Source of the DNA: Pseudopedobacter saltans DSM 12145
GTDB lineage: Bacteria; Bacteroidota; Bacteroidia; Sphingobacteriales; Sphingobacteriaceae
Assembly (NCBI RefSeq): GCF_000190735.1
Contig: NC_015177.1
Location: 930,001-994,000, forward strand
Direction of reading: 5' to 3'
DNA: 64,000 nucleotides
Notes under the pieces: model-generated
Told to the model about the DNA's origin: nothing
Seen by the model: the letters and a program-made list of their open reading frames with translations, nothing else
Databases searched by the model: none
Translations under genes and position numbers: made by a program
Shown here: piece by piece, positions 1-64,000 of the stretch
Layout: each line of letters begins with the position of its first letter
How positions within the stretch are numbered: the first letter of the stretch is position 1

Positions 1-54
1 GAATAATAATCTATCCAATTTAACGATTTTGCTATCATATTGATGTTCATTCAT
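1..54 (-). CDS. possible start of a gene running off the left edge
   Basis: An ATG on the minus strand at 54 opens a frame with no stop for all 18 codons to the window edge. It would begin MNEHQYDSKIVKLDRLLF. It is divergent from ccoI, with an FNR/CRP-like palindrome between them, which is a common layout for a regulator or an oxygen-regulated gene. I do not recognise the family from 18 residues, and a frame this short can be open by chance. Confidence 0.35.
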   Translation of the reverse strand, partial: MNEHQYDSKIVKLDRLLF

Positions 55-60
55 GTTTTA

Positions 61-72
61 TGATATAGATCA
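61..72. promoter_or_regulatory. possible FNR/CRP-family binding site
   Basis: TGAT-ATAG-ATCA is an exact TGAT-N4-ATCA palindrome, the core of the FNR/CRP-type site TTGAT-N4-ATCAA. The outermost bases differ (A and C). It lies 58 bases before the ccoI start and 6 bases from the possible divergent start at 54. Oxygen control of copper delivery to a cbb3 oxidase would fit FNR, but the regulator is inferred. Confidence 0.45.
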
Positions 73-130
73 CAATTTATAAAGCCTGCACATCATTTGC
101 CTGAAATGTTAACTTATAGATGTTTGTACT

Positions 131-2515
131 ATGCCTACAGCAACTAAAACAACTTGTTATCATTGCGGAAATGATTGCTATACAGAAGAATTCCAACATG
201 CGGAAAAAGAATTCTGTTGTAGCGGATGTTTAAGTGTATATCAGATACTTACGAAAAGTAATTTAAGCAATTACTACAAGCTTAATCGTCATCCCGGAGA
301 ATCCAGAATTTCAGTTACAGATAAGTATCTTTATTTAGATGAAGAGGAGTTTGTAAATAAACTGATTGACTACAGAGATTCACAGAAAACCATTTTAACT
401 TTCTACATTCCGGCAATTCACTGTAGCTCCTGTATTTGGCTACTGGAAAGGCTTAATTCATTAGACGATGGAATCATAGAAAACCGTGTGGATTTCTTAA
501 AGAAACAGGTGCACATTCAGTTTAATCAAAGCAAGACCAGTCTTAGAAAGCTGGTAGAGCTATTGGCAAGCATAGGGTATGAACCTTTAATCAGCTTAAA
601 TGACGTTATTAAAGAAAATAAAGCTATAAAAGATGATACACCTACGAAAATAGCCGTCGCGGGGTTCTGTTTTGGTAATATCATGATGCTTAGTTTCCCC
701 TCTTATTTCGGTTTATCGGAAGCAGAAGCTCAATTTGGACAGTTTTTTGGTTTAATCAATGTATTGCTTTGTTTTCCTGTTTTCTTTTACTCCGGTCGTG
801 ATTATTTTAAAAACGCCTACCATAGTTTAGCGAATAGGGTTTTGGATATAAATTTCCCCTTAGCTTTGGGTATATTAGTAATGTTTGTAAGGACATTGGC
901 AGAATGGACTTTCGGTTTAGGAGAAGGTTACGCAGATAGTCTGGCAGGATTAGTATTTTTCTTAAATGTTGGAAAATACATGCAAAACAGAACGTATTAT
1001 CATCTTTCTTTTGAACGCGATTATCGGTCTTTTTTCCCGGTTGCTGTTCAGGTTGTGAAGGAAAATGGAGAAGAAATTCCAACTCCTTTGGAGAATTTGA
1101 AGAAGGGGGATCGGATTAGAGTTAAGAACCAGGAAATTATTCCTGCTGATTCGATTTTACTAAGAGGCGAGGGACTTATAGATTTTAGCTTTGTAACTGG
1201 CGAGTCTCAGCCAGTCAATAAGGTACTAGGAGAAATAATATATGCTGGTGGAAGGCAAACAGGTAAATCTTTGGAATTGGAAGTTGTAAAACCTGTTTCA
1301 CAAAGTTATTTAACTAGTTTATGGAATAATGAAGTATTTGACAAACATCAGCAAAATAAAATAAAAACCTTTTTAAGTGTTGTTAGCCATTATTTCAGCA
1401 TTATTCTATTAATAATCGCTTTTGGATCCTTAATTTATTGGTTACCCATAGATTGGAAAGTAGGTGTTTCTGCATTTACCGCAGTATTGATTATAGCTTG
1501 TCCTTGTGCGCTTGCTTTAAGTACACCATTTACAATGTCTACAGCATTAAGCATTTTAGATAAGAACAAATTCTACCTTAAAAATACTGATGTTGTAGAG
1601 CAATTAGCTGCTGTAAACACAATAACTTTTGATAAAACAGGTACAGTAAGCATTTCTGAAGTGCAGGGAGTTGTTTTTAAAGGAATAATGGAGGAGAACG
1701 AAAAGCAACTAATTTATAATGTTTGTAAAAACTCTTCACATCCACATAGTATAAGGATTTCCAATTTCTTAGGAAAGCGTAAAGACATCAAGATAGATAA
1801 TTATGAAGAAATACTTGGTAAAGGAATAAAAGCGATTGTAGAAGGAGAATGTGTTCTGATAGGAAGTAGTTCTTTCGTTACCGGAATTTCGCAAAAAGAA
1901 ATAGAAACACCTGAAGTACATATTAAAATAGATAATAAGTATATTGGTTTTTTTCAGATAAAACAACGATTTAGAGAAGATTTAGATGTTTTATTGACTT
2001 CTTTAAATAAAGACTACCAGACTTATTTATTGTCTGGAGATACCGAACAAGATGCAGTTGTTCTGAATCAGTTTTTTAAAAGTAAAGACGATTTGAAATT
2101 TAAGCAATCACCAGAAGATAAACTAAACTTTATCAAATCTAAACAGGAGAATGGCTCTAAGGTACTAATGGTAGGTGACGGGCTGAATGACTCCGGAGCT
2201 TTAAAGCAAAGCGACGCAGGCATTGCTGTAACAGATAATATTAATAATTTTACTCCAGGCAGTGATGCAGTCTTGGATGGAACTATGTTAAATAAGTTGC
2301 CGGATTTCCTAAGATTTTGCAAATCGTCAGTAAAGGTGATTCATAAATCTTTTTGTATATCTTTAGTTTATAATGTATTTGGATTGGCATTTGCTGTTTC
2401 TGGACAATTGTCTCCATTATTTGCAGCTATATTGATGCCGTTAAGTACGATAACAATTATTTCGTTTACAACATTGGCAGTAAGAGCATCTGCAAAAAAA
2501 ATAGGATTATTATGA
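131..2515 (+). CDS. ccoI: copper-transporting P1B-type ATPase, CcoI/FixI type
   Basis: This inner-membrane pump moves copper for assembly of cbb3-type cytochrome oxidase. The 794-residue protein starts with a Cys-rich metal-binding module (C9-x2-C12, C16, C29-C30-x2-C33), then an HMA domain with HCSSC at 97-101. Membrane helices follow, then the TGES actuator loop at 356-359, the CPC copper site at 457-459, the phosphorylated Asp in DKTGT at 501-505, and a GDGLND hinge near the C terminus. The Cys-rich N-terminal module and the ccoS gene overlapping its stop mark it as CcoI rather than CopA. The oxidase genes ccoNOP are not in the window. The ATG at 131 gives the normal N terminus. Confidence 0.93.
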   Translation: MPTATKTTCYHCGNDCYTEEFQHAEKEFCCSGCLSVYQILTKSNLSNYYKLNRHPGESRISVTDKYLYLDEEEFVNKLIDYRDSQKTILTFYIPAIHCSSCIWLLERLNSLDDGIIENRVDFLKKQVHIQFNQSKTSLRKLVELLASIGYEPLISLNDVIKENKAIKDDTPTKIAVAGFCFGNIMMLSFPSYFGLSEAEAQFGQFFGLINVLLCFPVFFYSGRDYFKNAYHSLANRVLDINFPLALGILVMFVRTLAEWTFGLGEGYADSLAGLVFFLNVGKYMQNRTYYHLSFERDYRSFFPVAVQVVKENGEEIPTPLENLKKGDRIRVKNQEIIPADSILLRGEGLIDFSFVTGESQPVNKVLGEIIYAGGRQTGKSLELEVVKPVSQSYLTSLWNNEVFDKHQQNKIKTFLSVVSHYFSIILLIIAFGSLIYWLPIDWKVGVSAFTAVLIIACPCALALSTPFTMSTALSILDKNKFYLKNTDVVEQLAAVNTITFDKTGTVSISEVQGVVFKGIMEENEKQLIYNVCKNSSHPHSIRISNFLGKRKDIKIDNYEEILGKGIKAIVEGECVLIGSSSFVTGISQKEIETPEVHIKIDNKYIGFFQIKQRFREDLDVLLTSLNKDYQTYLLSGDTEQDAVVLNQFFKSKDDLKFKQSPEDKLNFIKSKQENGSKVLMVGDGLNDSGALKQSDAGIAVTDNINNFTPGSDAVLDGTMLNKLPDFLRFCKSSVKVIHKSFCISLVYNVFGLAFAVSGQLSPLFAAILMPLSTITIISFTTLAVRASAKKIGLL

Positions 2516-2670
2516 AAGCGATTTTCTTTTTAATAGGATGTAGTGTACTGGTAGCTCTCCTGTTTCTGATAGCCTTCTTATGGGCTCAAAGGAGTGGACA
2601 AAACGAAGATTTATATACTCCATCGGTTAGAATGTTGTTTGATGACGATGGAACTGAAAAAGATGAATAA
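2512..2670 (+). CDS. ccoS: cbb3-type cytochrome oxidase assembly protein CcoS
   Basis: CcoS is a one-helix membrane protein needed to put cofactors into cbb3 oxidase. This 52-residue frame begins MKAIFFLIGC, has one hydrophobic helix over residues 3-24 ending in WAQRSGQ, and an acidic tail. The helix-W-A-Q-x-S-G-Q-x-(D/E)-D layout is typical of CcoS. Its ATG overlaps the ccoI stop (ATGA, 2512-2515), so the two are translationally coupled. It is short enough to be missed by length filters. Confidence 0.9.
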   Translation: MKAIFFLIGCSVLVALLFLIAFLWAQRSGQNEDLYTPSVRMLFDDDGTEKDE

Positions 2671-2830
2671 AATAATTTGCAGAAAATTTGGTACAATTTG
2701 AAAAATAAATGTTTATTTGCCTTAGGAACTGCTATGAGTACTAAGATACTAGGTTCATTAGAGATTAGTGTCGATAATATTATAGGTTTTAACATAAATT
2801 AATTTTAAATTCAACAAAAAAACATTTGTT

Positions 2831-3010
2831 ATGGAAAAATTCTCAAAAGTGAAAGAGTTAATCGCTTCAGCTGAGGCAGATGCAGAAAAATTTTACAACA
2901 ACGGAAACGGTGCTGCTGGTACTCGTTTAAGAAAAGCTTTACAAGAAATTAAAGGCTTAGCCCAAGAAATTCGTAACGAAGTTACTGAATTGAAAAACAA
3001 AGAAAAATAG
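2831..3010 (+). CDS. histone H1-like protein (Hc1 family)
   Basis: This 59-residue, helical, charged protein (MEKFSKVKELIASAEADAEK at its start) matches the short Hc1-type nucleoid proteins found throughout Bacteroidota. It has the GNGAAGTRLRKALQEIK core, in which the TR-LRK segment is the conserved part. It likely binds DNA in the nucleoid. It stands alone, 160 bases after ccoS, and ends just before a strong terminator. The 2671-2830 leader is AT-rich with several TTTG boxes, but I could not fix one promoter. Confidence 0.85.
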   Translation: MEKFSKVKELIASAEADAEKFYNNGNGAAGTRLRKALQEIKGLAQEIRNEVTELKNKEK

Positions 3011-3032
3011 TATTCGTTCTCAGAAAATAGGA

Positions 3033-3065
3033 AAAAAGCCCCAATATAAACATATGGGGCTTTTT
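3033..3065. terminator. bidirectional intrinsic terminator
   Basis: A perfect 11-bp stem, AAAAAGCCCCA (3033-3043) with TGGGGCTTTTT (3055-3065) and an 11-base loop, gives a U run on both strands. It separates the convergent histone-like gene and MFS gene. Confidence 0.9.
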
Positions 3066-3084
3066 GTTAAGCAAATTATATGAA

Positions 3085-4308
3085 TTATTGAGCCTTTTTA
3101 GGTTCGATATTAGGTAGAAAACCTGTGATAATTCCCAGCAAAGGAAGGAACGAACAAATATTGAATACATAAAAAATATCTGTTTTATCTGCCAGCCACC
3201 CTAAAAGCGCGGATCCGACTCCTCCCATTCCGAAAGCAAAGCCAAAGAATAATCCTGCTATCATTCCTACTTTACCAGGGAGAAGATCTGTAGCGTACAC
3301 TAAAATTGCTGAGAAGGCGGAAGCAATAATAACTCCTATAACGAGAGAAAGAGCTGCTGTCCAGAATAAATTAACATGAGGTAGTAGCAAAGTAAAAGGA
3401 GCCGCACCTAAAATGGAAATCCAGATAATATATTTCCTTCCAAACCTATCACCAAGTGGGCCGCCTATAATCGTCCCAATTGCAATTGCTGCCAGAAATA
3501 AAAACAGATACATCTGTGATTCCTGAACAGAAACATTAAACTTTTCTATTAAAAAGAAAGTTAGATAGCTTGTAAGGCTGGCCATATAAAAGTATTTGGA
3601 GAATATCAGGACTAATAAAATAATCAGCGCCGACGTTATTCTGCCTTTTGACAGCTTTAAACTACCGTCATGAATAGGTTTGGCTGTTTGCTTTTTCAGG
3701 TATAAATGATTGTTGTACCATTTTCCAATCTTTGTAAGAATAATTAGTCCCATCACACCAATAACGGTGAACCATAGTATGTGAGTTTGTCCATGAGGAA
3801 TAACAATCAATGCAGCTAGTAAAGGTCCGATAGCACTTCCCGTATTTCCCCCCAGTTGGAAAATTGACTGGGCCAAGCCTTTTTTACCTCCGGAGGCCAT
3901 ATGTGCTACTCTGGAAGATTCCGGATGAAATATTGACGATCCTATCCCGACAAAACTAACAGAAAGAAGTAATTGTGCGAAAGTATTTGAAAAAGCTAAT
4001 AAGATAAGCCCCACTGTTGTACTGGACATTCCAATAACCAAAGAGAATGGTTTTGGCTTTTTGTCTGTATAACTTCCAATAAATGGCTGTAAAATAGAAG
4101 CTGTAAGCTGATAGGTGAGCGTGATTAATCCTATTTGTGCATAAGTGAGATTAAAGTTTTGTTTGATTAAAGGATATAAAGAAGGGATTACCGATTGTAT
4201 CAAATCATTAATCAGGTGAGTAAAGCTGATTGTAAATAAAATCGTGTAAATTGTTTTTTGTGCTATTTTATTAGCGTCTTGTTGAAGGTATTGTTCTTGA
4301 GCTTCCAT
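3085..4308 (-). CDS. MFS exporter, fosmidomycin-resistance (Fsr) type
   Basis: This is a 407-residue, 12-helix major facilitator protein of the inner membrane. The opening FTISFTHLINDLIQSVIPSL helix, the YTDKKPKP loop between helices 2 and 3, and the HPESSRVAHMASGGKKG segment after helix 4 are typical of the Fsr group. Fsr of E. coli exports fosmidomycin; the substrate here is unknown. It lies 14 bases after the FadR-type regulator on the same strand, so the two are probably one operon. Confidence 0.85.
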   Translation of the reverse strand: MEAQEQYLQQDANKIAQKTIYTILFTISFTHLINDLIQSVIPSLYPLIKQNFNLTYAQIGLITLTYQLTASILQPFIGSYTDKKPKPFSLVIGMSSTTVGLILLAFSNTFAQLLLSVSFVGIGSSIFHPESSRVAHMASGGKKGLAQSIFQLGGNTGSAIGPLLAALIVIPHGQTHILWFTVIGVMGLIILTKIGKWYNNHLYLKKQTAKPIHDGSLKLSKGRITSALIILLVLIFSKYFYMASLTSYLTFFLIEKFNVSVQESQMYLFLFLAAIAIGTIIGGPLGDRFGRKYIIWISILGAAPFTLLLPHVNLFWTAALSLVIGVIIASAFSAILVYATDLLPGKVGMIAGLFFGFAFGMGGVGSALLGWLADKTDIFYVFNICSFLPLLGIITGFLPNIEPKKAQ

Positions 4309-4322
4309 AAATCATGTAAATA

Positions 4323-4973
4323 TTAATGCCATTTGATTATCTTTTCTGCTACAGCCCAAGCGTCATTGGGCTTTTTATCTATGATTGCCTGTAATAGGTT
4401 TTCGTGTAGAGCTTGTGTTTCAATAAAAGAACCTGTATTGGAATAATGATTCATAAACCATTTTTTCAAATGTTTCGCAGCGGTTCGGTATAGTTCAAAA
4501 AATATTTCATTTTTTGAAGCAATAGCGATAGATGTATGAAAATTGAGATCTGCTTTTACACATTCCTCCAAATTTCCCGTAACGGCCTGTAGCTTTCTTT
4601 CAAGGAGATACGCTTTCATGGATCTGATATCCTCTTCAGATCGGTTAAAGGCAGCCTTTTCGGCTATTTTCATTTCTAAAAGGCGCCGTACTTCATCTAA
4701 ATCTTCCAGATTGGCCTTACTGAAATTTTTGTCCAACGGGTTCTTTATGTTAGATGCGTCTTCTACGAAAGTTCCAAGTCCTTGTTGAACTCTTAAATAA
4801 CCTGAATTGACCAATAGCTTTACGGCTTCTCTGATACTGGATCTGCCGACTCCAAAATCTTTCATTAGTTCTGGTTCAATAGGCAGTTTATCTCCGGATT
4901 TATAAAAGCCTGATAGGATTTGGTTTTTTATCTTATCGGAAACAGATTCTGCTAAGGATTTTTTAATAATCAT
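4323..4973 (-). CDS. GntR/FadR-family transcription regulator
   Basis: This 216-residue protein has an N-terminal winged helix (about 5-70; GVGRSSIREAVKLLVNSGYL is the recognition part) and a C-terminal all-helical FCD ligand-binding domain (about 88-210). The FCD domain carries the usual acidic/His positions (DLNFH and a later QALHENLL). It is 14 bases upstream of the Fsr-type exporter and probably controls it and itself. A 13-bp palindrome lies 10 bases before its ATG. FadR relatives usually sense small organic acids; the ligand here is not evident. Confidence 0.88.
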   Translation of the reverse strand: MIIKKSLAESVSDKIKNQILSGFYKSGDKLPIEPELMKDFGVGRSSIREAVKLLVNSGYLRVQQGLGTFVEDASNIKNPLDKNFSKANLEDLDEVRRLLEMKIAEKAAFNRSEEDIRSMKAYLLERKLQAVTGNLEECVKADLNFHTSIAIASKNEIFFELYRTAAKHLKKWFMNHYSNTGSFIETQALHENLLQAIIDKKPNDAWAVAEKIIKWH

Positions 4974-4983
4974 ATTACATCAT

Positions 4984-4996
4984 ATCATCTGATGAT
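4984..4996. promoter_or_regulatory. candidate FadR-type operator
   Basis: ATCATC-T-GATGAT is a perfect inverted repeat around one base. It is 10 bases upstream of the FadR-type ATG on the minus strand and would overlap the transcription start region. Size and symmetry suit a GntR/FadR dimer. Autorepression is inferred from position. Confidence 0.55.
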
Positions 4997-5092
4997 TCAA
5001 AAGTAGAATTTATTATAGAAAATCTAAAAAATATTTCAGTTTATTAGGATAGGAATAAAAGAAGGAAAGGAGTGAGCAATAAAGAGTAGTTG

Positions 5093-6034
5093 TTATTCTA
5101 CCGTCTTTATAAAAGTGATGTTCCGCTTCAAACCGGCTATTTTAGTACGCTTAACAGCAGATTTTTTAAAGACTTTGCCAAACACCTCTTCAGTAATTTC
5201 TTCCCAATCTCTTTTTGACATTTCCAGTAAATCCGGATGCGGATTAAAAGCTTCTTCCTGATGGATTACAGAAAAGCGATTCCACGGACAAACATTTTGG
5301 CAGACATCACAGCCAAACATCCAGTTATCCATTTTATTTTTAAAAGAATGGGGAATTTCTTCTTTCAGTTCTATCGTGAGATAAGAAATACATTTACTTC
5401 CATCGACTACATAAGGCGATACTATTGCTTCTGTAGGGCAGGCGTCTATACATCTTGTACATGTCCCACAATGATCAGTCGAAAAAGGAACATCATAAGC
5501 CAGTTCCATATCGACGATTAATTCGCCTAAAAAGAAGAACGAACCACTTTTATTATTTATGATATTGGCATTTTTTCCAACCCATCCTAATCCGCCTTTT
5601 TTGGCCCAGGCTTTATCCAGAACAGGTGCCGAATCGACAAATGCCCGTCCTGATACCGCTCCAATATTTTCTTCAATAAAATGATGAAGTGATTTCAACT
5701 TATCTTTTATAACAAAATGATAGTCTGTGCCATAAGCGTACTTTGAAATTTTAGGAGCAGATTCATCGTTTTGTTTTGCATCGGTATAATAGTTCAATGC
5801 AATGGAGATAACAGATTTAGCACCATCCACCAAAAGCCTTGGATCCAGTCTCTTATCGAAATGATTGTTCATGTAAGCCATTTCGCCTTGATAATCATTT
5901 CGGAGCCATTTTTCTAATCGGGAAGCTTCTTCTTCAAGGAATTCGGCTTTTGAAATACCACAAAACAAAAAACCTAAGCGTTTGGCCTCGGCTTTTATCA
6001 TTTCACTGTATTTCAATTTCTGTTGCTCGTTCAT
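5093..6034 (-). CDS. queG: epoxyqueuosine reductase QueG
   Basis: QueG reduces epoxyqueuosine to queuosine at the tRNA wobble position, using cobalamin and two [4Fe-4S] clusters. In this 313-residue protein the catalytic Asp is D134 in [11 protein letters not shown]. The clusters bind C189-x2-C192-x2-C195-x3-C199 and C242-x2-C245-x3-C249, with a further Cys at 215. It has no HEAT-repeat extension, which is common for the shorter form. It is followed on the same strand by the gap at 5004-5092, in which I see nothing. Confidence 0.95.
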
Positions 6035-6071
6035 CTGTTGATAAATAAAAGCTTTTGCTTTTTCCTGTATC

Positions 6072-6815
6072 TTATAAAAGATTTAATAATTCTCGCAAGA
6101 TTAACCCGACAATTAGGGCTATAGAAAAGCTTATCAATGTGCCTAACAAAATATATTCCGTTAGTTTTTTGTCTTTGGAGTTTGTGAGGTCGCCAAATCT
6201 AAATATAGATTTCGCAGCCAGCAAATATCCTATTCCTTCCAGAAAATTGATACTGATAAATGTAACAATCAGGATTCGTTCTAAAATACCGATATATTTT
6301 CCCGCGTCTTTCAGCGAATCTGTGTCCAGAGATTCATCGTTTTCTTTTAAGGCGCTATACCATTTATTGAAAAACAATTTGAGCAGGGTAGGAGCTACAG
6401 ATGTAACCATTAAAAATGCAATTGCATAAAGCATTATCGTTTCAATAGATAATGACATAGTTATCATCTCTACATTTCCAAAATATCCATAAAAAACCAA
6501 TGCGATTACAATTATATGCAATAGCTGATCTAAGGTGAAAAGTAGCAATTTATAACCCGTTGACTTTTTTTCCAGATAAATCTTTCCCAGATCTATGAAA
6601 AAATGAGATATAAGAATTATGAGTAAACCTAACCAATATTCCGATAATGATCCTATAAAAAATAGCAATATGAGTAAGGTATGTACTCCTATATGATAAT
6701 ACAGGTACTTAGAGTGAGCGCCATTTCTGTTCCTCTCCGCAATCCATTTATTACTTTGCAGCGAGAAATCGCCAATAATATGCGCCAATATTAATTTTAG
6801 GATGAAGATGTACAT
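6072..6815 (-). CDS. DUF3307 membrane protein, partner of SatD
   Basis: This 247-residue integral membrane protein has about six hydrophobic segments and no characterised function. Polar residues cluster at or in the helices: H12-x2-GD16-x3-Q20, H41-x3-H45, H71-x3-D75 and D96-Q-x2-H100. The pattern resembles intramembrane metal-binding hydrolases such as the YdjM type, but that is only an analogy. Its ATG lies inside the 3' end of satD (19-base overlap), so the two are translationally coupled. DUF3307 proteins are found next to SatD-like proteins in other bacteria. The substrate and role are unknown. Confidence 0.8.
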
Positions 6816-7411
6816 TTAGCGATTAAGGTTTTTTGACAATAATTGATGGTTTTCAGGATATAATCGTAACCTGCTTTTTTTAGCTCTCTACTAATCTGGC
6901 TCTGCTTCTTGCCAATCTTATTGGTGAGCTCCGCTTGGTTGAGTTCTTTATAGGCTAAACTGTAATATACAGTTGAAGATACGTTGGCATTCCAGTTATG
7001 GATAATGAAAGCCATTAAGTCTAAGTAGATATTCAGCTGTTCATCCAGATCTTTCCATGGTGTTTTTATCTTTAATGTTTCTTTTTGTAAAGCATCAAAG
7101 GTTTCACCCGAAAATACAAACGCCTGTCCGTTAGATTTTTTCAGCGAGTCTGCTTCATAATCTTTCTCACCGATACCTACAGCCATTCTTACATCTAATC
7201 CCTGTATAGATTTAATGATAGTTTTAATATAAATAATGGCTTCAAAAGCTTGTTCTATAGATGTTTCCATTTGAAAACTATCGCCCCTGTATATTTCCCA
7301 GCTGCTTTTTTTTAGAGCATATTTAGCCAATGCTTTTTCTAACAAAGGGAGCCAAAGTTTTGTATCGACTTGTCGGGAATTAATAATATCTCCGGTTAAT
7401 ATAGCTATCAC
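6797..7411 (-). CDS. SatD-family protein: cyclase-like domain plus C-terminal HTH
   Basis: This 204-residue protein belongs to the SatD family, whose role is unknown. Residues 1-120 resemble a class III nucleotide cyclase core: ILTGDIINSR (D8) at the first metal position, IYRGDSF (D44) at the second, then DVRMAVGIGE and SNGQAFVFSGETFDAL where cyclases have R-x-GI-x-GE and G-x-x-VN-x-AAR. Residues 157-185 (NQAELTNKIGKKQSQISREL) form a clear helix-turn-helix. Cyclase activity is not shown; the fold may be a ligand sensor only. It overlaps the DUF3307 gene and has an array of inverted repeats right upstream that its HTH could bind. Confidence 0.75.
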   Translation of the reverse strand: MIAILTGDIINSRQVDTKLWLPLLEKALAKYALKKSSWEIYRGDSFQMETSIEQAFEAIIYIKTIIKSIQGLDVRMAVGIGEKDYEADSLKKSNGQAFVFSGETFDALQKETLKIKTPWKDLDEQLNIYLDLMAFIIHNWNANVSSTVYYSLAYKELNQAELTNKIGKKQSQISRELKKAGYDYILKTINYCQKTLIAKCTSSS

Positions 7412-7412
7412 T

Positions 7413-7510
7413 TTATAACTGTTATAAAAGCAAATATAACCGATTTTGGTTATAATTTTGAATATAACTGATTTTAGTTATAATCTAAAATATAACAGTA
7501 TTTGGTTATA
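7413..7510. promoter_or_regulatory. phased array of inverted-repeat operators upstream of satD
   Basis: Three TATAAC-N8-GTTATA inverted repeats lie at 7435-7454, 7463-7482 and 7491-7510, each start exactly 28 bases after the last. A fourth, tighter palindrome, TTATAAC-T-GTTATAA, is at 7413-7427, directly before the satD ATG. In the first two, the bases next to the arms change together (C...G and T...A around GATTTT), which keeps the symmetry. The likely ligand is the SatD HTH or another dimeric regulator; this is inferred. Confidence 0.75.
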
Positions 7511-7654
7511 TTAATCCAGACTATTCTTTAAAACCCAATATCTATAGCCTGTAATAGCTTTTTCAAACTTAGTCAGTTTAACCGGATCTTTTTTGTACAG
7601 ACTGGGTAACAGCTTTTTATTTAAAGAATTTAAGAGTTTAAACAGGCCTTTCAT
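7511..7654 (-). CDS. small basic protein, 47 residues, unknown function
   Basis: An ATG at 7654 opens a 47-codon frame (MKGLFKLLNSLNKKLLPSLY at its start, ending VLKNSLD) with a TAA at 7511-7513. It is Lys/Leu-rich with an aromatic GYRYWVL patch, has no membrane helix, and its composition looks like a real protein. It resembles small conserved proteins I associate with Sphingobacteriaceae, but I cannot name a family. Its stop abuts the satD operator array, so it may read into satD or be its own unit. Confidence 0.55.
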   Translation of the reverse strand: MKGLFKLLNSLNKKLLPSLYKKDPVKLTKFEKAITGYRYWVLKNSLD

Positions 7655-7721
7655 GATTATGATTTAGCTAAATATAGTTAGAGTCTATTTAAAATTCATT
7701 TATCTTTTTAAGATTCTCAAT

Positions 7722-9125
7722 CTAAAGCTCAAATACCATTCCCTTTTCCGGCAGGCTTACCTGATAATCTTTATTTTCTAAATCATTCTTTAAAGCCAGC
7801 ATACTGGATTGCTCGCCATGTACCAGAAATATCCGTTTGGGCTTTTTAGGAATTGCAGCAATGTAATCCAGGATGTCTTGATGATCGGCATGGCCGCTAA
7901 ACAAATCTGTCTTATCTATTTTTGCAAATACAGCTAAATCTTTCCCTTTTAGCCTAATAAAAGCATCTCCCCGTAGTAAGCGATGACCTAAAGTGCCTTC
8001 TGAGCAATAGCCAATAAATAAAATCTTGGCGTAAATATTTTGGATGTTATGGAAAAGATGGTCTTGAATTCTACCCCCTTCAAGCATTCCTGCAGAAGAA
8101 ATAATGATACAGGGTTCGAAATGATCGGCAATTTCTTTGCTTTCTTTTAATTCCTTTACATAAGACAAATTTTCGAATTCAAATTTATCTCCATAGGTTT
8201 CATAAAATGCTTCAGCTTCTTCATTAACATAATTTTTATACTTTCTATAGACCTCGGTAGCCCGATTGGCCAAAGGACTGTCGACAAATACAGGAATAGG
8301 AGGAAGTAATTTTTTAGAAAATATCTTATTAAGTGAATAAACCAGTGCCTGTGTACGCCCGACAGAAAAAGCAGGAATAATTAACCTTCCAGGTTGCTCT
8401 AAACAGGTTTCGGTTATATGTTTTATTAAAGTTTCTTCTATTGTTGAATCCGTAGAATGATGTTTGCCTCCGTAAGTAGATTCGCAAACCAGATATTCTG
8501 TTTGCGATAATATTTCAGGATCAACCAAAACAGGTGAGTTTTGTCTACCAATATCTCCCGTAAAAGTAATTGTCTTTTGAACGCCATTGTCAGACACAGT
8601 TAATTTACAGGCAGCGGCGCCCAATAAATGTCCTGTTGGAATAAATTCCAGTGAAATATTGTCTCTAATCTGAAATTGCTTATGATAAGCTACGGTAACC
8701 ATTCTGTCCGCAGTATCCATTACATGCTTTTGCAGATACAACGGCGCGGTATAAAGATCAGCCTGGCTTCTGTTTCTCAATTTTCTCCGACCTTTTGGAT
8801 TACCTTTCTTTTTATTGAAAAATAAATTTACAGCATCACTAAGCAGTAACTGACTAAGTTCTGCGGTAGGTGGGGTACATAAAATCTGCCCTTTGTAACC
8901 TTCTTTAATTAAGGTTGGAATATTTCCAGAATGGTCAATATGTGCATGAGTAAGTATAATCAGATCAATCTCGGCTGGATTAAAAGGGAAATTAGCGTTA
9001 TGAGATAAATCTTTCCCTCCTTCATAATCAAGACCACAATCAATCAGAATTCTATAATTGTCAATATCTAAAAGGTGCATACTGCCAGTTACCTGTTTAG
9101 CAGCACCCCAACATGTTAGTTTCAT
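7722..9125 (-). CDS. MBL-fold/beta-CASP RNA-processing-type hydrolase
   Basis: This 467-residue protein is a metallo-beta-lactamase-fold hydrolase with a beta-CASP insert, the group of CPSF73/Ysh1-like nucleases. Zinc ligands are visible: H60-x-H62-x-D64-H65 (THAHIDHSG), GHLLGAA, FTGDIG, then the beta-CASP acid in ESTYGG, and C-terminal SGHADHQD and HGE motifs. It probably acts in the cytoplasm on RNA, though bacterial members of this type are little studied. It is monocistronic as far as I see. It starts with MKLTCWGAAKQVTGS, which is family-typical. Confidence 0.9.
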   Translation of the reverse strand: MKLTCWGAAKQVTGSMHLLDIDNYRILIDCGLDYEGGKDLSHNANFPFNPAEIDLIILTHAHIDHSGNIPTLIKEGYKGQILCTPPTAELSQLLLSDAVNLFFNKKKGNPKGRRKLRNRSQADLYTAPLYLQKHVMDTADRMVTVAYHKQFQIRDNISLEFIPTGHLLGAAACKLTVSDNGVQKTITFTGDIGRQNSPVLVDPEILSQTEYLVCESTYGGKHHSTDSTIEETLIKHITETCLEQPGRLIIPAFSVGRTQALVYSLNKIFSKKLLPPIPVFVDSPLANRATEVYRKYKNYVNEEAEAFYETYGDKFEFENLSYVKELKESKEIADHFEPCIIISSAGMLEGGRIQDHLFHNIQNIYAKILFIGYCSEGTLGHRLLRGDAFIRLKGKDLAVFAKIDKTDLFSGHADHQDILDYIAAIPKKPKRIFLVHGEQSSMLALKNDLENKDYQVSLPEKGMVFEL

Positions 9126-9242
9126 ATAAATATAATATCGATGATTTAGTAAGAAATGTTGTTGATCTGAAGACAGAAAGAAAAGCCCGGAGAAATTTTA
9201 TTCCTCTGAAAATTCTTTTACAACAATATCTTTGAGACTAAA

Positions 9243-11075
9243 TCAAGTAGATTGGATTTCAAATTGAAGGTTACTTAAATGCTTATAAATGCCTTCATCA
9301 ATCTGAATCAGTTCACTATGTTTGCCTTCTTCGGCAATTTTTCCTTTATCTAAAACAATAATTTTATCGGCTTCGCGAATAGTCGATAAGCGATGTGCGA
9401 TAATAATAGAGGTACGCCCTTTCATTAAAGTTTCCAGTGCTTCCTGTACTAATCTTTCAGATTCCGAATCCAGAGAAGATGTCGCTTCGTCTAAAATTAA
9501 AATAGCCGGATCTTTTAATAAAGCCCTCGCTATAGCAATACGCTGTCTTTGTCCACCCGAAAGCTTAACACCGCGCTCGCCCACAACAGTGTCATAACCT
9601 TCAGGAAAACTCATAATGAAATTGTGAGCATTGGCCTGTTCTGCTGCTTTTATAATTTCTTCTTTGGTGGCATTTAGTTTTCCGTAAGCGATATTCTCTA
9701 AAATTGTACCACCGAATAGTATGACATCTTGCGGAACAATAGCAATTTGATTACGGATATCTGTTAATGCCAAATCATTGGCATTTATACCATCAAAAGT
9801 TATTTCACCTTTTTGAATATCATAAAATTTAAGGATCAAACCTGCAATAGTGGACTTTCCAGCTCCCGAGGAACCAACAAAGGCAACTTTTTGCCCTGCT
9901 TCGACATCAAATGAAATACCTTTAAGAACAGTTATTTCTTTCCGGGAAGGGTAGGCGAATACTACACCTTTAAAGGATAGACTTCCTTTAATAAAATGTT
10001 TGGTTTTATTCTTTTCAGGATCGATAGAGATATCTTCTGTTTTTTCTTCTAAGATTTCTAAAACACGTTCCGAAGCACCGACAGCTTTCTGAATATTGGC
10101 ATATAAATCTGGAAAGGTCCCCATTGCAGCACCCACAAATAATGAGTACAGCATATAAGCTAATAAAGAAGAAATATCAAATGATCCTTGCTGAACCAAA
10201 TAAGCACCGTACCACATTACTCCTAAAATGGCGCCAAACAAGCAAAATATAATAAATGATGCAAAACTCCCTCTGTAAGTGGCACCTCTTAAAGCGATTT
10301 TTACTACTTGACGAAGACTTTTATCATATCTGCCGGCCTCATAAGATTCATTAACAAAAGCTTTAACATTGTTGATACCTTGTAAGGTTTCCTCAACTAT
10401 AGTATTTGATTCTGCCAATTGATCTTGCGCACTTCTGGATATCAATCTTAATTTTTTTCCAAAGAAAACACCACAGCCAATAATAATAGGAAGAATAGAA
10501 AGATTGAATAAAGTTAATTGTACAGAAGTATAAATTAGGAAAGAAATACCACCAATTAACAATATAGTTTGTCTTATTATTTCTGCAAAACTTGTTGTTA
10601 TAGTATCTTGTATCTGAGAAAGATCTGCCGAAAGTCTGCTGTTTAATTCCCCAACTCTTCTGTTAGAGAAGAAGTTCATTGGGAGCGTAATCATTTTAAA
10701 ATAAGTATCTCTTCTTAAATCGGCCAGTGCTTTTTCGGTTACTTCAACAAAAAGCTTGATGCGGAAAAAAGATACAAAAGATTGTACAAATAAGATACTG
10801 AATGCTATAATTCCGATTAATTTAACACTATTCGGAAGTCCGTATTCTGCAGGATTTCCCTGAGCAACCTCAAGCATCACCTTAATTAATCCTGGAAATA
10901 GCAATCCCGTTAAGCTGGATAATAAAAGAAAAACAAATCCAATAATAAATTTCCCTTTATATGGCTTTAAATACTTGAGTAGCGCCGAGATTTTATTTAA
11001 TGTCTCTTTGTTGAGTTTTGCTTTTGGGAGTTCTGCTTCTTGTTTTGATCCACTATTAAACCTGTTCCTTGCCAT
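9243..11075 (-). CDS. ABC exporter, fused permease/ATPase (MsbA-like)
   Basis: This 610-residue half-transporter has a six-helix membrane domain (about 38-330) and an ATPase domain (about 360-605). The Walker A motif is GSSGAGKST at 401-409, the signature LSGGQ starts at 505, and Walker B is ILILDE at 525-530. It would work as a homodimer in the inner membrane, exporting a lipid, peptide or drug. MsbA-type lipid flipping is possible but not proven. The first 25 residues are charged and lie in the cytoplasm. A -7 box is found 33 bases upstream. Confidence 0.9.
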   Translation of the reverse strand: MARNRFNSGSKQEAELPKAKLNKETLNKISALLKYLKPYKGKFIIGFVFLLLSSLTGLLFPGLIKVMLEVAQGNPAEYGLPNSVKLIGIIAFSILFVQSFVSFFRIKLFVEVTEKALADLRRDTYFKMITLPMNFFSNRRVGELNSRLSADLSQIQDTITTSFAEIIRQTILLIGGISFLIYTSVQLTLFNLSILPIIIGCGVFFGKKLRLISRSAQDQLAESNTIVEETLQGINNVKAFVNESYEAGRYDKSLRQVVKIALRGATYRGSFASFIIFCLFGAILGVMWYGAYLVQQGSFDISSLLAYMLYSLFVGAAMGTFPDLYANIQKAVGASERVLEILEEKTEDISIDPEKNKTKHFIKGSLSFKGVVFAYPSRKEITVLKGISFDVEAGQKVAFVGSSGAGKSTIAGLILKFYDIQKGEITFDGINANDLALTDIRNQIAIVPQDVILFGGTILENIAYGKLNATKEEIIKAAEQANAHNFIMSFPEGYDTVVGERGVKLSGGQRQRIAIARALLKDPAILILDEATSSLDSESERLVQEALETLMKGRTSIIIAHRLSTIREADKIIVLDKGKIAEEGKHSELIQIDEGIYKHLSNLQFEIQST

Positions 11076-11107
11076 CTTTTAAAATACCCATTAAATTGGT
11101 CAATGGG

Positions 11108-11115
11108 CAAAAGTA
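11108..11115 (-). promoter_or_regulatory. -7 promoter box for the ABC exporter
   Basis: On the minus strand TACTTTTG matches the Bacteroidota -7 box TAnnTTTG exactly and ends 32 bases before the ATG at 11075. I see no TTG at the right distance upstream. The leader contains a CCCATT...AATGGG inverted repeat (11087-11107). Confidence 0.45.
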
Positions 11116-11132
11116 AGGTAAGAAAAGCGGAT

Positions 11133-11663
11133 TTAATTCTTTTTACTGTAAAATTTTCTGAACATATAAGCAGAACTAAGTGCAATTAGCGTCAACAATA
11201 CGATAATGTACACCGTAGCAGTAGCTTTTGATTTCTTAAGTTCGTCTATTTCTCTTTGTAAAATTTCGTTTTGACTTTGAAGCTTGTTGATCGTTCGCAT
11301 ATAAGAAATGTTTTTTTCATCCGTCTCTTTAGATTGGATCACCACTTTTTGCTGCTGGAACGCTTTATAGTCAAGTAAAACTTTTGTTTCTTTAAGTATC
11401 GCATTATCAGTCAGTATAATATTTAAAAGAATATCAATGCTCTTTTGCATGTCCTTTTTTGTTTTTAGGCCGAATATGCCGGTTCTCTGATTCAGGCTTT
11501 CGGTGTATTGTCCAAACTTTGTACTTCTTTGGTCGAGCATATTATTTATTTTTTCCCGTTGTCGTTCGTAAGCAAGACTATCATTATCGGCGAAAGCAAA
11601 TAGATTGGAAGAAAATAAAAGCAATGAAAGAAATAGAATAGAAAAAGGAGATGAAAATTTCAT
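11133..11663 (-). CDS. periplasm-facing membrane protein with coiled coil, unknown function
   Basis: This 176-residue protein has an N-terminal signal sequence (about 1-24, ending SSNLFAFA), a helical middle with a likely coiled coil over about 115-148 (KLQSQNEILQREIDELKKSK), and a single C-terminal membrane helix (about 149-168) followed by a Lys/Arg-rich end. The bulk should sit in the periplasm, tethered by the tail. I do not recognise a family. It lies between the ABC exporter and the aminotransferase on the same strand, with a terminator upstream. Confidence 0.7.
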   Translation of the reverse strand: MKFSSPFSILFLSLLLFSSNLFAFADNDSLAYERQREKINNMLDQRSTKFGQYTESLNQRTGIFGLKTKKDMQKSIDILLNIILTDNAILKETKVLLDYKAFQQQKVVIQSKETDEKNISYMRTINKLQSQNEILQREIDELKKSKATATVYIIVLLTLIALSSAYMFRKFYSKKN

Positions 11664-11790
11664 GTATTACAGTTTAAAGCTTTATAACGTACAAAGGCAT
11701 CTTTCAGTTTGTAGGAGTTAAATAAAAACCATACGGATTGCACAGAATTTATTATTTGATGCTTAGCTTCCTTTATGGTTTATTAAATAA

Positions 11791-11820
11791 AAAAGGAACA
11801 GGATAAATCCCATTCCTTTA
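11791..11820 (-). terminator. intrinsic terminator of the aminotransferase gene
   Basis: On the minus strand AAAGGAA...TTCCTTT (arms 11792-11798 and 11813-11819, with an inner GG/CC pair) is followed by a TTTTTTATTT tract. It lies 39 bases after the aminotransferase stop. Confidence 0.75.
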
Positions 11821-11858
11821 AAATGTATTCAGCGTTTGCTAATTTAAAAAACTGACAA

Positions 11859-13055
11859 CTAACTTAATTTTGCTAGTGCTTCTTTAATTCTTCTTAAAGC
11901 TTCCACTAAACTTTCATCAGAGGCAGCATAAGACAAACGGATATAATTATCATTACCAAAGCTATCACCACCTACTGTTGCCACATGTCCAACATTTAAA
12001 AGGTATAGTGCTAAATCGGAAGAATTTTTAATTACATTGCCATCAGCGTCTTTTTTTCCAAAGAACGAACTAATTTCAGGAAAGAAATAAAAAGCACCTT
12101 CTGGCATGTTAGTTTTAACCCCCGGAATATCTTTTAATAAATCATATACCAACTGACGACGGCGGGCAAAAGCTTCTTTCATTGTATTTACAGAATCTAA
12201 ACCTTGTTCGTAAGCCGCGATACCAGCTCTTTGAGCGATAGAACAAGTGCCAGAAGTAGTTTGTCCCTGCAATTTATCATTTGCAGCAGCAATTTCTTTG
12301 TTGGCAGCAAGGTAGCCCAAACGCCATCCTGTCATTGCGAATGCTTTAGAAAAACCGTTTATGATAATTACGCGATCTTTAATACTTGGAAATTGAGCAA
12401 TTGACTCATGTTTGTCAACAAAATTGATATGCTCATAAATTTCATCAGAAAGAATGAAAATATTAGGATGCTTCTCGAATACTTTTGCCAAAGCTGCCAA
12501 TTCTTCTTTGCTGTAAACCGTACCTGTAGGGTTATTTGGCGAAGAAAACATGAACAATTTACTTTTTGGAGTAATTGCAGCTTCCAATTGCTCAGGTGTG
12601 ATTTTAAAATCACTTTCTATGTCAGTATCAATAAAAACAGATTTACCTTCGGCAAGCGTTACCATTTCGGAGTAAGAAACCCAGTAAGGCGTAGGAATAA
12701 TTACTTCATCACCCGGATTGATCAAAGTCAAAATTACGTTAGATAATGATTGTTTTGCACCTGTAGAAACTACAATTTGCGATACATCGTAATCTAAATT
12801 ATTCTCGATTTTTAATTTATTTACGATAGCCTGGCGTAGTTCAGGATATCCCGGAACAGGAGAATAACGGGTATAGTTTTCGTCTAATGCCTTTTTTGCG
12901 GCTTCTTTAACGTGGTCAGGAGTGTTAAAATCTGGTTCTCCTACACTTAAACTGATTACATTAATGCCTTTTGCAGCTAATTCGCGACCTAATTTGGTCA
13001 TTTTTAACGTAGCTGATTCTGATAGGTTATTTATTCTGTCTGATAAAATACTCAT
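11859..13055 (-). CDS. PLP-dependent aminotransferase, class I (aspartate type)
   Basis: This 398-residue enzyme belongs to aminotransferase subgroup I-gamma, the usual aspartate/prephenate aminotransferase of Bacteroidota. PLP-binding motifs are seen: GAKQSLSN, SSPNNPTGTVYS, and the Schiff-base lysine in NGFSKAFAMTGWRLGY (K237 from the start used here). The cytoplasmic reaction moves the amino group from aspartate or a similar donor to 2-oxoglutarate. A seven-codon-longer start (TTG, 13076) would fall inside the promoter -7 box, so the ATG at 13055 (MSILSDRINN) is preferred. Confidence 0.93.
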   Translation of the reverse strand: MSILSDRINNLSESATLKMTKLGRELAAKGINVISLSVGEPDFNTPDHVKEAAKKALDENYTRYSPVPGYPELRQAIVNKLKIENNLDYDVSQIVVSTGAKQSLSNVILTLINPGDEVIIPTPYWVSYSEMVTLAEGKSVFIDTDIESDFKITPEQLEAAITPKSKLFMFSSPNNPTGTVYSKEELAALAKVFEKHPNIFILSDEIYEHINFVDKHESIAQFPSIKDRVIIINGFSKAFAMTGWRLGYLAANKEIAAANDKLQGQTTSGTCSIAQRAGIAAYEQGLDSVNTMKEAFARRRQLVYDLLKDIPGVKTNMPEGAFYFFPEISSFFGKKDADGNVIKNSSDLALYLLNVGHVATVGGDSFGNDNYIRLSYAASDESLVEALRRIKEALAKLS

Positions 13056-13073
13056 GATTTTAGCTTTGGGCAG

Positions 13074-13081
13074 CAAATATA
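13074..13081 (-). promoter_or_regulatory. -7 promoter box for the aminotransferase
   Basis: TATATTTG on the minus strand matches TAnnTTTG exactly and ends 18 bases before the ATG at 13055. No clear -33 TTG is seen. Confidence 0.5.
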
Positions 13082-13144
13082 ATGAATAGTTTTTTGTCTA
13101 TGGAATTTTCTATTTTTAAGTTTGTAGTCTTATTTTAAAATGAA

Positions 13145-14119
13145 GTGAAAGAGAAAAAGAATATTGTCCTGATGTCTTTGGTTGTTGGTGTTTTACTAAT
13201 GGCAATTAAGTTTTTTGCATTTTTTATTACCAACTCAAATGCAGTTCTAACCGATGCCGCCGAAAGTATAGTAAATATTGTAGCAAGCTCATTTGCGTTC
13301 TTTAGTATCTATTTGTCATCACTTCCCAGAGATCAGAACCATCCGTATGGACATGGAAAAGTAGAGTTTTTTTCAGCTTTTTTAGAAGGAGGATTGATCA
13401 TATTGGCCGGAATTGTAATTATAACTAAAACAATTTATAATATTTTTTATCCCGAACCTATTAAGGATCTTATCAATGGATCAGTCTTAATCGGAATTAC
13501 TGGTCTGGTTAATGGCGCGTTAGGATGGTATATGGTAAAGAAAGGAAAAAAGTTAAATTCTTTAACCATTATAGCGGACGGAAAGCACCTTGGAACCGAT
13601 GCTATTAGTTCATTCGGTCTTATTGCAGGGCTTATACTCATATATATAACTGAAATTTTTTGGCTGGATAGTTTGATTTCGTTAGGATTGGCTGGTTATA
13701 TAGTTTATAGCGGTTATAAGCTGACCAGAGTTTCTATAGGAGGATTAATGGATGAGTCTGATTTGGAGTTGGTAGAAAAGGTAGTAGAACATTTTAACAG
13801 CCATAGACGCGATCCGTGGATAGACGTACACAATTTAAGAATACAACGTTACGGGGCAACATATCATGTCGATTGTCATGTAACTTTACCTTATTACTTT
13901 GATCTCGTAAAAGTTCATCACGAAGTATCCGAAATTGATAAGGCAATGAATTCAAATACTTTTAATACTGAACTATTTGTTCATGCGGACCCTTGTGTGC
14001 CGGAATGTTGCCATTATTGCAATATGAAGAATTGTCCGGTTAGATCGGAACCTCAGACAATAAATATAGAATGGAATATTGATAATATTACAAAAAATAA
14101 AAAGCATTTTAATCAATGA
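13145..14119 (+). CDS. cation diffusion facilitator (CDF) metal transporter
   Basis: This 324-residue inner-membrane protein exports divalent metal ions by proton antiport. It shows the CDF metal sites (LTDAAES in helix 2, HPYGHGK before helix 3, IADGKHLGTDA in helix 5) and a C-terminal cytoplasmic domain. The last 50 residues carry an unusual Cys-rich segment, C-x3-CC-x2-C-x4-C, after HADP, a possible extra metal-sensing site. The start is GTG at 13145; an in-frame ATG at 13172 is the alternative. It is the first of three overlapping genes. Confidence 0.92.
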   Translation: MKEKKNIVLMSLVVGVLLMAIKFFAFFITNSNAVLTDAAESIVNIVASSFAFFSIYLSSLPRDQNHPYGHGKVEFFSAFLEGGLIILAGIVIITKTIYNIFYPEPIKDLINGSVLIGITGLVNGALGWYMVKKGKKLNSLTIIADGKHLGTDAISSFGLIAGLILIYITEIFWLDSLISLGLAGYIVYSGYKLTRVSIGGLMDESDLELVEKVVEHFNSHRRDPWIDVHNLRIQRYGATYHVDCHVTLPYYFDLVKVHHEVSEIDKAMNSNTFNTELFVHADPCVPECCHYCNMKNCPVRSEPQTINIEWNIDNITKNKKHFNQ

Positions 14120-14559
14120 AGAATTTCAACGTTCGTGTTTACGGACTCCTTATAAACGAAGAAAATCAAATTTTAATAACAGACGAAGAAATAAAAGGAT
14201 TCCGTTTTACTAAATTTCCTGGCGGCGGTCTCGAATTGGGAGAAGGAACTATTGAAGGATTAAAACGAGAATTTTTAGAAGAATGTAATTTGGAAATAGC
14301 CGTTTTAAGCCATTTTTATACGACAGATTTTTTTGTCAAGTCACTTTTTTCTGAAGAACAATTGCTTTCAATATATTATCTGGTGAAACCTTTAGACAAG
14401 TTCAAATTTAAAATATCTTTAGAAGCTTTCGATTTTGATAGTCAGGCTGAAGGGCAGAAGCAGGCTTTCAGATTAGTTTTTGTAGATGAGCTGGAAGATA
14501 AAGATCTGACTTTCCCTGTAGATAAACATGTGTTAAAGCTCCTGAAAAGTAAAAGATGA
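14116..14559 (+). CDS. Nudix hydrolase
   Basis: This 147-residue hydrolase cleaves a nucleoside diphosphate-linked substrate. The Nudix box G-x5-E-x7-REFLEE is present (GGGLELGEGTIEGLKREFLE region, about 35-56), but the usual Gly after EEx is Asn (EECNLE). Substrate not predictable. ATGA overlaps join it to the CDF gene before it and the transporter after it, so all three are one operon. Confidence 0.88.
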   Translation: MKNFNVRVYGLLINEENQILITDEEIKGFRFTKFPGGGLELGEGTIEGLKREFLEECNLEIAVLSHFYTTDFFVKSLFSEEQLLSIYYLVKPLDKFKFKISLEAFDFDSQAEGQKQAFRLVFVDELEDKDLTFPVDKHVLKLLKSKR

Positions 14560-15551
14560 TAGGGAAATTTATAAAGAAAGCTGCTTCATTTGGCTTTGAT
14601 GGTTTCCTACCGGGAATTATATCCGTGATTTTCCTGGCTTATTTATTTCCTTTCGCAGGAGCCAAGGATAGCTTAATTCCCTTAGACGAAATCGCCCAGA
14701 TAGGAGTTTCTATTATATTCTTTTTTTATGGACTAAAATTAAATCCAATACAATTAAAAGCGGGTTTATCTAATTGGAAGTTGCATCTGATGGTTCATCT
14801 GTCAACTTTTGTAGTTTTTCCGGTAATCATTCTGCTGTTACACAAACTGATTCCAAATATTCACACAGAGGACTTTTGGACGGGAATTTTTTATCTGACA
14901 GCTTTACCTTCAACAGTTTCGTCGTCTGTAGTAATGGTTTCGATAGCGAGAGGTAATATTCCGGCAGCAATTTTTAATGCCAGTATTTCCAGTTTATTAG
15001 GGGTTTTCATTACACCAATTTGGATGGAAGTTTGGTTCTCAGAGACAGCTAAGGGAGATTTTGAGTTAGGTGGTATATTCTTAAAGTTAATCCTACAGGT
15101 TCTTCTTCCAGTTTTATTAGGTCTAATCTTTCATAATAAATATAGCTGGTTTGCAGAAAAATACAAGGTTAGACTTAAACAATTCGATCAATCAATTATT
15201 TTACTCATTATTTTTAATTCTTTCTGTGAGTCCTTCACAGAAAATGTTTTTGCGGCATTAAGTATTAACGATTTATTACGGTTAACAATGTTTTCAGTAG
15301 CACTTTTTTTTGTCATAATCAGTATAACAAACTTTATAAGTAATCTATTGAACTTTTCCAAAGAAGACAAGATTACATTGATGTTCTGCGGATCGAAAAA
15401 GTCTCTAGTGCATGGAACTGTAATGTCTAAAATTCTATTCCCCGGTTCGGATGTTATGGGTGTTATTTTACTTCCCCTAATGATCTACCATACCTCGCAA
15501 CTGGTAATATGCAGTATTCTGGCCAACAAATTTGCCAGGGAAGATCGATAA
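14556..15551 (+). CDS. bile acid:sodium symporter family protein (SBF/YfeH type)
   Basis: This 331-residue membrane protein has about ten helices with the SBF-family features: GVSIIFFFYGLKL near helix 2, the LPSTVSSSVVMVSIARGN crossover segment, and a late FCGSKKSLVHG loop. It belongs to the DUF4137/YfeH-like branch, in which the substrate is unknown; bile acid is a family name only. It ends the CDF-Nudix operon. Confidence 0.85.
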   Translation: MIGKFIKKAASFGFDGFLPGIISVIFLAYLFPFAGAKDSLIPLDEIAQIGVSIIFFFYGLKLNPIQLKAGLSNWKLHLMVHLSTFVVFPVIILLLHKLIPNIHTEDFWTGIFYLTALPSTVSSSVVMVSIARGNIPAAIFNASISSLLGVFITPIWMEVWFSETAKGDFELGGIFLKLILQVLLPVLLGLIFHNKYSWFAEKYKVRLKQFDQSIILLIIFNSFCESFTENVFAALSINDLLRLTMFSVALFFVIISITNFISNLLNFSKEDKITLMFCGSKKSLVHGTVMSKILFPGSDVMGVILLPLMIYHTSQLVICSILANKFAREDR

Positions 15552-15695
15552 TCGTCAGAAAATTGAAATAAGCAAGAGATTGGAGCCAGAATAATTTCTA
15601 AAAGCATTGCCAATTTCATAGTTTTACAGACTTATTCTAAAACAAAAATTTTACAAAAAGAAATAGCGCTGGAAAGAGCCTAATTATATATTTCA

Positions 15696-16730
15696 ATGAA
15701 GAAACCTATTATAGTTATAAAGTTTGGATCGGCTTCAATTACAACGGCAGAAGGAGAATTGGATGAGAAAGTTGTAAAAGACATAGCAAAGCAGGTTGCC
15801 GTTTTACACCAGAAATACAATATAGTATTGGTTTCTTCTGGGGCTGTGGCAGCTGGTAAGAAGTTTATTCCAAAATATGCAGGTACGCTGATTGAAAGAA
15901 AGGCAGCCGCAGCGATAGGAAACCCTTTATTGTTACAAACTTATTCCAGATATTTCGAACCTTATAACTTAGCAATAGCACAAAGTCTTTGCGAACGCCA
16001 TCATTTCTCAAATAGAAGTCAGTTTCTGCAATTGAAAAAGACTTACGAAGAGCTATGGAAAAATAATATCATTCCGGTTGCTAATGAAAATGATGTAGTT
16101 AGCAATATGGAATTAAAGTTTTCAGACAACGACGAATTGGCTACTTTAATAGCTGTTGGTTTTGGAGCAGAACAATTGTTATTTAGCACCTCTGTTCCAG
16201 GAGTGTTGGACGAAAAAGGAAAGGTAGTCCCCGAAATCAGAGTCATCGACAAAGAAGCGTTGTCTTTGGCTAGAACGGATAAATCTTCTGTTGGATTGGG
16301 TGGGATGACTTCTAAATTAAATTTCGCCCGTCTGGCAACCCAAATGGGAATTAAAGCAGTGATTTTTGGAATCAGGACGGAAGATGGTATCTTGAAGAGC
16401 TTAAAAGGGGAAACCGGAACGGTATGCCATCCGCAACCAACTAAAATTTCTTCAAGAAATAAGTGGCTGGCTAGCGGAAGCTTAATCAGAGGTTCGGTTC
16501 AGGTTGACGAAGGAGCACAGAAGGCATTGGAAAAACGAAGAAGTCTTTTGGCAGTAGGTGTGAAGTCATTTTTAAGCGATTTCGAATCCGGAGAAGTTTT
16601 CCAGATAGTGAATGAGAAAAATATCGTCATAGCAGTAGCGAAAGCAAAAATTGATTCAAAAACATTAAAAACAATAGAAAGCAGACAAAATATCGAGTTG
16701 GCTCATGCCGATGATATTGTCCTATTATAA
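15696..16730 (+). CDS. proB: glutamate 5-kinase
   Basis: ProB phosphorylates glutamate as the first step of proline synthesis. The 344-residue protein has an amino-acid-kinase domain (about 1-245; IKFGSASIT and VSSGAVAAGK at the ATP/substrate site, NENDVVSNMELKFSDNDELA for glutamate) and a C-terminal PUA domain (about 263-340). It is 6 bases upstream of proA, an operon. Confidence 0.95.
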   Translation: MKKPIIVIKFGSASITTAEGELDEKVVKDIAKQVAVLHQKYNIVLVSSGAVAAGKKFIPKYAGTLIERKAAAAIGNPLLLQTYSRYFEPYNLAIAQSLCERHHFSNRSQFLQLKKTYEELWKNNIIPVANENDVVSNMELKFSDNDELATLIAVGFGAEQLLFSTSVPGVLDEKGKVVPEIRVIDKEALSLARTDKSSVGLGGMTSKLNFARLATQMGIKAVIFGIRTEDGILKSLKGETGTVCHPQPTKISSRNKWLASGSLIRGSVQVDEGAQKALEKRRSLLAVGVKSFLSDFESGEVFQIVNEKNIVIAVAKAKIDSKTLKTIESRQNIELAHADDIVLL

Positions 16731-16736
16731 AAGAAA

Positions 16737-17984
16737 ATGGAAACTATAAATCATATATTAAAATCGGCTTCAGAAGCAACAAGGGTAATCAAGAATATCT
16801 CTGCTGCGAAAAAGGAAGAAATATTGATTGACTTAGCAAATGAGCTTTTACTTCATACCGACGAAATTATCGCTGAGAACAAAAAAGACCTTGCTAAAAT
16901 GGATGATAGTAATCCAAAAAAAGATCGCCTTCTTTTAAATGTAGAAAGAATAAAGGGATTGGCTGAAAGCCTGCGGGAAGTAGCAATTTTGGAAGATCCG
17001 ACCGATAAGGTTATTTCAGACAAAGTATTAAAGAATGGCTTACGTATTCAGAAAAAAACTGTGCCATTAGGGGTCGTAGGCGTAATTTATGAGTCCAGAC
17101 CAAATGTTACTATAGATGTAGCTTCTTTATGTATCAGATCCGGAAATGTTTGTGTGTTAAGAGGTGGTTCTGACGCTTACCATACCAATATTTGTTTGGT
17201 TGATATTATTAAATCAGTGCTTAAAAGAAATGGTGTAGATGAAAATATCGTTCAGTTATTACCAGTAGAAAGAGCGTTTGTGGCCGAATTACTAAACGCT
17301 ACAAAATATGTAGATATCATTATACCAAGGGGTTCTCAGCAACTGATTGATTTTGTAAGAGAGAATTCTAAAGTTCCGGTTATTGAAACTGGTGCAGGTG
17401 TTTGTCATACTTACGTTGAAGAAACGGCGGATTTGGATAAAGCGGTAAACATTATCACTAATGCAAAAGTAACGCGACCATCAGTATGTAATTCATTAGA
17501 TAGTATTGTTGTTGACGCAAAAGTGGCTGATGAATTACTGGAAAAAGTAGCACCTAAACTGGCTTCTTACGATGTTGAAATTTTTGCAGATGACAGATCT
17601 TATCAGGTTTTAAATAAAATTGGCTATAAATCTTTGCAAAAAGCGACAGAAGAGGACTTTGGCCGCGAGTTTTTAGACTTCAAATGTTCTGTCAAAGTAG
17701 TAGACAGTTTCGAGGAAGCAATGGAGCATATTACAGAGCATTCTTCAAAACATTCAGAAGCTATCGTTTCCAACGATCAGGAAAAAATTGAGAAGTTTAT
17801 GAATGACATAGATGCTGCTGCTGTTTATTCAAACGCGTCTACCAGATTTACAGACGGCGGAGAATTTGGCCTGGGTGCAGAAATTGGTATTTCAACTCAG
17901 AAATTGCATGCCAGAGGACCGTTTGCGCTGGAGAAATTGGTTACAGAAAAATGGTTTGTAACCGGCGACGGACAAATAAGATAA
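16737..17984 (+). CDS. proA: gamma-glutamyl phosphate reductase
   Basis: ProA reduces gamma-glutamyl phosphate to glutamate semialdehyde with NADPH, second step of proline synthesis. The 415-residue protein shows the aldehyde-dehydrogenase-like fold; the catalytic Cys is in RPSVCNSLDSIV, and GVIYESRPNVTID and ARGPFALEKL are family-typical. A terminator follows 17 bases after its stop. Confidence 0.96.
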   Translation: METINHILKSASEATRVIKNISAAKKEEILIDLANELLLHTDEIIAENKKDLAKMDDSNPKKDRLLLNVERIKGLAESLREVAILEDPTDKVISDKVLKNGLRIQKKTVPLGVVGVIYESRPNVTIDVASLCIRSGNVCVLRGGSDAYHTNICLVDIIKSVLKRNGVDENIVQLLPVERAFVAELLNATKYVDIIIPRGSQQLIDFVRENSKVPVIETGAGVCHTYVEETADLDKAVNIITNAKVTRPSVCNSLDSIVVDAKVADELLEKVAPKLASYDVEIFADDRSYQVLNKIGYKSLQKATEEDFGREFLDFKCSVKVVDSFEEAMEHITEHSSKHSEAIVSNDQEKIEKFMNDIDAAAVYSNASTRFTDGGEFGLGAEIGISTQKLHARGPFALEKLVTEKWFVTGDGQIR

Positions 17985-18001
17985 CATCAAGAAATAATGA
18001 G

Positions 18002-18034
18002 AAGGGAGATAATAACAGTTTTATCTCCCTTTTT
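18002..18034 (+). terminator. intrinsic terminator of proBA
   Basis: AAGGGAGATAA (18002-18012) pairs with TTATCTCCCTT (18021-18031), followed by a T run. Confidence 0.9.
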
Positions 18035-18066
18035 ATTTGACAATTAAATACCAGAAATAGAAAAAT

Positions 18067-18603
18067 ATGAAAATAGTTGCCTTTGCTGGTTCCAACAGCA
18101 GCAGATCAATCAACAAAAGTTTAGTAGAATATACATTACAATATTTTGAAGGCTCAGATATAGAGCTTCTTGATCTGAACGATTATGAAATGCCTATATT
18201 TTCGGTAGATAGAGAAAGAGATGGATATCCGGAAGAAGCTCACCAATTTCTTTCCAAAATAGAAAATGCCGACGCATTGATTATTTCTCTGGCAGAACAT
18301 AATAGGTCTTACTCTACGGCTTTTAAAAATATCCTCGACTGGATATCAAGAATAGAGAAACAACCTTTCTTTAATAAACCAACCTTATTAATGAGTACTT
18401 CTCCCGGTGGATATGGCGGAGGAAATGTTATGCAGACAGCAACCAAATTTTTTCCTCAGTTTGGTGTGGAGATCTTATCTACATTTTCCTTACCAAAATT
18501 TCATGAGAATTTTAAAGTAGGCGAGGGACTGATAAATGAAGAATATAAAGCTGAATTGGAAAAAGCAATAGATACTTTCAAATCAAAACTTGATTTAAAA
18601 TAA
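18067..18603 (+). CDS. NADPH-dependent FMN reductase family protein
   Basis: This 178-residue flavodoxin-fold oxidoreductase has the phosphate-binding loop AGSNSSRSINKSL at about 6-18 and the STSPGGYGGG loop at about 118-127. Members reduce FMN, quinones or azo compounds with NAD(P)H in the cytoplasm; the substrate here is open. It stands alone between two terminators. Confidence 0.88.
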   Translation: MKIVAFAGSNSSRSINKSLVEYTLQYFEGSDIELLDLNDYEMPIFSVDRERDGYPEEAHQFLSKIENADALIISLAEHNRSYSTAFKNILDWISRIEKQPFFNKPTLLMSTSPGGYGGGNVMQTATKFFPQFGVEILSTFSLPKFHENFKVGEGLINEEYKAELEKAIDTFKSKLDLK

Positions 18604-18636
18604 AAAGGAAGGCGGTTTTAAACCGCCTTCCTTTTT
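18602..18636. terminator. bidirectional intrinsic terminator
   Basis: A perfect 17-bp inverted repeat (18602-18618 with 18620-18636; GGAAGGCGGTTT core) with T runs on both strands. It overlaps the stop codons of the two convergent genes. Confidence 0.92.
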
Positions 18637-20026
18637 ATAGATATCCTAAAATCTTCAGGACTTGCTTACTATTTTGTTCCTCACCAAAAACTTCATAGTT
18701 AAAAGTTTCGTCTCTGTTCCTTCTGATCAGAACATGTTTAGGAGACGGGAGCAAACAATGGTGAATACCACCGTATCCGCTTAAAACCTCTTGATAAGCG
18801 CCTGTATGGAAAAATCCTAAATATTGCACCTTTCTTGTCTTCGGCATAAATACGTTGTTCATATGCGCTTCCTGACTGTAATAATCCTGTCCATCGCAGG
18901 TAATGCCACCCAGGTTTACTTTTTCATATTCAGAATCCCAATTGTTTATAGGCAATAGGATGTATTTTTGATTTAAAGCCCAAACATCAGGTAAGTTGGT
19001 AATAAAAGAACCATCCAGCATTAACCATTTTTCCCTGTCATTTTGTTGCTTTCTACCAAGAACTTTATATAAAATACCTGAAGCCTCTGCAACCGTATAT
19101 TTTCCAAACTCAGTAATAATATCTGGTTCCATTACATCGTGAGCAGCGCATATTTGTTTAATACGTTTCACGATTTCATTGATCATGTATTCATAATCAA
19201 AATCGAAGACCAAAGAATCTTTAAACGGCATACCACCACCGATATCTAAAGTATCCAACTCTGGATTTACCTTCTTGAATTTACAATAAAGCGTAACGTA
19301 CTTTTCAAGCTCGTTCCAATAATATGGCGTGTCAGAAATACCAGAATTAATAAAGAAGTGTAATAACTTGACTCTAAAATTAGGATTCTTACTGATTTTA
19401 GAATTATAAAAATCGATTACGTCTTCTTGTCTTATCCCTAAACGCGAAGTATAGAATTGCGAATTCGGCTGTTCTTCAGATGCTACACGAATACCCAAAT
19501 TACAAGGCGTGTCCATTTCAATCTCGTCATCGTACAAGTTGAACTCCTCCTTGTTATCCAATACAGGGATAATGTTTTTAAAACCATCGTGAAGCATATC
19601 AATAATATACTGCTTGTATTGGAAGGTTTTAAAACCATTACAGATAACGGTTATATCTTTAGTCACATTTCCCTTCTTTTCCAACGTATCAATCATTGGC
19701 ATATCGAAAGCAGAAGAGGTTTCCAAATGGATGTCATTCTTTAAAGCTTCTTCAACAATATGTCTGAAATGCGAACTTTTTGTACAATAACAATATTTAT
19801 AGGTGCCACGGTAATCGTTGTTTAAGATTGCCGTTTGGAACAGGATCTTAGCCTGTTGAATCTTTTTGCTAATAAGCGGCAGATAAGTGAAACGAAGTGG
19901 AGTACCATAGGTCTCAATCATCTCCATTAAGTTGAGATCATGAAAATATAATTCATCATCTATAATATCAAAACCTTCTTGAGGAAAACCTACACTAAGA
20001 TCTTGAAATTCTTGATAACTCTGCAT
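18635..20026 (-). CDS. arginine decarboxylase, fold III PLP type
   Basis: This 463-residue enzyme of the Orn/Lys/Arg decarboxylase class-II family (alanine-racemase fold) probably turns arginine into agmatine for polyamine synthesis. The PLP lysine is in KYCYCTKSSHF, and LDIGGGMPF and a GITCDGQDYYSQ active-site loop are present. It is shorter than the SpeA of E. coli but usual for Bacteroidota. Diaminopimelate or carboxynorspermidine decarboxylase are less likely. Confidence 0.85.
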   Translation of the reverse strand: MQSYQEFQDLSVGFPQEGFDIIDDELYFHDLNLMEMIETYGTPLRFTYLPLISKKIQQAKILFQTAILNNDYRGTYKYCYCTKSSHFRHIVEEALKNDIHLETSSAFDMPMIDTLEKKGNVTKDITVICNGFKTFQYKQYIIDMLHDGFKNIIPVLDNKEEFNLYDDEIEMDTPCNLGIRVASEEQPNSQFYTSRLGIRQEDVIDFYNSKISKNPNFRVKLLHFFINSGISDTPYYWNELEKYVTLYCKFKKVNPELDTLDIGGGMPFKDSLVFDFDYEYMINEIVKRIKQICAAHDVMEPDIITEFGKYTVAEASGILYKVLGRKQQNDREKWLMLDGSFITNLPDVWALNQKYILLPINNWDSEYEKVNLGGITCDGQDYYSQEAHMNNVFMPKTRKVQYLGFFHTGAYQEVLSGYGGIHHCLLPSPKHVLIRRNRDETFNYEVFGEEQNSKQVLKILGYL

Positions 20027-20306
20027 TCTCTATAAAATTTTGGCAAAAATGTAATTTTTAATTGAATAAATAGCTAGTAAAAAGTAAAAAATTGATGAGT
20101 TGATAGTTAATTATTTTCCAACGGAATACCTTTAATACATTAGTTAACGCATTACTGAATAAAATAATTGTTTATGCGTTGAATTACAGATGAATAGGTT
20201 CGGCATTTTTTCTCTATGTTTATCCATGTATTGCCGGCCAAATCCCGCATCTATTTAACTTTTTCTATCTTTTACCCTTCCAAACTCAAATTTGACTAAT
20301 ATTATC

Positions 20307-20314
20307 TATTTTTG
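20307..20314 (+). promoter_or_regulatory. -7 promoter box directly before argS
   Basis: TATTTTTG matches TAnnTTTG and ends four bases before the argS ATG. A TTTG at 20291-20294 is only 12 bases upstream, short for a -33 box. If used, the transcript would have almost no leader. Confidence 0.4.
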
Positions 20315-20318
20315 TGCC

Positions 20319-22091
20319 ATGATTTTTTTAGCACAAGCAATCAGTCAGGCTTTTAAAGCGTCGTTTGAAATAGATATAGAACCTTCCCAGATTACTTTAG
20401 AACAAACAAAAAAAGAATTCGAAGGGCATCAAACCCTAGTTGTTTTTCCTTTTGTAAGACAAACAAAGAAATCTCCGGAACAAACTGCTCAGATTTTAGG
20501 AGAATACCTTAAAGAAAATTATAAAGAAATAGAAAGCTTCAACGTTATTAAAGGCTTTTTGAATATTGTTTATTCGGATGCTTTTTGGTTGAATGTATTT
20601 CAGACAGAGATTTCAGCAGATGACTTTGCTCAAATGCCTTTTAATGGGGAAAAAGTAATGGTGGAATATTCTTCACCGAATACAAATAAGCCATTACATC
20701 TAGGACATATCAGAAATAATTTGTTGGGTTTTTCAGTTGCCGAGCTATTAAAGGCGAGCGGATATCAGGTTATTAAAGCAAATCTGGTAAACGACCGTGG
20801 AATACATATCTGTAAGTCTATGTTGGCATGGCAGAAATTTGGCAATGGAGAAACTCCCGAAAGTTCAGGCTTAAAAGGAGATCACCTGGTTGGGAAATAC
20901 TATGTAATCTTTGATAAAGAATACAAAAAAGAAATAGAAGGTTTAAAAGCCCAAGGCAAAACTGAAGAAGAGGCAAAGAAAGAAGCTCCATTAATTAAAG
21001 AAGCGCAAGCGATGCTATTAAAATGGGAGCAGGGAGATCAGGAAGTTATTCAATTATGGAAAACCATGAATTCCTGGGTGTATGCCGGTTTCGAAGAAAC
21101 TTATAAAGAATTGGGGGTTAACTTTGACAAGTTTTACTACGAGTCTGATACTTACCTTCTGGGGAAAGATATTGTAGAAGAAGGCTTAGCTAAAGGCGTT
21201 TTCTTCAAAAAAGAAGATAACTCTGTTTGGATTGACCTTACAGAAGATGGTCTGGATGAAAAACTGGTAAGGAGAGGAGACGGCACCTCAGTTTATATTA
21301 CTCAGGATTTAGGAACAGCTCAGCTTAAATATGATGAATTTGGCGTAGACAGATCCATATATGTTGTAGGAAACGAACAGGACTACCATTTTAAGGTGTT
21401 GTTTTTAATTCTGAAAAAACTGGGCAAAACCTGGGCTGATGGATTATACCATTTATCATATGGAATGGTTGACTTACCTAGCGGTAAAATGAAATCCAGG
21501 GAAGGAACTGTGGTAGACGCAGATGATCTGATAGAAGAAATGCGTGTTACTGCGAAAGAGAAAACAGAAGCGTTGGGAAAAGTAGATCATTTTGATGATG
21601 AAGAAAAGGAAAAACTTTATCATATGATAGGAATGGGGGCGTTAAAATACTTTCTGTTAAAAGTAGAACCGAAAAAGCGTTTACTGTTCGATCCGAAAGA
21701 ATCTATAGATTTCCAGGGAAATACCGGACCTTTTATCCAATACTCACATGCCAGAATAAAGTCTGTATTAAATAAAGCAGGTTACGATAATCAAAATATT
21801 TCAACTGTCAATCCTGAAAAATTGCAGGAAACTGAATTAGAACTGATTCAAGTTTTAAGCAGGTATCCGTCCGTATTAAACGCTGCTGCCAGAGATTTTA
21901 ACCCAGGAGCCATAGCCAATTATACTTACGATTTAGCTAAAGCCTATAATAAATTCTATCAGTCAGAAACGATTTTGAAAGTAGAAGATGCAGATTTGAA
22001 AACATTCCGATTAAAACTTTCTTATCATACAGCCGATACTATTAGAAAAGCTATGGCACTTTTGGGAATAGAAGTCCCTGAAAGAATGTAA
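20319..22091 (+). CDS. argS: arginyl-tRNA synthetase
   Basis: ArgRS charges tRNA-Arg. The 590-residue class I synthetase has an N-terminal add-1 domain (about 1-105), the HIGH motif as HLGH in SSPNTNKPLHLGHIRNN, a KMSKS-equivalent KMKSREGT, and the C-terminal DALR anticodon-binding domain (about 465-590; GPFIQYSHARI). The ATG at 20319 (MIFLAQAISQ) is preferred over a TTG nine codons upstream, which lies in the promoter. Confidence 0.96.
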   Translation: MIFLAQAISQAFKASFEIDIEPSQITLEQTKKEFEGHQTLVVFPFVRQTKKSPEQTAQILGEYLKENYKEIESFNVIKGFLNIVYSDAFWLNVFQTEISADDFAQMPFNGEKVMVEYSSPNTNKPLHLGHIRNNLLGFSVAELLKASGYQVIKANLVNDRGIHICKSMLAWQKFGNGETPESSGLKGDHLVGKYYVIFDKEYKKEIEGLKAQGKTEEEAKKEAPLIKEAQAMLLKWEQGDQEVIQLWKTMNSWVYAGFEETYKELGVNFDKFYYESDTYLLGKDIVEEGLAKGVFFKKEDNSVWIDLTEDGLDEKLVRRGDGTSVYITQDLGTAQLKYDEFGVDRSIYVVGNEQDYHFKVLFLILKKLGKTWADGLYHLSYGMVDLPSGKMKSREGTVVDADDLIEEMRVTAKEKTEALGKVDHFDDEEKEKLYHMIGMGALKYFLLKVEPKKRLLFDPKESIDFQGNTGPFIQYSHARIKSVLNKAGYDNQNISTVNPEKLQETELELIQVLSRYPSVLNAAARDFNPGAIANYTYDLAKAYNKFYQSETILKVEDADLKTFRLKLSYHTADTIRKAMALLGIEVPERM

Positions 22092-22109
22092 TCTATTGTA
22101 TCAGTTAGA

Positions 22110-22138
22110 AAAAGGGTGTTTTAAAACATCCTTTTTTA
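22110..22138 (+). terminator. intrinsic terminator of argS
   Basis: AAAAGGGTGTTTT pairs with AAAACATCCTTTT (one G-T pair), followed by a T run, 20 bases after the argS stop. Confidence 0.85.
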
Positions 22139-23083
22139 TTGCTGGTACATTTCTTTTTAAAGAGTCAGAATTCCTATTTAACTACACTAAGGTCAGCTCG
22201 GGATAACCTTGTTGATTTTCAGATGAATTCCCTTCAGAACTCCCGAATGCCAGTCAGGAAAGTTGAGCAGGACAAAAGTCGGTGATTAGGTTATTTACTA
22301 GCTCACGTTACTTACCCCTATGTCTTCTTCCGTCGCTATTTAGAACAAAATGTCTCTCTCTTTTACTTTAAGCTTAGTGTATTATTTCAATGGTAAAAGA
22401 GATTGCATACTAACATCCGTTAATTGCTGAAAAATCATTCAACCTAAATTATTTACCGTCTTATTTCCTGTTTATTGAGCGTTAAAGACTGTTTTTATCG
22501 AAAAAAACAAGAGTACCTACGGGATGAGAAGGGAGTGAGATGTTTTAAAGAAGCTTTTGAGATGTATTGAATTGATATTTGACATATAACGGGGCAAGAA
22601 CCCTAATTAAGTAGCTTAGTGTAAAAGAGATAGATAACTAAATGATATAATGTGATGCTGAAACAGCTTATTCCCAACTCACATTATGTTACGTTGAGCT
22701 ATTCCAATAGTTTAATGAGTAGCATGCTCAAAACTAACACTTTAATGTGCGACCATAGAAAGTGAACTCTTGCTTATTCGTCTTTTTCGCTTCTTCGTTG
22801 TATCAAGTCCACTAGTTTGTGGATTGATATGAAGAAAACAATAAAAGCCGTTTAAAAGCGGCTAAGCTATTATGTTTTTACCGTCAGAACCAAAGTTCGT
22901 CAATTATTTACCCTTTTTTATTAAAAAACCTACAAGGTAGAAATGAAGGTACGAAACAAGTAATTACAGTTTAATTTCTCTCATTGTTAGGAAATCTTGA
23001 GAAAAATATGATATTTCCCATGCTAGGATAATTTCATACATATCTATGAAAACATTAGCAAGTCTATTTGATAATACAGCTAA

Positions 23084-23091
23084 TACATTTG
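23084..23091 (+). promoter_or_regulatory. -7 promoter box for the symporter-lyase operon
   Basis: TACATTTG matches TAnnTTTG; it leaves a leader of about 45 bases to the ATG at 23142. A TTTG lies 13 bases upstream (23067-23070), shorter than the usual spacing. Confidence 0.45.
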
Positions 23092-23141
23092 TATAAAACA
23101 ACTTTAATTAGAAACCTAAACAAACAGAGGATAAATAGGAA

Positions 23142-24707
23142 ATGAAGAATCTTCCATTTTTAGACTTAGCCGTAATCGCGCTTTACCTGATAGGAATGGT
23201 ATTGGTAGGTGTGTTTTTTTCGAGAAAGAACCACAGTTCCGATGATTATTCCAAAGCATCGGGAAAAATTCCCGGCTGGGCTATCGGATTATCAATTTAT
23301 GCAACCTTTTTAAGCAGTAATACTTTTTTAGGCGTCCCGGGAAAAGCCTTTGGCGGCAATTGGAATGCTTTCGTTTTTAGTTTATCTATGCCATTAGCGG
23401 CATGGGTTGCAGCTAAATATTTTGTTCCCTTCTACAGAACTGTAGGCGAGGTTTCGGCTTACACCAATCTTGAAAAGAGGTTTGGTGCATGGGCGCGTAC
23501 TTATGCAGTCGTTTGTTTCCTTTTAACTCAGCTGGCCAGAATGGGGTCTATCTTTTTCGGAATTAGTCTTACTCTGCAAGCCTTAACAGGTTATAGTATG
23601 GAAACGATTATGCTGGTAACGGGAATCTGTATTATTATTTATACTGTTATGGGGGGAATAGAGGCGGTAATTTGGACAGAGGTAGTTCAAGGAGTATTAA
23701 AAACTCTTGGAGCAGTACTAATTATTTATCTGATTGTTGTAGATATACCAGGAGGATTCTCTAAAATTATAGAAGTTGGAAAAGCTGATAATAAATTCAG
23801 TTTGGGTTCATTGTCATTAGATTTTACCCAATCCACCTTTTGGGTTATCCTGTTGTATGGTTTCTTTATTAATTTAAACAATTTTGGTATGGACCAGAAT
23901 TATGTTCAAAGATACCATACCGCAAGAACCGCTAAAGAAGCCATTAAATCAGTTTGGCTATGTGTTTGGTGTTATGTTCCGGCTTCTCTACTTTTCTTTA
24001 TTATAGGGACTTGTTTGTATACATATTATCAATTACATCCAGATCTTATAGAGCCGGTAAAATTACAAGCCGCAGCAGAAAGGCTGGGCTCTGCCGCAAG
24101 TTCTTCGGATATAGCTGCTTTAGCAGCAAACCTAAAGCCGGAAGATTATGGAGATAAAGTAATGCCACATTTTATGGTAACCATGATTCCTACCGGATTA
24201 GTGGGATTAATCGTCTCGGCAATCCTTTCAGCAGCAATGAGCACCATAAGTTCAGGAATGAACGCATCAGCTACGGTATTTGCAGAAGATATTTATAAAA
24301 GATATTTCCGACCAAATATTACCGACAAACACAATATGAAATTATTACATGTCGGAACAGTCGTATTCGGTTTGGCAGGTATGATTTGCGGTATCGCCAT
24401 GATTGGAGTGAAAAGCATACTGGATATCTGGTGGCAGCTATCCGGAATATTTGCGGGAGGTATGTTGGGGTTATTCTTATTAGGATTAATCAGCAAACGT
24501 TCAGGGAATACCGAAGCTCTGGCTGCAACTATTGTCGGGCTTATGGTAATTTTATGGATGTCATTATCTTATTTGATTCCTCAGGAATACAGCTATTTGA
24601 AGAATCCTTTACACGCAAATATGATTATTGTAGTTGGAACATTAACGATTTATCTGGTAGGATCAATAATGACAAAATTCAAAAGCGAAACCGGCATTAA
24701 TAATTAA
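23142..24707 (+). CDS. sodium:solute symporter (SSS family)
   Basis: This 521-residue inner-membrane protein has about 13 helices and the SSS fold: LIGMVLVGVFFSRKNHSSDDY at the first helix/loop, YATFLSSNTFLGVPGKAF in the sodium-site helix, and AAMSTISSGMNASATVFAEDIYKRYF in the eighth helix region. It imports a small organic solute with sodium. The gene is 29 bases before a DapA-family lyase, so the solute is probably an acid that the lyase handles. Confidence 0.9.
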   Translation: MKNLPFLDLAVIALYLIGMVLVGVFFSRKNHSSDDYSKASGKIPGWAIGLSIYATFLSSNTFLGVPGKAFGGNWNAFVFSLSMPLAAWVAAKYFVPFYRTVGEVSAYTNLEKRFGAWARTYAVVCFLLTQLARMGSIFFGISLTLQALTGYSMETIMLVTGICIIIYTVMGGIEAVIWTEVVQGVLKTLGAVLIIYLIVVDIPGGFSKIIEVGKADNKFSLGSLSLDFTQSTFWVILLYGFFINLNNFGMDQNYVQRYHTARTAKEAIKSVWLCVWCYVPASLLFFIIGTCLYTYYQLHPDLIEPVKLQAAAERLGSAASSSDIAALAANLKPEDYGDKVMPHFMVTMIPTGLVGLIVSAILSAAMSTISSGMNASATVFAEDIYKRYFRPNITDKHNMKLLHVGTVVFGLAGMICGIAMIGVKSILDIWWQLSGIFAGGMLGLFLLGLISKRSGNTEALAATIVGLMVILWMSLSYLIPQEYSYLKNPLHANMIIVVGTLTIYLVGSIMTKFKSETGINN

Positions 24708-24736
24708 CTAAATAAATAAAAAACTGAATATATATA

Positions 24737-25678
24737 ATGGAAAAGAGAGAGAAAGGTTTTATTCCCGTTATGCTTACACCATTTAAAGATAATGGAGAAG
24801 TAGACTATAACGGTTTAATTAAATTAACAGAACTTTATATACAGGCAGGAGCAGCGGGTTTATTTGCAAACTGTTTATCCAGCGAGATGTTCGAACTATG
24901 CAAAGATGAAAGACTGAAAGTCGTAGACCAGGTAGTTCAGGTAGCTAATCAGGCAAATATTCCAGTTGTAGCTACGGGTACCTTTGGTGGTCCTATAGAA
25001 CAACAGGCGGATTTTGTTAAAGAAATATACAATACAGGTGTCGAAGCGGTAATTGGCATTACAGGTTTATTGGCAGAGGAAACCGATAACGACGCTGTTT
25101 TCAATGATAATGTTGAAAGATTATTATCCTTAACAGAGCAAATTCCTTTAGGTTTCTATGAATGTCCGGTGCCTTATAAGAGATTGATATCTGCCGAGCA
25201 ATTAGGCGGTTTAATTAAAACAGGACGTGTAACTTACCATAAAGACACCTGTCTGGATATCGATCAGGTAAGGGCAAAAATAGCAGCTACTAAAGGCTAT
25301 AATTTCGGTTTGTATGACGCTTATATGGTACATGCGGTAGAATCGTTAAAAGCGGGATCGGCAGGACTGTCTTGTATTCAGGGGAATTTCTATCCTGAAC
25401 TGGTAGTTTGGTTGTGCAAAAACTACGATAATGAATCTATAAAGGAACAAGTAGATCTTGTACAACAGTTTTTTACTAATAATATGGATGTTATGCATAA
25501 TGTATATCCAACCATAGCCAAGTATTCTTTACAAAGAAGAGGTTTCGATATATCTACTTTTACAAGAAGAGATGGAGTAGGTACTTTTAATAGTCAGATT
25601 AAGCAGGGAATTCAGGATTTGGATAATCGATATGCGGTTTTAAAAGATGAACTAGAGTTGTCTTTTACTTTAGCTTAG
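24737..25678 (+). CDS. DapA-family (dihydrodipicolinate synthase/N-acetylneuraminate lyase type) lyase
   Basis: This 313-residue TIM-barrel aldolase forms a Schiff base with a 2-keto acid. The catalytic Tyr is in GFYECPVPYKR and the Schiff-base Lys in VTYHKDTC. It lacks the usual GxTGE start of true DapA (here LSSEMFEL), so a catabolic or lyase role fits better. With the upstream symporter it forms an operon that probably imports and splits a keto acid or hydroxyproline-type compound. Substrate unknown. Confidence 0.82.
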   Translation: MEKREKGFIPVMLTPFKDNGEVDYNGLIKLTELYIQAGAAGLFANCLSSEMFELCKDERLKVVDQVVQVANQANIPVVATGTFGGPIEQQADFVKEIYNTGVEAVIGITGLLAEETDNDAVFNDNVERLLSLTEQIPLGFYECPVPYKRLISAEQLGGLIKTGRVTYHKDTCLDIDQVRAKIAATKGYNFGLYDAYMVHAVESLKAGSAGLSCIQGNFYPELVVWLCKNYDNESIKEQVDLVQQFFTNNMDVMHNVYPTIAKYSLQRRGFDISTFTRRDGVGTFNSQIKQGIQDLDNRYAVLKDELELSFTLA

Positions 25679-25707
25679 TGATTTAATTTTGATATAATTG
25701 GTGAGTT

Positions 25708-25736
25708 TAAAGCGGAGTTTTGGTTACTCCGCTTTT
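25708..25736. terminator. bidirectional intrinsic terminator
   Basis: AAAGCGGAGT (25709-25718) pairs with ACTCCGCTTT (25726-25735); T runs on both sides. It separates the convergent lyase gene and nupC. Confidence 0.9.
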
Positions 25737-25741
25737 TTATT

Positions 25742-27007
25742 TTATACCAAAATACCGGCAATTGAAGCAGAAAGATAAGAGGCTAAAGTACCACATATCA
25801 GCGCTTTTATGCCCAATTTTGCCAAATCAGGTCTTCTTTCTGGCGCAAGTGTTCCAATGCCGCCAATCAACATACCAACACTACTAAAATTAGCAAAACC
25901 ACAAATGGCGATGCTTACAATTAAGAGTCCTTTTTCCGTCACTATAGGAACCGTATTAGAAGTCAGATTTTTAAAAGCAAGGAATTCATTAACTGTTAAT
26001 TTTTGTCCCAGAAGAGTCGCTGTACTGCTCAAATCTTCACTTGGAACACCCATAGCCCAGGCAAATGGGTAAAAGATCTTACCAAAAATCCAGTCTAAGG
26101 TTAAATCGAAGTTAGGATTAAACAAATGAGCTATGCTTAATAAACACCAATCAAGCAATGCTATCAATGCGATAAAACCAATTATCATGGCAATTACATT
26201 CATAGCAATCTTAAAACCATCTCCGGCACCATGGGTAATTGCATCTATCAGATTAGTGTATTCACTCTTTACCTCAAGCTTTACTTTACCCATAGTTTCA
26301 GAAGCTTCAGTTTCCGGATAGATAATCTTTGATATAATGAGCGCACCGGGTGCAGCCATTAAACTGGCCATAATTAATTTCGGAGCCAAATCCATCCCTG
26401 CCTGTGCGCCCATATTAGCATATACTATTAAAATACCACCGGCAATACATGCTAAACTACCGCTCATGGAAGCTAGTAATTCGCTTTTTGTCATGCCTTT
26501 AAGATAAGGCCTTATCATCACTTGCGCCTCAACTTGCCCCACAAATGCGCTTGCTACATTACTTAAAGCTTCAGAACCGCTAACGCGCATCAAAACATTC
26601 ATTCCTCGGGCTATAACAGCGACAATGCGTTGCATAATTCCAAGATAATAAAATACAGCTACCAGTACGCAGACCAAAATGATGGTTGCAGTAACATTAA
26701 ATGCGAATACAAAACTGCCAGGCGCTTCGAATTTTTGAGGCGTACCGTCATAGCTCATTGTAGCTATGCCACCATAAGCGAAATCTACACCCGCTTTTGC
26801 AAAGTGTTCAATTTTTTGCATTCCCTTTCCTAAGGTTTGGAAGAAGCTCCTGATGGCGTCGACTCTTAATATAGAAATTGCTATGATTAATTGAAGTGCT
26901 AACCCGCTAAGAACAAGCCGGTAGTTGATTTTTTTCTTGTTGTTGGATAATAGAAATGCAAGACCCAGAATCAAGACAATTCCTATAATCCCATGAAAAC
27001 GATGCAT
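25742..27007 (-). CDS. concentrative nucleoside transporter (CNT/NupC family)
   Basis: This 421-residue membrane protein takes up nucleosides with a proton or sodium ion. CNT motifs: GQVEAQVMIRPYL, SGSLACIAGGILIVYANMGA, and the late CGFANFSSVGMLIGGIGTLAPERR. The ten-helix size is usual. It lies 105 bases after the DUF151 gene on the same strand; a separate transcript is likely. Confidence 0.92.
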   Translation of the reverse strand: MHRFHGIIGIVLILGLAFLLSNNKKKINYRLVLSGLALQLIIAISILRVDAIRSFFQTLGKGMQKIEHFAKAGVDFAYGGIATMSYDGTPQKFEAPGSFVFAFNVTATIILVCVLVAVFYYLGIMQRIVAVIARGMNVLMRVSGSEALSNVASAFVGQVEAQVMIRPYLKGMTKSELLASMSGSLACIAGGILIVYANMGAQAGMDLAPKLIMASLMAAPGALIISKIIYPETEASETMGKVKLEVKSEYTNLIDAITHGAGDGFKIAMNVIAMIIGFIALIALLDWCLLSIAHLFNPNFDLTLDWIFGKIFYPFAWAMGVPSEDLSSTATLLGQKLTVNEFLAFKNLTSNTVPIVTEKGLLIVSIAICGFANFSSVGMLIGGIGTLAPERRPDLAKLGIKALICGTLASYLSASIAGILV

Positions 27008-27112
27008 AGATTCAATACAAATAAACGGATGTAAATATCATAAAAAAAGATCGTTTAACTCAGCATTATGATATTATCAATAAAGATATTACAATTACAC
27101 TTTTGCAGGAGC

Positions 27113-27730
27113 TTATTTATCTCTTTTATTTAGTTCATCCCTTATTAAAGCGGCTTTTTCATAAGCTTCAGAAGCTATAGCCTTTTGTAATTTATCATGT
27201 AGTTCTTCCAGGCTAAAGCCACTTAGATCTTCTTTACTTTTAGGAGCAATACTACTTTCGTTTTCTATGCCTTTATTTCCTTCAATAGGCTCCATATTAT
27301 CGAGGAAAAGAAAATCACTTCCTTCTATAATAATTCCAGCAGAAGAAAGTATAAATTCATAGGTATAAATAGGGGAGTTGAAACGTACAGCTAATGCAAT
27401 AGCATCTGATGTTCTTGCATCAATCTCCAAAATTTTATTACCATCATTACAAACTAATTTAGCAAAGAAAACCCCTTCTATTAAGTTGTATATTATTACT
27501 TCCTGAATATTGATATGATAGGCATCAGCGAAAGACTTAAAGAGATCATGTGTCAAGGGCCTGCTTGGCGTCATCTTTTCTATCTCAATGGCAATTGCCT
27601 GCGCTTCAAATCCTCCAATGATTATCGGTAATCTGCGTCTTCCGTTAACTTCCCCTAAAACCAATGCATATGCCCCAGATTGTGTTTGGCTATATGACAG
27701 GCCTATAATATCTAATTTAATCTTCTTCAT
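27113..27730 (-). CDS. bifunctional nuclease family protein (DUF151) with UVR motif
   Basis: This 205-residue protein has a DUF151 domain (about 5-135; VLGEVNGRRRLPIIIGGFEAQAI and the ARTSDAIALAVRF helix) and a C-terminal UVR motif (about 173-203; LHDKLQKAIASEAYEKAALI). The plant relatives have nuclease activity, and the UVR motif mediates protein contacts in UvrB/UvrC. It is 24 bases after etfA, so co-transcribed with the electron transfer flavoprotein; the link is unexplained but recurs in Bacteroidota as far as I recall. Confidence 0.85.
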   Translation of the reverse strand: MKKIKLDIIGLSYSQTQSGAYALVLGEVNGRRRLPIIIGGFEAQAIAIEIEKMTPSRPLTHDLFKSFADAYHINIQEVIIYNLIEGVFFAKLVCNDGNKILEIDARTSDAIALAVRFNSPIYTYEFILSSAGIIIEGSDFLFLDNMEPIEGNKGIENESSIAPKSKEDLSGFSLEELHDKLQKAIASEAYEKAALIRDELNKRDK

Positions 27731-27754
27731 TTACTCTTTAGTCCCTACACAAAA

Positions 27755-28732
27755 TTAGCTATTCGCTTTCAAAGATTTAAGTTCTTGTATAATTTTAGGC
27801 ACAATTTCAAATGCATCACCAATAATTCCATAGTCGGCCACTTTGAAAAATGGAGCTTCCGGGTCTTTATTAATAACAACAATTGTCTTAGAAGAGGAAA
27901 CTCCTGCCAAATGCTGAATTGCGCCCGAAATACCTATAGCGATATACAAATTAGGGCTTATGGCCAATCCGGTTTGTCCAACATGTTCGCTATGCGGACG
28001 CCATCCTGCATCCGAAACAGGCTTAGAGCAAGCGGTAGCAGCACCTAGTAGATTTGCCAATTCTTCAATCATGCCCCAATTTTCAGGACCTTTTAAACCC
28101 CTGCCTGCGGATACTACAATATCTGCATCAGCAAGAGAAACTTTATTGCTAACCTGGGATATCTCTTTAATCACGGCTTTTAGATCGCGATCTCGAACCT
28201 CAGGATTATAAGCTTCAATAGTCAAATCAACTGCCTTTTTTACAATTTCATAAGCATTTGGGTTAAGCGAAATCACTTTAATAGCCGATGATAATTCTAC
28301 ATAAGCGAATGCCTTACTGGAAAAGGCTGTTTTTCTAACAATAAACTTATCTGCATTTATTTCAGGTAGTGCTAATGCTCCATCCACAATACCAGCATTT
28401 AATTTGATGGCTATTCTTGGAGCCAGCGCCTTTCCCGAAAGGGAGTTACTAAGAACAATTACGTTTGCTTGTTCTTTTTTTGCAATTTCAGCTATAACAG
28501 AAGCGTAAGCCTGGTTGGCAAAGTTTTTCAACTTATCATTGTTAACGTGTACTGCTTTAGAAACTCCGTATTTTGCCAAAGACATTATTTCACTGTTTTC
28601 CACGTCTCCAATAACGGTTGCCGTAACAGAAGTGCTTAGTTTTTCTGCAATTGCAGAAGCATACGAAGCTACTTCATAAGCAGACTTTTTTATTTTATTA
28701 TTTGCGCTTTCAATATATATTAGGACAGACAT
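27755..28732 (-). CDS. etfA: electron transfer flavoprotein alpha subunit
   Basis: EtfA binds FAD and carries electrons from acyl-CoA dehydrogenases to the ETF:quinone oxidoreductase. In this 325-residue protein the C-terminal FAD-binding domain (about 195-320) shows AGRGLKGPENW, the VGQTG loop and the signature AVSSSK-type segment IQHLAGVSSSKTIVVINKD. It is 18 bases after etfB. Confidence 0.95.
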   Translation of the reverse strand: MSVLIYIESANNKIKKSAYEVASYASAIAEKLSTSVTATVIGDVENSEIMSLAKYGVSKAVHVNNDKLKNFANQAYASVIAEIAKKEQANVIVLSNSLSGKALAPRIAIKLNAGIVDGALALPEINADKFIVRKTAFSSKAFAYVELSSAIKVISLNPNAYEIVKKAVDLTIEAYNPEVRDRDLKAVIKEISQVSNKVSLADADIVVSAGRGLKGPENWGMIEELANLLGAATACSKPVSDAGWRPHSEHVGQTGLAISPNLYIAIGISGAIQHLAGVSSSKTIVVINKDPEAPFFKVADYGIIGDAFEIVPKIIQELKSLKANS

Positions 28733-28750
28733 AATGTGCTTTTTAAAAGT

Positions 28751-29488
28751 TTAAATCACTTTTGCTTCATGGTGTAAAATAGAAATCAATTTCTCGGCTT
28801 CATTTGCGTTAATTAATTTTACCGTTCCCCTTGGAGGGGGAGTTTCATACCTTAAAATAGTTGTCAAACCTTCTATGGAATCAGTTTCAACAACCTCCAA
28901 AGGTTTAGTTCTTGCAGACATGATTCCTCTCATATTTGGGATTTTCGGTTCGGCGACACCTTCAGAAGTACCGGCAACAAAAGGCAAAGGTAAAGCTATT
29001 ACTTCCTTTCCGCCTTCAATTTCACGTTCAACAGTCGCTTGATTACCGTCTAAGTCTAATTTTTTTATAGCCGCAAAAGATGGCATGTCTAAAAGCTCTC
29101 CCAGCATTCCCGCTACAAGAGAACCATTATAATCTATAGATTCTTTTCCGGTGAGAATCAAATCAAAAGCATTTGCCTTTGCGTATTGAGAGATCTCTTT
29201 TGCCACAAAATATGCATCTATAGGGGTTGCATTTATTCTCACAGCCCTATGGGCACCAATAGCTAAAGCTTTTCTTATGGTAGCATCAGCAGATGCTTCA
29301 CCAACATGTATCACAGTAACCTCTCCATTATTGCTTTCTGCAAGCTCTATAGCCTTTGCTAAAGCAATTTCGTCGTATGGATTAATGATAAATTGAACTC
29401 CGTTATCATTAAATTTAGTGTTATTGTCCGTAAAAGTTATTTTTGTAGTCGTATCCGGTACGTTACTGATGCAAACTAATATTTTCAT
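28751..29488 (-). CDS. etfB: electron transfer flavoprotein beta subunit
   Basis: EtfB binds AMP and contacts the dehydrogenase partner. The 245-residue protein shows the ETF-beta pattern MKILVCISNVPDTTTKITF at its start, NPYDEIALAKAIEL, and the VEREIEGGKEVIALPLP signature segment. First gene of an etfB-etfA-DUF151 operon with a well-formed promoter. Confidence 0.95.
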   Translation of the reverse strand: MKILVCISNVPDTTTKITFTDNNTKFNDNGVQFIINPYDEIALAKAIELAESNNGEVTVIHVGEASADATIRKALAIGAHRAVRINATPIDAYFVAKEISQYAKANAFDLILTGKESIDYNGSLVAGMLGELLDMPSFAAIKKLDLDGNQATVEREIEGGKEVIALPLPFVAGTSEGVAEPKIPNMRGIMSARTKPLEVVETDSIEGLTTILRYETPPPRGTVKLINANEAEKLISILHHEAKVI

Positions 29489-29507
29489 AAATTGATTACC
29501 TTATATA

Positions 29508-29537
29508 CAAATTTAATAATTTAAGCCACTTTTGCAA
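29508..29537 (-). promoter_or_regulatory. promoter of the etfBA operon
   Basis: On the minus strand TTG (29537-29535), 19 bases of spacer, then TAAATTTG (29515-29508), a full match to the Bacteroidota TTG-N17-23-TAnnTTTG promoter. It leaves a leader of about 15 bases to the ATG at 29488. The best promoter in the window. Confidence 0.75.
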
Positions 29538-29542
29538 TATCT

Positions 29543-29866
29543 ATGAACAGGTTAGAGAAGCTTCACGAGTTTTTAAACGCAGAACCAAACGATCCATTTT
29601 TAAAGTACGCTCTCGCTACAGAGTATCTAAGAATAAATAACCACCAAGAGGCATTAAAGTTTTACCTCGACCTGGTAAAAAATCATGAGGATTATGTAGG
29701 TACTTATTATCATCTTGGTAAATTGTACGAAGCCCTTGGAGAAAAGGAAAAAGCCCTGGCTACTTACGAAAAAGGGATTGATGTAGCTCGAAAAATAAAG
29801 GATCAGCATGCTTTAAGCGAACTTTTAGGCGTGTATAATAATTTACAGGACGAATTGTACGACTAA
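29543..29866 (+). CDS. small tetratricopeptide-repeat protein
   Basis: This 107-residue protein is built of TPR helices: DPFLKYALATEYLRINNHQE and YVGTYYHLGKLYEALGEKEK are two clear TPR units, about 16-50 and 52-86. No signal peptide. Probably a cytoplasmic adaptor. Its stop codon directly touches the chrA start (TAA-ATG), so it is co-expressed with it. Confidence 0.8.
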   Translation: MNRLEKLHEFLNAEPNDPFLKYALATEYLRINNHQEALKFYLDLVKNHEDYVGTYYHLGKLYEALGEKEKALATYEKGIDVARKIKDQHALSELLGVYNNLQDELYD

Positions 29867-31069
29867 ATGAGAAAGCGTCACATTATCTTTTTAAGGGATG
29901 TGCTTTGGTTTATGTTAACTTCTTTTGGGGGGGCACAAGCCCATATAGCCATCCTTCTGAATGATTTTGTGATTAAACGGAGATATTTGAGTGAAGAGGA
30001 ATTGCTCGAGATGAATTCTCTTACACAAATATTACCCGGCCCGGCTTCTACGCAAACTTTGGTTGGGATTGCTTATAAAGTAGGTGGCTATTATTTATCA
30101 ATACTTACTTTTCTGATCTGGATTTTACCGTCGGCAGCCGTTATGTGCTTCGTCGCTATTACTTACAAAGAGTTTTCTCTTAAAGACGAATTTACACAAG
30201 TAAATAAACTGATTCAGCCATTGGCTTTAGGAATAGTTGCTTTTGGAGCATTTTCTTTTGGAAAGAAAATACTCACCTCTAATGTCACAATTAGTTTAGC
30301 AATTATAGCAGGAATTTGTTCGCTTATTTTAAAAAATGCTTATGTATTTCCCATTATGATATTAATCGGGGGAATTGTAACATCTGCAACAGAAAGTAAA
30401 TGGGATGAATCGCAGGTTAGGATTTCCTTATTCTCCAGTATAAACCAAAAAAAATTAGTCTATTTTATTGGTGTTTTATTGCTTTTTGGACTATTAGGGA
30501 CCATTATTAATAAAACTTCCCCTTTCAGCTTACCTGTAAGGATGTTCGAGAATTTTTACCGGAACGGTATTCTGATATTCGGAGGAGGGAATGTGCTGGT
30601 TCCATTAATGTTCACCGAGTTTGTAGAAATGAAACGTTACCTTTCCAGCTCGGAATTTCTGACTGGATATGCGGTGCAACAGGCGATTCCGGGACCTACC
30701 TTTTCATTTACATCATATTTAGGTGCTATGACCTTTGCAAATCAGGGTTATGGTATATTTGGTCAGATCTGGGGAGCCTTAATTGCTGTATTGGGGATCA
30801 ATCTTCCAGGGCTAATCCTTATGCTCTTTATAGTTCCTTTTTGGGAAGATTTGAAGAAAATAAATATGATAAAAAACTCACTGTCAGGAGTAAATGCGGT
30901 AGGAGTAGGTTTTATGGCAGCCGCTTTCATTTTATTACTCATTCCGGCAGAAATCAATTTCCTTTCAGTATTTATTATGACGGGAACTTTTCTCTTATTG
31001 AATTTTACTAAACTAAAAACCCCTTACCTTATTCTGGCAGGGGTTCTCGTTGGATATTTCTTTTTATAA
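29867..31069 (+). CDS. chrA: chromate transporter ChrA, long-chain CHR type
   Basis: This 400-residue membrane protein has two homologous CHR halves: an N-terminal one with FGGAQAHIAILLNDFV and LTQILPGPASTQT, and a C-terminal one with FGGGNVLVPLMFTEFV and YAVQQAIPGPTFSFTSYLGA. ChrA effluxes chromate in proteobacteria; whether this member does so is not known. It has no chromate-resistance neighbours, so an anion transporter of another role is possible. Confidence 0.87.
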   Translation: MRKRHIIFLRDVLWFMLTSFGGAQAHIAILLNDFVIKRRYLSEEELLEMNSLTQILPGPASTQTLVGIAYKVGGYYLSILTFLIWILPSAAVMCFVAITYKEFSLKDEFTQVNKLIQPLALGIVAFGAFSFGKKILTSNVTISLAIIAGICSLILKNAYVFPIMILIGGIVTSATESKWDESQVRISLFSSINQKKLVYFIGVLLLFGLLGTIINKTSPFSLPVRMFENFYRNGILIFGGGNVLVPLMFTEFVEMKRYLSSSEFLTGYAVQQAIPGPTFSFTSYLGAMTFANQGYGIFGQIWGALIAVLGINLPGLILMLFIVPFWEDLKKINMIKNSLSGVNAVGVGFMAAAFILLLIPAEINFLSVFIMTGTFLLLNFTKLKTPYLILAGVLVGYFFL

Positions 31070-31076
31070 TAAATGC

Positions 31077-32639
31077 TTAAAAAGGAGCGTCTTCATCACT
31101 ATCCCAATTCTTTGGTTGCAAAGTAATGGTATCGAATTGAGATGAAGGAGACATATTGAAAGGATCTGCGTTTGCGGCCGAATCAAGTGCAGGTGCACCC
31201 ATAGTACCATAACCGTCTTCTAGATCTGCAAATTTCACGTACTTACCGATAAATCGTAATGGAACAATACCAGTTTCACCGTTCCTGTGCTTAGCTATAA
31301 TAACTTCGCCGACACCTGCGGTTGGATTACCATTTTCATCCTGATCCAAACCGTAATATTCCGGACGATAAAGGAATAGTACCATATCCGCATCCTGTTC
31401 AATCGCTCCGGATTCACGTAAGTCGGAAAGCATCGGTCTTTTCGCTCCACCCGGTCTGCTTTCCACAGCTCTACTTAACTGTGATAAGGCGATTACAGGA
31501 ATTTCCAATTCTTTAGCAACCTGTTTTAAGGCTCTGGAGATACTGGAGATCTCCTGCTCACGATTACCGCCACCTTTACCATCAGATTTACCACTCATCA
31601 GCTGTAAGTAGTCAATGATGACCATCTGGATATCATATTGTGATTTCAGACGTCGGCATTTGGCTCTAAATTCAAAGATATTTAAAGCGGGAGTGTCGTC
31701 TAATATAATTGGAGCCTCACTCAAAGCACCCACCTTAGAAGTTAATTGATGCCACTCCCAATCCAATAATTTTCCTTTACGTATTTTTTCCTGCTCAATT
31801 TCTGCTTCTCCAGCTATAAGACGATTGGTTAACTGAACCGAGGACATCTCTAAAGAGAATACAACTACCGCTTTTTTAAACATTACGGCGGCATTTCGGG
31901 CGCAACTCAAAACGAAAGCTGTTTTACCCATTGCAGGTCTCGCTGCGATGATAACCAAATCTGATTTTTGCCAGCCATTGGTCATTCTGTCCAAAGCTGT
32001 AAAACCTGAAGGTACTCCTGTTAGCGAGTCATCCTTATCTTTCAATGACTCTAGAATCTTCACCGACTCCTTTACAACGTCATCCATTTTACGGGAGTCG
32101 CGTCGAAGGTTGTTTTGCGCAATATCAAAAAGATTTTTTTCTGCATAATCCAGCAGTTCGAAAACGTCGCTGGTATCTTCATAAGATTGGTTGATAATAT
32201 CTGTGGAAATCCTAATCAGCTCACGCTGGATAAATTTCTGAGAAATAATACGAGCATGATATTCAATATTTGCAGCCGAAGCAACCCTATTAGTTAATTC
32301 CGTAATATAGAATGCACCACCAACAACCTCTAAATCTCCCTGTTTTCTCAATTGAGAAACAACCGTGAGTATATCTACGGGAGAAGACTGAGTAAATAAA
32401 GTTTGTATAGCTTCAAATATTTTTTGATGTGCTTCTTTATAGAAGACATTCGGTTTTAATATATCGATAACGGTAGATAATGCATCCTTTTCTATCATTA
32501 AAGAACCTAATACGGCCTCTTCTAAATCTAGTGCCTGTGGAGGTAATTTTCCAAGGCTAGAGGTTCCTGCAGGTGCACTTAATCTAGATCTCCTGTCTCT
32601 GCTAATGGGCAACTTATTGGATTCTGGCTCAAAACTCAT
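31077..32639 (-). CDS. dnaB: replicative DNA helicase DnaB
   Basis: DnaB is the hexameric fork helicase. The 520-residue protein has the N-terminal domain (about 30-130; PPQALDLEEAVLGSLMI) and the RecA-like motor (about 200-470) with Walker A ARPAMGKTAF, Walker B IIDYLQLM, and SQLSRAVESRPGG. No intein. The ATG at 32639 (MSFEPESNK) is preferred: a longer frame from 32690 would include the promoter -7 box. Confidence 0.96.
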   Translation of the reverse strand: MSFEPESNKLPISRDRRSRLSAPAGTSSLGKLPPQALDLEEAVLGSLMIEKDALSTVIDILKPNVFYKEAHQKIFEAIQTLFTQSSPVDILTVVSQLRKQGDLEVVGGAFYITELTNRVASAANIEYHARIISQKFIQRELIRISTDIINQSYEDTSDVFELLDYAEKNLFDIAQNNLRRDSRKMDDVVKESVKILESLKDKDDSLTGVPSGFTALDRMTNGWQKSDLVIIAARPAMGKTAFVLSCARNAAVMFKKAVVVFSLEMSSVQLTNRLIAGEAEIEQEKIRKGKLLDWEWHQLTSKVGALSEAPIILDDTPALNIFEFRAKCRRLKSQYDIQMVIIDYLQLMSGKSDGKGGGNREQEISSISRALKQVAKELEIPVIALSQLSRAVESRPGGAKRPMLSDLRESGAIEQDADMVLFLYRPEYYGLDQDENGNPTAGVGEVIIAKHRNGETGIVPLRFIGKYVKFADLEDGYGTMGAPALDSAANADPFNMSPSSQFDTITLQPKNWDSDEDAPF

Positions 32640-32643
32640 ACTA

Positions 32644-32651
32644 CAAAAGTA
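32644..32651 (-). promoter_or_regulatory. -7 promoter box directly before dnaB
   Basis: TACTTTTG on the minus strand matches TAnnTTTG and ends four bases before the ATG at 32639. A TTG lies 16 bases upstream (32670-32668). The transcript would be nearly leaderless. Confidence 0.5.
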
Positions 32652-32799
32652 GACTTTTTTTCGAGTACAAATAAGCCCATTTCTGCTCATACTTGTACCC
32701 GGTTGTTGAATATGATTGAAAATGAGGGATTACAGTGATTGTTTTTAATAGTAAATGTTGAAAACTTGTTTATAAAGACTTGATTTACCCCTTATCGAT

Positions 32800-32843
32800 G
32801 TGAATAAATAGCTTGTTGATAAAAAAACAAGATGTTTATTTAC
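32800..32843. repeat. long imperfect inverted repeat between dnaB and rlmB
   Basis: Arms 32800-32817 and 32826-32843 pair over 17 positions with one mismatch and two G-T pairs (CTTGTT/AACAAG at the tip). It is AT-rich and lies in the divergent spacer. It could be a protein-binding palindrome or a DNA cruciform; no U run makes it a plain terminator. Confidence 0.5.
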
Positions 32844-32891
32844 GCGAACATTAAAAATATAGGATAGCCCTAATACATGCGTTTTTTAAAT

Positions 32892-32899
32892 TATCTTTG
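32892..32899 (+). promoter_or_regulatory. -7 promoter box directly before rlmB
   Basis: TATCTTTG matches TAnnTTTG and ends six bases before the ATG at 32906. No TTG at the usual distance. Confidence 0.4.
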
Positions 32900-32905
32900 C
32901 CACTT

Positions 32906-33673
32906 ATGCAAGACAGGAATTTCAAAAGACAGGAGCCCCGGGAATCCAACCAGATGATTTTTGGTATCAGGGCGGTTATAGAAGCAATTAAAGCAGGCAA
33001 AGACATTGAATCCTTATTTATACAAAGAGGGTTAACAGGAGGGATTTATACCGAGCTTAAAACTTTATTAAGAGAATTTGATATTCCTTCCCAGCAGGTT
33101 CCGGTTGAAAAACTTAACAGGATTACTGCTAAGAACCATCAGGGAGTTATTGCATTTATTTCTCCAATTACTTATCAAAAAATAGAAGATATTATTCCGC
33201 AGGTTTACGAAAAAGGGGAAACACCTTTAATTTTAATACTGGATAATATTACCGATGTAAGGAATTTTGGTGCTATTGCCAGAACAGCCGAATGCTCCGG
33301 AGTTCATGCTATTGTTATTCCAAAAAGAGGTGCAGCCCAAATTAATCCGGATGCTGTAAAAACTTCAGCGGGAGCTTTATACAAAGTACCAGTTTGTCGA
33401 CATGATAGTCTACTTCAGATTTTACGATTCCTGAAAGATTCAGGCTTGCAAATTGTATCCTGTACAGAAAAAACTGACGATTTGATTTATAAACCAGATT
33501 ACACAGTACCTACCGCTGTGATTATGGGAGCAGAAGATACCGGGATTTCTTTCGAATTAATTAGAAACTCCGACTATCTAACTAAAATCCCAATGGCAGG
33601 CGAAATAGAGTCATTAAATGTCTCGGTATCCGCTGGAATTATACTTTACGAAGCCGTTAGACAACGCCTATAA
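32906..33673 (+). CDS. rlmB: 23S rRNA 2'-O-ribose methyltransferase (RlmB/SpoU family)
   Basis: This 255-residue SPOUT methyltransferase probably methylates G2251 of 23S rRNA. An N-terminal substrate-binding domain (about 12-85; NQMIFGIRAVIEAIKAGK) precedes the knotted domain with motif 1 NITDVRNFGAIARTAE, motif 2 around IMGAEDTGIS, and motif 3 ESLNVSVSAGIILYE. The ATG at 32906 is used; a TTG three codons upstream overlaps the -7 box. Confidence 0.92.
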   Translation: MQDRNFKRQEPRESNQMIFGIRAVIEAIKAGKDIESLFIQRGLTGGIYTELKTLLREFDIPSQQVPVEKLNRITAKNHQGVIAFISPITYQKIEDIIPQVYEKGETPLILILDNITDVRNFGAIARTAECSGVHAIVIPKRGAAQINPDAVKTSAGALYKVPVCRHDSLLQILRFLKDSGLQIVSCTEKTDDLIYKPDYTVPTAVIMGAEDTGISFELIRNSDYLTKIPMAGEIESLNVSVSAGIILYEAVRQRL

Positions 33674-33818
33674 GGGGGATTTCTTAAGGTGTTGAAAGGC
33701 AATGTGTTAAAGTTGTGTTAAATTAGTATCTAGGCTATTGTGAATTTATTTTTTTGTATCGAAATTTATTTAAGATCTGATAGGCAATAAAGCTTGTAGG
33801 TTTAATATAAAAAACGCC

Positions 33819-34127
33819 ATGAAAAAATTGATGAGTTTTGTAGCAATTGCAGCATTAGCAGTTACTACAGCATTTGCTCAAACTGCAGCACCTGCAAAAA
33901 AAGACCAAAAAACTGTAAAAACAGAGAAAACGGAAACCTCCGCTGTATCACCTAAAGAACACGTGAAAAAAGTAGAGGAAAAAACAGTAACTACAAGCGA
34001 AAAACATTTAAAAGCTGATGGAACCCCGGATAAGCGTTACAAAGAAAGCAAAAAAGAAGTAATTCATACTAAAAAAGACGGAACTCCAGACAAGCGTTAT
34101 AAAGAAAACAAGGCTACAAAAAAATAA
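33819..34127 (+). CDS. secreted Lys-rich protein with DGTPDKRYKE repeats
   Basis: This 102-residue protein has a signal peptide (about 1-20, cut after AFA) and is then almost all Lys, Glu, Thr and Ala. Two copies of DGTPDKRYKE, about 20 residues apart, sit in its C-terminal half. That motif resembles the short basic-adaptor repeat first seen in chlorella-virus proteins (PBCV basic adaptor). It would act in the periplasm; function unknown. Confidence 0.7.
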   Translation: MKKLMSFVAIAALAVTTAFAQTAAPAKKDQKTVKTEKTETSAVSPKEHVKKVEEKTVTTSEKHLKADGTPDKRYKESKKEVIHTKKDGTPDKRYKENKATKK

Positions 34128-34134
34128 TAGCGAA

Positions 34135-34282
34135 AAAAGAGGGTGTCTAAAAAGCCAAACATCATCGTCATTGCGAGGTAACGAAGCAATCTAATGATGT
34201 CAAAAACGCAGATTGCTTCGTCATACTTCCTCGCAATGACGCGTTTTTTAGTATTCGATAACCTTTTTTGACACCTTCTTTT
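34135..34282. mobile_element. MITE-like or REP-like hairpin element
   Basis: A 148-base element with terminal inverted repeats of about 20 bases (34135-34154 with 34263-34282; GGTGTC core) encloses a second, nearly perfect palindrome: CGTCATTGCGAGG (34166-34178) with CCTCGCAATGACG (34229-34241), and ACGAAGCAATCT (34181-34192) with AGATTGCTTCGT (34210-34221). The CATTGCGAGG/CGAAGCAATCT motif is a dispersed repeat in several bacterial phyla. It lies between two convergent genes and carries no frame. Confidence 0.75.
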
Positions 34283-34285
34283 AAT

Positions 34286-34693
34286 TTAATTCCCTATCAT
34301 TACCCCGGGCTTGTTTACCAGAGGTATCTTAATAAAATTAGATTCAACAATGCTTTCAGGTAAGAAAATAAACTTCTTGTCGTAAATTTCTTTCCCTATG
34401 TAATAAGAGATCCAATATTCGTTATTTAAACCAAATACCTGTTCATCTATCACTTCTACTTTTGCAAAGGAATTCCTTTTAATTAATGGGATCATATGCC
34501 TTAGAATACTGGTTTTAACCTCCTGCTCATTTTTTGTCCCGTAACCTTTAGATGTAATCAGAACATTGCTGATATCATCATTTTTCTGATTGATAACATA
34601 AACGCACCATTCCTTATGTTCTGGACTTTCCTTTTCTAAAACAACAGCAACAGAAATTTCTTCAACAATGTTATCTGGCAAATCCTTTCTCAT
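34286..34693 (-). CDS. conserved hypothetical protein, 135 residues
   Basis: A small soluble protein of mixed charge with no signal peptide. It begins MRKDLPDNIVEEISVAVVLE and has a beta-rich middle (EWCVYVINQK, SNVLITSKGYG). It resembles a family widespread in Bacteroidota that is sometimes mislabelled as a phenylalanyl-tRNA synthetase subunit; it shares none of that enzyme's motifs. It follows topA on the same strand behind a hairpin. Function unknown. Confidence 0.75.
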   Translation of the reverse strand: MRKDLPDNIVEEISVAVVLEKESPEHKEWCVYVINQKNDDISNVLITSKGYGTKNEQEVKTSILRHMIPLIKRNSFAKVEVIDEQVFGLNNEYWISYYIGKEIYDKKFIFLPESIVESNFIKIPLVNKPGVMIGN

Positions 34694-34725
34694 AATATTC
34701 CGTCTGTGTAAAAAATAATAGGCTG

Positions 34726-34776
34726 TACAAATCGGATAATTCTTTTGGCAACAACTAACGTTTTATCCGATTTGTA
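34726..34776 (-). terminator. inverted repeat after topA, probable terminator
   Basis: TACAAATCGGATAA (34726-34739) and TTATCCGATTTGTA (34763-34776) are perfect 14-base arms with a 23-base loop. On the minus strand a TTTTTT run follows about eight bases on. It lies 15 bases after the topA stop. The long loop also allows a repeat element. Confidence 0.55.
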
Positions 34777-34791
34777 TAAACCCCTTTATAT

Positions 34792-37335
34792 TTATTTCTT
34801 GGTTGTTTTTCTACCTGTCTTCTTTGCTTTTGCGTCAAAAGCATCTGGAACTTGTTCAACTATAAGTTTCTTTACATCTTCTAAAGAAACAGTAGAAAGT
34901 TCTTCTGCTGTATATTTCTGTCCGGTGGTCGGATTTTTACCTAATTTTAGCATCTGTTTACCAAAACGTATAAAAGGCCCCCATCTGCCATTTTCAATAG
35001 CAATTTTTTCAGTTTCCCACTGTTGTATATATCGGTTAGCTTCTTTCTCTATTTTTGCAGAAATCAACTCATTGATATCTGATTGGCTCAATTTGTCAAA
35101 ATTATATCTTACCGGAACATTGATAAAAAGATCTTTCCATTTTAAGAAAGGTCCAAATCTGCCTTTACCTTTAGATACCGGATGGCCTTGATATTCAGCA
35201 ACAGGAGCGTCGATACTAATTTTTTCTTCAATAATTTCTATTGCACGCTCATTGGTAACTGTTAACGGATCTTCATTTTTAGGCAAAGAAATAAAAGTAT
35301 CGCCCCATTTTACATAAGGACCAAATCTGCCCACACCTACAGAAACTTCTTTGTCTTTATAATCACTCAATTGGAAAGGAAGCTGAAAAAGATTAAGCGC
35401 TTCTTCTAAACTGATGGTCTCAACTGACTGTGATTTTAACAAGCTGGCATATCTTGGCTTATCTTCTTCGTCCATTTCACCTATTTGAACCATAGGTCCA
35501 AATCTGCCTACTTTTGTATAAACATTCTTACCGGACTCCGGATCCAGACCTAAAAGTCTTTCTCCGGTAGCTCTGTCTGCATTTTTTAAGGTGTCTTCAA
35601 CTTCAGAATGGAAAGGTTGATAGAATTTCTTTAACATATCAGTCCACTCTTTCAAACCATTTGCAATTTCATCAAATTGCTTTTCTACTGTAGCTGTAAA
35701 GTTGTAATCTACAATACCTTTAAAGTGCTCTACTAAAAAGTCGTTTACAACCGCTCCAATATCCGTTGGGAAAAGTTTGCCTTTTTCTGTACCGGTAATT
35801 TCACTTTTTACTATCGATTTCACTTCGCCATCTTTTAGAGTGAAAGTCTTATAAGTTCTGCTACGGCCATCTCTATCTTCTTTCACCACATATCCCCTGT
35901 TTTGGATTGTGGATATAGTAGGGGCGTAGGTTGATGGTCTTCCTATTCCTAACTCTTCTAATTTTTTCACCAAAGACGCCTCACTGTATCTGGCTGCGGG
36001 TCTGGTAAACCTTTCCAAAGCAGTCATTTCATTTAAAATAAGCTCCTGGCCTATATTTAAAGGCGGAAGAATACCATTGTCTGTTTTATCATCTAAATGA
36101 GAATCACTTTCTTCGTCTTCAGATTCAAGATAAACTTTCAAAAATCCGTCGAATTTAAGTACTTCTCCATTCGCCACTAATTCTTCTTTTCTTGTAGATA
36201 TACCAATTCTGGCTGTTGTTTTTTCAAATTGAGCTTCACTCATTTGCGAGGCAATGGCTCTCTTCCAAATTAGTTCGTACAATCTTTTTTCAGAAGCATC
36301 ACCTTCAATCGTATGCCACTCAAAATGAGTAGGTCTGATAGCTTCGTGGGCTTCCTGTGCACCGGCGGATTTAGTTTTAAATATTCGTTTGTGATGATAT
36401 TTACTACCGTAAGCGCTATTAATTTCTATTTCAGATGCATTTAAAGCAGTTTCAGAAAGATTCACCGAGTCGGTCCTCATGTAGGTAATCTTTCCCGTTT
36501 CGTACAATCTCTGCGCAATAGACATCGTTCTGGAAACCGAGAAGCCTAACTTTCTACCAGCTTCCTGTTGTAATGTAGAAGTGGTAAAAGGAGGAGCAGG
36601 GGTTCTTTTGGTAGGTCTTATATCCAGATCATTGATTTTATACAATGCTGATTTACAATCTTCAAGAAACTTTTCTGCTTCTTTTTGTTCGGCATATCTT
36701 TGGGAGAGTTCTGCTTTAAATATTTCTTTACCTTTTCCAGTACTGAATATCGCTATTATCTTATAAGCCGATTCCGCATTGAAAAGGTTAATTTCACGTT
36801 CTCTCTCAACAATTAAGCGTACCGCCACAGACTGAACACGGCCTGCCGATAGGGAAGGCTTAACCTTCTTCCAAAGTACCGGAGAAAGCTCAAAACCAAC
36901 CAATCTGTCTAATACGCGTCTCGCTTGTTGCGCATTAACAAGGTTATAATCTATTGTCCGCGGATTTTCAATTGCTTTTGTAATGGCAGGTTTAGTGATC
37001 TCGTGAAAAACAATCCTTTTGGTTTGGTTCTCTTTTAGTCCCAAAGATTCGTATAAATGCCAGGCAATAGCTTCTCCCTCGCGGTCCTCATCGGAAGCTA
37101 ACCATACGGTTTCAGCGCTTTTAGCCAGTTTTTTTAGCTCAGCTACTACCTGTTTTTTATCTGCAGGTATTTCATAATGCTGCTTGAAATTATTGTCTAC
37201 TTCTATAGCACCATCGTCTTTTCTAAGGTCACGTATGTGCCCATAGCTAGATTTAACTAAAAAATCCTTTCCTAAATAACCTTCAATCGTTTTTGCTTTC
37301 GCAGGGGACTCAACAATGAGTAAGTTTTTTGCCAT
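34792..37335 (-). CDS. topA: DNA topoisomerase I
   Basis: TopA relaxes negative supercoils by single-strand passage. The 847-residue protein has the Toprim domain (about 3-115; LLIVESPAKAKTIEGYLG and SDEDREGEAIAWH), the catalytic Tyr in GKITYMRTDSV, and the C-terminal region made of three GRFGPFxK-type repeats without zinc-binding Cys. It ends in a Lys-rich tail (KTGRKTTKK). Bacteroidota TopA usually lacks zinc fingers in this way. Confidence 0.96.
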   Translation of the reverse strand: MAKNLLIVESPAKAKTIEGYLGKDFLVKSSYGHIRDLRKDDGAIEVDNNFKQHYEIPADKKQVVAELKKLAKSAETVWLASDEDREGEAIAWHLYESLGLKENQTKRIVFHEITKPAITKAIENPRTIDYNLVNAQQARRVLDRLVGFELSPVLWKKVKPSLSAGRVQSVAVRLIVEREREINLFNAESAYKIIAIFSTGKGKEIFKAELSQRYAEQKEAEKFLEDCKSALYKINDLDIRPTKRTPAPPFTTSTLQQEAGRKLGFSVSRTMSIAQRLYETGKITYMRTDSVNLSETALNASEIEINSAYGSKYHHKRIFKTKSAGAQEAHEAIRPTHFEWHTIEGDASEKRLYELIWKRAIASQMSEAQFEKTTARIGISTRKEELVANGEVLKFDGFLKVYLESEDEESDSHLDDKTDNGILPPLNIGQELILNEMTALERFTRPAARYSEASLVKKLEELGIGRPSTYAPTISTIQNRGYVVKEDRDGRSRTYKTFTLKDGEVKSIVKSEITGTEKGKLFPTDIGAVVNDFLVEHFKGIVDYNFTATVEKQFDEIANGLKEWTDMLKKFYQPFHSEVEDTLKNADRATGERLLGLDPESGKNVYTKVGRFGPMVQIGEMDEEDKPRYASLLKSQSVETISLEEALNLFQLPFQLSDYKDKEVSVGVGRFGPYVKWGDTFISLPKNEDPLTVTNERAIEIIEEKISIDAPVAEYQGHPVSKGKGRFGPFLKWKDLFINVPVRYNFDKLSQSDINELISAKIEKEANRYIQQWETEKIAIENGRWGPFIRFGKQMLKLGKNPTTGQKYTAEELSTVSLEDVKKLIVEQVPDAFDAKAKKTGRKTTKK

Positions 37336-37438
37336 TAATTTCTAGATTTTACCGCAAATAAAGGATAATATATTTTTTATCCCAAAAATTCAGCAAAATA
37401 AATGCGTCTTTTGACCTAGAGATTGCCCAAAAAAGTGT

Positions 37439-38122
37439 TTACGGAACCCGATTGAAACGGTTAAGATCTATAGTACAGATAGTGCCATGCATTATTTTAC
37501 CACTACTGATATCTTTTTCTATTTGCCTGATTTCTTTTTTTATCAGGCCGATACCTTTTGCATAGCTCTCACTCACAATATCTTCCTGTATCAGGTTAAA
37601 TTCATCAGATTGCTGTACTACCGCAACCGAATCGTACATAGTGTTGCCTATTTCCAGACGTTCGGGAAACTTAGTTACGCTATAGTTTTGTTTTTCCAAA
37701 ATGTTTCTGGAGTTGCCGTTCCATGAGGCGCCCAATTTAGGAGGGAAAATAAATCTGACGAATATCTGATTGTCTATATTCTCTTCCGCAGATCTTAAGT
37801 GTATACTCCTGGTAAATGTTTTCTGATAGGTCCATACCTTACTATCTGCAGTTTTTTTGTACCGTTCGAACCGATAAACGGTATCGCCTACCATACTCAT
37901 ATAAGTGTCCGCAATGGAATCTTTTAGTTGAAAAACATAGTTAGTACTTCTGCCATTATAGAATTTATCATAGAAAGTAGAATCTACGTCATAAACCCAG
38001 ATATTTCCTTTTTTCAGAGGATAAAACTCAAAGCCAAGACTTCTTTTAGGGGCATTGTTCTCTTTCGTACAAGAAAGTACAAAAATCGAAATGGTTAAAA
38101 TAAGTAAGAGTCTCCTAATCAT
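37439..38122 (-). CDS. lipoprotein of unknown function
   Basis: This 227-residue protein has a lipoprotein signal (MIRRLLLILTISIFVLSC; the lipid-bearing Cys is C18). The mature part is beta-rich, opening with RSLGFEFYPLKKGNIWVYDV. It would be attached to the outer or inner membrane. I do not recognise the family; the start suits a group of Bacteroidota envelope lipoproteins of similar size. It stands alone. Confidence 0.75.
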   Translation of the reverse strand: MIRRLLLILTISIFVLSCTKENNAPKRSLGFEFYPLKKGNIWVYDVDSTFYDKFYNGRSTNYVFQLKDSIADTYMSMVGDTVYRFERYKKTADSKVWTYQKTFTRSIHLRSAEENIDNQIFVRFIFPPKLGASWNGNSRNILEKQNYSVTKFPERLEIGNTMYDSVAVVQQSDEFNLIQEDIVSESYAKGIGLIKKEIRQIEKDISSGKIMHGTICTIDLNRFNRVP

Positions 38123-38329
38123 GTTTTGTGTTTAATCAGAACTAATATAGTGGATTTGCATGAAGCTATTCCAGTTTTGAGATAGATTTTTATTAAAACA
38201 GATTCCGGGACCTTAATATTGGGATTCATAAACGTCAAATGTGATAGCAAAAAAGCCCAATATAGCCACGATAAGCGTATACCAGACTTTTTAAACACAT
38301 AGCCAGCTTATTTAAATAATAAAATGTAT

Positions 38330-39940
38330 CTACTGATTTGCGTTATTTTCTTCAGCGATATCTATATCAGATTGACATTTTAAACCTTCTTCGGTCATAG
38401 TCCATGTTATATAATTAGTATGCCTGTCGTTGTCATGGGCGCAGTAATGATAGAATGCCAAATATTTGTATAGATTATTATTGATGTTGATTTTTGTTCC
38501 TATAGGAACCCGGACGGTTAGTAAAACATTCTGATCACGCCATACTGCCTGTTTCTTTAAAATAGCTCCGGGATTTAAATTGATTATAGAATCTGTAATC
38601 GAATATTGGTACTCAATATTCTGTGCATTTTCCAAAGCATTACTGAAAGTTTTTCCATTTGCTTTGTAAGATTTGGTAATGCTTGCTTTATTGTCATCAC
38701 TTTTTTCAAATCTGATTCTTACATTTCTTGGGTTTTTGAAGGCACCAGGCTCTCTATTGTCAATAACTATGTTTGAGCCAGACGCGTAATCTTTGATTTT
38801 GAGGTTTAGACTGTCTTCGTGAGAAAATACCATTCCAGGATTTACATTGAAAACATAGATGGAAAAATTCTTAAGATCGGTTTTTTGTGCTAACTCTGCT
38901 TCTTCTTTAAACTCAGATACTATTCTGGCAATATTGTAGCTCAACGTAGCTGTTCCAAATAGCCATACCACCAATAAAGAAAACCATATATATTTATTGA
39001 TTTGAAGGTGTTGGTTGATAGTCTTAATCGCAAATAAAACTAAAGCAAGAAATGGAATAAAAATACTGATAAAAACACTCAATACAATCTCGGCTTTAAA
39101 TGGTGTATTGATAATATTAAAAGGAAAATCATTATAAAAACTGTCATTCCAAAAACCAATTAAAGCACCTAAACCAATAATCAGGGCTAATAATGCACAA
39201 ATACCAAAAATGATGATAAACCAGGCAATGGCTTTTCCCAGTAATCTTGCGATAGTGGTTACCAGTCTTGTTATGGTCGTGAATAAGTGAGAGACAAGAT
39301 TGCTGGAACTTTGAGCAAGAGGTCCAAATTGTTCTCCGGCAGATTTCATATTTGCTCTTATAACAGCCAGTTCCTCTTCAAAAGATCGCTTATATCCATA
39401 TAGATTAGTAGCTTCACCTTTCATTTCCATTCGTTCAGAACGGGTAACGGCACTTGGCATAGCGATCCAAAGAATCAGGTAAACTAAAATACCAATTCCA
39501 CCCGCAAAGGATAATAGAAAGAACAGAAGCCTCATCCAGCGAACCTCGATATTGAAATAATGACTTAAACCACTACAAACGCCTGCAAATATGCCTTCAT
39601 AAACATCTCGATACAATTTTTTCTTACCGGAAAAATAATCGGATGGTGATTGCAGAGGGCTTTCTTCTTCTGTTTCGTCATTAAAATCCTTAACACTGCC
39701 CATTTGAGTCATTACATCACGCACATCACTGACTTCAATTACTTGGTTTTGTTTTTTACTCAAAATTTCTGCAAACATTTCAGCTATTCTGTTCTCAATA
39801 TCTTTGACAATTTCAAAATCATCTGCATTTTTTGTGAAATGTTGCTTAATCTCGTTCAGATAACTGGTGAGAATTTCAAAAGCTTCTTCTTCAATGTGAA
39901 GAATCGTATTTCCTATATTTATAATTATCGTTTTGTTCAT
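38330..39940 (-). CDS. PspC-domain membrane protein
   Basis: This 536-residue protein has a short alpha-helical N-terminal part (1-100), a PspC domain (about 107-165; LYRDVYEGIFAGVCSGLSHYF, then two helices), several further membrane segments (about 215-345), and a C-terminal beta-rich domain of about 170 residues. PspC proteins act in the envelope (phage-shock) stress response. The 115-residue PadR regulator gene is 11 bases upstream on the same strand, an arrangement common in Bacteroidota. Confidence 0.88.
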   Translation of the reverse strand: MNKTIIINIGNTILHIEEEAFEILTSYLNEIKQHFTKNADDFEIVKDIENRIAEMFAEILSKKQNQVIEVSDVRDVMTQMGSVKDFNDETEEESPLQSPSDYFSGKKKLYRDVYEGIFAGVCSGLSHYFNIEVRWMRLLFFLLSFAGGIGILVYLILWIAMPSAVTRSERMEMKGEATNLYGYKRSFEEELAVIRANMKSAGEQFGPLAQSSSNLVSHLFTTITRLVTTIARLLGKAIAWFIIIFGICALLALIIGLGALIGFWNDSFYNDFPFNIINTPFKAEIVLSVFISIFIPFLALVLFAIKTINQHLQINKYIWFSLLVVWLFGTATLSYNIARIVSEFKEEAELAQKTDLKNFSIYVFNVNPGMVFSHEDSLNLKIKDYASGSNIVIDNREPGAFKNPRNVRIRFEKSDDNKASITKSYKANGKTFSNALENAQNIEYQYSITDSIINLNPGAILKKQAVWRDQNVLLTVRVPIGTKININNNLYKYLAFYHYCAHDNDRHTNYITWTMTEEGLKCQSDIDIAEENNANQ

Positions 39941-39951
39941 GATATTTTGCG

Positions 39952-40299
39952 CTAATTTTCGGTTCTATTATCGGTTTCTTGTTTTGATGTATTGATAGCA
40001 AACACCAATTCTTGCCATGTTTTATCCAGCAGAGTTAATATCTGCTTACCATCATCAGTAAGCGAATAATATTTTCTTGGAGGACCTGATGTCGATTCTA
40101 CCCAGTTATAACTTAAAAGTCCATTGTTTTTCAAACGGGTAAGCAGCGGATAAAGCGTACCTTCCACCACCAGTAAACGGGCTTGCTTTAGTTCTGTAAT
40201 TATATCAGATGCATAGATTTCTCCTCTGGAAATAATCAACAGCACACAATATTCTAGTATGCCTTTTCGCATTTGCGTTTGTGTATTTTCTGCTATCAT
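39952..40299 (-). CDS. PadR-family transcription regulator
   Basis: This 115-residue winged-helix protein shows the PadR pattern: GILEYCVLLIISRGEIYASDI, then LLVVEGTLYPLLTRLKNNGLLSYNWVES and GPPRKYYSLTDDGKQ. The dimerisation helix is short. It most likely represses itself and the PspC gene through the large palindrome just upstream. Effector unknown. Confidence 0.92.
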   Translation of the reverse strand: MIAENTQTQMRKGILEYCVLLIISRGEIYASDIITELKQARLLVVEGTLYPLLTRLKNNGLLSYNWVESTSGPPRKYYSLTDDGKQILTLLDKTWQELVFAINTSKQETDNRTEN

Positions 40300-40315
40300 A
40301 ACACAAAGCTCTATA

Positions 40316-40352
40316 TTTTTATAGTACTATGCAATACATAGTACTATAAAAA
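40316..40352. promoter_or_regulatory. PadR operator palindrome
   Basis: TTTTTATAGTACTATG and its exact reverse complement, CATAGTACTATAAAAA, are 16-base arms around CAATA. The ATG-N5-CAT core lies 16-52 bases before the padR start. It has the dyad symmetry and size expected of a PadR dimer site. Confidence 0.8.
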
Positions 40353-40441
40353 TAATTAATGTGCTGATTTATAGTGTTTTATTTTTTAATAGTGTTTTTG
40401 TAATAAAAAACTTCTCTTTGTGAGAGAGGGAAGATGTGAAA

Positions 40442-40472
40442 TAAAAAAGGCTATCGTTTTAAACGATAGCCT
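40442..40472 (-). terminator. intrinsic terminator of mnmA
   Basis: On the minus strand AGGCTATCGTTT pairs with AAACGATAGCCT (40448-40472), followed by TTTTTTAT, 25 bases after the mnmA stop. Confidence 0.9.
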
Positions 40473-40496
40473 CATATTTGTAATAATTTATATGCA

Positions 40497-41585
40497 TTAC
40501 ATCAAAAATCCACCACCTAATAGATCATTCCCTTCATAGAAAACTGCAGATTGACCTGGAGCGATACCAGTAACAGAATGATGAAAATTCACTTTCATGA
40601 TATCACCTTCCTGATGAATATGGCTTAAAGTGCCAGGATCTTTGTATCTGATTTTAGTTATAGCTTCCAAAGGTTCATTAATGGAAGCGTATTTAATTAA
40701 ATTCAGATTTCTTACCGTTGCTTCTCTTCTTTGTAAATCAGCTTCTTCGCCTAATACCACGGTATTGCTTTCCGGTAATATCTGTGTAACAAACATTGGC
40801 TTACCCAAAGCAATTCCCAAACCTTTTCTTTGTCCAATGGTATAAAATGGATAGCCCTGATGTTTACCAACTTTTGTTCCGTCAACCAATACAAAATCGC
40901 CACCCGCTACATCGGCTTCCAATTCCGGTACACGATGTTTTAAAAATGAACGGTAATCATTATCAGGCACAAAACAAATTTCATAGCTTTCACTTTTTTT
41001 AGCCAGATCTTCTTGTCCCATATCAAAAGCCATTTGTCTGATTTCTGCCTTGGTAAAAGAACCTAAAGGAAATTTTGTACGGGCAAGATTTTCCTGCGAA
41101 ACACCCCAAAGTACATAAGACTGGTCTTTATTCTCATCCCTTCCTTTAGAAATAACGTATCTACCATTATCCTGTTGTCTGATATTGGCATAGTGCCCTG
41201 TGGCTATAAACTCACAGTCTAATTTATCTGCTCTTTTTAACAAGGCTTCCCATTTTATATGGGTATTACAAAGTACACAAGGATTAGGTGTTCTGCCCGC
41301 TAAATACTCGTCTACAAAATTATCGATTACATAATCGCCAAATTCATTGCGTATATCCAGTATGTAATGAGGAAATCCATAACCTACGGCCAGCGAACGG
41401 GCGTCGTTAATAGAATCTAAGCTGCAACAGCCTGTTTCTTTAGAGTTTGCACCGGAAGAGGCATAGTCCCAGGTCTTCATGGTTAACCCAATCACTTCGT
41501 ATCCCTGCTCGTGTAACATTACTGCAGCTACCGAACTATCTACACCACCGCTCATGGCAACCAATATTCTTCCGTGTTTACTCAT
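40497..41585 (-). CDS. mnmA: tRNA-specific 2-thiouridylase
   Basis: MnmA puts sulfur on U34 of tRNA-Lys/Glu/Gln. The 362-residue protein has the PP-loop SGGVDSS at about 12-18, the first catalytic Cys in PNPCVLCNTHIK and the second in SYEICFVPD, and the TIGQRKGLGIA segment. The ATG at 41585 (MSKHGRILVAMS) is used; the alternative, six codons upstream, lies inside the terminator hairpin of the previous gene. Confidence 0.95.
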   Translation of the reverse strand: MSKHGRILVAMSGGVDSSVAAVMLHEQGYEVIGLTMKTWDYASSGANSKETGCCSLDSINDARSLAVGYGFPHYILDIRNEFGDYVIDNFVDEYLAGRTPNPCVLCNTHIKWEALLKRADKLDCEFIATGHYANIRQQDNGRYVISKGRDENKDQSYVLWGVSQENLARTKFPLGSFTKAEIRQMAFDMGQEDLAKKSESYEICFVPDNDYRSFLKHRVPELEADVAGGDFVLVDGTKVGKHQGYPFYTIGQRKGLGIALGKPMFVTQILPESNTVVLGEEADLQRREATVRNLNLIKYASINEPLEAITKIRYKDPGTLSHIHQEGDIMKVNFHHSVTGIAPGQSAVFYEGNDLLGGGFLM

Positions 41586-41593
41586 AACAAAAA

Positions 41594-41623
41594 ATTTCCG
41601 CAAAGATAAGGCTTTGCGGAAAT
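41594..41623 (-). terminator. intrinsic terminator of the dehydrogenase operon, overlapping mnmA promoter
   Basis: ATTTCCGCAAAG (41594-41605) and CTTTGCGGAAAT (41612-41623) are perfect 12-base arms with a 6-base loop; a TTTTTT run follows on the minus strand. It ends the 42607/41680 gene pair. The mnmA -7 box lies inside it. Confidence 0.85.
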
Positions 41624-41634
41624 AATAGCTACAA
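41601..41634 (-). promoter_or_regulatory. promoter of mnmA
   Basis: Minus strand: TTG (41634-41632), 23-base spacer, TATCTTTG (41608-41601), the TAnnTTTG box. It overlaps the preceding terminator hairpin and leaves about a 15-base leader to the ATG at 41585. Confidence 0.6.
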
Positions 41635-41679
41635 AAGTAGTCAGTGATAAGTAATTTTGTCTTGTTGCTTTATTTCTGC

Positions 41680-42585
41680 CTAGGCCAACAAATGCTCCAA
41701 ATTACCTTCTTTGAAGAAAGGTACTAATATATCTTTTGATTTTTGCAGCAAACTATCCATTTGCTTTTTATCAATATTACCATGATGAACAATCTCCAAA
41801 GCGTCTGATTTTAACCCCTCATCTTTCAAATCACCAATCGCATCTATAACCCAACTCAAAGCAAGAAAATAATCCTTATTGATTTCAATATGCTCTTTAA
41901 ATGTTAGGGCAGTAGGGAATACGTTATATGGCGAATTGATAATCTTATCTGTCAGGTATTTCTTGATATGTTCAGGAGTACTGTTGCTTCTATCGGCATA
42001 TTTAAAGAGGCCCAGAAAAGCCTGCGGGTAAATAGACAACCAACGTAGTTTCCGTCTCATCTCATGTACGTCATCTTCTATATCTTCAAACTTGAAGTCA
42101 CCCGATTGGCTGAAAGAAATAATTTTATCAATTTCTTTAGTATAAAACTCTCTTATTTTAGCCGTTTCTTCTGCGATATTTATTTTAGGTAATTCTGACA
42201 GCTGTTTTCTTATTTTCGTTATTCTTTTTCCATTTAGCCAGTCTTTGTCTTTCAATATCCCGTTATACTCTGCTTCTTTTTCTTGTGCTTTTTTGGTAAG
42301 GTCACGTTTAATATCGTCGCCATCTAATACTTCTGCGTAATAATAGAAGAAATCAATCTCGCCAATAAGATCTTCACTAGCTTTAAATAACTTATTCAAC
42401 TTTTCGAAGGTGTCTTTATCTGAAACCCTCTTATATACTTTCGTAAGGGCTTCCAGCATAAATAAAGGTGTCCTGAAGTTGTTTTTGAAAAGCCATTTTG
42501 CCGGATTTTCTTCAGTATTGGCACTTATTAGAATATTTTCTGCTTTATTTAAGTAATAATTGAATGTTTGATAGAGGATTTCCAT
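41680..42585 (-). CDS. conserved helical protein, 301 residues, unknown function
   Basis: A soluble, almost all-helical, Lys- and Glu-rich protein without signal peptide. The segment DDVHEMRRKLRWLSIYPQ weakly recalls the H-x3-R-x2-R-x-L-R pattern of CHAD domains, which bind polyphosphate, and the helical make-up fits, but the rest does not clearly match. It is 21 bases after the dehydrogenase gene and shares its terminator, so one operon. Confidence 0.7.
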   Translation of the reverse strand: MEILYQTFNYYLNKAENILISANTEENPAKWLFKNNFRTPLFMLEALTKVYKRVSDKDTFEKLNKLFKASEDLIGEIDFFYYYAEVLDGDDIKRDLTKKAQEKEAEYNGILKDKDWLNGKRITKIRKQLSELPKINIAEETAKIREFYTKEIDKIISFSQSGDFKFEDIEDDVHEMRRKLRWLSIYPQAFLGLFKYADRSNSTPEHIKKYLTDKIINSPYNVFPTALTFKEHIEINKDYFLALSWVIDAIGDLKDEGLKSDALEIVHHGNIDKKQMDSLLQKSKDILVPFFKEGNLEHLLA

Positions 42586-42606
42586 GTTTCTAGTTTAAAA
42601 TGGATG

Positions 42607-43974
42607 CTATTTGATATATACAGTTTTGATATTAACAAATTCTTTAATGCCATATAAGCTCAATTCCCTGCCGTAGCCAGATTCGTTAATCCCTCCAAAA
42701 GGCAATCTCGGATCAGATTTGACAAAGCTGTTTACAAAACATGAGCCTGCTTGTAATCTCTCTCGAGCGATAGTTTCTCCTTTTTTGATGTTTTTCGTGA
42801 AAATTGCACCACCTAAACCAAAACTGGTATCGTTCGCTATAGCTATCGCATCATCTTCGTTTTTGGCGATAATAATTGCAGCTACCGGGCCAAAGATCTC
42901 TTCGTTATACGCAATGTTTCCTTTCTTTACATTAGTTAAAATAGTAGGAGGGTAGAAGGCTGCTTTGCCTTCAGGTAAATAGCCTCCTAATATACATTTA
43001 GCTCCCTGATTAATAGCTGATAATACTTGCTTATGTAAATCGTCTCTTAAATCTGTTCGGGCCATAGTACCCAGATGAAAATTGGTATCGGCAGGATCGC
43101 CAAATTTTTTCGCTTCCATTTTGGCTTTAAATAACTTAATGAATTCTTTAGCCACACTTTGTTCTACTATAAACCTTTTTGCTGCTATGCAGCTTTGCCC
43201 GTTATTAATCAATCTGGAATTTACACAGGTTTCAGCAGCCATTTGCAAATCAGCATCTTTAAGAACAATATAAGGATCTGACCCACCTAATTCCAAAACA
43301 GTCTTTTTGATTAAACCGCCTGCAAGAGCAGCAACTTTCTTACCCGCGCCAGTACTTCCTGTTAAAGTAACTGCTTTAATTAAAGGGTTTTTAATGGTTT
43401 CTTCTAACTTAGAACTTGAAATAATAATAGCATTAAAACTGTTCTCCGGAAACCCGGATTGCTTAACAATTCGTTCTATTGCCAAAGCACAAGCGCTTGT
43501 GTTTGAGGCATGTTTTAAAATACCGGCATTACCCGCCATCAGTGCTGGAGCCACAAATCTAAAAACCTGCCAGAAAGGAAAGTTCCATGGCATAATCGCC
43601 AATACAATCCCAATGGGTTGAAAGCTCACATAGCTTTTCTGTGCTTCTGTTTCTATCAGTTCGTCTTCTAGAAATCCTTCAGCATGGGTTGCATAGTATT
43701 CACATACACTGGCACATTTTTCTATTTCGGCAATGGCATCTTTTACGGGCTTCCCTATTTCGTCTACCATAAGCTTTCCCAAAGCTTCCTTTTCTGTTAT
43801 TAGGGCTTTGGCGATATTATTCATCCAAACAGAGCGTTCTTTAAAACTCGTAAGTTTTAGCTTTTGCCAATCCTGATGGGTCGCATTGATAATAGCGTCT
43901 ATCTTTTTTTGGGTATATTCCGGATAGCTTCTAATCAACTTTCCTGTATATGGATTGATGCTTTTTAAAGACAT
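42607..43974 (-). CDS. succinate-semialdehyde dehydrogenase (NAD(P)+), aldehyde dehydrogenase family
   Basis: This 455-residue enzyme oxidises an aldehyde to an acid, most likely succinate semialdehyde to succinate (Sad/GabD branch). Catalytic residues: Glu in TVLELGGSDPYIVL, Cys in NNGQSCIAAKRF; the Asn of MPWNFPFWQ; cofactor motif TGSTGAGKKVA. The short length (no N-terminal extension) fits the Sad group. It starts an operon with the 301-residue protein. Confidence 0.88.
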   Translation of the reverse strand: MSLKSINPYTGKLIRSYPEYTQKKIDAIINATHQDWQKLKLTSFKERSVWMNNIAKALITEKEALGKLMVDEIGKPVKDAIAEIEKCASVCEYYATHAEGFLEDELIETEAQKSYVSFQPIGIVLAIMPWNFPFWQVFRFVAPALMAGNAGILKHASNTSACALAIERIVKQSGFPENSFNAIIISSSKLEETIKNPLIKAVTLTGSTGAGKKVAALAGGLIKKTVLELGGSDPYIVLKDADLQMAAETCVNSRLINNGQSCIAAKRFIVEQSVAKEFIKLFKAKMEAKKFGDPADTNFHLGTMARTDLRDDLHKQVLSAINQGAKCILGGYLPEGKAAFYPPTILTNVKKGNIAYNEEIFGPVAAIIIAKNEDDAIAIANDTSFGLGGAIFTKNIKKGETIARERLQAGSCFVNSFVKSDPRLPFGGINESGYGRELSLYGIKEFVNIKTVYIK

Positions 43975-44073
43975 AATTAGGGAAATATGACATTAATAAT
44001 TAAAAATAACAAGCGTATAGATTACTTGTTTTCCTAAAGGGAGAATAGAGCATTTAAAGATACGTACTGATAG

Positions 44074-44550
44074 TTAGAGATCTTCTATTTCTTTAATTTT
44101 TTCCCGGAGGTAATGTTCCAATTTTTCTACATTTTCTTTTTGACCATCCTCTGCTTTATGAGCCGTCACTACAATATTCCGCATTTCTTCAGAATCAAAT
44201 AACATCCGCCAGTCCATTACGGTCTTGTCGTTTAGCGATTCAAAGACTACTGTGGTAATAAAATGTGGATTAAAATGTTCGAATACTATCTTTTTTAAAG
44301 GAATAACTTCTTTAAATATGCTCCTGTTTGTATAATCTGTACCGTCTGGACCATGCAAAACCAATTTCCATTCGCCTCCTTCTTTAAGATCCATTTGCTG
44401 AATGGTGCTTGTAAAACCTTTCGGTCCCCACCAGTTTACGAGATATTCTGGATTTGTCCAGGCCTCCCAAACCAGAGGTAGTGGAAAATTCAGGGTTTTG
44501 GAAATGCGGATTTCTTTGTTCTCGTTGTTGAACATTGTTTTTTGTATCAA
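44074..44550 (-). CDS. SRPBCC/AHSA1-domain protein
   Basis: This 158-residue protein is a START-like fold of the AHSA1 group: ISKTLNFPLPLVWEAWTNPEYLVNWWGPKGF is family-typical (split here as FPLPLVWEAWTNPEYLVNWW). It binds a hydrophobic ligand or a partner protein; bacterial members are mostly uncharacterised. It could start at 44550 or at the ATG at 44535. Not clearly linked to its neighbours. Confidence 0.85.
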   Translation of the reverse strand: MIQKTMFNNENKEIRISKTLNFPLPLVWEAWTNPEYLVNWWGPKGFTSTIQQMDLKEGGEWKLVLHGPDGTDYTNRSIFKEVIPLKKIVFEHFNPHFITTVVFESLNDKTVMDWRMLFDSEEMRNIVVTAHKAEDGQKENVEKLEHYLREKIKEIEDL

Positions 44551-44712
44551 GTTATTAAAAAAATCTTTTATTCATCACAAAAAGACTAAAGAATATTGTG
44601 AGATTTAGACGATATTCATATAACTGATTTTATCATTCGGAAAGTTTTCTGATAAACGTATTCTGGGTTCTGGTTTAGAAGAGTAGTGTTGACTTAAATC
44701 CTAGATGAAAAC

Positions 44713-44746
44713 GGAGGACTTTGTCCCTCCTGCGGCTGTCAGGAGG
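44713..44746 (+). other. two overlapping, mutually exclusive hairpins
   Basis: GGAGGAC (44713-44719) can pair with GTCCCTCC (44723-44730, one bulged C), or CCTCCTG (44726-44732) can pair with CAGGAGG (44740-44746). The shared middle arm means only one can form, as in attenuators. No gene follows directly, so this may be a decayed leader or a repeat copy. Confidence 0.45.
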
Positions 44747-44961
44747 CAAGTAGCAATAACCTTGATTGAAAGAGATCTGCAAATATTTCGTACGGAGTCC
44801 TGGACTTTAAAAAAGGTCCTTTGTCTTTGTTCTTTCAAATTTGTTCTTTTTTATCGGGGTCCTTTGCAATAGACTACTGCTCGGACTAATCAACTAGTAA
44901 ACATTGTAAAGGTATAGTAATGGAATGGCTATAGTATAGTATAAGGAATAGGCCAGATACA

Positions 44962-45016
44962 GTGGAGAATAGGTGGAGTAAAGGTGGACTATACGTGGAT
45001 GATAGGTGGAGTTATA
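44962..45016. repeat. five phased 11-bp direct repeats, GTGGA-N6
   Basis: GTGGA recurs at 44962, 44973, 44984, 44995 and 45006, exactly every 11 bases, with an imperfect unit of GTGGANNATAG. The period is about one DNA turn, so all copies face the same side. It ends 44 bases before the IS left end. Confidence 0.8.
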
Positions 45017-45158
45017 AAAAAAATGAAATTATTTTAATAGGTTTGTCCTATACTAGATTTACTTGACAAATTTGGACGGTAATTACTAATTTTGGTTTAC
45101 AATTTATATTATTTTCCCGATATTACTTTACACTAAATTTTATTTTCCTGATTTCACT

Positions 45159-46009
45159 TTACCATGCATTACTTGATGCATGTTTTGCTTGTGGTGTTTG
45201 AAGCTGGCAAGAGAAGTGGGGTCTGATCTGGTTATAACTGATAATTGCGTTTTCTACTGCATCTTTAGCTTTTTGGTATGAGTCAAAAGATTGGTATAGA
45301 TTAAATTCTTGTTTTAAAATACCATTCACCCGCTCTGCGATAGCATTATCATAAGGGCTTCCATTTTGCGTCATGCTAATTTGTACATTTTGGCTGATCA
45401 ATAATTGGACATAATCGTCACAGCAGTATTGAATTCCCCTGTCAGAGTGATGAATAAGAGGTCTTTTTGGGTATAATCTTGATTTTAACGCCATCTGAAA
45501 TGCTTTTATGCATCCTTCTGCTTTTAAGTTTCGACTTAAGTTATAACCTACAATTTTTCTTGAATAAGCATCTGTAATCAAACTAAGATAGATAAAACCT
45601 TTTTTGTTTTTAAATAGGTAATATCGCTCACCCATATTTCTTCTGCCATTATAGCTTTACGTCTTTGCACCAGATCCGGCCATTTCTTAAAATGATGAAA
45701 GGAATTGGTCGTTCTGGCATATAATCTCCGGGGCTTAACCAGCAAATTATTTTCCTTTAATAAGCAGAAAAAAGCATCTCTTCCCATCGAAATCTGATGA
45801 GCAGATAGGAATTTTTGCAGCATGGAGTGCATCTTAAGGCCGCCGATGTGGGGCAATTCACTTTTTATTTGTCGAACCTGTTCTATCACTAAAGTTCTTT
45901 GTAGTTGTTTCTGTCCCTTATTTTCAGCTAGCTGATACCAACCTTGACGACTTCTACCAAACAAAGCACAAATTGTTGTTAGGGAAATTTCATGATATAT
46001 TTCTTTCAT
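45159..46009 (-). pseudogene. IS3-family transposase orfB, split by a -1 frame change
   Basis: Two frames together give a full DDE transposase. The first (46009 down to the break) holds the HTH_21-like part and the first catalytic Asp in EIWVSDITYLKTKK; the second (from the break to the stop at 45159) resumes at GFIYLSLITDAYSRK and holds the second Asp in HHSDRGIQY and the Glu in NAIAERVNGILKQEF. The break is at C-AAAAAA-GG (45605-45598). One missing A, or a ribosome slipping back one base at A-AAA-AAG, restores the reading. It is probably a decayed gene, unless frameshifting rescues it. Confidence 0.8.
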
Positions 46010-46014
46010 TTGTC

Positions 46015-46371
46015 CTACTGTTTGGTACCAGGCTTTTTTACAATATCTACCCCCATTTCCCGTTCGGCATTACGAATGAGCATTTCTAATGCGGTGATCT
46101 TAAGTTTTGCCAACGCTAATTCCTCTTCAAGCTTAGCGGTGTTTGAGGGCGTTAATTCCGCAGGAGAACTTGTCTCTGGGGCTGGGTCAGGATGATGCTT
46201 ATTGTACCACTTTACAAAGTAAAATACATTGTCTGAATTTAAATTGTATTTCTTGCCAACCTGACTGGCGCTATAGTCACCCAAAATATATTCTCGGGCA
46301 ACTGCAATTTTAAAACTGTCTTCGAATAAAGGAGTACGACCTTTGCTCTTTCCTTTTCTTGGTTTTTCCAT
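46015..46371 (-). CDS. IS3-family transposase orfA
   Basis: This 118-residue protein has an N-terminal helix-turn-helix (DSFKIAVAREYILGDYSASQ and VGKKYNLNSDNVFYFVKWYN) and a C-terminal leucine-zipper-like coiled coil (KLEEELALAKLKITALEMLI). A slippery A-AAA-AAG sits in frame near its end (46039-46033): slipping back one base there leads directly into orfB, the normal IS3 way to make the OrfAB transposase. It lies 5 bases before the orfB ATG. Confidence 0.88.
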   Translation of the reverse strand: MEKPRKGKSKGRTPLFEDSFKIAVAREYILGDYSASQVGKKYNLNSDNVFYFVKWYNKHHPDPAPETSSPAELTPSNTAKLEEELALAKLKITALEMLIRNAEREMGVDIVKKPGTKQ

Positions 46372-46514
46372 TGTTCTTTTAAAGTTAGGATTTTGTCCAA
46401 ACTTGTAAAGTGGATTTAGGAACGGACAGTTATTTTTAGGGCATTCAGGTAAATATACTAATTTTTTAGGAAAATAGCTAGGTGAAATGGGTTAAATTCT
46501 TATTCTTAAAAAAC

Positions 46515-46579
46515 CCTTCCTGGTTTAAGTCTTAGTGCGTAAATGCAAGGAGTGTAAGGATGACTTAAACGAGGGAAGG
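46515..46579. repeat. inverted repeat right of the IS element
   Basis: CCTTCC-TG-GTTTAAGTC (46515-46531) pairs with GACTTAAAC-GAG-GGAAGG (46562-46579), 15 paired bases with a 30-base loop. It is in the 248-base gap between the IS and the ABC-F terminator. GACTTAAA occurs again at about 44695. It may be a decayed small repeat element. Confidence 0.5.
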
Positions 46580-46607
46580 ATGCGTCTCAAAAAATAATTC
46601 ATTAAAC

Positions 46608-46638
46608 AAAAACAGCGGAAAATTAATCCGCTGTTTTT
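46608..46638. terminator. intrinsic terminator of the ABC-F gene
   Basis: AAAAACAGCGGA (46608-46619) pairs with TCCGCTGTTTTT (46627-46638). T runs on both strands; it lies 22 bases after the ABC-F stop. Confidence 0.9.
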
Positions 46639-46660
46639 ACAAGAAAATATCAATAACAAC

Positions 46661-48568
46661 TTAATCCTCTAAAATCAATATTTCTTCAACCAATTTTTCC
46701 CAATCATCATGAAATTTGATTAATAAATCTTTAGCTTGAGTATATTTTGCATTGGTTTCAGCAAGCTTAGTTACATTACTATAAACTTCTTCTTTAGCAA
46801 TTTCGGCTTCAAATTTTTCCACCTCAGCTTTTTGTAAAATGATGTCTTCTTCCAGTTTCTTCAATTGCGTATTTAGCTTTTTCAATTGCTTATTCACATC
46901 ATCAGACATTACTTTAGGTTCTTCCTTCTTAGGCTTTTCTTTCTTTACGTCTTTAACATTTGTCGAGCTTTTCTCACGTTTAGATTGCCATTCTTCGTAC
47001 TCCTCATAAGTACCCGGATATTGCTTGATTTTCTTATCTTCAATGAACCAAATTTTATTGGCAATATTATCAAGGAAATAACGATCGTGGGATACTGTAA
47101 TGAAAGTACCCTCATATTGTTGTAAAGCTTGTATCAGAATGTTTACCGATTGGATATCCAGGTGGTTTGTAGGCTCATCTAAAATCAGGAAATTAGAATC
47201 GGTTGTTAAAGATTTAGCTAAAGCTACTCTGGATTTCTCACCGCCCGATAGTACGCGGATTTTCTTAAAAACATCATCTCCTGTAAACAGGAAACAACCA
47301 AGAAGCGATCTTAATTCAGTATCGGTATGTTTTGGTGCAAAAGATTGCAATTCTTCCAGAATGGAATTTTCCAAATGAAGAGATTCCAATTGATGCTGCG
47401 CAAAGAAGGTTTCCGTAACATTATGGCCTGTTTCGCATGTTCCCTGAAAAGGCTCAGTACCAGCAATCATACGCAATAGAGTAGACTTACCTTTACCATT
47501 AGCACCAATTAGTGCAATTTTATCACCTTTTTCTATTACAGCTTCCGCGTCTTCTAAAATATCAATGGCAGGGTAACTTTTAGTCGCATGCTCAATACGG
47601 ATTACATGTCTTCCCGATGGTTTAGTAAATTTAAACTGAAAGTTCACAGTAGGGTTTTCGTCATCGACATCTTCCACCCGGTCCATTCTTTCTAAAGCTT
47701 TGATCCTGGATTGCGCCATTTTCGCTTTTGAAGCCTTCGCCCGGAAACGTTCAATCAGTTTTTCTTCCTGCTTGATCTTTGCCTGTTGGTTTTTATATTC
47801 ACCGCGTTGAATTTCAGATCGAAGCCCTTTTTCTTCCACGTAGAAACTGTAATTACCAGAATAAGAAGTTAATTTGCCTTTTCTTGATTCGACAATACGG
47901 TTAACAATTTTATCGAGGAAATAACGGTCATGAGAAACAATAACAATAGCTCCCTCAAAACTAGATAAGTAGTTCTCCAACCATTTAATAGAAGGTAAAT
48001 CCATATGGTTGGTTGGCTCATCCAGTAAAAGGATATCCGGATCCTGTAAAAGAATTCTGGCCAGCATAACACGCATTCTCCAACCTCCCGAAAAGGTATT
48101 TAAAGGACGATGCTGATCTTCCGAACTGAAACCCAAACCCGCCAGTATCTCGTTAGCACGATATTCGATATTATAACCGTCCAATGCAGCAAATTCTTCC
48201 TGTTTGACGCTTAGTTTATTTAAAACTTCATCGGAATAATCAGTCTCCATTTTCTTTAGAAGTTCCTCTATTTCATCATGCAGCTGGTTCTGACGCTCGA
48301 AAGCTTCCATAGCAACATGCAAAATGCTATTGTGTGATTCGTAAGACAATAAATCCTGATTCAAATAACCAATCTTCAAGTCTTTCGACATCGATATTGT
48401 TCCTGAAGTAGGAGTGTATTCACCTACAATCAGTTTTAGTAAAGTTGATTTTCCAGTACCATTGGCACCTATAAGGCCCACGCGATCGCCGGGTTTTATA
48501 TGCCAATTGGCTTCATCATATAAGGCTCTGGAGCCTATTAAAAAACTTAAATCGTTGATTGAAATCAT
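46661..48568 (-). CDS. ABC-F family ATPase (ribosome-associated)
   Basis: This 635-residue soluble protein has two ABC ATPase domains with no membrane domain. Walker A motifs are GANGTGKST and GANGKGKST; signatures are FSGGWRMRVMLARILL and LSGGEKSRVALAKSL; both Walker B sequences end LDEPTNH. A charged linker lies between, and a coiled coil closes the protein (about 540-635). ABC-F proteins act at the ribosomal E site (EttA/Uup/YbiT and antibiotic protection). The C-terminal coiled coil suits the Uup branch. Confidence 0.92.
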   Translation of the reverse strand: MISINDLSFLIGSRALYDEANWHIKPGDRVGLIGANGTGKSTLLKLIVGEYTPTSGTISMSKDLKIGYLNQDLLSYESHNSILHVAMEAFERQNQLHDEIEELLKKMETDYSDEVLNKLSVKQEEFAALDGYNIEYRANEILAGLGFSSEDQHRPLNTFSGGWRMRVMLARILLQDPDILLLDEPTNHMDLPSIKWLENYLSSFEGAIVIVSHDRYFLDKIVNRIVESRKGKLTSYSGNYSFYVEEKGLRSEIQRGEYKNQQAKIKQEEKLIERFRAKASKAKMAQSRIKALERMDRVEDVDDENPTVNFQFKFTKPSGRHVIRIEHATKSYPAIDILEDAEAVIEKGDKIALIGANGKGKSTLLRMIAGTEPFQGTCETGHNVTETFFAQHQLESLHLENSILEELQSFAPKHTDTELRSLLGCFLFTGDDVFKKIRVLSGGEKSRVALAKSLTTDSNFLILDEPTNHLDIQSVNILIQALQQYEGTFITVSHDRYFLDNIANKIWFIEDKKIKQYPGTYEEYEEWQSKREKSSTNVKDVKKEKPKKEEPKVMSDDVNKQLKKLNTQLKKLEEDIILQKAEVEKFEAEIAKEEVYSNVTKLAETNAKYTQAKDLLIKFHDDWEKLVEEILILED

Positions 48569-49306
48569 GAGGCTGCAAAGGTAAGTAAATTTGGCGTTTT
48601 ATAAATCAGCGTTTTATGTTTTATGAGCTAAGGATTACGAAATATTGAAGCGATTCGATGTAGGAGGCCAACAACTAAAAACTCATTCGCTATGGCGCTA
48701 GTTATCCGGATCATTTTTAAAGAAGGGTTTATTGTACACTTTCCGTCTGAAATCCTAATCACTTTTACACACTTTTTTGTACGTGTTTGAAATTAAATTT
48801 GCCCTTCTGCGCTAGTTTATTTAAGAGCTTCCAGTAGTGCTCATGATGTAATCCATTCCTTCTTCGGATTCCTTTCGTTTCTTTTACGTTTCTCCTTCAC
48901 TTCTCCGTACCATCTTCCTTTCAAGGCTTACGATTGTCCTACGTTCCTCTTACGTTTCTCTTACGGTACAAAGGAAAATCGCAGGAGGAATCTAAGCAAA
49001 CCGATGAATTTGTTCTGGTTTTGGTTATGATCAGTTGCGGTAATCTGCAACGGAACCTACGATATAGTGTAAGACAAAGGCCATTATATCAGGCTTCTAT
49101 TTCCTAATCTTGAAAATTACTTTAAGTGAAGTTCGGTTATGTAGGTTGCAGCAGCTACGTGAATATAGAAGAATAATTTTTGTTTTTATTCAGATAATAT
49201 TAATATTTGGGGAATTTATAAGCACCCAATTAAATCGATAAAACCACACAAAGGAAGCATTGCTGGTCTGAAGGAATAAATATTTCCAGAGTTAGCTATC
49301 AAAATT
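48569..49306. other. 738-base gap without a recognisable gene
   Basis: No frame looks like a protein. Between about 48865 and 48970 the plus strand is very pyrimidine-rich, with TTACGTTTCTC occurring twice. The last 110 bases form the AT-rich leader of the sigma factor gene. No structure or repeat of clear function. Confidence 0.5.
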
Positions 49307-49900
49307 ATGGCAATTAAACCTCTCGACAATGAAACCGAATTATTGGCAAAAATTGCCGAAGGAGATCATATTGCTTTTTCGGAACTTTTTACTTATTACC
49401 GGAAATATGTGTTTTCTTTTGGGAGTAGACTAATGCGTTCAGAAGAGGTAGCCGAAGAAGTGGTACAGGAAGTATTTACCAAAATATGGAGAGGACGAGA
49501 GAAGTTAAAGACCATAGACAATTTTGCTGGTTACCTGAGTATATTGGTTCGCAACCATTCCTTTGATTTACTGAGACAGCTTGCCCGTCAGCAAAAAACA
49601 GGAGGAGAGATAGTTTTGTTATTTTCAGAAGAAGACAACAGTACCCAAAACGAAATAGATTACAGAGAGACCGTTAGAATATTAGATGAAGTGCTGGATG
49701 TCTTGCCAGAACAACAACGAAGAGCTTATACACTCTGTCATTTAGAAGGGCTGAAATATGAAGAAGCCGCTACCATAATGAATATTTCTGCAACGACAGT
49801 GAATTACCATATGAAGTTGGCATTGAAGAATATCAGGCAACATTTATTAAAAAATGGACTGTCTTACCAGATCATCTTGTTCTTGTTTTATAAGTTTTGA
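49307..49900 (+). CDS. ECF sigma factor, SusC-linked (RpoE/FecI-type)
   Basis: This 197-residue sigma factor has region 2 (about 20-90; ELFTYYRKYVFSFGSRLMRS and AEEVVQEVFTKIWRGREKL) and region 4 (about 130-180; LPEQQRRAYTLCHLEGLKYE and ATTVNYHMKLALKNIRQHL). It is the first gene of the polysaccharide locus and would direct transcription of susC onwards when released by the FecR protein downstream. Confidence 0.93.
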   Translation: MAIKPLDNETELLAKIAEGDHIAFSELFTYYRKYVFSFGSRLMRSEEVAEEVVQEVFTKIWRGREKLKTIDNFAGYLSILVRNHSFDLLRQLARQQKTGGEIVLLFSEEDNSTQNEIDYRETVRILDEVLDVLPEQQRRAYTLCHLEGLKYEEAATIMNISATTVNYHMKLALKNIRQHLLKNGLSYQIILFLFYKF

Positions 49901-50230
49901 AATAATTTAACTGCAAAGTGTAGAAAGAAATGTCTGGAGAAGGAAGTTTGTTTGTCCATATTTGATGGCCGATAGTCCATAATTAGATTTACTGATGATA
50001 CTCAATGAACCAACTAACATTGAAGAGTAAGAAAGATAGATTTATTCTTTTGAAGGTAGTGAATAACTATTATAGGTTTGATACCTGATACTAAATACTT
50101 AAAAATAAAATAAATAAAATATTGTGTTGTTTTTCAGTGTTTTATAACTTTTTTGTAAAAACAGACTACTGTGTTGTTTTAAACAAACGTCAATATAATA
50201 AACCGATAGCCTAAATAAGCTTTTCGTACG
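49901..50230. other. 330-base gap between sigma factor and FecR
   Basis: No gene. TGTGTTGTTTT occurs twice (50123-50133 and 50170-50180), 47 bases apart, within 110 bases of the FecR start; the second follows ACAGACTAC. They could be recognition boxes of an ECF promoter. A TTATAACTTTTTTGTAAAAA segment lies between them. Confidence 0.45.
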
Positions 50231-51412
50231 ATGAATAATAATAACAAAAGGATTTTAGAATTACTTGAGAAGTATTTGACTAATACATGTTCGGAGCCTG
50301 AAGAACAGGAGTTTCTGAATTATGTGGAAGATCCTTTTTATAAAAATGAGATAAAGGAGCTGCTTTCAGGTGTTTTTAATAACCAGAATGAACTGGTTGA
50401 TTTAAAGGTGAGTAGTAGCGAGCGTATTTTAAATGCAATTTTGGAAGAGGATGTTGAGGAAATTGGAATACGGAAGAATTATAGCTGGTGGAAATGGGCT
50501 TCAGTTGCTGCATCCGTTTTGTTGGGGCTGGCTTTTACATTTTATTTTATACAAATCCGGGATGTAAATAAAGCAGAACGTTTGAGTCTGTCTGTCGATA
50601 GTATAAAAGTAGATAGGGATAAGGTTTATCTTACTTTAGGAAATGGTAAAAAAATCAATCTTTCTGATTATGACTCTGGAAAAATAACCGATGAAGAGGG
50701 AATCAGGATTACTAAAAATAAAGAAGGAGCATTAGTTTACGAGGTTTCGGATAAGTTTAAAGACCAGGCAGGTCTTCGTTTTAATTCGATAGAAGTACCG
50801 AGGGGAGGAAAGCTGATGATTCAATTACCGGATGGAACGAAGGTATGGTTAAATGCGGCTTCTAAGTTTAGGTATCCCCTTGCGTTTATAGGTAAAGAAA
50901 GAATAGTTGAGTTAAGTGGAGAGGCTTATTTTGAAGTTGCAAAAAATAAAGATGTACCTTTTAAAGTAAAAACTAATGAACAGATTATAGAAGTGCTGGG
51001 AACGCATTTCAACGTACACAACTACGCAGATGAGGTTAGCGCAAAAACGACCTTACTGGAGGGGAGTGTAAAAGTATATTCGGGAGAGTCTGCAGCTTTA
51101 TTAATACCGGGACAACAGGCGGTTACGGATAGAAATGGCAAAGATATAAAGATTAACACAGTAAATGTAACTGACGTTATGGCCTGGAAAAATGGCTATT
51201 ATGTTTTTGAAAATGCGGATGTTAAACAAATTATGAATTACTTATCGAGATGGTATGATGTAGATGTAGAGTATCTAGGTGAAATCACAACCAAAAGATT
51301 TGGAGGTGTATTTAAACAATCTGCAGATCTTAGGGAGTTATTGGAATATTTAGAAACATACGGTGATATTCACTTTAAGATAAGAGAAAGGAGGGTTATA
51401 GTGACGAATTAG
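50231..51412 (+). CDS. FecR-family anti-sigma factor
   Basis: This 393-residue inner-membrane protein has a cytoplasmic N-terminal sigma-binding part (1-85; EKYLTNTCSEPEEQEFLNYV), a membrane helix at about 87-108 (WWKWASVAASVLLGLAFTFY), then a periplasmic FecR domain (about 180-290; VPRGGKLMIQLPDGTKVWLN) and a C-terminal DUF4974-type domain (about 315-393). It receives the signal from the SusC STN domain and frees the sigma factor. Confidence 0.93.
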   Translation: MNNNNKRILELLEKYLTNTCSEPEEQEFLNYVEDPFYKNEIKELLSGVFNNQNELVDLKVSSSERILNAILEEDVEEIGIRKNYSWWKWASVAASVLLGLAFTFYFIQIRDVNKAERLSLSVDSIKVDRDKVYLTLGNGKKINLSDYDSGKITDEEGIRITKNKEGALVYEVSDKFKDQAGLRFNSIEVPRGGKLMIQLPDGTKVWLNAASKFRYPLAFIGKERIVELSGEAYFEVAKNKDVPFKVKTNEQIIEVLGTHFNVHNYADEVSAKTTLLEGSVKVYSGESAALLIPGQQAVTDRNGKDIKINTVNVTDVMAWKNGYYVFENADVKQIMNYLSRWYDVDVEYLGEITTKRFGGVFKQSADLRELLEYLETYGDIHFKIRERRVIVTN

Positions 51413-51441
51413 AATTTTATTTGACACGTAGCCTAAAAAAT

Positions 51442-51493
51442 GCCAGAAGCGGTGCGAAAGCTTCTGGCCTAAAGAAGCTAAAAAGATAGCTTT
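51442..51493 (+). other. structured leader of susC
   Basis: GCCAGAAGC (51442-51450) and GCTTCTGGC (51460-51468) form a 9-bp hairpin, and AAGCT...AGCTT forms a second, small one just after (about 51475-51493). No U run follows, so it is not a simple terminator. It lies between FecR and susC and could stabilise or control the susC message. Confidence 0.5.
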
Positions 51494-51551
51494 TAAGGCA
51501 TAAAATATTAATCGATTATCGACAACCAATTTATTTTAAACCAAACTTCAA

Positions 51552-54500
51552 ATGTATAAAAAAATTATATCATTTTGTTGTAATGACTTATCGTACACTT
51601 CATTTAGATTTTTTGTTAAAATGAAGATCATTGTAGTTTTATCACTCTTATGCTTTCAGGTACAGGTAAGAGCAGGAGCGCAGACAGTCAATTTAGAACT
51701 AAAGAATGTAAGCCTGAAAGAACTTTTTACACAGTTAAGTATACAAACTGGGTATAACTTTCTTTATGAAGAGAAAGATATAGGAGATGCCAGATTGTCC
51801 CTGGTATCCTTTAAAAACTCAGACTTAAGAAATGTGCTTGAAAAATGTTTTTCTGATCAAGCACTTACTTATAGGATAGAAAAAAATACAGTTATTATAA
51901 AAAGAAAAGCCGTTAATCTCCAACCCGTACAGAAAAAGACAATAACGGGAAAAATTGTAGATGATAAGGGCGAACCGTTAATAGGAGCAGCAGTAAAAGT
52001 GAAGGGGTCTTCAAAGGGAGGGCTAACTGATCTAAACGGAAATTTTAAAATTGACGCCTCAAATGGAGACATTTTGGTGTTTACCTATATCGGTTTTATA
52101 CAGCAGGAAATAAAAGTGGGCGAGTCTTCCTCGCTAACCGTTACATTACAACAGGACGCCGCGAAATTAAATGAAGTAGTTGTGGTAGGGTACGGTACTG
52201 CTTTAAAATCTGATTTAACAACATCTATTTCCTCTATTTCTCAGGCAGATATCATGAAAACGCCTATCACTTCCTTAGAGCAGGCGTTGCAGGGAAATGC
52301 TGCTGGTGTTTTAGTGACCAATACGTCTGGAGAGCCAGGAGGTGATGTTTCCATTAGAATCAGAGGCGGAAGTTCTATTAAAGCAGATAACGAACCTTTG
52401 CTGGTTATTGACGGATTTACCAGTGATGAAGGTTTTTCTTCACTGAACCCGGCAGATATTGAAAGTATAGAGGTATTAAAAGATGCCGGAGCAACAGCGA
52501 TATTTGGATCGCGTGGAGCCAATGGCGTTATTATGGTAACCACTAAAGCCGGAGCAAAAGGGAAACCTAAGGTTAGATTCGAAAGTTATTACGGATTACA
52601 GTATTTAAGAAGAAAATTACCATTGCTCAACGCTTCGGAATTGGCACAATTGGCAAATGAGGCGAGGGAAGCAGTAGGATCTTCTCCAAATACTTTACGT
52701 CCGGATACGATACCAACTAACAGGGATTGGCAGGATCTTTTATTTCGTCGTGGTGCACCGCAACTGAATAATACACTTACTATTTCGGGTGGTGACGATA
52801 AGCTTAAATACTATGTTTCTGCAAATTATATCGATCAGCAAGGTTTGATCGTAAGTTCGTATTTTACCAGAGCGTCTTTGCGTGGCAATTTAGATTTTAA
52901 CCTTAACAAGTCTATATCAACCGGTATTAGAATTAACCTTTCGGAGTATAACAAAAGAGGAGTAGAGGTTGGCGATAATGGTTCTATATTGAGGGCAAAT
53001 GCAGCAAATCCTTATAAATCAGGATTAATAGATCCATCAGGTTCTTTCATGATAGATCCGGAAACCGGAGATCCTATCGGAACTACCGAGTTAGCCAAAG
53101 CTCAGGAAACAATAGACAAAAACAAAAACATTGGGATATTGACAAACGCATATCTGAAGATCAATATCATGAAGGGGCTTAGTTTCAGAAGTTCTGGGAC
53201 TTATAACCCAACGTATAAACTAGCCGATTTTTATTTTCCTAATACCATCAAAGGAGATAAGGTAAGCAGGGCATCGGAACAAATGAAGCAAGCTGTAAAA
53301 TGGTCAAATGATAATGTTCTTACTTATAACAAGTCAAGTAAGATACATTCTTACGGCTTAACTCTAGGGCAGGAAATAACAGGAAGTATGGGGAACGATT
53401 TCAAAGCAGAAGGATCTGATTATGCGACAGATATTTTTGGATATTATAATTTAGGTAGTGGAAATGCAATGCCTGCTATCAGTTCCAGCGCTACTAAATA
53501 TAGTTTGTTATCTTTCTTCGGAAGAGCGACTTATAACTACAGCAATCGTTACTTGTTTGCTTTTACCTATAGGGCGGATGGTTCTTCAAAATTTGGTGAA
53601 AATAACCGTTGGGGATATTTCCCTTCTGCTTCTTTCGCATGGAGAGCTTCTAATGAAGCCTTTATCAAGAAGTTGAACCTTTTTTATGACTTGAAATTCA
53701 GAGCCACTTATGGTGTTAATGGTTCCGACAGGATATCTGCCTATTCTTCACAAGCACTTTATTCGTCTATAGCAACTGCTATTGGAGGAATTGGGACAGG
53801 AACGGTAATTAGCCGTATGGCCAATAAAGATTTAAGATGGGAGAAAACAGCAGAAACTGATTTGGGTATAGATGTAGCCTTTTTAAAAGGTCGTTTATCA
53901 CTTACGGGGGATTATTATCTTAAAAATACAACAGATTTATTGCTGGATTTTGCATTACCGGCAGCATCGGGTTATACAACCGTTGCGAAGAATATTGGTA
54001 GCGTTAGAAACGAAGGCTACGAACTGGGTATTACGTCAAATAATCTGATTAAAAAATTCAAGTGGACAACATCTTTTAATGCTGCAATTAATAGAAATAA
54101 AGTGACAGATTTAGGTGGTCCGTCTGAAATTTCCGCTATTTCAAATTCTTCTGCAAATACAAAATTTGGAAATGTTGTTCTGATCAGAGTAGGAGAACCA
54201 TTGGGTGTATTTTACGGACATAGAGTAGCGGGAGTTTTCCAAACACAGGCTGAAGTAGATGCAGGAGCAAAGATTCCGGGAGTTACTACTTTACCTGGAT
54301 TCTTTAGATATGTAGATACAGATAACAGCGGAGATATTACGGATGCTGATAAGGTAATTATAGGAAATCCGCAACCTAAATGGAATGGGGGTATGACGAA
54401 TACTTTCTCCTATAAAAACATTGATTTATCTGTATTTACGGTATTTCAACAGGGAAATGATATTCTTAATACCAGTGGAACGATGCTATTGAATATGTCT

Positions 54501-54893
54501 GGTGATAATAACCAATTGGCAATTGTAAGAGATCGTTGGAGAGCACCTAATCCGGAAACGGGTGATCCCGGAAATCCAAGCAATACTATACCTAGGGCTT
54601 ATAAGGGTTACACCGCTTTGATGTCTGACTTTTATATCGAAGACGGCTCTTATTTCAGAGTAAAGACAGTGACTTTGGGCTATTCACTTGACAAAAAGCT
54701 ATTAAGTAGAATGAAAATAGCTAACCTTAGATTTTATGTAAGTGGCACAAACTTACTTACTGCAACAAGCTATTACGGAGGATACGATCCGGAAGTAAGT
54801 ATACAGGGTAAGAAAAGCGTTGGAGCTGGTATGGATAACGGATCATATCCAACAACGAAGATGTACACATTTGGTTTAAATGCTAATTTCTAA
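51552..54893 (+). CDS. SusC/RagA-family TonB-dependent outer-membrane transporter with STN domain
   Basis: This 1113-residue porin imports oligosaccharides through the outer membrane. In order: signal region about 24-42 (MKIIVVLSLLCFQVQVRAGA), STN signalling domain about 44-117, carboxypeptidase-like beta sandwich about 130-205, TonB box/plug from about 208 (LNEVVVVGYGT), and a 22-strand barrel ending with an aromatic residue (LNANF). The STN domain marks transporters that signal to a FecR/ECF pair, which here are the two genes upstream. An in-frame ATG at 51621 (residue 24) is the alternative start. Its stop overlaps the reading of the susD long frame. Confidence 0.96.
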   Translation: MYKKIISFCCNDLSYTSFRFFVKMKIIVVLSLLCFQVQVRAGAQTVNLELKNVSLKELFTQLSIQTGYNFLYEEKDIGDARLSLVSFKNSDLRNVLEKCFSDQALTYRIEKNTVIIKRKAVNLQPVQKKTITGKIVDDKGEPLIGAAVKVKGSSKGGLTDLNGNFKIDASNGDILVFTYIGFIQQEIKVGESSSLTVTLQQDAAKLNEVVVVGYGTALKSDLTTSISSISQADIMKTPITSLEQALQGNAAGVLVTNTSGEPGGDVSIRIRGGSSIKADNEPLLVIDGFTSDEGFSSLNPADIESIEVLKDAGATAIFGSRGANGVIMVTTKAGAKGKPKVRFESYYGLQYLRRKLPLLNASELAQLANEAREAVGSSPNTLRPDTIPTNRDWQDLLFRRGAPQLNNTLTISGGDDKLKYYVSANYIDQQGLIVSSYFTRASLRGNLDFNLNKSISTGIRINLSEYNKRGVEVGDNGSILRANAANPYKSGLIDPSGSFMIDPETGDPIGTTELAKAQETIDKNKNIGILTNAYLKINIMKGLSFRSSGTYNPTYKLADFYFPNTIKGDKVSRASEQMKQAVKWSNDNVLTYNKSSKIHSYGLTLGQEITGSMGNDFKAEGSDYATDIFGYYNLGSGNAMPAISSSATKYSLLSFFGRATYNYSNRYLFAFTYRADGSSKFGENNRWGYFPSASFAWRASNEAFIKKLNLFYDLKFRATYGVNGSDRISAYSSQALYSSIATAIGGIGTGTVISRMANKDLRWEKTAETDLGIDVAFLKGRLSLTGDYYLKNTTDLLLDFALPAASGYTTVAKNIGSVRNEGYELGITSNNLIKKFKWTTSFNAAINRNKVTDLGGPSEISAISNSSANTKFGNVVLIRVGEPLGVFYGHRVAGVFQTQAEVDAGAKIPGVTTLPGFFRYVDTDNSGDITDADKVIIGNPQPKWNGGMTNTFSYKNIDLSVFTVFQQGNDILNTSGTMLLNMSGDNNQLAIVRDRWRAPNPETGDPGNPSNTIPRAYKGYTALMSDFYIEDGSYFRVKTVTLGYSLDKKLLSRMKIANLRFYVSGTNLLTATSYYGGYDPEVSIQGKKSVGAGMDNGSYPTTKMYTFGLNANF

Positions 54894-54903
54894 TCAGGAA
54901 GGT

Positions 54904-56562
54904 ATGAAAACAAAAAATATTTTATGTCTCCTTATGGTATTCATGGGAGCAACATTGTTTGGTTGTAAAAGTTTTCTTGATGAAACGGTTTACAGCAATA
55001 TAGGAGCCAGTAATTTCTGGAAGAATAAGGATGATGCACTGTCAGGACTATATTCCACATATACTTTATCCCTTTCTTTTGGGCCAAGGGATTGCAGACC
55101 GTTTTTTCTGTTGACAGATATGACAACGGATGATATGGATAGTGAATATTCGAATACAGAAAATGAAAGAAGAGAAATTCAAACCTTTAATTTTCAGGAT
55201 AAAAACAAATATTTTAATGACGCATGGGTATCGCTTTATAAAACCATAGCTCAGGCAAATGTTGTTATTGAAAGAGTTCCGAAAATAGAAAGTTTATCTG
55301 AACAGGATAAAGGATATATTGTTGGAGAAGCCCGTTTTTTAAGAGCGTTGGAGTACTTTTATTTGGTTCAACTATGGGGCGATGTGCCATTAGATACCGT
55401 AGAAGTAGCTACCATAGTGGACACTCAAATGCCAAAATCTACAAAAACTGAGATTTATAATACTATCCTTAATGATTTAAAATTTGCCGAAACACATTGT
55501 TCCGATGCTCCGCAGGTAGTGGGCAGGGCCACCAAATGGGCAGCAAAAGCGCTGTTGGCAAAGGTGTACCTTACTTTGGCCGGACCATTTTCTAACAGAA
55601 ACGTAGAAATGTTACAGCTTGCAGAGGGTAAATTGAAAGAAGTAATGGGATCAGAACGTTATAGTTTGGTACCTAAAATAAAGGACTATTTTGATATCAG
55701 TAAGAAAAATAATACTGAGACTATTTATGATCATCATACCTTAGGAGATGTATCAGAAAGAGTTGGAAGTTTTATGCATAGGAATTTTTATCCGTCCAGT
55801 ATTTCTGACCCCGCAATCACATCGCTTAAAACAGCTGGATATAAAGCATGGACACCAACACCTGACCTATGGTCGCTTTATTTGGCAGATGATGATCGTT
55901 TGAAAGAATATTATACAGTACATTATATCAAGAAAAATAGCAACGGTACTTTTGGGGTTCAAAAATATAATGTACCATATATCAAGAAATATACGGATTC
56001 GACTACCGTTGCCAGAGATTATAAAGCGAATAACCTCCCGGTTATCAGATACGCTGATGTATTGTTGATGTATTCTGAAGTGTTAAACGAACTGGGAATA
56101 GCAGGACCAAAAGGAGACCGTTATTATTATCTCAATTTAGTACGTAAAAGAGCCTTTTCTAAAAATCCAACGGCCAACGAGATAAGCGGAACACATTCTA
56201 AAGAAGATTTTAGAGAGCTGGTAATGAGAGAGCGACGTTTGGAATTTGCTCATGAAGGACAGCGCTTATTCGATATGAAACGTACGGGAACTTATATTTC
56301 TAAAATGACAGATTTAGCTAATAAGGTGAATGCAGCATTGGCTTCATCGCCGGTGCCTACCTATTCAGGTACTTATCCGGGAGGGATATATCCTAATCCG
56401 GCGGGAAATACGCCTTATAATGCAGGAACAGTTACTTTTACTGCAGATTTTTTAAAAAATACAAAGCGGACAATACCTAAACCATATCAATTGGTTTATC
56501 CAATCCCTTACGCTCAACTACAAGCTTTTGATATAGGACAGAATGAAGGATATCCAAGGTAG
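54904..56562 (+). CDS. SusD/RagB-family glycan-binding lipoprotein
   Basis: This 552-residue surface lipoprotein caps the SusC barrel and binds the glycan. The lipobox is ATLFGC (Cys about 21 from the ATG at 54904), followed by KSFLDETVYS, the TPR-rich SusD core with LRALEYFYLVQLWGDVPL, and the C-terminal RRLEFAHEGQRLFDMKR. The ATG at 54904 (MKTKNILCLL) is preferred; the longer frame starts within susC. Gap to susC is 10 bases. Confidence 0.95.
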   Translation: MKTKNILCLLMVFMGATLFGCKSFLDETVYSNIGASNFWKNKDDALSGLYSTYTLSLSFGPRDCRPFFLLTDMTTDDMDSEYSNTENERREIQTFNFQDKNKYFNDAWVSLYKTIAQANVVIERVPKIESLSEQDKGYIVGEARFLRALEYFYLVQLWGDVPLDTVEVATIVDTQMPKSTKTEIYNTILNDLKFAETHCSDAPQVVGRATKWAAKALLAKVYLTLAGPFSNRNVEMLQLAEGKLKEVMGSERYSLVPKIKDYFDISKKNNTETIYDHHTLGDVSERVGSFMHRNFYPSSISDPAITSLKTAGYKAWTPTPDLWSLYLADDDRLKEYYTVHYIKKNSNGTFGVQKYNVPYIKKYTDSTTVARDYKANNLPVIRYADVLLMYSEVLNELGIAGPKGDRYYYLNLVRKRAFSKNPTANEISGTHSKEDFRELVMRERRLEFAHEGQRLFDMKRTGTYISKMTDLANKVNAALASSPVPTYSGTYPGGIYPNPAGNTPYNAGTVTFTADFLKNTKRTIPKPYQLVYPIPYAQLQAFDIGQNEGYPR

Positions 56563-56612
56563 TAAATGGATGGAAGCATAAATATTGTATCGTTTTGAAA
56601 TTTAAGAACATC

Positions 56613-57614
56613 ATGATGAAATCTAGATATCAAATTATTTTTAGCTGCGTTGTTTTAGCTTTTGCATTGTCGCAGTGTAAAAAAACAAACACGGAGGATT
56701 CGGGTTGCGTAGCACCTTCACTGGATAATATTGTTCCTTTGGCAAACCCAACAACTATTGTTCCTGCGACAGATTGGATAAAAGTCGAGTCTGGAGAATT
56801 TACAATGGGAAATTTTTCTACCAAAAGAGACGACCCAAAAAATGAAAAGCAACCAGATGAATTGCCTGCGCATAAAGTCAGTTTAGATGGTTTTTACATC
56901 TCAAAATATCAGGTAACCATGAAACAGTACCTGGCGTTTTGTGATGCTACAGGTTGGCCTAAACCACAAGAACCTTATTTTAAATGGGGAAAAACGGCTG
57001 ACAGTTTGAACAGACCCATTGTAAATGTATCCTGGTACGATGCGAAAGCATACGCTAAATGGGTTGGCGCAAGATTGCTTACAGAAGCAGAATGGGAATA
57101 TGCAGCCAGGGGCGGACATTTAGGAAGTGCGCCAGCCGTAGATACCATGTATTTGAGCGGTGGGCCATATACCTATTATACCGGTGCGGAAAAAAGTACC
57201 AAAATAGATTTAACGAGTTTAGCCTGGTTTAGAGATAATACGTCCAATCAAGGGCCTAAGCCAGTAGGTACAAAAGAGTCTGGGCGTGTAGATAAAAATG
57301 ACGATGTGTCTGCTACTAAATACCTTACCGTTAAAGGAGAGAAGGTGTATAATGCGGGGCCTGGAGATAACAGGTTGGAAACGTATGATATGATTGGGAA
57401 CGTATGGGAATGGTGTGAGGATTGGTATGACAAGGATTACTATAAAAATTCGCCAGCCAGTAATCCGAAAGGACCACAAAATGGTTTGAACAGGGTAATC
57501 AGAGGGCAGGCCTGGAATTCATTGAAAGAGTATTGCAGAGTAGCTAACAGAGGAAGTTTTTCACCATGTTCAAAGTATGATAATGTGGGAATACGTTTAG
57601 CAAAACCATTGTAA
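56613..57614 (+). CDS. FGE/SUMF1-like lipoprotein, active-site Cys partly lost
   Basis: This 333-residue protein has a lipoprotein signal (lipobox ALSQC) and a formylglycine-generating-enzyme fold: FTMGNF, VTMKQYLAFCDATGW, VNVSWYDAKAYAKWVGARLLTEAEWEYAARGG (seen as separate motifs), GNVWEWCEDWY. True FGE has a Cys pair in RGGSF-LC-x4-YC; here it reads RGQAWNSLKEYC, so the first Cys is Ser and only the second remains. It is therefore probably not a sulfatase activator but a binding or structural lipoprotein of the locus. No sulfatase is in the window. ATG at 56613 or 56616; a TTG at 56595 is less likely. Confidence 0.85.
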   Translation: MMKSRYQIIFSCVVLAFALSQCKKTNTEDSGCVAPSLDNIVPLANPTTIVPATDWIKVESGEFTMGNFSTKRDDPKNEKQPDELPAHKVSLDGFYISKYQVTMKQYLAFCDATGWPKPQEPYFKWGKTADSLNRPIVNVSWYDAKAYAKWVGARLLTEAEWEYAARGGHLGSAPAVDTMYLSGGPYTYYTGAEKSTKIDLTSLAWFRDNTSNQGPKPVGTKESGRVDKNDDVSATKYLTVKGEKVYNAGPGDNRLETYDMIGNVWEWCEDWYDKDYYKNSPASNPKGPQNGLNRVIRGQAWNSLKEYCRVANRGSFSPCSKYDNVGIRLAKPL

Positions 57615-57792
57615 TATAATTTCTTAATACCAGTCGGCCGTAAGATGCCGACTGGTACTCATTGAGCTTTAGAGATGTTTTAAAAAAGCAAATAATGATT
57701 TGCCTGGGATAGTTATTGCCGTTATGGAAGTTTTACCTATGATTATCAATTCGTTACAGAACAACATTGTGAAATTTAAAAAAATACAAAAG

Positions 57793-59778
57793 ATGAGTCT
57801 TTTTAAACTACAGGAATCTCGTTGTTTACTGAAGTTTTTTTTCGGAGTTTTCTGGGTTTTGACAAATTTGTCTCGTCAAAATGCATATGCAGAAGCTGCA
57901 TTGCCGGCTACGTCCTATAAGATAGCTACAGTTGACGCACCAAAATGGAGTGACGAACGGAAAAAGGAAGAAGTACGTTCTGAAATTGACCGCATCGCTA
58001 GTCAGGGTTTCAATGTAATTTCATTGGGTACCTATAAGTTCATGCCTATGTATTTTGTCGATTATTCGACAACAAAATATCCCGATGCTCAGCAAATAAG
58101 TTTGGATCGGGTAAAAAAGAATGTAAGTACAATAAGGGATAATATGCGATATGCCAAACAAAAGGGCATCGAGTATATTGTTTCCCGTTCATACAGCCAT
58201 TACATTCCTTATCAACTATGGAAATCGCGGCAAAATGTTTTTAATCCGGGAAACATTTATACCAGATATCTGGACAATGCCCATCAAAACGATCTTTATA
58301 AAAGTGCCCTTGCCGGAAAGGGAGATGTAATCGGTCATCAGCAATGGACCAATCCGGTTTATAAAGACTTTTTCATAAGCTCCACAGTGCAGATGCTACA
58401 GGTGCTGCCTGAACTGGATGGTTTTTTAAATGCTTATGCGGAAGCGGCCTGGACATTAGACGAGCAGAAACTTAAAGAAGACCAATGGAAGGTCTGGAAA
58501 GAAAATATTAAATACGATGAAACGAACGCTAATTTCATTGACTATGTAAATCACTTGCATAGAATTTTGGCTGAAGCTAGAGGTAAGAAAGCGTTTTTAG
58601 GAATACGTGACTGGTATGTGGATGCTAAAATTTTAGAGAAGTTAGATTTTCCTCTCGACGAATTTTTTATAGCCGTAAAATATGGTGGTTTCGATCAGCC
58701 GGTAGCGAATTATGGTCCTTGGGGAGATACTTTAAAATCGAAAGGTATAAGGGTGATTCAGGACATGCTGGTATTTGATGCAGAACACCCCCATCCTTTA
58801 TATTGGTATGATAGCGATTTTATCACCAGGATGATTCAAAATGTAATACATTCCGGTTTTGGAATTCAATACCAGGATTTTCAGATTAAAGGTGATGATA
58901 AGGCGGATAATCCTATCCGTTTACTTGCTCAGGAAACTGTGGGTAAGGCATTGAAAAATGAAAAATTCGAGCGGAAAGATGCTGTCACATTCCTGGAGAA
59001 ATATTATGGTAAGGGAGCGGATAATTTATTAAAGAGTCTTGAACTGGTAACGTCAGCACAGGAGGACAATATTAAAACAAAACCTGCCTGGTTCTGGCAG
59101 GGTGACGGTTTAACGCCTGGGGGGTTGGGGACAGAAAGATATTACATGTTCCTGGACAATCCTGAAGCGCCTTCAGGCATGAAGTTTATACGTCAGGAGG
59201 TGGTGAGTTTGAAAGAATATGTAAACGCAACATTAAAAGGTAAAGATTTTCTACAGGCACAAGCTGTACGCTGGCAATCGGAAAAAAGAAGAACACCAGT
59301 TGAAGTTACTACAGCGATGAGGAAGAATGCGTCCGAAGCTGTTGATGCTGCTTTAAAAGCTGCCGCTTTATCATCAAAGAAGGCTCCTCACTTACAGGAA
59401 ATTGTAGCCAGTGCAGTTATTCATCAACAACTGGTTGAACGTGATATTGCCTTCATGGAATCGGCCCTGGCTTTTTTTAGCAGTGGTGGACAGTATGACG
59501 GAAGATATAATACCTCCCAGGAAATGCTTCATAGCGGAGTAGATAAAAAAGCGGAATGTATTGCTGCGCTGAATAAGCAGGTTTATCACGATCTGCTGAT
59601 TGCCGAGTTGTGTAATAAATATATGCCAAGAAGGAGAGGTGTACGCCATAGCGAGAAGGCTTATGATTTTACCAAACGTATTGCAGCCATTATGGGGCAA
59701 AAAATCACCTTGCCCACACAGGCAAATGAAACTGAGCTGAAAAAATTAGTTAATATCATTGAAACGAGTACGAAATAA
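57793..59778 (+). CDS. secreted divergent alpha-glucuronidase-like protein (GH67/GH115-like, unproven)
   Basis: This 661-residue protein has a signal peptide (LLKFFFGVFWVLTNLSRQNA, cut near AYA) and a likely TIM barrel. PELDGFLNAYAEAAW and, later, DEFFIAVKYGGFDQPVANYG resemble the acid-residue and I-K-x-GP-x-DFQ segments of GH67 alpha-glucuronidases in order and spacing; the Glu in AYAEAAW would be the acid. Overall similarity looks low and I would not name a family. The C-terminal third (from about 450) is helical. It overlaps the GH2 gene by one base (TAATG), so they are coupled. The start at 57793 is chosen for the signal peptide; a longer frame starts at 57700. Confidence 0.7.
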   Translation: MSLFKLQESRCLLKFFFGVFWVLTNLSRQNAYAEAALPATSYKIATVDAPKWSDERKKEEVRSEIDRIASQGFNVISLGTYKFMPMYFVDYSTTKYPDAQQISLDRVKKNVSTIRDNMRYAKQKGIEYIVSRSYSHYIPYQLWKSRQNVFNPGNIYTRYLDNAHQNDLYKSALAGKGDVIGHQQWTNPVYKDFFISSTVQMLQVLPELDGFLNAYAEAAWTLDEQKLKEDQWKVWKENIKYDETNANFIDYVNHLHRILAEARGKKAFLGIRDWYVDAKILEKLDFPLDEFFIAVKYGGFDQPVANYGPWGDTLKSKGIRVIQDMLVFDAEHPHPLYWYDSDFITRMIQNVIHSGFGIQYQDFQIKGDDKADNPIRLLAQETVGKALKNEKFERKDAVTFLEKYYGKGADNLLKSLELVTSAQEDNIKTKPAWFWQGDGLTPGGLGTERYYMFLDNPEAPSGMKFIRQEVVSLKEYVNATLKGKDFLQAQAVRWQSEKRRTPVEVTTAMRKNASEAVDAALKAAALSSKKAPHLQEIVASAVIHQQLVERDIAFMESALAFFSSGGQYDGRYNTSQEMLHSGVDKKAECIAALNKQVYHDLLIAELCNKYMPRRRGVRHSEKAYDFTKRIAAIMGQKITLPTQANETELKKLVNIIETSTK

Positions 59779-62768
59779 TGTTAGGAATAAATATTAAAAC
59801 AGCTCTTATCGTTTTCGCATTTTTACCATTTTTTGTGCTGGCAAAAAATCCCGACATGACCGTTTCCTTAAACGGAGACTGGCAGTTTGGTAAGGCAAGA
59901 AATTATACGGGTGTTACCCGGGTACCCGGAATAGCTACAGATCCGGCCAAAATTGGAACGGAAAAGCTATGGTATAAAAAAAGGGTACAACTGCCGGCAG
60001 GTGATTGGAAATATGCAACGCTCCAGTTGAAAGGCGCTCGCTTTTTACCGGAAGTGTTTATTAATGGCGAGGCCGTTTCTAAACAGAACGGTGGAATGGC
60101 CCCAACTTTTCACCTGCTTAAGCATAAAGCTGTAAAGCCCGGAACAGCTGTTGATATAGAAATAGCACTTGCTTCATTAAACGACATTAAACCCGAGGAT
60201 GCTTCTTTTATTCCACCTGCAGATCAGTGGCGTTCCAATGTGTCTTCGGGATTGTGGGATGATGTGATTTTGCATCTCCATGGCAGTAAAAGAATAGACC
60301 GTATCATTCCTTTTATCGATTATAAAAATCAAAAGGCTTCCATACGTTTCGATCTGGTGAATTTGCGGGGAGAAAATCAGCCGAGTAAAGTACAGCTGGA
60401 GGTACTCGATCAAAATGGAAAAGTACTGATCGCTAAAAAAGGTGTTTCCACCTCCTTGAGTGATTCAATTTCTTTTCAGTACAACAATATTTTAAAAAGT
60501 TGGTCGCCAGATGCCCCGCATTTATACCGGTTAAGGTTAAGTATTTCAGATAAAAGCGGACTGTCCGATCAGCAGACCATCTCTTTTGGAATCAAGAAGT
60601 TTGAGGTGAAAGGCAAACAATTTTACCTTAATAATGCACCTTCAAAAATAAGAGGCGGAACCGTGGTGTGGCACCGTTGGGTACGCTCGGCTGAAGGGCG
60701 GGAATTGGGATTCGATACCACATGGTTTAAAAAGAATATCGTACAGCGTTTAAAAGATCATGGAGCAAATTATCTGCGCTTTCATTTGGGAAAACCTCCT
60801 GAAAGGTTTCTGGATCTTTGTGACCAATATGGTTTGCTTGTACAATACGAATGGAGTTTTTTTCACGGAATGCCTGCTACCAAAGAAAGTTTACTAGAGC
60901 AATACAAAAATTGGCTGGACGTAGCTATGCGGCATCCCTCTGTAGCATTGATTCATCCTTATAATGAAACCGAAGGCGAGCAGCTGGATACAGCCTGGGA
61001 TGCTCTGGGTATATTATTGAAGAATTACCCGCCTTTGGTACTTGAAGACCGGGATGTGATTCATGTACACAAATATTGGTGGAGTCTGTTCGAAAACCTT
61101 GGCTTGTACTATGATAACGCGGATCAGTTCCCTAAAGCCATTATGGTTGACGAATTTGGAGGAAATTACCTTGATGAAAAAGGTGAGTTGGGAGGATATA
61201 AAGCACTTAAGGAAAGTTATCTGCGGTTTCTAGGTAGGGAAAATACGGTGAGCGAACGTTTAAACTTCCATGCTGCATCGCATGCTAAAGTATCGGAATA
61301 CTGGCGTCGTATAGATGCTGGTGGTTTTGCACCATTCTGTATTCTGAGCAGTTGGGAAGACGGCAATACCTGGTTTATGGGCAACCTGAAAGATGGAAAT
61401 CCGAAACCGGTTTGGGAAGATTTAACGGCTGCGTTTTCTCCCGTTTCCGTAAGTCTTGAATTATGGGACAGAAATTTTGAGCCAGGACAGAAAATAGACC
61501 TTCCCGTTTATCTTTTTAATGATAGTGATAATCCTTACACTTACGCCGTTAAGCTGTCAATCGAAAATAAGAGCGGGCAGGTTATCTGGCAACAGGAAGT
61601 TAAAGCCAAAGCGGATAAATTTTCAAAAAGAGTAGAAAAAATACCTGTGGTATTACCTGTCGGTCAAGGAAGTTATACTATAAAAGCGGTATTGCAGAAC
61701 AAGCCATCTACTGTTAAATATCCGGTTGTTTCCAAATGGGAAATTCAAGTGTTTAAAGCTATGGTTCCGGCTGAGTTGGCAGGCACCAGGGTTGCGGTTC
61801 CGGAAAATGAACCCGAATTAAAAGCTTTTCTTAATAATCATCAAATCGCATCCGAACCTTTAAAAGAAGAGACGAAAAGTGATCTGATCATTACATCATC
61901 CCATACATGGAACCAGCTTTCAAAAGGAGATGAAAAATTAAAAACCATTTTGCAGAATGCAATCGAAAAAGGTGCCTCCGTTTTAATGCTGGATGCCGGT
62001 CCAAAACATCTTGGCCAGGGATACCCTTCAAAAAACGGTGAATTGGGCCCACTGCAGGGCGTGGTGAAAATTAGTGATCCTGAAATTTCCACCTATCAGC
62101 TCTTTAAGGGCGTTTCATTAAAATTTACTGAGGCTGCAGAGCCCGAAAGTCATCTTCATCCTGATAAAAATAATGATGCACTTTGGGCAAACCTTTCTAA
62201 AGATAATACCAGGTTATGGAACGGCATGCGAGGAGGATTAATTGTGCCGGCCGCAGATATGGAGTTTTCCGGATTGAGTTCCAAAGCCTTTATGTCTCAA
62301 TGGACAGCCAGGGGGGCCAATGAAAGTCAGATAAAGAAGGGGCCTTATTATGCATATGAGTTGCAGGGATTTTATGAGTTTTCATCCAAAGCGAATGATG
62401 AGGCAGTTCAGAAAAAGCTAAAAGCCAAGGTAGAGTTTCTGGTAGAAGATGCACCAGCGTTAGCGAGTGCCATCAATCCCAGAACGCCTGTAAGTATGAC
62501 AGATCTTGCTTTGGGCTATCTGGAATCCCAGAAGGGGACGGCCGAAAGCTTTGCGCCATTGGCCAATTGCGGTAAAAACTTAACCCGTACTCCGGTTGCC
62601 ATGATAAATTTCGGAACTGGAAAAGGAAAGCTTATCGTTTCGCAATTGCTTACGGCAGGCCGTATGGCGAAAGGATTTGGTGAAGCAGGGTTGTATGATA
62701 TCCGGTACGACGAGGCTGCAGTTCAAAACGTTTTAAATATGATGAAGCTTGCGTTGCAAGGAAAATAG
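59778..62768 (+). CDS. GH2-family-type beta-glycosidase
   Basis: This 996-residue secreted enzyme has a signal peptide (1-22, cut after LA), a jelly-roll sugar-binding domain (about 28-170; SLNGDWQFGK), an Ig-like domain (about 180-275) and a TIM barrel (about 285-570). The acid/base Glu is E397 in HPYNETEG and the nucleophile E459 in MVDEFGGN. A beta-rich C-terminal region of about 400 residues follows. Members of this branch act on beta-galactosides, glucuronides or similar. Its codons look richer in G and C than those of the housekeeping genes. Confidence 0.87.
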   Translation: MLGINIKTALIVFAFLPFFVLAKNPDMTVSLNGDWQFGKARNYTGVTRVPGIATDPAKIGTEKLWYKKRVQLPAGDWKYATLQLKGARFLPEVFINGEAVSKQNGGMAPTFHLLKHKAVKPGTAVDIEIALASLNDIKPEDASFIPPADQWRSNVSSGLWDDVILHLHGSKRIDRIIPFIDYKNQKASIRFDLVNLRGENQPSKVQLEVLDQNGKVLIAKKGVSTSLSDSISFQYNNILKSWSPDAPHLYRLRLSISDKSGLSDQQTISFGIKKFEVKGKQFYLNNAPSKIRGGTVVWHRWVRSAEGRELGFDTTWFKKNIVQRLKDHGANYLRFHLGKPPERFLDLCDQYGLLVQYEWSFFHGMPATKESLLEQYKNWLDVAMRHPSVALIHPYNETEGEQLDTAWDALGILLKNYPPLVLEDRDVIHVHKYWWSLFENLGLYYDNADQFPKAIMVDEFGGNYLDEKGELGGYKALKESYLRFLGRENTVSERLNFHAASHAKVSEYWRRIDAGGFAPFCILSSWEDGNTWFMGNLKDGNPKPVWEDLTAAFSPVSVSLELWDRNFEPGQKIDLPVYLFNDSDNPYTYAVKLSIENKSGQVIWQQEVKAKADKFSKRVEKIPVVLPVGQGSYTIKAVLQNKPSTVKYPVVSKWEIQVFKAMVPAELAGTRVAVPENEPELKAFLNNHQIASEPLKEETKSDLIITSSHTWNQLSKGDEKLKTILQNAIEKGASVLMLDAGPKHLGQGYPSKNGELGPLQGVVKISDPEISTYQLFKGVSLKFTEAAEPESHLHPDKNNDALWANLSKDNTRLWNGMRGGLIVPAADMEFSGLSSKAFMSQWTARGANESQIKKGPYYAYELQGFYEFSSKANDEAVQKKLKAKVEFLVEDAPALASAINPRTPVSMTDLALGYLESQKGTAESFAPLANCGKNLTRTPVAMINFGTGKGKLIVSQLLTAGRMAKGFGEAGLYDIRYDEAAVQNVLNMMKLALQGK

Positions 62769-62776
62769 ATAGAAAA

Positions 62777-64000
62777 ATGAAGAATAAAAAAATTAAAATG
62801 CTGTTTATGGGAGCCTTTGCTATGCTCTTGTTTACTGATGTAAAAGCTGATTCACGACTAATAAACAAGCTAGATATATGGGATATCTGGACCTATAACT
62901 ATAATGCTTCGCATTGGATTGAACAAGCTAATTTGCATGCTGGTACTCAGATGTATGGAGATGCTCCGCAAATCACGATAAGCTCTTTACCAGCTACGCT
63001 GGAGGGGGCAGATTGGATACAAACGGCTTATGGATCAAAGGCGTTTTCACAATCTAAACTAGCGACTTTTGAATTGGCTGGAGATGCTGATGTTTTTATC
63101 GTACATAACCGGAAAATCGATAAAAAGCCTGATTGGTTAAAGTCTTATAATAAACTATCAGAGAAGGTAGAAAATTCGACCGGTGAAATCTTTGATGTAT
63201 ACAAAAGAAGTTTCAAGAGAAATGATAAAGTAAGTTTGGGCAGCAATGGAAGTATGGATCATTCTATGTATTCCGTAGCAGTAAAGCCAATAGGAAATCC
63301 CCCAGCTTTACCTAAACCCACCGGTAAAATTTACGATATTGTGAAATTTGGAGCTAAAGGAGACAATCAGACTGTTAATACAGTAGCTATACAAAAAGCC
63401 ATAGACGCCTGTACAGCAGACGGAGGAGGAAGTGTCTATATCCATGACGGTATTTATGTAACTGGAACACTGGAGCTAAAAGATAATGTGACCCTGTTTG
63501 TACAGGCCGGATCGATTTTAAGAGCATCCTCTAACCATGCAGATTATCCGCAAAAGATATGTGCTTTCAAATATTACAGAGGTAATGAACATTACCAGCT
63601 AATTTATGCAGAAGGCAAAAAGAATATAGGTATCACCGGAGGTGGAATTATCGATGGTTTTTCTCATGGAGACAATTGGCCATGGAGAGGCAAATCAAAT
63701 GAACACGAGAGACCTCGCCTTATTAGAATGGTACAATGTACTGCGGTAAACGTCAGAGATATCACCCTTATCCGCCCGGCAAACTGGACACAGTTATACG
63801 AAGCCTGCGATAATGTAAAGCTAATTAATGTAAGGGTAAGGGCTTATACAGGGCAGCATAACCAGGATGGAATAGATATTAGCAGCTGCAATGGAGTGGA
63901 AGTAAAAAACTTTTATGCCATGACCGGTGACGATGCCATTTGTTTAAAAGCGATGTCGCAAAAACCTACGGAAAATATATTTGTAGACGGAGTAGTGGCA
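62777..64000 (+). CDS. GH28 polygalacturonase-type enzyme, cut by window end
   Basis: The frame is open from ATG 62777 to the last base (408 codons). A signal peptide (1-24) precedes an N-terminal beta domain of about 150 residues, then the right-handed beta-helix from about 180 (FGAKGDNQTVNTVAIQKAID). GH28 catalytic motifs: NQDG at 362-365 (D364) and the DD pair in TGDDAICLK at 385-386. The HG and RIK motifs lie beyond the window. It probably cleaves galacturonan-type linkages, and is 8 bases after the GH2 gene, in one operon. Confidence 0.88.
   Translation, partial: MKNKKIKMLFMGAFAMLLFTDVKADSRLINKLDIWDIWTYNYNASHWIEQANLHAGTQMYGDAPQITISSLPATLEGADWIQTAYGSKAFSQSKLATFELAGDADVFIVHNRKIDKKPDWLKSYNKLSEKVENSTGEIFDVYKRSFKRNDKVSLGSNGSMDHSMYSVAVKPIGNPPALPKPTGKIYDIVKFGAKGDNQTVNTVAIQKAIDACTADGGGSVYIHDGIYVTGTLELKDNVTLFVQAGSILRASSNHADYPQKICAFKYYRGNEHYQLIYAEGKKNIGITGGGIIDGFSHGDNWPWRGKSNEHERPRLIRMVQCTAVNVRDITLIRPANWTQLYEACDNVKLINVRVRAYTGQHNQDGIDISSCNGVEVKNFYAMTGDDAICLKAMSQKPTENIFVDGVVA

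Follow-up and report, generated by a model that had tools for sequence, protein, structure and literature searches.

The two-gene satD operon of Pseudopedobacter saltans probably encodes an autoregulated, nucleotide-responsive repressor, SatD, together with the membrane effector that it controls, and its operators appear to have been co-opted by phages. This reading comes from a computational analysis of a 64,000-nucleotide stretch of the genome (the window) and of related loci in other bacteria, archaea, plasmids and phages. At its centre is a phased array of palindromic half-sites immediately upstream of satD (Table 1), whose sequence changes between lineages together with residues of the SatD recognition helix, and copies of which recur in prophages. 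The array and its prophage copies, absent from a preliminary description of this DNA, hold most of the new information. The open-licence literature searched on satD and DUF3307 describes no operator or mechanism, and no earlier report of the array or of the constant membrane domain of satD pairs was found there.

Table 1 Features of the satD operon and its upstream region, in window coordinates
Feature	Position	Strand	Details
satD	6797..7411	minus	204 aa, GTG start; palm (cyclase/GGDEF-like) domain, linker helices and C-terminal HTH; from ORF, AlphaFold, Foldseek and family matches
SatD palm domain, residues 1-120	7052..7411	minus	D8, R42-G43-D44, G79, G81; from conservation, model and fold search
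SatD recognition helix, residues 170-179	6875..6904	minus	Covariation with the operator half-site at residues 169, 172 and 175; helix from model
Membrane partner gene	6072..6815	minus	247 aa; 19-bp overlap with satD; PF11750 E = 7.5e-27
Partner DUF3307 (PF11750) domain, residues 5-123	6447..6803	minus	Invariant D16, H41, H71, D75, D96, H100
Partner C-terminal membrane domain, residues ~165-247	6075..6323	minus	ER, KxxxR, (E/D)Y, G, S; common to partners of very distant SatDs
Operator array (putative)	7421..7510	none	Seven perfect half-sites, GTTATA/TATAAC alternating, every 14 bp, immediately 5' of satD
Full palindromes in array	7435-7454, 7463-7482, 7491-7510		TATAAC-N8-GTTATA, exact 28-bp register
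Extra off-grid half-site TATAAC	7414..7419	none	Tight palindrome with 7421-7426, beside the satD start codon
TAnnTTTG match, TATATTTG	7431..7438	minus (satD strand)	Overlaps an operator half-site; read from sequence

A predicted palm-fold protein with a helix-turn-helix

The two genes lie, as first described, on the minus strand as overlapping open reading frames, and every SatD motif then quoted (TGDI, RGDSF, MAVGIGE, SGETFDAL and the HTH) is present in the translation. SatD proteins form Pfam family PF16264, named after the Streptococcus mutans sat operon. A profile search with the window protein gave no PF16264 listing at E ≤ 1; the family was matched by 20 of 25 aligned homologues at E ≤ 0.1 (best 3.4e-12), and its cut-off was exceeded by the same-family orthologues from genomes G016 and G013. 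On the strength of these homologues' matches, the name SatD appears correct by transitivity. Searches of Pfam, NCBIfam, PADLOC and PHROGs with the window protein returned weak HTH-type matches and nothing else, and phmmer found no match in the PDB; a profile built from 25 SatDs reached the cyclase Ma1120 at E 0.12 only.

Structure was more informative. In the AlphaFold (AF2) model (mean pLDDT 94.5), residues 1-120 resemble class III cyclases, GGDEF domains, Cas10 palms and GTP cyclohydrolase III. Foldseek returned Csm Cas10 as best match (E 1.3e-4) and Ma1120 at E 2.7e-4 with probability 1.00, and VIA gave Z scores of 8-9 over 106-142 residues, including 8.0-8.8 to several cyclases. The cyclase/GGDEF-type fold proposed from motifs is thus borne out by structure prediction and fold search, as is the expected conservation of its two aspartates: D8 and D44 are invariant in alignments of 25 and of 54 homologues, the larger of which also shows R42, G43, F46 and Q47 to be invariant, and the second motif reads GD-x-(F/I)-Q in 19 of 19 distant SatDs. 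Two putative metal-binding aspartates are therefore present by conservation. The likeness to the VN-AAR loop of class III cyclases did not hold: at that place the window subfamily has, by eye, AFxxSG, lacking the transition-state Asn and Arg. As these residues appear to be replaced, ordinary class III chemistry is unlikely, and the palm is likelier to be a nucleotide sensor than a catalyst. Control of SatD by a nucleotide is, from the modelled fold and the invariant residues, somewhat more probable than its independence from one.

An operator array that covaries with the recognition helix

The three TATAAC-N8-GTTATA palindromes of the window array are not reached in number by any of 100 shuffled sequences, and the repeats have no match in Rfam. 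With a step of 14 bp, successive half-sites would be displaced by about 120 degrees around the helix, which makes cooperative assembly of SatD along the array plausible. The sequence TAnnTTTG is the -7 promoter element of Bacteroidota, and its position in the window (Table 1) places the array over the likely promoter.

The arrangement recurs across Bacteroidota and beyond. Among 111 main satD loci (30 from one family and 81 from further searches), about nine tenths carry a palindrome array of 28-bp period 5' of satD, and in most of these none of 100 shuffles scores as high. Where the half-site is of the TAT type, the modal array has six half-sites, with a median distance of 22 bp from its end to the start codon; in 32 of 87 such loci this interval contains TAnnTTTG, compared with 3.5% in shuffles. 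Arrays also precede 14 of 19 distant satD loci (at most 2 of 200 shuffles as good). Gammaproteobacteria, Alphaproteobacteria and haloarchaea are represented among them, with loci from Vibrio, E. coli, Sphingomonas and Agrobacterium and from plasmids of haloarchaea.

The half-site itself differs by lineage (TATCGG, TATCTG, TATATG, TATTAG, TATCAT, TATAAC and others), and these differences are mirrored in the protein. The two SatD columns with the highest mutual information to the operator are residue 172 with half-site base 5 (z 12.3) and residue 175 with base 4 (z 9.4), followed by residue 169; in the model, each of the three falls within or at the recognition helix (170-179). The link holds at matched relatedness: at equal identity of the N-terminal domain, pairs with the same operator share 0.59-0.92 of residues 169, 172 and 175 and pairs with different operators 0.15-0.67, and control columns of similar entropy show no such difference. 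Because the half-site varies by lineage and covaries with these residues at matched relatedness, we consider it almost certain that SatD binds its own array. From the overlap of array and promoter, it very probably represses its own operon. The suggestion that the HTH makes SatD a regulator is thereby strengthened, both by the arrays before satD and by their covariation with the recognition helix.

A constant membrane domain and a patchily distributed gene pair

The proposed pairing of satD with a membrane protein is general: in all 111 main loci, the next gene after satD on its strand encodes a membrane protein, usually with an overlap of 4 or 7 bp. The window partner belongs to DUF3307 (PF11750; 94.3 bits against a cut-off of 23), and its AF2 model is all-helical (pLDDT 92.3). 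The DUF3307 model found no relative in the PDB (best Foldseek E 0.67), so that no function can be drawn from its fold. Searches of Pfam and PADLOC returned DUF3307 alone from the former and nothing from the latter, and no cyclic-nucleotide-binding family. In the C-terminal part, the invariant residues are E179, R180, K202, R206, E220, Y221, G225 and S229; an alignment that includes the distant loci shows the motif that partners share there, and this domain is conserved across phyla. Next to other Bacteroidota SatDs of the PF16264 type, the following protein has 104-112 aa, or 247 aa without DUF3307, and only the C-terminal part is kept. The constant partner of SatD is therefore the C-terminal ER-KxxxR-EY domain, with DUF3307 an optional addition.

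The pair is patchily distributed, with satD in 139 of the 251 genomes sampled from the family, and it has no conserved third gene: the largest cluster of next genes comprises 10 of about 110 on either side. In the window, a QueG-type epoxyqueuosine reductase gene (5093-6034) lies on the same strand 37 bp past the pair; its position next to the pair is not conserved. Plasmids from Vibrio, Pseudoalteromonas, Salinivibrio, Agrobacterium, Sphingomonas, Segatella and haloarchaea also carry the pair, or a satD whose partner is shorter. In plasmid pEC34A (3770 bp), satD and DUF3307 are the main cargo, the other annotated genes being Rop, MobA and one small hypothetical protein. Some plasmid copies adjoin annotated toxin-antitoxin or HEPN/nucleotidyltransferase genes. 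A gene annotated as DUF4365 lies near satD on Agrobacterium and Enterobacter plasmids (L241, L245).

In Streptococcus pyogenes, a published meta-analysis found satD, present in 178 of 249 genomes, to be the only accessory gene that was essential in every case tested (PMC11323703). This would be consistent with SatD acting as an antitoxin or as the repressor of a harmful partner. Judged from the distribution and this report, the chances that the partner is harmful or defensive are about even.

Copies of the array in prophages and phages

In the P. saltans genome, the sole other array with at most one mismatch (G000:C1:1158937-1158984) consists of two palindromes and agrees at 23 of 24 half-site positions, with 3.5e-5 such arrays expected by chance. 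It lies inside a Mu-like prophage, recognized by Mu F-like and tail genes (Pfam) and a weak GemA match, and by MuB-like and transposase-like genes assigned by eye.

Relatives with other half-sites gave the same picture. Phased extra arrays were found in four of 13 relatives chosen for TATCGG-type arrays, with almost none for the control pattern. Across the family, an exact TATCGG array occurs in 53 of 251 genomes and its reverse in none of the 251; 52 of the 53 have satD (Fisher p ~1e-14), an association to which satD's own array contributes, so that the additional arrays were inspected one by one. With surrounding genes assigned by Pfam or PHROGs for some arrays and by eye for the rest, nearly all additional arrays proved to lie in prophages (prophage-type surroundings at L039, L041, L044, L226, L227, L229, L230, L231 and L232). 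Chromosomal sites were the exception: an orthologous one in genus g16 (L042, L043 and L228), near trpS at a DUF6965 gene's 3' end, and a three-palindrome array in the satD-negative genome G245 (L233, ~9947-10008), which is either a relic or the site of another regulator. Single one-mismatch matches in genomes G035 and G320 were taken as chance.

IMG/VR contains 37 stretches with the TATCGG array and one with the reversed control; several of the 37 look like chance or like one repeated phage (L048/L053/L067/L072, L060/L082, L050, L081). Exactly four perfect half-sites are present in 15 of them and more than four in none. The 11 IMG/VR stretches with TATAAC arrays, which mostly fall inside coding genes, were likewise taken as chance.

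Phage arrays are minimal two-palindrome units, most with a gene start within ~150 bp; several lie between convergent genes or have no TAnnTTTG box. Their recurrent neighbours are DUF6965, SRAP, small lipoprotein and ASCH genes. A small DUF6965 (PF22292) reading frame lies beside the array in phage stretches L054, L058, L066 and L069 and at the chromosomal g16 sites (PF22292 matches for L054 and L042, the others by similarity). SRAP-type genes (SOS response associated peptidase) are near the array in phage contigs L054, L057, L058 and L069 (PF02586 for L054). ASCH-type genes adjoin it in two unrelated prophages (L039:7255-7683, by similarity; L044:10158-10709, PF04266).

SatD and DUF3307 were found in none of the INPHARED phages, and viral contigs yielded one SatD relative. 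As phages almost never carry satD, it is the host's regulator that they would use, and their array copies are likely to be functional SatD sites.

Discussion

We propose that the HTH of SatD binds the alternating 14-bp half-sites over its own promoter and thereby keeps satD and its partner low; covariation argues strongly for the binding, and position for the repression. The palm most likely binds a nucleotide and a metal via D8 and D44, which would couple nucleotide state to DNA binding. The released partner would then exert a probably harmful or protective action at the inner membrane, giving the pair an addiction or defence behaviour. In Bacteroidota, two-palindrome copies of the host operator in temperate and Mu-like phages would put phage genes under SatD or titrate it.

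The addiction or defence behaviour is argued from the patchy and plasmid-borne distribution, the variable neighbours and the essentiality of an accessory satD in S. pyogenes (PMC11323703). A different account would make SatD a housekeeping sensor of nucleotide pools or stress over a protective, non-toxic membrane enzyme, the prophages reading host physiology via its operator. Such LexA-like logic has a precedent, since prophages borrow LexA sites, and it sits well with autoregulation, with arrays almost confined to satD and prophages, and with the conserved His/Asp set of DUF3307, which would suit a membrane metal hydrolase. We nevertheless regard it as unlikely, because presence in only 139 of 251 genomes, carriage on plasmids and a host regulon that scarcely extends beyond its own operon favour a repressed harmful partner, which is also the better fit to the S. 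pyogenes essentiality (PMC11323703).

What the phage arrays do is a separate question, and its answer bears on the phages rather than on the operon. They could be decoys that titrate SatD and so turn the host operon on, to the benefit of the phage, for example against superinfecting phages; this is compatible with our explanation of the host operon. Minimal two-palindrome units, some of them away from gene starts, their diverse and unrelated neighbours and the near absence of satD itself from phages would all be expected of decoys. The gene start within ~150 bp of most arrays, and the recurrence of DUF6965, small lipoproteins and ASCH proteins beside them, suggest instead that SatD regulates phage cargo, and we assign the decoy role a low probability. 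Against our own reading, the arrays between convergent genes or without TAnnTTTG are ill-suited to simple promoter repression, and the TATCGG array of G245 without satD, the chromosomal g16 array at the 3' end of DUF6965 and the lack of a solved structural relative for DUF3307 also count against it.

The preliminary description likened the pair to Pycsar, with a cyclase signalling to a membrane effector. That SatD makes a cyclic nucleotide that gates its partner would accord with a palm fold bearing both metal aspartates and with the operon plan of Panoptes, likewise a Cas10-like palm enzyme and a membrane effector (PMC12657230). Yet the HTH and covarying array point to a DNA-binding autoregulator, the window subfamily has AFxxSG at the class III Asn/Arg places, and the partner matches no cyclic-nucleotide-binding family, which together make such signalling improbable. 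That the repeats instead work in RNA, as hairpins of a 5' leader that attenuate expression, is barely credible despite their place immediately 5' of the satD start codon, given half-sites that shift together from one species to the next and covary with the HTH, fixed 14-bp steps, an array over the likely promoter, no Rfam match and copies elsewhere in phages.

The autoregulated SatD repressor of a membrane effector would supply a concrete role, with a DNA site, a regulator and a target operon, for SatD and the DUF3307-type membrane proteins, two families of no assigned function, and would add a transcription-factor branch to the palm superfamily of cyclases, GGDEF domains and Cas10. It may also explain why satD, an accessory gene in S. 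pyogenes, was essential there in every case tested (PMC11323703). The matching prophage operators point to a host-phage regulatory link in Bacteroidota whose signal could be found by simple reporter experiments. SatD and its partner have the look of a switch for stress, addiction or defence that has gone unrecognised and that phages tap. More speculatively, the pair might be an immune or addiction module of two genes, so far unrecognised and spanning domains of life, whose nucleotide-binding palm is the sensor of a repressor that assembles cooperatively on an alternating 14-bp array, with the phage arrays as a counter-measure or the theft of a switch.

Comparison with known systems

Most SatD homologues match the PF16264 profile and share its GD(E/S)FQ motif and C-terminal HTH; no function had been assigned to the family, to which the array and the constant membrane domain are added here. 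With class III cyclases, GGDEF domains, GTP cyclohydrolase III and the Cas10 palm, SatD shares the fold and two Asp at putative metal positions, but it differs in its fusion to an HTH and, in the window subfamily, in not conserving the class III Asn/Arg.

Among two-gene systems, Pycsar combines a cyclase with a cyclic-nucleotide-gated effector in one operon, whereas the satD partner matches DUF3307 alone in Pfam and nothing in PADLOC. Panoptes, which pairs mCpol with 2TM-beta (PMC12657230), likewise joins a palm-fold protein and a membrane protein in one small operon. Its 2TM-beta effector, however, has a cyclic-nucleotide-binding barrel, whereas the model of the satD partner is all-helical and SatD is predicted to bind DNA at an operator array.

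Autoregulated toxin-antitoxin operons resemble the satD pair in having two overlapping genes of which the first encodes the repressor, operators that lie at the promoter, carriage on plasmids and, patchily, on chromosomes, and one member that is essential when present (satD in S. pyogenes). By computation, the satD pair too has a DNA-binding member that regulates its own expression through operators at the promoter; the differences are that this repressor has a nucleotide-cyclase fold and that the toxicity of its partner is putative. In LexA and its LexA-box prophages, too, the operator of a host repressor is borrowed by prophages, but SatD regulates little beyond its own operon, has no autocleavage domain and would act on a multi-site array.
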